Virus record (IMG/VR): IMGVR_UViG_3300047510_004223
Span: 1 to 33,301 of that record
Direction: 5' to 3' (one strand)
DNA length: 33,301 nt
Origin: a virus
Shown in pieces: positions 1-33,301 of this stretch. Made by a program: the position numbers and the translations under genes. The notes beneath the pieces are model-generated. The model searched no databases, had not been told where the DNA came from, and worked only from the letters and a program-made list of their open reading frames with translations. Every line of letters begins with the position of its first letter. The stretch's first letter is position 1.

Positions 1-847
1 GCAGTATCTCTGAACCCTGCACCAGTATATCTGCCTTGCCGCCAGTGCCACTGCTTATTATTGTCAGATTTCCATACTCATCCTCAACCACAACCGTCCC
101 ATCGCGCGTCATCAGAGGATTTCCTGGGCCGATAACAGCGCTAGAGATAACGCGATTGTCTGCATTCACTGCACCAAGATATGCAGTTGCGGTCCCAGTA
201 TTTGCGCCACGGAATATCGATAGAATTCTATTTCGGAACTGGTCATCCGACTCTATATTGCTGCCACCAGTAAATCCCGAAGTATTTGTAATATTTGAAA
301 TGCCCGGTATGCTGTGACTGGTAAGCTGATATTTGCTTAGTCTGCCAGCTACGCCAGGCGATACTGCCTGCACGTTAACCTCTACGGCAAACTGATCCAA
401 AATACCGATCATCTGCAGGTCTGTTGATAGGCGCACTGCATTTGAGCGATATATATTGGGACGCGCGGCATCCATAAGGGTATCGCTAAGCGTCCTGTAT
501 TTTAGGCCATTCCTTGCAACGAAGAACGTCCCATTTGGAATCAGGATATTGCTTTCTAGGTTGTTGGTCGTCAATACAGCTATACCACGAGCAGGTGAAC
601 CGGTATTTCTAGATATGCTATAATTGCGCGCCAGTTTGTCAAGCTCTGTGCCGGTAGCAGATAGGATTGCCTGGAAGCCTGAAGCAGAGCGCAGCTCGTC
701 ATACAACTGTGAGATTGCAGTCGCTGGCATGTCTACCATTGTGTCGCGAATAACGCTGCCAGGATTTAGATTGGCATCCGGCTGTGCAAGTCGGATAAAA
801 TCAAGCATTGAGAGTACGATTTCTTCTAGCGACTTAATTCTAGCCAC
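1..847 (-). CDS. Baseplate J-like protein (gp47/JayE family), C-terminus beyond the window
   Basis: A structural wedge protein of the contractile-tail baseplate, expected to join the wedge to the hub and sheath. I translated this reading frame by hand: 282 codons are open from a GTG at 847 to the window edge. Residues 28-42 contain the LNPGSVIRD-type N-terminal motif of the family, and residues 194-208 contain GGSNIESDDQFRNRI, which matches the GG-x-x-ES-x-x-x-R-x-R signature of Baseplate_J proteins. The GTG start is preceded by AAAGGTG and lies 9 bases after the stop of the gp25/W-like gene, which is the usual W-J gene order. The first ATG nearby (in ATGTGG) is out of frame and meets a stop within a few codons, so GTG is preferred. 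Truncated by the window edge, so total length is unknown. Family call is confident; the exact role is by homology. Confidence 0.88.
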   Translation of the reverse strand, partial: MARIKSLEEIVLSMLDFIRLAQPDANLNPGSVIRDTMVDMPATAISQLYDELRSASGFQAILSATGTELDKLARNYSISRNTGSPARGIAVLTTNNLESNILIPNGTFFVARNGLKYRTLSDTLMDAARPNIYRSNAVRLSTDLQMIGILDQFAVEVNVQAVSPGVAGRLSKYQLTSHSIPGISNITNTSGFTGGSNIESDDQFRNRILSIFRGANTGTATAYLGAVNADNRVISSAVIGPGNPLMTRDGTVVVEDEYGNLTIISSGTGGKADILVQGSEIL

Positions 848-856
848 ATTTCACCT

Positions 857-1285
857 TTAGAGCCTGAGAGCGAGCGTCTCTTGCGCTATTCTTCCAGAGC
901 GCGTCCGAATTGCGATTGTTATCCCTATTGCACGCGGATCATTCGTAGGAAGAATGCTGATATCTTCAATAGATTTAATTGCCTCGCTAGGCAGCAGTAT
1001 CTGCCCGGCGCGCTCCTGCTGCTCCTGCAGTGCCTTTAGATTCTGTAGACTGTAACCAATGCTGCGAATAATCTCGGCCTCTAGAAACTCGCGTTTCAGG
1101 CCTGAGCCGATAAGATTGTCAGATATTCCAGAGCCATACCACTTGTGCAGCAGATTGCTGCCAACAGCAGTCGCAATTATCTTGACTACGTCCTGAGACA
1201 GCTTATCCTGGCCATATACGCGCTGGATATCGCCATCTGGACCGAGCGAAAAACTGCCATTTGCCAACTTAAAGTCAAAGCTCAT
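857..1285 (-). CDS. Baseplate wedge protein, gp25/W-like
   Basis: A 142-residue protein with the size and layout of the gp25/GpW baseplate family: a short beta N-terminus (FSLGPDGDIQRVYG), a helical middle starting DKLSQDVVKIIATAVGSN with a GS-containing turn, and a C-terminal beta segment with an ITIAIRTRSGRI strand. Family members initiate sheath assembly at the baseplate and sit beside the J-like protein, as this one does. ATG start at 1285, one base after the TAA of the upstream 531-residue gene, so it is probably translationally coupled. Despite the historical name of the family (gp25-like lysozyme), I see no catalytic motif and infer a structural role. The assignment rests on size, layout and neighbour rather than a diagnostic motif. 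Confidence 0.7.
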   Translation of the reverse strand: MSFDFKLANGSFSLGPDGDIQRVYGQDKLSQDVVKIIATAVGSNLLHKWYGSGISDNLIGSGLKREFLEAEIIRSIGYSLQNLKALQEQQERAGQILLPSEAIKSIEDISILPTNDPRAIGITIAIRTRSGRIAQETLALRL

Positions 1286-1286
1286 T

Positions 1287-2882
1287 TTATTTAGAACCTG
1301 TTTCCGCTTTTTGGAATGCTGCGTTAGCTATATTAAGTATCTGGGTTACGCTATTTTCGAGCTCCTTGCGGGCTTCGATAGTGGGCTTCCCATTGAGCGT
1401 CGTGAAGGCTGCAGTAATATTGCCCAAGGCCACTTTAGAGCTTTGCTTGCCCTGGTCATTCATTAATCCAGCCAGCGTTTCAATTGGTAATATGTACAGT
1501 GACAATATTATTGCTAAAAAATCAAATATTGAGAAGCCACAGGTATAGCCTGAGTATATATCGAGCTTGCTGCGAACTATCTCTAGTTCAGAACGGATTC
1601 GCGTCATCTCGGCCTTCTTGGCCTCGACCTCTTCGGCAACCCGGCCGCGATCTAGGGTGCAAATTGAAACAATTACCTCTTCAAAAGTACCTGTGCCAAA
1701 TGCGCGACTTGTGCCGTCAAAACTAGATGCCAGATCCTGGCGAAAAGCAGAAATTGTATTAGAATTCGTTCCGGAGACATCATCACGAATCATTAGGTCA
1801 AAAAACTGATCAGACTGCAGTTTTTCGAGCTCCAGGCTATCCACTGCCGCATCCAGACGCGGTTTTTTATCTACGCCCAGCTCTGCCTTTTTCGATGGGT
1901 CCGTCTCGTCCAAGAATTTTATTATTTCTTCATAAGAGATGTCGAAATTACCCTGTCTTACAAAAGGCGAACGGCCGTTAAAGGACGGAACATAGCTAAC
2001 ATCTTGCATGTAGCTGCGGGCAAGCTTCTTGCTCTCAGCGTAATCAAGTGCAGATGCCTCGAGAGCCTGCAGCAGCTTTTGGATAATCCTAAGAGAGAAT
2101 ACTTCTTCGTTATCTATGCCGCCTATTATTGCCTGCTTGTCATTTAGCAGCGGATCCGGGGTGGTTGAGCCTTCTGCTACACCAAGGGCGAGAATCTTGC
2201 TTTTTATAGCCTCTTTTAGATCAGAGCTATTGGCTGATTCTTTCGCGCCTATTTTTGTTCTAAGAACGAACTCAAGAAAGCTGCGCTGCTGAACATATGC
2301 GCCTGGATCCCCGTCTTTGCTAAACATAGGCTTGGTACGGCCAGACAGAGGGTATACGGTCACATCGCCACATACAACTAGCGGAAAAAGGGAGCGACGA
2401 CCATCTGCGCCGCTTATGCTCGCTGCCGGGGCCGGTGGTTTTAGCATTAACTGTAAACCACTGAGCACATTGTTCTTGTCTGCGGTTGGCGAAACGTCTA
2501 GCTTGCGAACAGAGGCCAGGGCTTCCTCGCGCCGAATAATGCCGTCTACGTCGCTCTCTGTTAGGCCAAGCTTCGCGTACTCAAAATAATTCAATGTGCC
2601 ATCTTGACTCTTTTGATCTGGTGAGATCTTTTCATTTGCTTTTCCAAGGGCAACGTCATCTCTGACAGCAGGAATCCCAAGTGCACGCAAAAATGCATTA
2701 AATAGCGATTCGCCATCCTCTGATCCAAGATTCTCATCGACGCGCGGTATTCTGCCGCGAAGCACCGGATCAGAAGATCGGAGCGACTCAATAATGCCTA
2801 GGATGGAGCTAAAGATCTCGGAAACATCTATCTCTGCACTTAGAAATGCAGAGTTGACAGATGTATCTGTTTTATTTGCCAC
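1287..2882 (-). CDS. Unrecognised baseplate-cluster protein with C-terminal coiled coil and hydrophobic segment
   Basis: 531 residues; I do not recognise a family. The N-terminal 150 residues are mixed helix. Around residues 163-210 there is a beta-like stretch (SLFPLVVCGDVTVYPL) followed by GAYVQQRSFLEFVLRTKIG. Residues 414-443 look like a coiled coil (VEAKKAEMTRIRSELEIVRS) and run into a hydrophobic segment at about 449-474 (FSIFDFLAIILSLYILPIET) long enough to cross a membrane. The C-terminus is helical. The GTG start at 2882 shares its first base with the last base of the TAG stop of the upstream gene (TAGTG), implying coupled translation with the 706-residue protein. Lying between spike and wedge genes, it is probably a baseplate component. 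The hydrophobic helix could instead be a buried trimer core. Function unknown. Confidence 0.75.
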   Translation of the reverse strand: MANKTDTSVNSAFLSAEIDVSEIFSSILGIIESLRSSDPVLRGRIPRVDENLGSEDGESLFNAFLRALGIPAVRDDVALGKANEKISPDQKSQDGTLNYFEYAKLGLTESDVDGIIRREEALASVRKLDVSPTADKNNVLSGLQLMLKPPAPAASISGADGRRSLFPLVVCGDVTVYPLSGRTKPMFSKDGDPGAYVQQRSFLEFVLRTKIGAKESANSSDLKEAIKSKILALGVAEGSTTPDPLLNDKQAIIGGIDNEEVFSLRIIQKLLQALEASALDYAESKKLARSYMQDVSYVPSFNGRSPFVRQGNFDISYEEIIKFLDETDPSKKAELGVDKKPRLDAAVDSLELEKLQSDQFFDLMIRDDVSGTNSNTISAFRQDLASSFDGTSRAFGTGTFEEVIVSICTLDRGRVAEEVEAKKAEMTRIRSELEIVRSKLDIYSGYTCGFSIFDFLAIILSLYILPIETLAGLMNDQGKQSSKVALGNITAAFTTLNGKPTIEARKELENSVTQILNIANAAFQKAETGSK

Positions 2883-5002
2883 TATCGTCTCCTACCACCA
2901 GCAGAAGGCAAGTACTGCCTGCCCTGACGCCGTGGGCGCAGGTTGCCCTCTATAAATCTTACCTCTAATACCTTTGGAGGAAATCCAAGCTGCGGCGCAT
3001 CTTGGGCGGGCGATGAGCAGACGTCGGTAGTTAGAAAATAAGCGCGTATTTCTGCAGTTCCAGCAGAATCTGATGTCAACTCGGCAGTATATGTCCCACT
3101 ATCTATGTCGAACTGTATATCAGAAATAGTACCATGGGTTGTCGTAAATATACCTCGGACATCTATTGTAGGCGGCATTCCTGCCATTGCTGGTTTGCCG
3201 CCATCAACGCCTATGGTTCGTGGCTGGAATGTTAGAGTTATTTTTTGATTAGATGAGATATCAAGGGCTTGCGCAGATGCCGTGAAAATGCTATTTGTCG
3301 CACTGATCGAGACGCACAGGGTCCTCTCCAAGAATCTGCTTATTTTATCCGAATCAGCTTTTACTAGTGCAATTACGTCGTCTGGTGGCAGGAGAGGATT
3401 GCTTAAGCGTGCCTGAACCGCGGACTTTAGCGCATCCACGTTATCAAGCCGCAATTCAGATGGCTCGATTCCAAGAAGGTCTTTTAATGATCCGTAGTAT
3501 GGTGAGGCAGGATTGCCATCATTTCCTGGCACCTCGCCCGTTGCACCATTAAATTCCCCAATTGCAGCTTCAACATCATTTCTACAACCAATTACCAGCT
3601 CTTTAGTGCTTTTTTCGTCTACAATCATCCTATACCTAATATTAGACCCAGAAGGTGGAGTTGAGCCAGGTATAAATGGTAGCGCAAGAACAATATTGAA
3701 GTTGTTTTCAATGCCTCCGCGAGCAATTGAAGCAGTATCGTATACGCCGTATGTTACAAGATTGCCGACTGGAATGGTAACGGTACTCGTAGCCGGCGCC
3801 GTCATCTCGGCAATAAAGGTGGTTGGATTAACAACGGATATAATCGTGCCAAATCCACCGAATGAACCAGAAAAAGCTATCTGCTGTCCCTTGGCAAAAC
3901 CATGGGGAACAGAATATACTGCAGTTATCTGAGTGCTTTCGACTACAGAGGAAATATTTGCCGCACCAAGGCTTCTGTCGATCATTACCTTGAAACCATC
4001 TATGTACTTTGATATATCTTCGACATAGGAACCATCCGGCTCATCAGTGGATGGAGGAACCGAATTAATCGGGAGCAGAGGTATCGTCTGCTCCAGCTCG
4101 CGGAAGAAAGGAATTGTCGCACCGACCTCCGCAAGATCAGCAGCTGATGGATCTATGTTATCGGAATATGTTGCATCTATCAGCTCTACGCTAAAAGATC
4201 GACCTTCTTCATCGACACTCAAGAATTTTAGCCTGCCTTCTGGAGGATTTCTTACTATCTTGGGACAGTCTAAACAACAGTCCGCAGCAGGACATAGCTC
4301 TGGTGAGCCCAGGCCTGCAAATGTAGCAATCAGCGACAACAAAGAATTTATAGGAGCAAGAATCCCCAGGTCATTTAAGATATCCTGGACAATTCCGCAT
4401 ATCTTGTCTGATGCGCCTTGCGCAGCAGTATCGTCACCACTAAATGCTCCAGCAATTGTTTTAGCATTCTGAACTATCAACTCAATCTTTGGCACGATAA
4501 TGAGCAAGATTGCAGATAGAATCATTATAATCGTCTTCAGCAACTCCAGCAGCAGCACTAGTGCGGCAGCAACCGGGAACAGAGTCGCCAATTGTGCTAG
4601 GCCAGCGATCAACTGTATTATAGCGGCAATCATCTTTTCTAGATTTGGAAATGAACAGAATACGTTTATGATCGCAATAATTATATCTATAAGGACTTTT
4701 ACTGGACCAAGTACAATCAGAGCCGTACTGATAACATTTAATACTGGCTGCAAAAACTCAAGGATATTGGTTGCACCTGGCACAGACAGGCTTGGCGTTT
4801 CAACGCCGCCTGGCAGCTTAAGCGTGTACTGTGAACTTGACGCTATGATTCCGTCAATCTGAGGAAAATCTGGATTATACGAGACTCCGGCGCCTGGAAG
4901 CAGTGGTGTTAGTGTGCTGGTAAGCAGCGCCATAGTGTCGCTTTGGACCACTGGGTCATCAGATGTTAGGCATTCTGCGACATCTAAGGGATTGGTTGCC
5001 AC
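2882..5002 (-). CDS. Baseplate-cluster protein with long hydrophobic region, cysteine cluster and Ig-like C-terminal domain
   Basis: 706 residues. Residues about 83-185 are extremely hydrophobic, with several runs rich in Ile/Leu/Val/Ala that would score as three or four membrane helices (e.g. VLIDIIIAIINVF, AALVLLLELL, IIMILSAILLIIV). A cysteine cluster follows at 237-246 (CPAADCCLDC), with a further Cys at 202. Near residue 355 is an HGFAKGQQIAFSG motif of a kind common in phage appendage modules. Residues about 584-690 resemble an invasin/Big_1-type Ig domain (GTYTAELTSDSAGTAEIRA). The last residues are basic (RRQGRQYLPSAGGRRR). The GTG start has AGGTG upstream at good spacing and shares one base with the spike's TAG stop (TAGTG). 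Probably a baseplate or tail-tip protein by position; a membrane-inserting role is only an inference. Confidence 0.78.
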   Translation of the reverse strand: MATNPLDVAECLTSDDPVVQSDTMALLTSTLTPLLPGAGVSYNPDFPQIDGIIASSSQYTLKLPGGVETPSLSVPGATNILEFLQPVLNVISTALIVLGPVKVLIDIIIAIINVFCSFPNLEKMIAAIIQLIAGLAQLATLFPVAAALVLLLELLKTIIMILSAILLIIVPKIELIVQNAKTIAGAFSGDDTAAQGASDKICGIVQDILNDLGILAPINSLLSLIATFAGLGSPELCPAADCCLDCPKIVRNPPEGRLKFLSVDEEGRSFSVELIDATYSDNIDPSAADLAEVGATIPFFRELEQTIPLLPINSVPPSTDEPDGSYVEDISKYIDGFKVMIDRSLGAANISSVVESTQITAVYSVPHGFAKGQQIAFSGSFGGFGTIISVVNPTTFIAEMTAPATSTVTIPVGNLVTYGVYDTASIARGGIENNFNIVLALPFIPGSTPPSGSNIRYRMIVDEKSTKELVIGCRNDVEAAIGEFNGATGEVPGNDGNPASPYYGSLKDLLGIEPSELRLDNVDALKSAVQARLSNPLLPPDDVIALVKADSDKISRFLERTLCVSISATNSIFTASAQALDISSNQKITLTFQPRTIGVDGGKPAMAGMPPTIDVRGIFTTTHGTISDIQFDIDSGTYTAELTSDSAGTAEIRAYFLTTDVCSSPAQDAPQLGFPPKVLEVRFIEGNLRPRRQGRQYLPSAGGRRR

Positions 5003-7131
5003 TATATCACCTGACCGTTGCGTATCATCTGGCGCTCACCCACACCAGCCTTGCCACCATAAACTTTACTGCCATCACTCTCGTACTTGCCAAAGAAGCC
5101 GATCCGTTCGCCATTAATAAGTACATTGTGACCAGCACTCAAGATAATATTGCTTGAGCTCTCGAATACAATGTTTTTATTAGGTGCACTCTTTATATGT
5201 ATATTGCCATCGATTATTTCGATTGCAGCTGTACCGCCCTCATCATTCTGAACATATATCTTTAGATTTCCGCCAGGAATCCTAATCGCATCACTGCTCT
5301 TGCTGCTGGCGCCTACTATAAGAGTAGTGTCTCCGTCTGCAGCCATTACGATTGAATTTGATGAAGAGTCTTTGCCTATACGAGCTATTAGCGAGCCAGC
5401 AGCATCTATAACGGCCGACTTTCCGCTTGCTTGATCTGCGCCCAGGGCCATCTCAAGGCTGCCGTCTAGGTTAACACTAAGGCTACGCCCGCCTGCATTT
5501 GGCGCGACATAGGCGCCGCCGAGCGCATAATAGCCGGAGGGCGAGTTGGTCAGCGCAGCAGTGCGTATGACATATCTACCAAGAAGACCAAGATAGTCTG
5601 TCTCAGCTGCAACGGCGTAGCCATCTGGATACCAATGAGGCAGGGCACTTATGCGGGTCTTTAGATTTAATACGTCAAGCAACGCCGGATCGTGATGCGG
5701 CATTGTCCAGCGAAATGCTCGGTTGTTTTGCGACTTTGGATTGTTCTTGTCATCTATCTCTATTCCACCTTCAGTCGAAGAGTTTGAATAGTTGTAGTGG
5801 ACAATGTCTTTTCGCAATTCCTCGGAATTCTGGCTGCCCAGGGAATCTTTGTTGCCGGGATTCCGCACCATATAATGCGTCTTTGATAGCTCGGAATCGG
5901 ATTCAGAAACAGTAGCCAGAAATGACGAAGATACGTATCTGGCGTGAACTGGAATGTTGCCTGTTGAAGATGATGCTGGTATATTTATCTTTGTCTGACC
6001 CTCAGCATCAACATCAATACTCCATCTCGAGTGGTCTGCTAGATATCCAGTGGGACCGCCAATAAAAGCAGGATTATCAGTATCAAGCGTAACGCTGTCT
6101 GTAGCCTTCCTGGAGTTTAACTCAAAATGAAGCTTGATGCTGCGACGCAAAGCATTAAACTGCGCAGCAATTTGGCCATCTGGAACAGAGGATTGTGACT
6201 CAGGTGCCAGCGGATTTCTATTTAGATCCAGTATATTACCATAGACATCGACAGCGGTACCAAGCATGCTTTCCGCTAGAAGGTTGTATTGTAGTGGGCC
6301 AAGTCCGAATGCATCTGTTCTGCTACCTTGGCGCTCCAGCTTAAGATCGCTGATTCCAAGCTTAAGGCTTGCATCTTTGTATAGATTCTTTTCAATGGCA
6401 GGCTCATTAACAAGATAATCGCGCGCATACTCGTACACAACACTGCGCTGCTCGACAAACGGCGGATTTCTATGTGCAGCAGGACCGCTCGTGTACGACG
6501 ATATGGGTAGAGCCGGATCGCGCCCTACTAGGCGCAGCGGGCCATCGAAATCTGTACCAGCGAGCCGCTCTTTTGTTTTCCAAAATTCCTTTGGTTCGAT
6601 CTCGCGACGTACTTCGCCGGAGACACTGTACCCAGAAGCAAGACTTGTGTAGGCACTCTTGCCATATGTTCCAATGGTAGCAGCTGGACTTAGCGAGATG
6701 GTGCCGACATCTCCAAAGCGACTAAGAATTTCACCGTCAACTCCGTACTTGGAATACGTGCCGCGATGGCCATTTATTATCACTTCGCCTGGCGTCGAAG
6801 TGAGCGGGGGCGGAGAGGTTTTGATCGATAGTGATGGCAAGCGGGCCTGTCCCGCATTAGAACTAAGAAAAGGCCCGGTGTGATACGATACTATGAAAAA
6901 GCGGTTATTGTCGCCGCGCCCGACAATGACTCGGGTACCTTTCTTTGGCACAACAAACATGCCTTGCTCACCAGCACCAGCAGGATGAGGCAGATATGCC
7001 TCAGCAAGGCGCTCCGCGTCGTCGAACTTTATAGTGCATATCGAGGGGAAAGAGCCGCCTGGCGATACGGCTACATCCTCAATGGTAGCCACTCGCAGAA
7101 CATTTGGTATAGTACTTAAGTGAATCGGCAT
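5002..7131 (-). CDS. Baseplate spike/needle protein (gp5/VgrG/gpV-like)
   Basis: A trimeric cell-puncturing tip is inferred. Residues about 5-110 look like the OB-fold domain of tail spikes, including GMFVVPKKGTRVIVGRGDNN and FFIVSYHTGP. The middle is family-specific, and the last ~150 residues are a beta-solenoid of short alternating strands (GNLKIYVQNDEGG, IEIIDGNIHIKSAP, NIVFESSSNIILSAGHNVLI) like the C-terminal prism of VgrG/gp5. It ends in a Gly/Lys-rich tail (about 30 residues). No lysozyme domain is visible between OB fold and solenoid, and no PAAR tip is seen. The ATG at 7131 is chosen because it lies just after the hub's TAA (7136-7138). A TTG at 7143 would add four residues and overlap the hub by 8 bases. 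Neither has a convincing ribosome binding site, so the start is uncertain. Confidence 0.82.
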   Translation of the reverse strand: MPIHLSTIPNVLRVATIEDVAVSPGGSFPSICTIKFDDAERLAEAYLPHPAGAGEQGMFVVPKKGTRVIVGRGDNNRFFIVSYHTGPFLSSNAGQARLPSLSIKTSPPPLTSTPGEVIINGHRGTYSKYGVDGEILSRFGDVGTISLSPAATIGTYGKSAYTSLASGYSVSGEVRREIEPKEFWKTKERLAGTDFDGPLRLVGRDPALPISSYTSGPAAHRNPPFVEQRSVVYEYARDYLVNEPAIEKNLYKDASLKLGISDLKLERQGSRTDAFGLGPLQYNLLAESMLGTAVDVYGNILDLNRNPLAPESQSSVPDGQIAAQFNALRRSIKLHFELNSRKATDSVTLDTDNPAFIGGPTGYLADHSRWSIDVDAEGQTKINIPASSSTGNIPVHARYVSSSFLATVSESDSELSKTHYMVRNPGNKDSLGSQNSEELRKDIVHYNYSNSSTEGGIEIDDKNNPKSQNNRAFRWTMPHHDPALLDVLNLKTRISALPHWYPDGYAVAAETDYLGLLGRYVIRTAALTNSPSGYYALGGAYVAPNAGGRSLSVNLDGSLEMALGADQASGKSAVIDAAGSLIARIGKDSSSNSIVMAADGDTTLIVGASSKSSDAIRIPGGNLKIYVQNDEGGTAAIEIIDGNIHIKSAPNKNIVFESSSNIILSAGHNVLINGERIGFFGKYESDGSKVYGGKAGVGERQMIRNGQVI

Positions 7132-7135
7132 AGTA

Positions 7136-10100
7136 TTAGGCAATGAAAATTATGTCAAAGGCATTTACAGGCAAATCAATCGTCTTCTCGCTGCCAATCT
7201 CTCCGACCTTAACTGGCGCCGCAGAGAGCCACGCATCTTCGGTAGGAAATGGCAACAGCAATCGCTCTTCATCACCAAAGTCCGCAGTTAGGTCAATCAG
7301 TCGCTTCTCTATCTCTACGACAGAGTTTTCTCCTGTACTTGGAACCGCAGCCTGCTGGCCTCTTGCTCCAGATCCCGCATCTCCAGCAGCATCTGTCCGC
7401 GCGGCCCCGCCTCCAGACAGGCTTTCATTTAAAAGACTGATGATTATATCGCAGCATATATCGGCTGCCGTCTTTAACGCATCTGTATTTAAAGGCAAAT
7501 AGTATCCGCGTACCTCTATTTTGCCAGACCTGCCACCCTTAGTTGGAGAGATGATTGCTCTAGCTCTGGCCTGCAGCGCAACGCTATTTAGCTCCGCTGC
7601 ATTTGTGCTTTTAATTATGCTCGCGAGCTCTTGACGAAACTGAAAGTCATTTTCAAGATTAATGCGAAGACGGAGGGGGTTCTCTATGTGGAAAGTGCCC
7701 AGCGTTCTTATGGTAGGAGCTTTAGAAGTCTGCGCAGAAGCCTTATCCTGGGTCCCTGCTTTTCTATACTTCTTTGTAAGCAGCGCAGCGTTGCTAGGAG
7801 CATTTCCGAGTATATCGAGAGGGGTCGGAATGATCTCTCCAGGAGGCCTACCATAAGACAGCTCCAACTCAGTTGTAAAGCTGCCATCACCAAGGCTTAT
7901 ATTATGAGAAACATTTGTAACGTAGTAGATCATATTCCTATAGGAAAGATATACGTTATCTCCAGGCCTGTAGTATTCGTTTCCTATAACTGTAATCCGA
8001 CCAGAATGAATCTTCTTGCGTTGCGTTGCCAACATTAACGAAGCATACGGCGCACACTGCGTTTCCGCAGAAGTCATATCAGGCCTGCGCATAGGAGAGG
8101 TTTCTCTAAAGCCGTACTGGCGCCAGGAATCAAAGTCTGTTGCTGTTGCTGTTAGAACAGGAATATCTGCTAGATTGCCACTAGCCTCTGGAGATAGGAA
8201 ATCTACAGCTCCAGAAACAGCAACATTGTTAAAGGCTGGTGGCCTATGAGAGAACGAGCCTCTAAGTACAACAGCATCGTTGATAATAAAGCGCTTGCCG
8301 CTGCCAGGCCCATCGATATTTGTCAAGTCATTCTCTACAATGCTTTCGAGGGCAGGCGGCAGCGACGCGCCGCCGATACTGCCAAACGAGGCTAGTCCTG
8401 ACTGCATCCCAGTACCAAACAAAGAAAGAGCGGAAGCACCCAGCTTTTCAAATGGCGAAACGCCAGTAGAGCTCTCGCGCCTTGATGCATCGTACAGAGA
8501 ACGAAGAAGCGTGCGGCGTGTATTTAAGTATCCTGATATGGCAGTCAGCCTTGACGTGATAAAATTGCCAGCATTATCGAGCTTTAGCTTGGCAAGCGCA
8601 GCAGCAGCCTCTTTTTCCGCCTTATCAATCAGTGCCTGATCTTTTGTTTCAGGACCAAGCGGAATGGAACGCATAGTGACGATAACATCGCGCAAGCGCT
8701 GCTGTATCTCTGCATTCTCGCTATCTTTCTTGCTTATTGCACTCTCTATTGTTTTAACTCTGCTGGCTGGACCTAGTACAAAACTAGACGTAACCTTCGT
8801 GCCACCCTCTGCAGAGAAAGCCTTTATGATCTCCTGATTAACTGCGTCGGCATCGACTGAAAACTCAGACTTAGAGCCGGAGTGCAGTAGTAGTGGGGAG
8901 ACGCTCCCTTCCTTGCCGGACACAGCAGTACTGGATAGACCTATGGAGTACAACTCTCTGGCAATGTTTAGCTCGTTTTTAAATATCGCGTCCCACAGGT
9001 TGTTTGTGCGAGATGCAAGAACATTTTGAACGAATGATGGCAGAAGAGAGTTTTGTCCGGGCGGCATCTGCCGGATCATCTCGATCATCAAGCTAAGAGG
9101 CGTGCGATTATACCTAGGTGGCCGCAGTACAAGGTTGCCATCAGGATCTGCAAAAAATTCCAGCTGCAGCGCACTGATTGCATTTCTAATTGTATCCAGA
9201 GGCGAGCTGTACTCTGCCTCAAACAGCGAGAAGTTTCCAGAAAGACTAGCTGCAAAAGACTGGATTATGAAATCCGTATCGTAGTCAGCAGAAACGATGA
9301 AGTAATTTTTGTCTTTGTTGAAGCGTACGTCTTCTGGCTTGCGCTTTGTTTTATATATTATCTCGCGATCAGTCTGAACTCTATCTAGAGCATCTACAGA
9401 TATGAATGTGTTATTACCCTCGAGAGACAGCTGTAGGCCTTCTGGCAGGCTCTGCTGCAGGTTGGCAATATCGCTTGAGATACGGGCGATCTCTTCTGTT
9501 ATTGCTGCTTGCTCTGCGGTAGGCGCCGCACCAACAGGCTGCTTGCGCCGCAGCTCATTTAGTTTTAAAATAAGGCGATTAGACTCTACATTAAGAGTTG
9601 ATAGAGCATTCTTTGCTTGATAGTATGCCATAACCGTGTCTTTGTCAAGACTGCGGTCTTTTGCAGGCACAAAACTGCCGTAATACTTCTTCACCCTGTC
9701 AGTATACTCAAACATATAATTGAAGAAATCTCTGGACAGGTTTGTTGGATTTGTCGCGGCGCCACTTATCTTAGAAACGCCCTCAAAGAAGGTAGCATAG
9801 TCGTACGGCTGACCAGTAATAAGTATGCTTGCAATATTTGCAGCATCCAGTTTTGCAAAAGGCTGCCTAAGAGATGATATGCCGCCCGCGACTCCACCAC
9901 CGCCTGCCGCATCAACAGTGACAGACACAATGCCCTCTTTCCACTTGTACACTAGTCCCGGGGTATGCTCGATTATCGCCAAACCATTCCGCTTATCAGT
10001 TAATATATCACCTATATTTCTTATCTTTTTAGACACAAGTGGGCCAGATGCAATCCGCAAAAAGTCCAGGCGCTCTTCGTTTTTCTGCGATAGCTTGAAA

Positions 10101-11857
10101 ACCGGCTGAGTAATAAGGCCACTGGCAGGATCTATGGCGTCCTGAATATCAAACGGCGTGATGGGATCCATAACTGCGCCAAGAGTATTGTTCAAACTGG
10201 GCGTTAGAGTATACCTGCTTATCTCTAGATAATGAAGATTAGATTGGCAGGAAACGCTTATCTTAAAAGAGCCGCTACCTGAGTCATACGAGTCAGAAAC
10301 GCTTTCAGCAAGTCCAGAGAAAATACAGGCACCATCATCTCTAAAGAGATTCTTTTTGCGAATAGAGCTGTACAGCGCACTCAGCGCAAAATCCTCTATG
10401 CCAGTGCTCTGTCCCAAAATAGAACGGCGCTCCTGCTCAATGATATACGGATCTATAGTGTCCGTTAGTCGTGCAGATGCGCCACTTATAACGTCTACTA
10501 TTCCGCCAACTGGCGTAATGTCATATGTATTGCTGTTTGCAAAAATAGTTATCTGATCCATTGGCTGGATTACGTGCTGACCCAAGAAGTCGCGACGCAT
10601 CTTGTCGCGTAGCCATTGCAGGCGCCTTAGGTCGCTCTCAGATGCATTAAGGCCTGGCTGAGCCGGAGGAATAGTCGAAGCATCACGATAATGTATAAGG
10701 CTTGATATAACCTGGTTAAGTAGCGAGATCTCTTCTGTGGTCAAACCTACGGCCAGCGCCTCTTCTCTATCTGCAGCATCTCTTATGCCTCCTATCCACT
10801 GGTAGAATTTGAGCTTTACCGCATCTACGTATCCAAGTGTGGCCGCCGGATCCATTTCGCCATCTTTGCCCTGAACATACTCAAACATAATCTCTTTTTG
10901 TCCGCGAGCGGAGCGCAGAGAATTCAAGCGCCTATCTGCATTTTGGGCAAGTGCCAGACGAAAAGATGCAGTGCCGTCATAGAAACTAGATATCTGGTAC
11001 GAACGCGAAGTTGATACATAAAGAGCATTCTCTATATCTGCGGCTGTTATCAGCATTAGCTGATATGGATCCTCTATATCAAGAGATGCGCTACTGTCAT
11101 CAAGACCACATGAAGAGTTAAGTGAACTAACAGCGTTCAGCTCTATTGTGCCTGCGCCTGGACCAAGGCCAGCGTAATCTGCTTCAGTTGGATCGTCTAC
11201 CCAACGCGTAAAGGCCGATGCTCGACTCCGCTCGCTTGCTTTTTTTGCTCTATACAGGCCCTGTATAAATGAAAGCACGCTGTCACCAAGGCCGCCTACG
11301 CCCGCGCCACCAACAAGCGAGTTAGAGCCTATTGCAGATATTATATCACTTGCGCCAGATAGCGATCCAACGACATTTATGATGTAGTCTAGCGAGTCAT
11401 TGAAGAGTGCATCGGTAAGCAGAAAGCCTGCTGTTTCATATATCGAAGATATATTTACCAGGCTCTCATGAAAAGCCATCTCATCGCACTTACGGCGAAA
11501 TAAGGCCTTTACGCAACGCAGATAAAGCTTCTCGTCTTCATCAAGCATTCGCAACTCATTGTTGGTGCTCAGCGAGCCGAACTGCTTTTTCTTTACAAAA
11601 ATAGTGGTCTTGGGCCTCTGCGCGATCTGACGACGCTGCGACGGCATTTTCTCTGAAACAGGCCTTATGCCAGGAGCAACAATTGCTGGCGTCTCGTAAA
11701 AGCCGTCTTCTGTATATGATGCCTGGAACTGATTTGCGTGAGCAGCAAGCGACTCAAAGAAACCAAGTACGTTTGTTACGTCTTTGGGAGGGCCGCCTTG
11801 GTCTGGTTCTGGAAATCCAGCAAATCTATTTCTTGCCGTGCCTGTTAAAATTGCCAT
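7136..11857 (-). CDS. Very large baseplate hub protein (gp27 / late-control-D-like domain near the C-terminus)
   Basis: 1573 residues. The best family signal is at about residues 1290-1341: GNEYYRPGDNVYLSYRNM, IYYVTNVSHNISLGDGSF and LELSYGRPPGE, the pattern of hub proteins (YRPGD, YYV-x-x-V-x-H, then a beta strand ending YGRPPG). Two coiled-coil-like stretches are visible at about 750-805 (ESNRLILKLNELRRKQ, ITEEIARISSDIANLQQS) and 1030-1095 (IESAISKKDSENAEIQQRL). The C-terminal ~230 residues include a Gly/Ala-rich linker (GGGAARTDAAGDAGSGARG). ATG start at 11857, about 20 bases after the previous stop. The spike gene follows immediately, which is the classic hub-spike pair. Much longer than T4 gp27 (about 390 residues), so most of the protein is unassigned. 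The hub call is confident for the C-terminal region only. Confidence 0.8.
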   Translation of the reverse strand: MAILTGTARNRFAGFPEPDQGGPPKDVTNVLGFFESLAAHANQFQASYTEDGFYETPAIVAPGIRPVSEKMPSQRRQIAQRPKTTIFVKKKQFGSLSTNNELRMLDEDEKLYLRCVKALFRRKCDEMAFHESLVNISSIYETAGFLLTDALFNDSLDYIINVVGSLSGASDIISAIGSNSLVGGAGVGGLGDSVLSFIQGLYRAKKASERSRASAFTRWVDDPTEADYAGLGPGAGTIELNAVSSLNSSCGLDDSSASLDIEDPYQLMLITAADIENALYVSTSRSYQISSFYDGTASFRLALAQNADRRLNSLRSARGQKEIMFEYVQGKDGEMDPAATLGYVDAVKLKFYQWIGGIRDAADREEALAVGLTTEEISLLNQVISSLIHYRDASTIPPAQPGLNASESDLRRLQWLRDKMRRDFLGQHVIQPMDQITIFANSNTYDITPVGGIVDVISGASARLTDTIDPYIIEQERRSILGQSTGIEDFALSALYSSIRKKNLFRDDGACIFSGLAESVSDSYDSGSGSFKISVSCQSNLHYLEISRYTLTPSLNNTLGAVMDPITPFDIQDAIDPASGLITQPVFKLSQKNEERLDFLRIASGPLVSKKIRNIGDILTDKRNGLAIIEHTPGLVYKWKEGIVSVTVDAAGGGGVAGGISSLRQPFAKLDAANIASILITGQPYDYATFFEGVSKISGAATNPTNLSRDFFNYMFEYTDRVKKYYGSFVPAKDRSLDKDTVMAYYQAKNALSTLNVESNRLILKLNELRRKQPVGAAPTAEQAAITEEIARISSDIANLQQSLPEGLQLSLEGNNTFISVDALDRVQTDREIIYKTKRKPEDVRFNKDKNYFIVSADYDTDFIIQSFAASLSGNFSLFEAEYSSPLDTIRNAISALQLEFFADPDGNLVLRPPRYNRTPLSLMIEMIRQMPPGQNSLLPSFVQNVLASRTNNLWDAIFKNELNIARELYSIGLSSTAVSGKEGSVSPLLLHSGSKSEFSVDADAVNQEIIKAFSAEGGTKVTSSFVLGPASRVKTIESAISKKDSENAEIQQRLRDVIVTMRSIPLGPETKDQALIDKAEKEAAAALAKLKLDNAGNFITSRLTAISGYLNTRRTLLRSLYDASRRESSTGVSPFEKLGASALSLFGTGMQSGLASFGSIGGASLPPALESIVENDLTNIDGPGSGKRFIINDAVVLRGSFSHRPPAFNNVAVSGAVDFLSPEASGNLADIPVLTATATDFDSWRQYGFRETSPMRRPDMTSAETQCAPYASLMLATQRKKIHSGRITVIGNEYYRPGDNVYLSYRNMIYYVTNVSHNISLGDGSFTTELELSYGRPPGEIIPTPLDILGNAPSNAALLTKKYRKAGTQDKASAQTSKAPTIRTLGTFHIENPLRLRINLENDFQFRQELASIIKSTNAAELNSVALQARARAIISPTKGGRSGKIEVRGYYLPLNTDALKTAADICCDIIISLLNESLSGGGAARTDAAGDAGSGARGQQAAVPSTGENSVVEIEKRLIDLTADFGDEERLLLPFPTEDAWLSAAPVKVGEIGSEKTIDLPVNAFDIIFIA

Positions 11858-11877
11858 AAATGCTACTTACATGTTAA

Positions 11878-12732
11878 TCAGCCGCGCGGAATAAGATCAG
11901 GCCCAGGAGATGTGCTATTTGATTTTCTGCCGCTCTCGCTTTTCTCTTCGGCAGACTGAGGAGGTGGAGTTTCTTCTTCTTGCGGCTCTGCGGGTTGATT
12001 TGGATCTTGGACATCGCGAATGCTGAAGTTATCAACTCTATCGCTATTTGATTGACCATCTGGTCTACGATGCCACGGCATAAAATTCAGGCGCTCGCCG
12101 CTCTTAGCATAGGCAGTAAATCCAATCGTGTAGTTAAATAGCCCTGGACTATCCGCTCTCTCGGTAGAAGAAAACTCTGTGAAATAACCACGATACACAA
12201 CGCCCTGGTAGTGCATCTCTACTGCAGACGCCAAAGTGGCTAGCGTTGGATATGGCTGCTCAAATGGATCTACTCCAAGAAGATTACTGCCTGTTTCAAT
12301 CAGAGAGCCGATCACATCTACAGCAGAGTCGGAGTTTGGAGAACCAAACAACCCCGTAAACGCAGAGCCAATTGCAGATGTTGCACGGCCAGAGGCCTGT
12401 TGTGCTTCGGTGGTTGCAGCAATCTGCTCGAACTTTATCTGCTCTGCTCGATATACCTTCTCAAGTAGATTTATGCCCTCTATGCCTGAGCTACCAGTTG
12501 TTCCATCTATCGAGATCGATGTCAGGTCTTCGCCAGCATACTGATATACGAATCCGGCCTTTGTTCGTGTAGATTGCGCAATCTTGCGCTCAGCTATGCG
12601 TATTTGCTCGGGATTTATGTACATCTCGATAAATCCAAGGCCCGGAGTGCGCCATATAATTACGTCGCGCTGCTTGCTAAATACAGCATCGCGACCGGCC
12701 TTATTCAATAGGAATTTTTTATTGTCTGACAT
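11878..12732 (-). CDS. Baseplate/tube-initiator protein resembling the CIS tube-protein N-terminal family
   Basis: 284 residues. The N-terminal 200 residues resemble the CIS_tube-type domain found between tape measure and hub genes of contractile systems: YINPEQIRIAERKI, then TRTKAGFVYQYAGEDLTSI and SIDGTTGSSGIEG, and later LATLASAVEMHYQGVVYRG and SPGLFNYTIGFTAYAKSGE. Such proteins generally join the tube to the hub, sometimes with a C-terminal LysM. Here no LysM is seen: from about residue 245 the tail is disordered and rich in Pro, Glu and Ser (PAEPQEEETPPPQSAEEKSE). ATG start at 12732, three bases after the TAA of the tape measure gene, indicating coupling. The family call is from pattern memory and gene order. 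Confidence 0.68.
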   Translation of the reverse strand: MSDNKKFLLNKAGRDAVFSKQRDVIIWRTPGLGFIEMYINPEQIRIAERKIAQSTRTKAGFVYQYAGEDLTSISIDGTTGSSGIEGINLLEKVYRAEQIKFEQIAATTEAQQASGRATSAIGSAFTGLFGSPNSDSAVDVIGSLIETGSNLLGVDPFEQPYPTLATLASAVEMHYQGVVYRGYFTEFSSTERADSPGLFNYTIGFTAYAKSGERLNFMPWHRRPDGQSNSDRVDNFSIRDVQDPNQPAEPQEEETPPPQSAEEKSESGRKSNSTSPGPDLIPRG

Positions 12733-12735
12733 AGA

Positions 12736-14952
12736 TTATTTGGACTCTTGAGGAGTAGACCAAGGCGGCAGGCCAGCTGCCATCCTTGCCGTAGCACTAG
12801 CTGCCTGCCAAGCCTTAGCGGTTATCATTTCCTTGAGGTTGTCGCCCTTGAGCTCCACTTCTACTTTGACCACTACCGGCTCTGGAGGAGCGGCTGGCGC
12901 GGTTGGCGCTGCTCCAGGTGCCGCAGCTTGCATTAATATCTTATTCATCTCGGCAGATGCAGCAGCGACAGATGTCACAAATATATTAACAGCTTCGCTG
13001 GCTCGCCGCATATCTGCTTCTACCATGCCAGCTACTCTTTCAGAGGAAGCCGCCATGGCGGTGGAAATCGAGTCGGTGACCCTGTCGGATGCAGCAGAGC
13101 CAGCGGCAGCGGTAGTATCTGCCACTCGCTCTGCTGCTGCGGCAGTAGCGTGCTCTGCGGCAGTGCGAGTACCTGTACCTAAAACAGTATCTGTTTCAGC
13201 CCTCTTAAAAGCGCTCTCTTCGGCAGCTTTCTTAAGAGCCTCAAATATACTTCCTTCAGCCTGGGAAAATTTCGATGTAACATCGACCATTTTTTTACCA
13301 AGTTCCTGCGTCTGAGCCATAAACGAATCAGTCGCATCTGCCCAGAGAGCATTAAATTGCGCCTGCATTCCTGCCGCACGCAGTAAATTCTCTCCTATTT
13401 CCCCGCTGGTCATTTTCGATGTCGTTTTTAGTCGCGCGGCAGCAGTAAGATCCGGGTCTGTGCGGCCTTTTATGGCATCTATATCTACTCTTCCTGATCT
13501 ACGAGCCTCGAATACATCGCTCGCCTGAGCTCTGCTGCTGGCCATGCCAAATTTTTGCGCAAGTGCGGCCTGTTGATAGTATGTGCTTTCCTGGCCAGAT
13601 TGCACGGCTTCTTTCATAGTCATAAGAGGAGCGCCAGTCAGCTCCTCGATCCTGGCCATGGTCTCTTCGAAGATGCCCTGTAGAGCATCTTTATCTCCTG
13701 ACTGTATCGCTTCTTCAAGGCGCACGATTGACTCAATTGCGCCTCCGCCGCCAGAAAGTTCCGTACCCATCGTGACGAATGCCTTCATTTCATCAGACAT
13801 TCCTGCGATTCCACGGGTAACATTTGAAAAAGCATCTGTAACTGCTCGCAGGCGAGATGGGTCGGCATTTCTAACGAACCTATCGAGCAAGGCAGCAGAT
13901 TCTTCAGTTGCATCGCCAAAGGCGCCAAAATCCTTAGCGCTTTCCATAACGAGCGTCTTAAAGGTAGACAGGGCGAGGCCCGAAGACGACGAGGCCTTGC
14001 CAATTGTCATGATTCGCTCGGCCGCTTGCTCTCCGGACAGGCCAAACCTGGACGTCATATTGTCTACATCCCGGGCAAGCTCTTCAGTTGTAACACCAAT
14101 TGCTTTTGCTGCTACGATTATGGCCTCAGCACCTTTAACTGTTTTACCTTCTCCGACTATCTGGAAGCCAGAGCCCCCTGGCCCAGTTGCGGAGGAGAGC
14201 TGAGCAGCATAGTCTGTCATATTGCGATAAACATTCTCCAATTCAGTTTCGGAAGTTTTAGCATCTATACCAAGACTGAATTGAAGTCTTATGCTTTCCT
14301 CAGTAAATTCGCGCTGGAATTTCTTTAAAGAATTCGTGCTGGATGCAACGTTCTCGTTTAGAACACCAAAGGGATTAGACCTCTCAGAAAACAAAGTACC
14401 CGCCGCTTTGCTAGCTAAATCAAGGTTTTTTGTCAATTCTCCAGTCGTTGCTCTAATTGTATGTAGTTTAGCCGCTGCCGCATCAAGAGCATACCACGTA
14501 GCAAGGTTTCCCATTCCTCCTTCTCCAAGCATTTTCCTGAGGGAGGCGGCCTGGCTCTCAAGACTATCAAATGAAAACTCAAGGTTTACGACCCCAAGTT
14601 CATTCATAAAGCCTTTTATACCAGAAAAAATATTTTCTACTTGTCCCGGAATTAAATCTAATCCTAGTGCTTTTGCGAACGTATTAGAGCTCAGATATCT
14701 AACGATTTTGGAGTTATAAATGGCACCAAATACGTCGGCACCCTTATCGGCAGCTTGCTTCGCGACGGAGCCAAGGAACTCGAGCACCTTTTCTTTTGCA
14801 TCAGATCTTTCAAATCCCTGTGCTACCATGTCAAGCATATTATCCTGCACCCAGTTGACTACCTTGGCAAGTGCAGAGTCGTCTAGCCCAGCAGTCTTTG
14901 CACCTGCTTCGAAAAGTCGCTTTTGGATTTCTTCAGGATTGATGTCGGCCAC
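12736..14952 (-). CDS. Tail tape measure protein
   Basis: 738 residues, mostly helical and Ala/Gly/Ser-rich, directly downstream of the tail assembly chaperone, which is the standard place for a tape measure gene. Helical segments such as YDYAAQL-type repeats, LARDVDNMTSRFGLSGEQAAERI and FGAFGDATEESAALLDRFV follow the 'phage tail tape measure' style. Around residues 595-650 three imperfect repeats of A/S-A/S-x-RV-A/T occur (AAERVADTTAA, ASDRVTDSIS, ASSERVAGM). An Ala/Pro linker (APGAAPTAPAAPPEP) precedes a short beta/helix C-terminus. GTG start at 14952, 7 bases after the TAG of the chaperone's second frame. Using the general ruler of roughly 0.15 nm per residue, the tail would be about 110 nm. 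No peptidase or muramidase motif is recognised. Confidence 0.8.
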   Translation of the reverse strand: MADINPEEIQKRLFEAGAKTAGLDDSALAKVVNWVQDNMLDMVAQGFERSDAKEKVLEFLGSVAKQAADKGADVFGAIYNSKIVRYLSSNTFAKALGLDLIPGQVENIFSGIKGFMNELGVVNLEFSFDSLESQAASLRKMLGEGGMGNLATWYALDAAAAKLHTIRATTGELTKNLDLASKAAGTLFSERSNPFGVLNENVASSTNSLKKFQREFTEESIRLQFSLGIDAKTSETELENVYRNMTDYAAQLSSATGPGGSGFQIVGEGKTVKGAEAIIVAAKAIGVTTEELARDVDNMTSRFGLSGEQAAERIMTIGKASSSSGLALSTFKTLVMESAKDFGAFGDATEESAALLDRFVRNADPSRLRAVTDAFSNVTRGIAGMSDEMKAFVTMGTELSGGGGAIESIVRLEEAIQSGDKDALQGIFEETMARIEELTGAPLMTMKEAVQSGQESTYYQQAALAQKFGMASSRAQASDVFEARRSGRVDIDAIKGRTDPDLTAAARLKTTSKMTSGEIGENLLRAAGMQAQFNALWADATDSFMAQTQELGKKMVDVTSKFSQAEGSIFEALKKAAEESAFKRAETDTVLGTGTRTAAEHATAAAAERVADTTAAAGSAASDRVTDSISTAMAASSERVAGMVEADMRRASEAVNIFVTSVAAASAEMNKILMQAAAPGAAPTAPAAPPEPVVVKVEVELKGDNLKEMITAKAWQAASATARMAAGLPPWSTPQESK

Positions 14953-14959
14953 TTATAAC

Positions 14960-15256
14960 CTATTTCTGTGAGATGCTCTTCTTTATTTGCTCATCAGTTA
15001 GATGCTTGCCAGAAATGGCTCGCAGTGTACGCAGCATGCCTTCGCTTATCTCATTCTGAGGCTTCTTCCGCGCGCCCCTGATCTGCTCGACAGCTTTTGG
15101 ATTTGAGAAGCTAGCTAAATACTCCGCTATTGCTATATGCTCTTCTACTCGATCATGCTCATCTTTATCTATGTTAGCTTTATACCAAGCCAAAAGGAGC
15201 GGGGACATGCTTTCTATCCCCAGCTCCCATGGATGCTTGTGGAGAGCCTTGCTCAT
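14960..15256 (-). CDS. Tail assembly chaperone, second (T-like) reading frame, probably made as a -1 frameshift fusion
   Basis: A 98-residue frame counted from an internal ATG. It is open further upstream in the -1 frame relative to the 222-residue chaperone gene, passing through EHRLIWQMSKALHKHPWEL, a sequence style typical of the T part of G-T type chaperones (hydrophobic-Trp region, then a PWEL/SMSPLLLAWYKANI helix). Slippage at GAAAAAG (15280-15286) would give a fusion of about 324 residues: 218 from the first frame, 8 linking residues, then this frame. No ribosome binding site lies at proper spacing before the ATG; the nearest AGGAG is about 20 bases away. Separate translation therefore looks less likely than frameshifting. 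The fusion would recruit tube protein to the tape measure. Confidence 0.8.
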   Translation of the reverse strand: MSKALHKHPWELGIESMSPLLLAWYKANIDKDEHDRVEEHIAIAEYLASFSNPKAVEQIRGARKKPQNEISEGMLRTLRAISGKHLTDEQIKKSISQK

Positions 15257-15280
15257 CTGCCAAATCAGCCGGTGCTCTCC
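15241..15280 (-). repeat. Perfect 7-bp inverted repeat spanning the chaperone frameshift region
   Basis: GGAGAGC at 15241-15247 and GCTCTCC at 15274-15280 are exact reverse complements, separated by 26 bases. In the mRNA the stem begins at the last base of the slippery heptamer and its loop contains the zero-frame TGA and the internal ATG of the second frame. The upstream arm also holds the AGGAG sequence. It may stimulate frameshifting or hide that Shine-Dalgarno-like sequence. The near-zero spacing from the slip site is shorter than usual for stimulatory structures, so the role is uncertain. Confidence 0.5.
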
Positions 15281-15933
15281 TTTTTCGGCTGCTTGAGAAA
15301 ATCCGGCAGGTACTCCTGCTTGATATCCTCTAGCAGCTTATCATATGCAGCAAGAACGCCGTTTATAACCGGATTGCTCCAGTTCATAAGCTCTGAGTAG
15401 CGCATAAGTACAATATCGCGCGTAAGCGGGCCTTTATAAATCGATTCGAGCGACACGCCATCGACATCAACTAGGGCTGCGGCAAGATTCAGCACGCGAT
15501 TGCGCATAAGCGTCTGCTCGTCTTCGGGCATCGAACTGAAAATCTTAATAACGTGGGCGGTGTCAACAGGAGTCAGTACCTTAAAACGAAACTGCATGCC
15601 GCCGATCTCCGCAGTCTTGTGCAGCGGCTGCGTAAAAAGCAGAAGTTTGTTGATGACGTCATGCTTGCGCTGCTCGATCTTCACCCCCTCTTCTGATTGC
15701 AGCGATGGGGCGACTTCCTGCTGAGCGGCAGGAGGCGGCGTTAGTAGTTCTTGCGGCACTGACGAGATTGGTGCTACGGTCTCTGGTGGCGCAGCATGCT
15801 CGATAACAACGCCGCGCTGCGCGCCCGGTGCGATTCGCGACTTGCCACGCTGAGCTGGCGTTGGATTTGGTGTATTTGAAGACGCCAAGCTCGGGTGAAT
15901 GAACGGCGTTTTTCCTGGTTTATTCTTTTCCAC
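15265..15933 (-). CDS. Tail assembly chaperone, first (G-like) reading frame
   Basis: 222 residues. The first ~85 residues are a disordered Pro/Ala/Gln-rich leader (PPPAAQQEVAPSLQ); the rest is a compact domain (KTAEIGGMQFRFKVLTPVDT, RNRVLNLAAALVDVDGVSL, RYSELMNWSNPVINGVLAAY) with the layout of phage tail assembly chaperones. It sits after the tube gene and before the tape measure, the conserved position. The GTG start at 15933 is supported by AGGAG at 15938-15942, four bases upstream. The gene ends with a lysine-codon run and TGA at 15265-15267. The -1 frame is open across this end and continues into the next frame. The gene starts just after a strong terminator, so it must be reached by read-through or its own promoter; I see no convincing promoter in the 42 bases between them. 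Confidence 0.8.
   Translation of the reverse strand: MEKNKPGKTPFIHPSLASSNTPNPTPAQRGKSRIAPGAQRGVVIEHAAPPETVAPISSVPQELLTPPPAAQQEVAPSLQSEEGVKIEQRKHDVINKLLLFTQPLHKTAEIGGMQFRFKVLTPVDTAHVIKIFSSMPEDEQTLMRNRVLNLAAALVDVDGVSLESIYKGPLTRDIVLMRYSELMNWSNPVINGVLAAYDKLLEDIKQEYLPDFLKQPKKESTG
15280..15286 (-). other. Candidate -1 ribosomal frameshift site (GAAAAAG)
   Basis: On the minus strand the zero-frame codons read CCG AAA AAG GAG. The hexamer AAAAAG lets the Lys tRNAs on AAA AAG slip one base back; the A-site match stays perfect and the P-site has a first-position mismatch (GAA). It lies five codons before the stop of the first chaperone frame, inside the region where both frames are open, as expected for programmed frameshifting of tail chaperones. 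The site is imperfect compared with A AAA AAG. Confidence 0.65.
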
Positions 15934-15975
15934 GTTACTCCTGTAATGCCTTATTGGCCTACTACAGTTACAACG

Positions 15976-16001
15976 AAAAAAGGCCCGCTTGTGGCGGGCC
16001 C
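15976..16001 (-). terminator. Rho-independent terminator after the tail tube gene
   Basis: On the minus strand the perfect stem GGCCCGC / GCGGGCC (15982-15988 with 15994-16000, loop of five bases) is followed by six T (15976-15981). It lies about 20 bases beyond the tube stop codon and 42 bases before the chaperone start. An A-run on the other side makes it weakly bidirectional. It is the only strong terminator seen in the window. Confidence 0.9.
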
Positions 16002-16022
16002 TTTTGCGGCGAGAAGCTCAGT

Positions 16023-16706
16023 TCAGGTGCCTGAGACCGTGACATTACCAACGCCACGAGCATCAAGGCTGCCCGGACGAGCGCGATCAACAAGGCGCTC
16101 AAGCTTGCGCAGCTTGCCCTCGTCGCTGTCATCAAGTGCTACACCACGAGCATCTGCAACGCTTGTATTTGCGTTGTCCATGAACGTATGGCAGAACTCT
16201 GCTGCAACGCTGACGTTCTGAGTTATTACATAATCACTCGTCGAGTAGGACTCGCGCTTGCTTGTGATCCAGCAATTCTCATATACTGTTACCATTATGC
16301 CAGCTGTTGAATTAGGTGCAGTATCAAATGCGCCGGTATCAGCCGCACCGCCAGCAACCGAAGGCACACTGGCAGCGGTCACATTGTGCATGTCATAGAC
16401 ATAAATATCAAAAGGATACCGCTGAGCCTGAATATTTATAAACTGACGATTGAGAGCCTCAGTGATCGTCTTACGATCAAAGTAAATGCGATCTATTGTC
16501 AGCTCGAAGGTTGTGGCGCTGCGCGGCACGAGCTCGATTGTACCATCAGTGCCGACTTCTGTTATTCTCTGCACATCACGACGCTGATCGATGCTCATTG
16601 TCTGAATGCCGCCAACAGAGATGCCGTCAACCTTGACGATAATCTGTGTAGATAGCCCAGTGCTTGTGGCCGATGTTGTAGATGATCCAGTGTAGGGGTA
16701 TGACAT
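16023..16706 (-). CDS. Tail tube protein
   Basis: 227 residues; the major protein of the inner tail tube, through which DNA passes. Typical myovirus tube features include IIVKVDGISVGGIQTMSID, ITEVGTDGTIELVPRSAT, TFELTIDRIYFDRKTITEAL and a C-terminal strand pair with YENCWITSKRESYSTSDY and QNVSVAAEFCHTF. The last ~45 residues form an extended arm (LRKLERLVDRARPG). ATG start at 16706 with AGGAG at 16713-16717, six bases upstream, one of the strongest ribosome binding sites in the window and consistent with high expression. It follows the sheath gene after 21 bases and is itself followed by a strong terminator. Family call is confident from position and sequence style. Confidence 0.88.
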   Translation of the reverse strand: MSYPYTGSSTTSATSTGLSTQIIVKVDGISVGGIQTMSIDQRRDVQRITEVGTDGTIELVPRSATTFELTIDRIYFDRKTITEALNRQFINIQAQRYPFDIYVYDMHNVTAASVPSVAGGAADTGAFDTAPNSTAGIMVTVYENCWITSKRESYSTSDYVITQNVSVAAEFCHTFMDNANTSVADARGVALDDSDEGKLRKLERLVDRARPGSLDARGVGNVTVSGT

Positions 16707-16712
16707 TATTAA

Positions 16713-16717
16713 CTCCT
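16713..16717 (-). promoter_or_regulatory. Strong ribosome binding site of the tube gene (AGGAG)
   Basis: AGGAG on the minus strand lies six bases before the tube ATG at 16706, in the 21-base gap after the sheath stop. It is better placed than those of most neighbouring genes, which often rely on overlap with the preceding stop. Confidence 0.75.
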
Positions 16718-16727
16718 AGAAATTCTA

Positions 16728-19295
16728 TCAGCCGCCTAGCGTGAATTCTATGTCGGCAAAGACGTAGTTTAGTGGGCCTGCAGGGAATGCGCGGACGCCG
16801 ATATCTACCTGGCGCGCATCAGCTGGATTTATTGCAACAACAATATCAGCATAGCCGGTTATAAGGCCCTGGGTTTCCATTGCACGCATGATCTTGTCAA
16901 CGGCAGCGGACAGCTCCTGTAGAATTGTTGGAGAATTAATACGGCCGACAAAGCTGCGCAGGCCATTGCGTAGTACGCGAACCACGTAATCGCGTACTTC
17001 TACGATTGAGATCTCTTCGTCCTCAGCAGCACCCGACGACGATGTCGTGATGCCGTGTACAATGCGACCGCCACCAGCTACTGGCTCCAGCAAGCATACG
17101 CCCGCTCCAATAAGGCTGTTGACGACGCTTGGACGGTAAGAGCGCGAGCGCGGGATCGAGAAGCCAGCAAGCGTCTTGTTTGTGGCCGGTTCAGCGATAA
17201 ACGACTTGGCGCTCAGATAACCTGCGAGAGCGGGCGCAGCAAAGTAGCCGGCAAGCACAACGTTCCCTGCGGCACCAAAATTACGCACAATCTGGTCCGG
17301 AGCTATATAAATGACGCGCTGAGTATCGCCGAATGCGTCCTGTACCGAGTAGTTCGCCAGGTCTTCGATGTCGCCATCGAGCACTTCTTGTGGATCGTCG
17401 CCCTGGATGCCCTCGAAGATGCCAACATTCTCTACTGCTGCATCCTCTGCGCCGGTCAGATTTTCCGGCAGAAGGCCATTGATTGCACCGCAGATCAAAA
17501 TGCGCTCCTGAGCATTTAGGATTGTGCTTTGCGACAGAACGTGGGTTTTGCCTGTTGCAAAAATATTGCTTATGGCCTGGCGCGGGAGTGGGACGACGAA
17601 CTGGACATCAACCTGCTCTGCTGCATCATAAGCAGATACCCAGTTTGTGTCAAAGTAATCAGCATCATCCACATCAACATACTGAATTCGTAGGCCTTTG
17701 CCTGCCGTCAGATGCAGATCAACTACGTCATCACTCAGGCAGAAGTATGCCGAGCTGCTGGCGGCTTCGCTGTTCAGCAGGAACCAGCGCAGGTCGCTGC
17801 CGCTCTGAGCAACCGAGCCAGGAACAGTTGGATCTGGGATCAGCAAAACCTTGGCTAGGCCGGTTGCGCCATAACCATCACCAACCTCTAGGATTTCATA
17901 GCGGCCAAAGGTATTGGTTGCGCCTGCATCAAAGATGTCGATGAAGTTGCCGACGTCGCTTGCAGAAAGGACGCCCGTTGTCGTCTGGAAGAAGGTGTCG
18001 CCGCCCAAGTCATAGACATAGCCGTCAGTGCCCTCTTGCAGCATCTCTAGAAGCATGACAGCGGTATAAGCATTTGTCTGCACTGCAGAGAAGTTGTTGT
18101 AGACTGCGAGCATTGAGTCGCCGTACGCGGTATCGTAGAAGTCTGCCTTGTCAAGGGTGCGGATCTGCTCCTCAGTGCCATCAGGATTTACTACAAAGAC
18201 ATTTATCTTTGAATCCATGTCCGGCGTACCGCCGCCATTGATTGCAAAAATGCAGTCTTCCATGTCCTGATCGCCAGTTGCGCCTTCAACTTCTGTGCTG
18301 AGAGGATTGTCTGCAGCCATCAGAAGCTCAGACGTCTGACGTGGAACCGGTGGCTTGCACTGCAGCGCGACCACAGAGGCTGCGCCATTTTCGAAGGCCA
18401 TGGCAGCGCCGAGGCTAAGCGTGTTATCTTCGCTTGGCTGACCATGCTTTGCATAAAGCTCGCTTGGCGAGAAGAACTCCTGGGGATCATTTACAAAAGA
18501 ATTTGCGATATACAGCGCATCAAGGCTGTCTCCGGCAACCAGCACTCCGCTGTTGACAGTAATAACGAACTTGTCGCCCACGTTAAATGGCTGGCTGCCC
18601 TCTGTGATCGAGAACTGCAGAATACCATTGCTATATGCGTTGCCATCCGACTTCCAGCGGATCTGGTCGCCAGCGGCATCGCGAACGGCACCGGTCACTG
18701 AGCCGGTTACCGAGAATATGGCGCGGGTCGGGATAATTGTTCCTGTACCATCCTTGGACACAGCCGTGCAGCGCACGGTCCACGTCTCTGGCTGTGCATT
18801 TGAATCCAGCAGCGAGGCGCTTGATACATCAAGCGTGCCGTTGCCATAGTTTGATGCAAACTTCTTATACAGAACTGGCAGGCCGCCTTCGGTACCAAAG
18901 TCCTGAAGGCTGGCACCCTGCAGCTGAACGCGGCCAGTTAGCGGGTCTACGCGGACGTCATAGCGTGAGTCAAATGCGTCTGCAGTAATCGCCTGCTCTA
19001 GAACGCGCAGAGCTACGCCATTCTTGCGAATCTCAGTGCGATTTGGAACCAGGTCAATCTGCGAAATCTGGAAATGCCGACCGTCTGGAGCGTTCGTGTT
19101 GCCGCTAAAATCGGGATTTACGCCATCCTGGCCGCCACCGCGGGCCTGGAATGCAAGAGTCTCTTCGGCACGGCCCTCGCCCATGATAAGGGCGGTACGC
19201 AGACCGCCAGCAATGCTGACGGTGTTGGTGCGGACTCTCTGTCTAACGAAAACGCCGGGGCGGACGCGAGTATTGATTCCTGGAATATTTGCCAT
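16728..19295 (-). CDS. Tail sheath protein (contractile)
   Basis: 855 residues from the ATG at 19295. The N-terminus (IPGINTRVRPGVFVRQRVR, VSIAGGLRTALIMGEGRAEE) and the C-terminus (ALPGS-like core ending VDIGVRAFPAGPLNYVFADI and EFTLGG) are typical of contractile sheath subunits, whose termini form the inter-subunit mesh. The C-terminal core includes INSPTILQELSAAVDKIMRAM and YADIVVAINPADARQ. Residues about 160-270 look like an inserted beta domain (QFSITEGSQPFNVGDKFVI), probably surface exposed. A TTG at 19307 would extend the protein by four residues (MGSL), but the ATG fits the expected MANIPG start and has GGGG six bases upstream. The gene is paired with the tube gene downstream. The upstream gap carries a promoter-like sequence. 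Confidence 0.92.
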   Translation of the reverse strand: MANIPGINTRVRPGVFVRQRVRTNTVSIAGGLRTALIMGEGRAEETLAFQARGGGQDGVNPDFSGNTNAPDGRHFQISQIDLVPNRTEIRKNGVALRVLEQAITADAFDSRYDVRVDPLTGRVQLQGASLQDFGTEGGLPVLYKKFASNYGNGTLDVSSASLLDSNAQPETWTVRCTAVSKDGTGTIIPTRAIFSVTGSVTGAVRDAAGDQIRWKSDGNAYSNGILQFSITEGSQPFNVGDKFVITVNSGVLVAGDSLDALYIANSFVNDPQEFFSPSELYAKHGQPSEDNTLSLGAAMAFENGAASVVALQCKPPVPRQTSELLMAADNPLSTEVEGATGDQDMEDCIFAINGGGTPDMDSKINVFVVNPDGTEEQIRTLDKADFYDTAYGDSMLAVYNNFSAVQTNAYTAVMLLEMLQEGTDGYVYDLGGDTFFQTTTGVLSASDVGNFIDIFDAGATNTFGRYEILEVGDGYGATGLAKVLLIPDPTVPGSVAQSGSDLRWFLLNSEAASSSAYFCLSDDVVDLHLTAGKGLRIQYVDVDDADYFDTNWVSAYDAAEQVDVQFVVPLPRQAISNIFATGKTHVLSQSTILNAQERILICGAINGLLPENLTGAEDAAVENVGIFEGIQGDDPQEVLDGDIEDLANYSVQDAFGDTQRVIYIAPDQIVRNFGAAGNVVLAGYFAAPALAGYLSAKSFIAEPATNKTLAGFSIPRSRSYRPSVVNSLIGAGVCLLEPVAGGGRIVHGITTSSSGAAEDEEISIVEVRDYVVRVLRNGLRSFVGRINSPTILQELSAAVDKIMRAMETQGLITGYADIVVAINPADARQVDIGVRAFPAGPLNYVFADIEFTLGG

Positions 19296-19345
19296 TAAAG
19301 ACCCCAAAGTGCTGGTTCAGCTCTAGCCTGTTAAAAAACATTAAT

Positions 19346-19363
19346 TGATCGGTAGCCCGATTA
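19346..19363 (-). repeat. Small hairpin in the sheath leader
   Basis: ATCGG (19348-19352) and CCGAT (19357-19361) are exact inverted repeats around a four-base loop, extendable by a G-T wobble and a T-A pair. It overlaps the candidate -10 sequence of the sheath promoter, so it may be an operator or a 5' mRNA hairpin. The following T-run starts too far away for a normal terminator. Confidence 0.4.
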
Positions 19364-19390
19364 TCTCGAGTAGATTTTTATTTATTGCAA
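19360..19390 (-). promoter_or_regulatory. Promoter-like sequence ahead of the sheath gene
   Basis: On the minus strand TTGCAA (19385-19390) and GATAAT (19360-19365) resemble -35 and -10 boxes, but the 19-base spacer is longer than the usual 17. The AT-rich stretch between them also contains AATAAATA (19379-19386), one base from the T4-type late promoter box TATAAATA. It is one of only two sizeable gaps in the window and precedes the two most highly expressed tail proteins. Confidence 0.4.
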
Positions 19391-19394
19391 GATG

Positions 19395-20450
19395 TTATAG
19401 GCTCACCTCGAAAGATATGGTCCCAAGAGAGGGAACATTCGACCTGTATACTTTATAGAGAATTCCATCGCTGATTACGCTGCCTATCTCGGTAAAATAT
19501 CCAACCGAGAAGGCAATGCTGTACCGGGCAGGACTTGCAAAAAATGCAAACTGACCGGGGTCAACGGTAAAACTGTACTGCCCTGCTGGTGTTGCCTGCA
19601 GATAAAACGGCAAGGACTCTATATTTGTAGCATTCAAAAGCGAGAAGCTCTCTGCGCCAAAGTACACTCGGAAATCGCCGGCGGGCTCTACCGCAATCCG
19701 CGCCTCAGAGGCGGGCGGCAGATCGGTCTCGATTATATCCATATCAAGACAGACTTGGATGCGTTCTATTGCGCTAGATATTGGAATGCGACGGCGGAAC
19801 TCCGACAGCGTATCAAGTGAAATCGTAGAATAATAATAAGGATCGTTTGAGCCGTACGTCTCTGCCTGCTCACCACTTCCACGGATTTCTTTTATAAAGA
19901 GTCCGCTTTGTTGAAGGGTATAGCGATAGGTAGACGTCAGCATTATCATGATAATGTCATGTAGACGGGTGGTGTCGACAAGGCTTCGTGATATTATCTT
20001 TATCTCGAAGTTACTCTCCCAGAGGCCTACAAAGCTATAAGCCACGGGGGCGCGGATGTATTCCACGCGCCCCGACTCATCCATCACTGGCGTGTCGCCG
20101 TACTCGAAATCCCATTTGTTTTGATTTATCGAGACGGGCTTGTACTGTATAGAGTTCTGCTTAACTATAATGGCTGGCAAAAAAGAACCAGCATTTTTGT
20201 ACTGCGCACCTATATAAAGGCGCGTTGTTGTGTCATCATCCATGCCGGCATCTGGTGCCAGACCGGACGCAGGAGGGGTTTTGCCAAAGCCCCAGTCATC
20301 TGGAACCCAGCGATACATGCGATCACGGGCAAAACCCTCGCGCAACTGATCTATTAGCAAATTCCGACCTGCCTCCATGGCAGTATTCTGGACGATCTTG
20401 TCCAGAACGTATATGTCAGAATTTGCTATAAAGCCAGTTGTTCCGCGCAT
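19395..20450 (-). CDS. Probable tail terminator / tail completion protein with C-terminal beta extension
   Basis: 351 residues. The middle (about 125-225) has the pattern of tail terminator proteins: a strand region around YSFVGLWESNFEIKIISRS, a helix DTTRLHDIIMIMLTSTYRY, then GLFIKEIRGSGEQAETYG and STISLDTLSEFRRRIPI. The N-terminal ~60 residues are helical (EAGRNLLIDQLREGFARDR). The last ~110 residues form an extra beta-rich region (RVYFGAESFSLL, GQYSFTVDPGQFAFF) not normally present in small terminators. It lies directly upstream of the sheath gene, a usual place for neck/terminator genes. The ATG at 20450 shares one base with the TAA of the previous gene (TAATG), indicating coupling. The function call is an inference from fold pattern and position; a neck or connector protein is the main alternative. 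Confidence 0.6.
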   Translation of the reverse strand: MRGTTGFIANSDIYVLDKIVQNTAMEAGRNLLIDQLREGFARDRMYRWVPDDWGFGKTPPASGLAPDAGMDDDTTTRLYIGAQYKNAGSFLPAIIVKQNSIQYKPVSINQNKWDFEYGDTPVMDESGRVEYIRAPVAYSFVGLWESNFEIKIISRSLVDTTRLHDIIMIMLTSTYRYTLQQSGLFIKEIRGSGEQAETYGSNDPYYYSTISLDTLSEFRRRIPISSAIERIQVCLDMDIIETDLPPASEARIAVEPAGDFRVYFGAESFSLLNATNIESLPFYLQATPAGQYSFTVDPGQFAFFASPARYSIAFSVGYFTEIGSVISDGILYKVYRSNVPSLGTISFEVSL

Positions 20451-21106
20451 TAGATTAATATCTCTAGTTCCTTCTTTCCTGATACAATACTTATTGGTTT
20501 AAATAGTGGTTTTTGGCCTGGTTTTGTGAATTCCGCTGTATATTCTCCAGGCGGCAGCATGGCGATCCATTCGCCAGTGGCGGCAGTCTTTGTCTTTTTA
20601 ACCATTACGCTTTTGTTGTCGAATATCTTCACATCAACCGCCGCGATAGACGAGCCCTCTCGCTCTTTGAGGCGACCACGAATAAGCGTAGATGTTTGCT
20701 TCTCCGATGCCGACTCACTATGGATCGCGGTTTGCGGCATCGGATCAACTTCCCTTGATGGAATCTTTATGCCACTATTTCTTGCATTGTCTCCTATAAC
20801 AAGTGGCTGTGAAGCTTCTGCAGGCTGCTTGACTGCGTCATCATGATTAACCTGCTTAGAAGCCGAACTAGATCGGATTTCCATTACCTCGGAAACATCA
20901 GACTCAACATTTGTTTCACTGATCTCAGTATCAGGGTGCTCCTCGATTTTCGCAGGGCTGCCTTTTTCTTTTTTTGAGAGCGCATCAAGTTTCATCTCAA
21001 GCATGGCATTTCGCGTCTCAAGCGCAGCAAGCTTTGTCAGTACCTGACTAATTTGCTCAGGAAGAGAATATATTATATCTAGTGCCGAGGAATATTGCTG
21101 AGTCAT
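20450..21106 (-). CDS. Small coiled-coil protein with carboxypeptidase-regulatory-like beta domain
   Basis: 218 residues. Residues about 12-48 form a short coiled coil (ISQVLTKLAALETRNAMLEM), residues 50-140 are a low-complexity, charged and Ser/Glu-rich linker, and residues about 143-218 resemble a carboxypeptidase-regulatory/Cna-B-like beta sandwich (IRGRLKEREGSSIAAVDV, TAATGEWIAMLPPGEYTAEF). Such domains often decorate phage virion surfaces or bind carbohydrate or other proteins. ATG start at 21106 with GGAG seven bases upstream. It lies between the giant fibre gene and the terminator-like gene with which it overlaps by one base. The coiled coil could make it a trimeric adaptor or fibre connector. 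I do not recognise a named phage homologue. Confidence 0.72.
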   Translation of the reverse strand: MTQQYSSALDIIYSLPEQISQVLTKLAALETRNAMLEMKLDALSKKEKGSPAKIEEHPDTEISETNVESDVSEVMEIRSSSASKQVNHDDAVKQPAEASQPLVIGDNARNSGIKIPSREVDPMPQTAIHSESASEKQTSTLIRGRLKEREGSSIAAVDVKIFDNKSVMVKKTKTAATGEWIAMLPPGEYTAEFTKPGQKPLFKPISIVSGKKELEILI

Positions 21107-21125
21107 CTGCTTTCTCCGTGGTTAA

Positions 21126-24100
21126 TCAGTATGTGGTAATGCTGAGAGCATCATTAATATAGCTATTTCCTACCTTGAGCCTGACGTACTCAAGACCCCA
21201 TCTATCATTGCTTGGAGAATCATGAGCCCTCCAGACAAGATAAATTCGCTCTCTTGTGGTTCCTCGATTGATGTCGACCGGATATGTGCCGTCAGCACTT
21301 AATAAAAGATTTGAAGAGGAATCCGCTCTACTGTATATTATCGTCCCCTGGTACAATGATCCGTTTGCCATGTCCTGATCATATCCGATATAAGCAGTAT
21401 GAGAAGAATTTACGAACCACCCACCCGCGTTACCAGTGTACGTGGCAGGTGATCCAGTTCCGACTCTTAGCTTAACTCCCTGGCTATTGACCAGCGCCAA
21501 CCTAAAGTTTTCCGGAAGAAGGCCATCAATCTTTCTGACGCTGACAGCAATCTCCCTCAGCTGTGGATACGAGCCAAGCAGATGGGTAATATCTATTAGA
21601 CCTATGTGTCCGACGGCAGCAGAGTTAAACGAACCAAACTCATCAGTAAAATCTAGTGAAATCGGTACGTCAGTAGTGCCGCCTGGGAGTTCTGCCTGAT
21701 AAATATAGTGAGCAGGAAAAAGAGGAACCTCTATATATCTCCATGTTACACCAAGACTATCCCTTTTAAGGGCAAACCTACTAGCCACAGTTAGATCTTC
21801 GTCGACTGTAAGGTCATTTCCTACGCTTGCGTCATTGTCTACGACTAGGCCATTTGTAGTCCGCAGTGTCCCGTTCACCCTCGCAACAAATGGAGATGTA
21901 CTAGGATTTATATTTATGAATTCTGCATTTAAGTCTAGCTGTGTGCCAGACATATTGATGCTAGTCGACCCGCCATTAATCAGTATTATTTCCGAGTCCA
22001 TCTGTATTTTCGATGGAGTGGCCGACCCTGAAGATGTTAGTGATATCTCTGAATAATTAGAATTTCCATATGAGCCGATAAGCGCTGTCGCGAAGTCCGG
22101 CGCATCAGCCGTATAAAGGGCCACGCTATCCGTAGCATATATATCGATGTTGTCTGAGGCCATGTTTACTGCTGTCGATGGTGGGCCTGCAGATATCTCT
22201 CCTATCGCAATAGTAGTATTCCCAGGAATAACTCCTATATCTATATTAGACTGAACTGCAGAAGCTACAGTAGAAGAGCCTATCGATACGCTTCTTGATT
22301 CAGAGCTATTTGCACTAGCTATGCTGACGTCCGCGCCATCCACAACCGTGTCGCCTTTTATATTGGTCGTGGAAGTTCTGTCTGGTTTTCCTATGTTGAT
22401 GGATGGACTGCTTAAATGAATCCCATCGCTTCCTGCGTATACGTCCGTCCTACCAATCAATGATGAGCCAACCTCTACAGACGAGTATCCTGGCCCATTG
22501 TTCGCACCAATGCTGATTGACCTTGTTATTCCTGATGGCAAATCGTCGCTACCGATATTAATTGAGTAGTCGCCAACAGCATTGCCCATATCTATGTTTA
22601 GGTCAGCTGGCGAGGTCTCGATACTCCAGCTGTTGCTGGATCCGGATGCTATATGAACCGAAGACTGGCGACTGTCGACAGGAGGCTGAGCAATACCGGC
22701 AACAACCTGCACGTATGCAATCCGAGCATGCGGCGAGGCAGGCCACGAAGCAGATATCTGAAAAACACCGGACAAATCGATATACAGGTAGTTGTCAGAG
22801 TACGGCAACACTAGACCAGCATATCCGCCTCGTCCGGAGTTTATGTTATCTGATCCAAATGTGATCGGAGACTCAAATCTGCGACCATTGACATATGCTA
22901 TAACTGGGCCATAAACTCTTATTGCATTGGCAGCAAGACCTGGATTTGTCTCTGTTAGTCCTCCAGAAAATATGCTACTCCCTCTGTTATCCAAAGTCGA
23001 CGACGTCTCTGGATCTCGAGCACTATCTGCCAGACTGCTTCCTGCTACGTTACCGAAGTAGCGCTTGTCGACTGGAGCACCCAAAACAGCTGAGCCGTCC
23101 CACCAGTGATAGCCAAGAAGCAACTTGCCAGCATTTCTAACCGAGGCCAGAACGCGATATAAATCTGTACCACTGCCAGTAGGAGTCGAAGAAATATAGA
23201 CGTCTATCCACCCACTGTAGTCAGACGTATACAGGCGATGTGTTGAGCCAAGCACCGGGGTAACCGGCTCGCCTAGCGCCCAAGATAGCGCTATGCCATC
23301 ATATGTAAGCTGGTATCCATTTGAAAATACTCCGGTAGAAGGCGTATTTGGATGGTCATCAGAAACATCCACTATTCTTATAAATCCTATGCTGAGCGGA
23401 TCGGATGAGTCTGGGCGCTTGCGAATGCGATATGAAGCGCCAAGATCGCCAGACGCATCCACATGCGACTGCAACAGTCCTCGATCAGCGAAGCCTGACA
23501 AAGAAGGCACTGAAAGACTTTGACCGCCAATATAACCAGATATTGTATTTCCGCTAAGAACATACCCGGATCCCACTGGCAATGCCCCGGAGGTAATGCT
23601 TAGACCCGAAATACCCGGCTGCAAAGATGTTGCAGAAGAAGATCCAACTATACCATCCACGCCACTTGTACTAACAGATCCAACGCCAACCGATTCTGTG
23701 ATGTTGTCAGCAACAATCGAAATAATCTCTGGTCCGTCATACAGGAATCCAAATACATTTGGGATTGCTATATGTGGGTCAGTGGATGCAGGCGATGGCA
23801 TGCTTAGCTCTGAGAGAATCGCGCCATCCAGCACTGACTCGCCGCCACCACGCAGAATGGAGGCGACGCCTGTAGAAAACTGCACTTCGCATGTGTCGAC
23901 AAGCAAGCCGGCTATCCTTGATGTTACCGTCTGCCCCAGGTCTACTATTGTGCCAGACTGGCGGTACGACCTTTTAATGCGAAGATCGTTTATTGCAGCA
24001 TGGCCACTTCTCGTAGCGAAGCCATCCCGAGCAGAAGTAACGGATATGTCCGTTATTTCCAGGGCAGAGACCGTGAGCCCGAATTCGCTGCCGCTGCCAT

Positions 24101-27100
24101 TCCATGTAAAGCCTACTCCAGAGAACAGCGAGTCGTTAATACTGCATGAGTTTGCTGCAACAATTATACTACCACCGTGGGCAGAGGAGCCCGTGGCGGG
24201 TGTAGCGGTAAAGCTGCAGTCAGCAATCCTGATAGCTCCATCGGTAGTATTGCACTGTAGTGAGAATGTACCGCCACGGCTACTGCAGTCCTTGAAAACG
24301 AGCGAGCTCAGGCCGGATGATCCGAGCACAGAGATACTTGCATTCTGAGTAAACTCGCAGCCCTCGAAGACATATGTTCCGCCAGTTACTCCGGCCAGAT
24401 CAACCGTAACTGAGCTTAGTATGAGATTTGATGCAGTAAAACTCGAAGTCCCGATTATAAGCGTACTTGCGTGCGGTTCAGGTCGTCCCGAGAAAGTGTC
24501 TGATCCGACTGCACAGTCAGATGAAACACGAAGCTCACGCAAATATCCGTCTATCTGGATTGAGGCAGGTGCGGTCAGGCCCGCAATAGTAATATCATCA
24601 GCGGACGACGATGCCCGGCGACTAACGATACGTAGCCGCGCCCGCTCCTCAAACGGGTATGCATTCAGGTAAGCTATAGCGGCCTGCATGTTGGAAAAGT
24701 TGCCAACGAAATGATTTGTCAGATCAAGAACGGCATCTACACGCTCGTCGATATTGGCTATATTATAAGCAATGCTTAGGCTCGTTATTGCAGGAGTAGA
24801 AGTCCTGGCAACAGAAAGCAGCGGGACAAGCGAGCCGGCAAAGCCCTCTATTATCTCAGATAACGAAAAGTCTGTTTCGGCTACTACCTGAAACAACCCT
24901 CCCACGTTTATACACACGAAATATGTACCATTAACAGGCGGGATAGCGACATACTGCGATGTCTGTTCGACGCGAACGCCGTCTACGTATGCAACTCCTC
25001 CGTCGATTAGCACCATCCGTGTGCCCATTGGATAATTAGGAGAAACACTGGTTGCATCAACGTCGTCAGTGATGACGCCAAGCCCGCGTACTACGCCGCT
25101 GCTGCGCAACTCGGCTAGTGGCGTCTCGACGTATGCCTGAGTGACATCTTCTCGCAGCTCATCTAAACCAAGGCTGCCAAATAGCCGCTTATCAGCTATC
25201 GCCCTAATACGTCTGTCGAAAAAGCGCACAGAAGCAATCTCAAACATTTCCTCTTCATCTGTGTGATCGTAGAACTCCAGCTGTGTACTGCCGGTGCTCG
25301 CGGTGCCGCTGGCCTGCAGATCGACCCATGACATGCCAGTGCGGTCATATACGCGTACTTTGCCAAGAAGGCTATCACGAATTGCCTTTGCATTCGATGC
25401 TGCCGCCCCATTAAACTGCAGGGAAAGTTGGCCAGCAGACGGAGATGTGCTAACCAGCGTCTCGGTACCAGCAAGCCTAGAGTCAGAGACATCTACTATC
25501 TCTATACCTGAAATGCCTTCCTGCGCAGAGGCACGCATAAATGCGCCAGTAAACCCATCCCGGTCAACGAATATCTCACTAATGATTGCGTTGGGTGAGC
25601 CATCTATATCTGCAAGCGACACAGATGAAGCATCGATCCTTATTACTGCGGCAGGATCGGCAGTAAGCGCAACGCCAACCTGAACAGTGCTGGGTCCGAC
25701 TGCAGTTATCTGATAAGAGCCTATTTCTGTGCTCGTTGCAGTAGAAATGACGTGAACCACATGTCCAGGCACTATGCCAAGATCTGACACAGAACCGGTT
25801 ATTCCGATAGTACTCCCAGATATCGTTGCGGCGCCAGAGTAGTAGTTTGCAAAGTCCTGATGATTTATGCCATTAACAGAGAAGCGTCCGGTTATAGTGG
25901 GATATGAGCGGAATCCAACTACGCCGGCGCCATTGCTGCCAAAGCCGCATAGTTCGCTTCCGCGCGCAGCCGCAGCTGTGTCGCTGGTTATCTGCAGCCA
26001 GTAATCAGCCGAGTCCGACCAATTATGAATGATAGCAATCTCGCTGCCTATAACATAAGCAGCGGCAGGCACTGCGTTTCCAGCTGCCGCACTGCATAAA
26101 ACATAATTTATTCTCTCTGCTATGCTAGCAGCGGTAACTTTTAGAACGGGCGTTACTCCAGTTCTATCTAGGTGCAGGCTGTCTACTATGACGCTCTTAC
26201 TGGTGCCCGCACCAGTGGCAACCTGCATATGAAGCTCGCATGAAGCATCAATGAAAAGCGGATTCAGCCCTAGGCTCACTACTTTTGCAGCATTTGGCCT
26301 AGCGAGAAGCAGCGTATCTGCAGTAGACGTTCCCGGGAAAGTTGCCGCAGCCAGGGCAGATTTTAGATTTGATACGCTTGATTTACCAAAGATAGCCGCC
26401 TGTATAGCTCCAGACGCAACTGGCAGTGGCCTAAAAAGCTCAAGCTGGGTAGAGTCAAGAGTGGGCTTTGATCCTGTTCCAACTCTAGGTCCAACCTCGG
26501 CAATTACATATGCCTCGTTGCCGAACACAAGCACTTCACCGCGGACAACCTTGAAATCCCTGAGCGTATCTGATCCAAAGTCCACAACATAGCGCGAGAT
26601 AACCGTTGCAGCCGTAGTGCCGCTAGATGGATATAACTGCAGATTTCGATTCCAGCCTAGTGGATCATTCTCCCATGCAGATATGCCATTTGAATGAGCA
26701 TCATCTAGGTGCTGTCGCAGTTCTTCGCCGCGTAAAGCCTCTAGCTCCTCGAGAGCCTCCTGAACATTGCTTGCCGTTATATAACTAAAAGAGCCCGCAA
26801 CAGAAATATTCGATGCAGCGTGCGCAGCGACAGCAGAGGGAGAAGTGTGAGCCGCAAGGGCATCTGCTAGCTCTCTAATCGCATCCGCTACCGTCGTACC
26901 AGAGATCCCTGTTAGCCAAGGCGGAGTCGAAGAAGGATAAGCAGAGTCAAGAAGAATCTGATCGGAGTCATGAGGGAATGCTCCGCTTAGGTGGTGGCTC
27001 GCAAAGTCTGCGATCAGCTGTGCCAGCGCAGACTGCAGCACCTGTATGTCTATGTCATTTGAAGTGATCTGATCACGCAAGAATTGCGTAGAGAAGTCTA

Positions 27101-27386
27101 GTGCGAGCTTTGATTCTTCAATTCCCGCCGCCGCAGCAACCTGACTATTGACTATAGCAGCCACAACAAGAGCGCTGGACTTTAGTGTGCCGTCATCGTT
27201 AATTGATACTGCCAGGCGCGCCACCAGGTCGGCAAGGCTTCCCTGGGGATCGGCTCCGATTGCTCTCTGGACGGCAAGCACTGCAGCCTTGAGAGCATTA
27301 ATCACTTCGCCACTTATCTCTGTTGATCCATCTATAACAGATGGCAGCGAAGAATCATCATCTAGATTTGATGGGTATTTGCTCAT
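21126..27386 (-). CDS. Giant fibre/appendage protein A (2086 residues) with beta-helix and [IV]x[IV]G repeat shaft
   Basis: The N-terminal domain (DGSTEISGEVINALKAAVLA, RAIGADPQGSLADL) is shared with the protein encoded immediately upstream. Residues about 205-235 contain the common fibre motif SNVQEALEELEAL, followed by HLDDAHSNGIS. Residues about 915-1190 look like a parallel beta-helix with regularly placed Cys (FEGCEFTQ, FKDCSS, IADCSFT). Residues about 1595-1830 carry short repeats such as INIG, ISIG, VEVG, VSIG, IDIG and IAIG, typical of a trimeric fibre shaft. The last ~230 residues (after LTVDEDLTVASRF) form a separate beta-rich tip, a candidate receptor-binding head. ATG start at 27386 overlaps the upstream TGA by four bases (ATGA). 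It may be a tail fibre, a collar fibre or a decorating appendage; no depolymerase active site can be named from sequence alone. Confidence 0.82.
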   Translation of the reverse strand: MSKYPSNLDDDSSLPSVIDGSTEISGEVINALKAAVLAVQRAIGADPQGSLADLVARLAVSINDDGTLKSSALVVAAIVNSQVAAAAGIEESKLALDFSTQFLRDQITSNDIDIQVLQSALAQLIADFASHHLSGAFPHDSDQILLDSAYPSSTPPWLTGISGTTVADAIRELADALAAHTSPSAVAAHAASNISVAGSFSYITASNVQEALEELEALRGEELRQHLDDAHSNGISAWENDPLGWNRNLQLYPSSGTTAATVISRYVVDFGSDTLRDFKVVRGEVLVFGNEAYVIAEVGPRVGTGSKPTLDSTQLELFRPLPVASGAIQAAIFGKSSVSNLKSALAAATFPGTSTADTLLLARPNAAKVVSLGLNPLFIDASCELHMQVATGAGTSKSVIVDSLHLDRTGVTPVLKVTAASIAERINYVLCSAAAGNAVPAAAYVIGSEIAIIHNWSDSADYWLQITSDTAAAARGSELCGFGSNGAGVVGFRSYPTITGRFSVNGINHQDFANYYSGAATISGSTIGITGSVSDLGIVPGHVVHVISTATSTEIGSYQITAVGPSTVQVGVALTADPAAVIRIDASSVSLADIDGSPNAIISEIFVDRDGFTGAFMRASAQEGISGIEIVDVSDSRLAGTETLVSTSPSAGQLSLQFNGAAASNAKAIRDSLLGKVRVYDRTGMSWVDLQASGTASTGSTQLEFYDHTDEEEMFEIASVRFFDRRIRAIADKRLFGSLGLDELREDVTQAYVETPLAELRSSGVVRGLGVITDDVDATSVSPNYPMGTRMVLIDGGVAYVDGVRVEQTSQYVAIPPVNGTYFVCINVGGLFQVVAETDFSLSEIIEGFAGSLVPLLSVARTSTPAITSLSIAYNIANIDERVDAVLDLTNHFVGNFSNMQAAIAYLNAYPFEERARLRIVSRRASSSADDITIAGLTAPASIQIDGYLRELRVSSDCAVGSDTFSGRPEPHASTLIIGTSSFTASNLILSSVTVDLAGVTGGTYVFEGCEFTQNASISVLGSSGLSSLVFKDCSSRGGTFSLQCNTTDGAIRIADCSFTATPATGSSAHGGSIIVAANSCSINDSLFSGVGFTWNGSGSEFGLTVSALEITDISVTSARDGFATRSGHAAINDLRIKRSYRQSGTIVDLGQTVTSRIAGLLVDTCEVQFSTGVASILRGGGESVLDGAILSELSMPSPASTDPHIAIPNVFGFLYDGPEIISIVADNITESVGVGSVSTSGVDGIVGSSSATSLQPGISGLSITSGALPVGSGYVLSGNTISGYIGGQSLSVPSLSGFADRGLLQSHVDASGDLGASYRIRKRPDSSDPLSIGFIRIVDVSDDHPNTPSTGVFSNGYQLTYDGIALSWALGEPVTPVLGSTHRLYTSDYSGWIDVYISSTPTGSGTDLYRVLASVRNAGKLLLGYHWWDGSAVLGAPVDKRYFGNVAGSSLADSARDPETSSTLDNRGSSIFSGGLTETNPGLAANAIRVYGPVIAYVNGRRFESPITFGSDNINSGRGGYAGLVLPYSDNYLYIDLSGVFQISASWPASPHARIAYVQVVAGIAQPPVDSRQSSVHIASGSSNSWSIETSPADLNIDMGNAVGDYSINIGSDDLPSGITRSISIGANNGPGYSSVEVGSSLIGRTDVYAGSDGIHLSSPSINIGKPDRTSTTNIKGDTVVDGADVSIASANSSESRSVSIGSSTVASAVQSNIDIGVIPGNTTIAIGEISAGPPSTAVNMASDNIDIYATDSVALYTADAPDFATALIGSYGNSNYSEISLTSSGSATPSKIQMDSEIILINGGSTSINMSGTQLDLNAEFININPSTSPFVARVNGTLRTTNGLVVDNDASVGNDLTVDEDLTVASRFALKRDSLGVTWRYIEVPLFPAHYIYQAELPGGTTDVPISLDFTDEFGSFNSAAVGHIGLIDITHLLGSYPQLREIAVSVRKIDGLLPENFRLALVNSQGVKLRVGTGSPATYTGNAGGWFVNSSHTAYIGYDQDMANGSLYQGTIIYSRADSSSNLLLSADGTYPVDINRGTTRERIYLVWRAHDSPSNDRWGLEYVRLKVGNSYINDALSITTY

Positions 27387-30300
27387 AGTTTAACTACCGC
27401 CCTTATATTCCCTATTGTTACAGTGGCAGAACCGGCATTTCGTGTTATCTTTAGCGCCGCAGTTTTGGCTGGTCCGACAAACGGAGCAGTGCCAGGTATT
27501 ATACTTGCCGATGCATAACCCACAGCCGACGGCGCAAGTGTCACGCTGCCAACAAGAGTGGCCGTGGTTGAAGTAGTAGGAATAGTATATAGCTGCATAA
27601 GTACTGAGCCAGACACAATGCTGAAGTTGAATCCGGCAGCAATTTCAAGCAGCTCTCCAGATGGCACATCAACAGGAATCCACGCCACTGCGCCATTTGT
27701 TGATGAATTTATGCTTGTAGATGATGTGTTCCAATCAGTTGGATCAGGCAACAGTGCCTTAAATGGGCTTAGCGCATAAATATTCGTCGTGCCATGATTG
27801 TTTTCAAATGTATTCGCATCTGCCGGCAAATCCGTACCATCCGCCGTGCCGCCGGCGATATTATTGCCGGTTATTCTACACCCGCTCTGTCCGGAGCCGG
27901 CACCACGGAAAATCACTCCAGTGACGCCTTCGCCAACTATATAGTTATTGGAGCAGACAACATTATTCGGAACAATCTGAATGGCATTATCAACTGCACT
28001 GCCAGTGGTATCTGCCAGCTGAAGTATATTCGCATCCAAGGAATACTTAATGCCTGAAAGAGGGCCGTCATCTACAACTACGATGGCCTGAGCCGGTGCC
28101 GGTGGCAGATAGCTACATACATTATTACTGAATTTTAGAAAGCCGTTGCCTGACGAGAGGACGCCAAGCGTCAACAGACTTCCGGTGCCCTCGCCATAGA
28201 ATTTATTCGAGCTAACATTATATCCAGGATAGAATAGGAATGTCGAACTAGAAGACGAATCTAGGCTCTCAAATACATTGTTCGATACTGCATATCCTGC
28301 ATAGATAGGCAGGGGCGAATCAGAGACACCGTAGTCAAATATAAACTGAGATGCAGAAATGTCATTATCGTATACTGATGCAGAGCTTAGCTGAACAAGT
28401 GAGTCGCCGGATATTGTAATCCGATTTCCATTTATCCTTGCAAGCGCCCGCGCATAGCCTGGATCAGTAAAAGCAAGGGCCCTGTTTATGTTAAATACTT
28501 GTAGCTGAGTGGCCGTTGTGGAAATATCAACCGTATTGCCAGCAAGCTCAAAGTTATAGCCCATGCCAATTTTAAATGAGCAGTCAGGCATGCTGCAGTT
28601 CGCTAGGCGTAGCCACGCGTCAGAATTCCAGTATACCAAGTTTCCAGCCGCGCTGGTCCGCGAAGACTGTGATATGCTAGATGTTATCCCTGAAAAGGTG
28701 CAGTCCGAGATATTCAGGCCAACAGAAGATGTTGTCAATAGGCCAGTGGCAGCAATAAAGAAGTCTTCAAAAGCCATGCCAGAGAAAGTGCACTTGCTGA
28801 TAGACGCATTAACTGCCGATGGTGATGATGTGGTATCGGTAGAGTAGAACGCGCGCACCTGCGTCTGTGATCCGCCGAAAGTGCCATAGAAAACAGAATT
28901 GCTCATGGCCACGTTAGTTGTGCCCGACACACCTAGTGCGTTACCATACAGCCTATAACCATAAAAATCTGAAATTGTTGCGCCGGCAATCGACGAGCCC
29001 GATGCTGCCTTTAACACACCACCAAAATTGCTGCCTGAGCAGGATGAAATAGAAATATGTTCTGCTATTCCTGTATTGCTAAACAATGCGCCACACTCCT
29101 CGAAAGCGCAGGAATCGAGCATGACGCTGTCAACTGTACCAGAATTGGCTACAATACTGTGCGTCTGAATCTGCGCAGTAGAAATTGAACCTGATCGCTG
29201 TGCCGAGAAGTGCTCCAGCGACACAGAGCCACAGACTCCAGAGAGCTCTATCCAATCAAACTGCGTAGAATCAAACACAGCCAAAGCATCTCTAAGCAAG
29301 ACATCGGACGCACTTGTGATGGCCAGCGTGCCACCAGATGCAAAGGATAGCGTGGCCCCAGGCGCAGATCCGCAAACACGAACCCCTTCGCCAGCAATGC
29401 TCAGTGTCACTATGCCCGAACCACTTGAGCCGGTAAGCAAACAGCTGAAAAAACTCAGCGAAGAGTGGTTTGCTAGGGAAATAGCACGGGTAGAAATCGA
29501 TGTCGCGAAAATGTTGCCGGTATCCAGAGCAGAGATACCAGTAACTGTCGGCGTAGTTACCGTTGTGATGATTTCGCCAATAGAGATAGATGAACCGGCT
29601 GCAAGCGACAGCGTTCTGCATGTCAGGGAAAACTGTCCCTCGACACTGACCGCAGCAGGCACAACGACCTCAAGAGCTGTTGACTGGTCTGCCTGCAGTA
29701 CTACCTTCTTGAAGCCAGCCGCAGCAGCTATGAGAAGTGCGCCGGCGATATCGGGGCAATGATGGGTGCCTGCCGAGCCGCCAACCAGCAGACGATCAGT
29801 CGGTGGCACTGCCAGTGAGAACAGGCGCAAATCAATGACTGAAAGCGCGCCATCGTACGCGACTCTAGCAAGAGGTATTTCTCCGCGCGAAACAATATTC
29901 TGGAGAGCTGTGCCTGCGCCAGACTCAAGTCCAAGTCTAAGTGAGCCGCCCAAATCTACATAAAGGTTGTATGTTCCATACGCAATCGGAATAGAAGTAA
30001 AGCTTATATCGGCAGCGGCAAGACTCTTAATCACGCCACCAATCAGGAATCTTGACGCCGATATTTGCAGAGATGCGCCCGAAACGAGTGGCGCATCTGC
30101 CGAAACAAAGCCGTTCCAATGGTTACTCGGATATTCAGCAATGGCCTCTGATAATACGTCTGTCGCAAGGGCGGCAACGCTCACAAGGCCTATGTTGCGC
30201 GTATCTGCGGGAAATTCTGCAACAAGGCCGTCGGACCAGTAGCTGCATACTTTCTGCAGGTCATCGTTTTCTACGGAGGCAAAGACCTCGAATGTAGCAG

Positions 30301-32044
30301 TGACTGGAGACGGCGGGGCCAGAGATGCTACCTCTATCAGAGCAGCTCCCATACCTTTTGGAGCATGCAGCAGCACTGCACCAACATAGCCCTGCGCGAG
30401 CTGCACTGCGTTGCCAGAAACAGTACCGCTTGAAATATACAAAGACCTCACCGAACCAGTACCTGTTATAGATAGAGAGTAGGTACCTGGCTGCAGCGAG
30501 CACTCCGCTATTCTCAGACCGCTTATCGGAGATACGGTTATGTTCGCGCGAACACTTGTGCTTGGAATGCCAGCAGAATTAACAAGCACTTCGTAAGTAG
30601 TGCCCGATGAAGCGGCACCAATCGCAACAGAGTCTGGCAATACAGAGTATGAAAAAGACCCTGCTGGAATGGGCCTATTTAGCGTTACAGTACTCCCTGT
30701 AACAGCAACAACCTGGTACGTGCCGGCTCCAAGTCCTGTGTGATTCGTTATGTGAACCAGGGAACCTACTGCAACAGGGGATGATACCAAGAGCAGAAGC
30801 GATGGACCTGATAGCGTTGCAGTGCCGCTAGCTAGCGGGACCCAGCTGTCAATCGGAATACCATCGGTAACTGCCACAAAATGCGAGATTGGCTGTACGT
30901 ACTGACCAACTACCGAGGAAAAACCTAAAGCACCTGCCGCTGATGCAATTGATGGCTCACGAACAGCAATGTATCCATCAGGAGTGTTGTGCTGTAGCAC
31001 GATTTCATTGCCAAACTGGAATGCAGTAACAAGAGCGCCTACAGCCTTAAATGTCTCGTTAAATTTTACTACGGCGCCGCGCAAGCGATTCTCGCTGCCA
31101 GCAGGATATGGACATGAATTCAGGCCTGTTACACTGGCAGTATACAAGGAATAACCGTCGGAGTAATCGACCAATAATGCCGATGCGCCGGACCCGAGAC
31201 CAGCAGGGTTTGCTCCGCGAGATATAAGCGTAGCGTGATTTATTCCGCCAATTTTTATGCGCGGCTGGCCGCTTAGTGGCTGAAATGGTACAGCGGCGAA
31301 TGAAGCTGCATTTACGGCGCCCTGTCCACCTAGGTAGACATAGCCATCAGACGATATGCCGTTTGAATGGGCGGTGTCCAGATGTCGATTTACGCGATTA
31401 ATAAAGTTGCTGTCGATCTCATCCAGCGCCCCGCCAACGCTCGTGGCGCTGAGATTTGAGCCTGGGGCTGGAGAGTACGAGATGGCATCCGCGTCGTGCG
31501 CACCAACAGAGTCAGCAATATGGCTGTTTAGCTCGGCATAGACGTTCTGTAGCGCTGTCTGCGCGTTTGTTCCTGCGGCAACCGAAGGAGAAACAATAAT
31601 ATGCTGAGCGGCGTGCCTATAGTCTAAGCCCGTAATGTGGCTCGCCAGCTGAGCGACTGCGCCGCCAACCGAGCCCTGCAGCGCCTCGACATCTATTGAA
31701 AGATCTGTAATTTGATCCTGCAGCAGCGACGTTGAGACGTCCAGATTTATTTTTGATTCATCAATAGCAGCTGTGGCACTGACATGTGCATTGGTAATAG
31801 GAGATGACAGCAGCCAGGCAGCTGCAATCGCAGAAGAGTTAAGAGTGCCATCAGGATTTATGCTGACATCAAGGCGGTCAGCCAGGCTTGCCGCAGTGCC
31901 TTGCGGATCCGTGCCGAGCGCCCGCTCAATCGACAGAATCGCATCTTTCTGTGCATTTATAGCGTCGCCCGCAATCTCGGTAGACCCATCGATTACGCTT
32001 GGTAGCTCGGCATCCGTATCTATCTCGGTTGGAAACTTAGACAT
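27383..32044 (-). CDS. Giant fibre/appendage protein B (1553 residues) with pectate-lyase-like beta-helix
   Basis: The N-terminus (DGSTEIAGDAINAQKDAILS, RALGTDPQGTAASLADRL) is clearly paralogous to protein A: by eye about 45 of the first 70 positions are identical. Further shared modules include HLDTAHSNGIS and a GTYNLYVDLGG region. Residues about 770-1415 look like a right-handed parallel beta-helix with PbH1-style rungs (ISKCTFSG, ISDCTFSG, AVSNNVFESL, NVSSNKFYGEG, CRITGNNIAGG), the fold of pectate lyases and tailspikes. The last ~120 residues form a beta-sandwich-like C-terminus (ELLEIAAGFNFSIVSGSVLM). ATG start at 32044, seven bases after the previous TGA. A glycan-binding or glycan-cleaving tailspike role is plausible by fold, but no catalytic residues can be assigned. 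Confidence 0.82.
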   Translation of the reverse strand: MSKFPTEIDTDAELPSVIDGSTEIAGDAINAQKDAILSIERALGTDPQGTAASLADRLDVSINPDGTLNSSAIAAAWLLSSPITNAHVSATAAIDESKINLDVSTSLLQDQITDLSIDVEALQGSVGGAVAQLASHITGLDYRHAAQHIIVSPSVAAGTNAQTALQNVYAELNSHIADSVGAHDADAISYSPAPGSNLSATSVGGALDEIDSNFINRVNRHLDTAHSNGISSDGYVYLGGQGAVNAASFAAVPFQPLSGQPRIKIGGINHATLISRGANPAGLGSGASALLVDYSDGYSLYTASVTGLNSCPYPAGSENRLRGAVVKFNETFKAVGALVTAFQFGNEIVLQHNTPDGYIAVREPSIASAAGALGFSSVVGQYVQPISHFVAVTDGIPIDSWVPLASGTATLSGPSLLLLVSSPVAVGSLVHITNHTGLGAGTYQVVAVTGSTVTLNRPIPAGSFSYSVLPDSVAIGAASSGTTYEVLVNSAGIPSTSVRANITVSPISGLRIAECSLQPGTYSLSITGTGSVRSLYISSGTVSGNAVQLAQGYVGAVLLHAPKGMGAALIEVASLAPPSPVTATFEVFASVENDDLQKVCSYWSDGLVAEFPADTRNIGLVSVAALATDVLSEAIAEYPSNHWNGFVSADAPLVSGASLQISASRFLIGGVIKSLAAADISFTSIPIAYGTYNLYVDLGGSLRLGLESGAGTALQNIVSRGEIPLARVAYDGALSVIDLRLFSLAVPPTDRLLVGGSAGTHHCPDIAGALLIAAAAGFKKVVLQADQSTALEVVVPAAVSVEGQFSLTCRTLSLAAGSSISIGEIITTVTTPTVTGISALDTGNIFATSISTRAISLANHSSLSFFSCLLTGSSGSGIVTLSIAGEGVRVCGSAPGATLSFASGGTLAITSASDVLLRDALAVFDSTQFDWIELSGVCGSVSLEHFSAQRSGSISTAQIQTHSIVANSGTVDSVMLDSCAFEECGALFSNTGIAEHISISSCSGSNFGGVLKAASGSSIAGATISDFYGYRLYGNALGVSGTTNVAMSNSVFYGTFGGSQTQVRAFYSTDTTSSPSAVNASISKCTFSGMAFEDFFIAATGLLTTSSVGLNISDCTFSGITSSISQSSRTSAAGNLVYWNSDAWLRLANCSMPDCSFKIGMGYNFELAGNTVDISTTATQLQVFNINRALAFTDPGYARALARINGNRITISGDSLVQLSSASVYDNDISASQFIFDYGVSDSPLPIYAGYAVSNNVFESLDSSSSSTFLFYPGYNVSSNKFYGEGTGSLLTLGVLSSGNGFLKFSNNVCSYLPPAPAQAIVVVDDGPLSGIKYSLDANILQLADTTGSAVDNAIQIVPNNVVCSNNYIVGEGVTGVIFRGAGSGQSGCRITGNNIAGGTADGTDLPADANTFENNHGTTNIYALSPFKALLPDPTDWNTSSTSINSSTNGAVAWIPVDVPSGELLEIAAGFNFSIVSGSVLMQLYTIPTTSTTATLVGSVTLAPSAVGYASASIIPGTAPFVGPAKTAALKITRNAGSATVTIGNIRAVVKL

Positions 32045-32051
32045 TTTTCAC

Positions 32052-33074
32052 TCAGTTGGTAAGATAGAATATTATACTTCCAGTCACTTGGAACCTGCCA
32101 AATAGATCGTCTGCAGGCGTGGCGATTCCCAATCCTAGTCCAATATTGGTCGAAATGACAGGAGGAACCAGCGTATACTGCAGACCAATCCCAAGCAGGC
32201 TGGATTGCAAAGACGCAGGCAGATTATCCACTTCAATAGAGATAAAAGGACCCGCGCCAATATTTACATAGTCAAAATATCTTCCAATGTTCAGTAACTC
32301 TAAGCCCACTCCAGGGTTCAAGGAGGTATCGAAAAGAGCATAGCCACGTAAACCAAATATGTCAGACAGCTTCTTCTGGGGCTTTTGAATAGAATACAGA
32401 TAGATGTTATCTTCAATCGGCAGCGGCGGGCCCTGTTCTACAGAAACACTACCATCAGGATTTTTCTTCTCTACCAGCTCGTGAGCAATGACCTGGCGAC
32501 CGCGAATCTTGCCAGTAGGATCCTCCAGTATGTATCCGTTTACGCGAATCTTTAGTTTATAAGTAAATGACTCATCTCCAGGACTGGCTATATCTGGGTC
32601 TTCCAGATGAAAACGCCCTGCTGTATCTCTCCATGAGTAACTGATTATTCCAGGCGGCAGAGGCAACTGCTGAATGGAGCCGGTGTCGCCGTTGCCGGGG
32701 CTTACTCCTGGGATGACTGTTGCACTTCCGCTGCCAACAGCATTTCCAGACGCAACAACCGTCCCGCTGTCTGAAGAGCTTGGAGTAGGTCTTTTGCCGC
32801 CTTTTAGTGCACCAAGCTGAATATTTAGTTCTTCTGCGTCTTTTTTATACTTTGCTAGAAGTGCATCTTTTGACACCACGCTTGACTCAGCTAATCCGAG
32901 CTTTACGTTGGCCTTCTGAAGCTGTTCTTTTTCGCCGATCAGCTGCGCCTGCTGGGCCGCTATAGCGGCATTTGCGTCAGCAAGGGCGGATTTTAATTCA
33001 AAAACAGCAAACACAAGGAATGCTGCAATAATGGCAAACGCGCCTGCAGCGATGTGCGGGATGTACTTTCTCAT
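32052..33074 (-). CDS. Membrane-anchored coiled-coil protein with beta-rich C-terminus, unknown function
   Basis: 340 residues from the ATG at 33074. Residues about 8-25 form a single hydrophobic helix (IAAGAFAIIAAFLVFAVF) after MRKYIPH, so an N-terminal membrane anchor is likely. Residues about 28-92 are a coiled coil (ADANAAIAAQQAQLIGEKEQ). A Ser/Gly/Pro linker covers about 95-145. The rest is beta-rich, and the last ~75 residues show alternating strands (NIGAGPFISIEV, LLGIGLQYTLV, TNIGLGLGIA, RFQVTGSIIFYLTN) resembling outer-membrane beta-barrel strands ending in an aromatic-rich strand. No lipobox is seen. A TTG at 33089 would add five residues; neither start has a clear ribosome binding site. 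It could be an envelope or spanin-like protein, or a virion protein with an anchor. I do not recognise a family. Confidence 0.7.
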   Translation of the reverse strand: MRKYIPHIAAGAFAIIAAFLVFAVFELKSALADANAAIAAQQAQLIGEKEQLQKANVKLGLAESSVVSKDALLAKYKKDAEELNIQLGALKGGKRPTPSSSDSGTVVASGNAVGSGSATVIPGVSPGNGDTGSIQQLPLPPGIISYSWRDTAGRFHLEDPDIASPGDESFTYKLKIRVNGYILEDPTGKIRGRQVIAHELVEKKNPDGSVSVEQGPPLPIEDNIYLYSIQKPQKKLSDIFGLRGYALFDTSLNPGVGLELLNIGRYFDYVNIGAGPFISIEVDNLPASLQSSLLGIGLQYTLVPPVISTNIGLGLGIATPADDLFGRFQVTGSIIFYLTN

Positions 33075-33101
33075 GCCATATGTTGGCAAAATCCGTATAT
33101 A

Positions 33102-33301
33102 TTAGCGAATTAGCCCAGCAGACTTTGCAATCTTGATGGCAGCAATCATTGTCTTGCCAGCTGCAGCCAACTCAGCCTGGGCATCAAGCATATCTGCGCC
33201 ATATAGTGCATCCGATACAGCAGCAACGATCTGTTGCGGGCGCAAAGCCTTGCGTGCAACCGCTCGCTCAAGAGCATCAGCAGAGTCGTATCTTGATACG
33301 G
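33102..33301 (-). CDS. C-terminal end of an unrecognised gene, truncated by the window edge
   Basis: About 65 codons are open from the right edge to a TAA at 33102-33104, translated by hand. The visible part is helical and Ala-rich (DALERAVARKALRPQQIVAA, LAAAGKTMIAAIKIAKSAGL) and ends LIR. Codon use and strand agree with the neighbouring genes, and the gap to the next ATG is 27 bases, so it belongs to the same tightly packed cluster. The N-terminal part lies outside the window, so no function can be given. Confidence 0.6.
   Translation of the reverse strand, partial: VSRYDSADALERAVARKALRPQQIVAAVSDALYGADMLDAQAELAAAGKTMIAAIKIAKSAGLIR

Follow-up and report, generated by a model that had tools for sequence, protein, structure and literature searches.

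Branched tailspikes of the Ackermannviridae (CBA120 TSP1-4, S117) combine conserved N-terminal assembly parts with exchangeable receptor-binding ends, and an origin of these tailspike sets by duplication and recombination has been proposed (PMC11414711). The jumbo phages RaK2/phiK64-1 and phiKp24 carry many beta-helix tailspikes attached via N-terminal domains (PMC10253068, PMC9700779), and in Bacillus phage 0305phi8-36 paralogous domains recur across several virion proteins, which the authors interpret as a possible shared means of anchorage in the virion (PMC2147016). Anchors held in common, with ends that can be exchanged, are already known from a few cultured phages; here we describe the same principle in a group of uncultivated large phages, for a protein family not found in named phages. 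The two genes concerned, P0002 and P0001, likely encode paralogous, co-translated spikes or fibres of the virion, with a shared plug, changeable distal ends and an origin in an old duplication.

The window, which is the whole stretch of DNA analysed, is a 33,301-bp IMG/VR virus record with a contractile-tail module on its minus strand, including the sheath P0006 (PHROG tail sheath match), the virion structural protein P0007 (PHROG match), the sheath-initiator-like P0015 and the baseplate-J-like P0016. Its source is an uncultivated large tailed phage with a contractile tail, and the closest named phage by sheath and baseplate was Bacillus phage G (~29% identity; 23% of the sheath and 99% of the P0016 fragment covered). 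P0004, P0005 and the tail sheath follow immediately downstream of the P0002/P0001 pair (Table 1). P0004 contains a carboxypeptidase-regulatory-like domain (Pfam PF13620, above cut-off) and is found 3′ of the pair in many relatives, and residues 174-258 of the sheath are ~43% identical to structural proteins of Pseudomonas/Stenotrophomonas phages, likely representing a shared inserted domain. P0003, with a run of hydrophobic residues near its N-terminus and a segment resembling a coil, may be a partner or a membrane-active protein; its homologues are found immediately 5′ of the pair in the window's clade as well as L015/L018, and single-copy loci that include upstream sequence gave no match at E 1e-4, except for the truncated L013.

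Table 1. Coordinates of the gene pair, its parts and associated genes (positions in the window, unless a locus of a relative is named)
Feature	Positions	Strand	Basis
P0002, putative upstream spike gene (u), 1553 aa	27383..32044	-	ORF; 70% full-length orthologue in 371,675-bp contig
P0002 1-130, putative docking segment	31655..32044	-	Homology to P0001; u/d clades not recovered
P0002 131-232, three His-pair repeats ending HLDTAHSNGIS	31349..31654	-
P0002 593-732, module (GTY-VGG)	29849..30268	-	HMM E 4e-27
P0002 ~760-1420, predicted beta-helix, tailspike-depolymerase-like	27785..29767	-	AF2 + Foldseek; weak profile matches
P0002 ~1430-1553, predicted C-terminal beta-sandwich tip	27386..27757	-	Model; CBM16/61/22/4 matches
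P0001, putative downstream spike gene (d), 2086 aa	21126..27386	-	ORF; junction sequence; 66% full-length orthologue
P0001 1-130, putative docking segment	26997..27386	-	Homology to P0002; discordant trees; model
P0001 131-237, three His-pair repeats ending HLDDAHSNGIS	26676..26996	-
P0001 712-861, module, first copy	24804..25253	-	HMM E 6e-37
P0001 ~880-1350, predicted beta-rich shaft	23337..24749	-	Weak profile matches; identity profile vs L003
P0001 1421-1561, module, second copy	22704..23126	-	HMM E 2e-26
P0001 1562-2086, variable distal part	21129..22703	-	Identity to L003
P0003	32052-33089	-
P0004	20450-21106	-
P0006, sheath	16728-19307	-
Extra fibre-like gene	L007:4647-7541
Extra fibre-like gene	L004:1523-3580
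Extra fibre-like gene	L013:4324-7368
Extra fibre-like gene	L014:4804-8862
Extra fibre-like gene	L016:6293-8632
Two adjacent plug-tagged genes	L050:2341-6816
Protein with three docking-profile matches	L048:9536-11311

The initial annotation had reported two adjacent genes of 2086 and 1553 residues with a homologous N-terminal domain, and both ORFs are present, joined by a 4-bp overlap (ATGA). Residues 1-237 of P0001 align with residues 1-232 of P0002 at 43% identity (blastp, E 4e-45), with 44 of the first 70 residues identical (about 45 had been counted by eye), and P0001 443-838 aligns with P0002 341-708 at 24% identity (blastp, E 9e-7); the similarity is far above chance. Since the N-termini are homologous by sequence, the prospect of unrelated N-terminal folds, raised in the annotation, is moot. 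The C-termini differ completely, as had been observed, with no distal segment common to P0001 and P0002, and the genes are tandem paralogues with a homologous N-terminus and unrelated distal ends. The evidence fits the two options put forward originally, either two appendages on one docking site or a hetero-complex.

Part of the putative docking segment is helical in an AF2 model of P0001 1-870 (helices 26-43, 51-58 and 100-132), which has a mean pLDDT of 77, with values mostly of ~35-75 within the first 240 residues. In the His-pair repeats that follow, residues H131, H139, H180, H189, H226 and H231 (P0001) were invariant among 25 sequences, and one may guess at a metal site. The motif HLD-AHSNGIS is shared as described, but rather than a separate module it is the third of these H-x(4-9)-H units, and ends the contiguous N-terminal homology. 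The shared part gave no convincing match in named phages, PDB, Pfam or PHROG. The P0001 1-870 model, in which residues 1-240 are partly of low confidence, had no gp10-like, TSP-head or other PDB match at E ≤ 0.001, and no profile match to the gp10-like XD docking domain was found in the N-terminal half either. Nearly the whole model was matched in BFVD by A0A6J5RS40 (Foldseek E 7e-34, 21% identity), a metagenomic protein from an uncultured Caudovirales phage that is annotated as 'Parallel beta-helix repeat' and is a probable database member of the P0001/P0002 family.

The second motif noted originally, GTY-VGG, is likewise common to both proteins, and proved to be part of a ~147-aa module that was present in 51/51 family proteins long enough to hold it, in nearly all of them as a single copy. 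P0001 has a second copy, and a full second copy was otherwise found only in its orthologue at locus L003. Using phmmer with the window protein, the second module of P0001 was nearest to upstream-type modules; as the tree support of 90/80 came with a long-branch warning, its derivation from an upstream-type gene is only suggested.

A profile search of viral contigs identified 43 loci, with the family carried by about 40 uncultivated contigs of up to 481 kb. An adjacent pair on the same strand was present in 16 contigs (the window and 15 others), with a spacing of -4 to +45 bp. About twenty other contigs had one full copy in the stretch examined, some of them truncated; the contigs are metagenomic and often fragments, and a second copy missing from a fragment need not be missing from the genome. 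The fibre genes adjoin P0005 and sheath homologues in most loci. The nearest relative, a contig of 371,675 bp, has both genes (P0001 66% and P0002 70% identity), together with sheath and P0005 at 92-93% identity. There was no match in named phages when P0001, P0002 and three distant members were compared by tblastn with 50,697 phage records, GTDB genomes yielded no confirmed family member (both results at the search sensitivity applied), and searches of the full fibres against Pfam, PHROGs and PDB sequences gave weak or chance matches only.

The distal part of P0002 contains a predicted beta-helix, as expected of a tailspike, based on AF2 and Foldseek. The model of residues 402-1553 was moderately confident (mean pLDDT 66; monomers were modelled), and its best PDB matches were tailspike depolymerases: 8iq9 (E 7e-6), 5w6h, 8oq1, 9k4a and 2x85, with K2-2 TSP matched at a Foldseek E of 7e-6. 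These tailspike matches ranged from E 7e-6 to 4e-4 with low global TM-scores of about 0.1-0.2, and the likeness is therefore one of local fold. Weak profile matches of the beta-helix region to polygalacturonase and pectate lyase (E 1.5e-3 to 3e-3) were also detected. Foldseek matches to CBM16/61/22/4 (prob 1.0, E 3e-3 and weaker) covered roughly 120-150 columns, and from the strands of the model and the match lengths we place these carbohydrate-binding-like matches at the tip. The P0001 shaft is probably beta-helical, and is mostly 70-82% identical to that of L003.

Identity between P0001 and the downstream protein of L003 is mostly 70-94% up to ~residue 1475 and drops to 12-44% over ~1600-1875, with the tips still homologous (21-72%, and 43% over the last ~290 residues); with the distal tip of P0001 as query, the L003 orthologue was the only match. 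Between L004 and L005, similarity is lost ~100 residues past the module in both proteins, and the last 100 residues of the upstream protein are conserved at 76%. L026 is closer to L027 (97%) than to L029 (84%) over residues 1-125, and closer to L029 (56%, versus 34-44%) at 101-400 residues past the module, where L024 and L027 remain 82-87% identical. These conflicting similarities indicate that distal ends have been swapped between phages downstream of the module. The initially proposed exchange of exposed ends is thus supported between phages, but for the two paralogues no distal segment common to upstream and downstream proteins was found; the second module of upstream type within P0001 is the sole hint, a weak one, of a transfer from upstream to downstream gene.

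For phylogenetic comparison, the upstream (u, P0002-type) and downstream (d, P0001-type) groups were named by gene position before tree building. Trees of the shaft (residues ~245-900) fully separated u and d copies in both pair-bearing clades tested, and because the shafts sort in this way the u/d duplication is judged to be old. Independent recent duplication in each phage was rejected by the same u/d clades, and within-phage pairing of shafts was rejected in the three phages tested (p-AU 0.003, 0.0003 and 4e-88). The first 130 residues gave a different result. Holding the upstream copies together was rejected in the second clade with a p-AU of 1.9e-81 (six phages), or 1.3e-14 when the truncated L047 was omitted, and in the window's clade with a p-AU of 0.029; for residues 1-130, these values reject purely orthologous inheritance of the entire gene, at a p-AU of 1e-14 or below in the second clade and, weakly, in that of the window. 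Residues 131-245 of the window's clade already recovered the u and d clades (95/95). The 130-residue boundary was set after viewing identity by segment, and several segmentations were tried. Over residues 1-125, u-d identity was 74% within phages versus 56% across phages in the second clade (permutation p 0.0012), and 62% versus 56% in the window's clade (permutation p 0.0002). Over residues 241-800 the corresponding values were 25 versus 23% and 23 versus 22%, and the within-phage excess ends near residue 130-140. With u/d clades in the shaft trees and docking segments that are preferentially alike within a phage, the duplication of a shared attachment part suggested by the initial annotation is upheld.

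The within-phage likeness of the plug would fit either gene conversion or co-evolution with one socket, which are compatible and both agree with a common partner; the effect of conversion could also be imitated by strong selection exerted by a single socket. Co-evolution with one socket as the sole cause has some appeal for the window's clade, where the excess is mainly at the amino-acid level and identical residues use the same codon only slightly more often (42 versus 37%), but we consider it rather unlikely overall, given the end of the excess near residue 130-140 and the raised third-position identity in the second clade (49 within versus 41 across phages, p 0.007). The synonymous codon excess in L028 and L047, with same-codon use of 58-60% versus 44% across phages, favours conversion in these phages. 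The window's own u and d docking segments are 57% identical without a codon excess (32%), so any conversion there would be old. Among the papers listed by a literature search on concerted evolution of tail fibres, none was relevant judging by title and abstract.

Other proteins, 204-1337 aa long and encoded far off in the same contigs, also begin with a stretch matching the first ~60 residues, and several of these have tail or tail-fibre PHROG matches. Three such genes are present in the 371-kb relative, and a 481-kb contig has five tag matches, the weakest of which is doubtful. Some loci have an extra fibre-like gene that lies 5′ of the full-length gene or genes and has only the first ~60 plug residues in common with them; the window ends short of the place where this gene would be expected. 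Two plug-tagged genes are adjacent in divergent orientation in L050, from a contig of 480,838 bp, and a single protein of L048 has three partial docking-profile matches. We tentatively suggest, as a reading that has a reasonable chance but is not the favoured one, that the 60-130-aa plug is a general connector borne by several appendage genes in different parts of the genome, that recurrent conversion within the genome keeps it fitted to its socket, and that appendages can in this way be gained when the tag is joined to another fibre gene. If true, within-phage plug similarity would suffice to predict, without data other than sequence, the proteins that use a common socket.

In the arrangement that we propose, an old duplication gave rise to the tandem pair, and residues 1-130 would form a docking plug for a single socket of the particle. 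The proximal shaft would consist of the His-pair repeats together with the domain reaching to ~residue 700, and the ~147-aa module would be a joint beyond which the distal ends change. With its tailspike-like beta-helix and carbohydrate-binding-like tip, P0002 probably binds or cuts a surface glycan, whereas P0001, with a beta-rich shaft, a second module and another tip, probably reads another ligand. Both proteins would presumably be present in one virion, as trimers, with conversion or co-evolution with the common socket preserving plug similarity inside each phage as the distal ends diverge. It is improbable that the two form one branched hetero-complex in which one protein is fixed to the particle and carries the other, like CBA120 TSP4/TSP2: the genes are adjacent and overlapping, the longer of the two proteins in the window's clade is d, and branched complexes are known from other phages (PMC11414711, PMC10253068, PMC9700779), but the same type of N-terminal plug is present on both proteins whereas the CBA120 anchor domain is on TSP4 only (PMC10253068), and the P0001 1-870 model lacks a gp10-like or TSP-head match in the PDB at E 0.001. 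The single full copy in many contigs also argues against it, as the plug can then probably serve alone. Less probable still is that they are appendages of the neck or collar, and not host-recognition spikes of the baseplate, as the position directly upstream of P0004, P0005 and the sheath is not decisive, given that in T4 the short fibre and whisker genes lie upstream of neck and sheath genes, and hypervariable distal ends with tailspike-like folds better fit contact with a receptor or glycan.

Read as two spikes or fibres sharing one plug, the pair resembles the CBA120 system in that TSP4 (5w6h) is among the top Foldseek matches of the P0002 distal model, and differs in having the same plug on both paralogues, rather than an anchor on one protein. 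As its N-terminal half has no gp10-like XD or other PDB match at E 0.001, we do not class the pair within the branched tailspike systems or with the anchor domains of 0305phi8-36. Unlike the Ackermannviridae tailspikes, the pair also has no sequence similarity to named phages. For RaK2/phiK64-1 and phiKp24, D1-like or T4 gp10-like domains have been reported, whereas the plug described here is ~130 aa, partly helical, without a PDB match and present on both tandem members. Compared with 0305phi8-36, the domains shared here are N-terminal tags on fibre-like proteins, and sequence comparison by the named-phage tblastn gave no match. The pair is an unusually clear new case of a strategy already known, by which phages are equipped with several tools for host binding. 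It adds a sequence-only test, in which docking segments of paralogous spikes evolve together and shafts are inherited separately; where a genome but no virion is at hand, 'same socket' becomes a prediction that can be tested, and host-recognition proteins become easier to spot in phages that otherwise have genes without any match.
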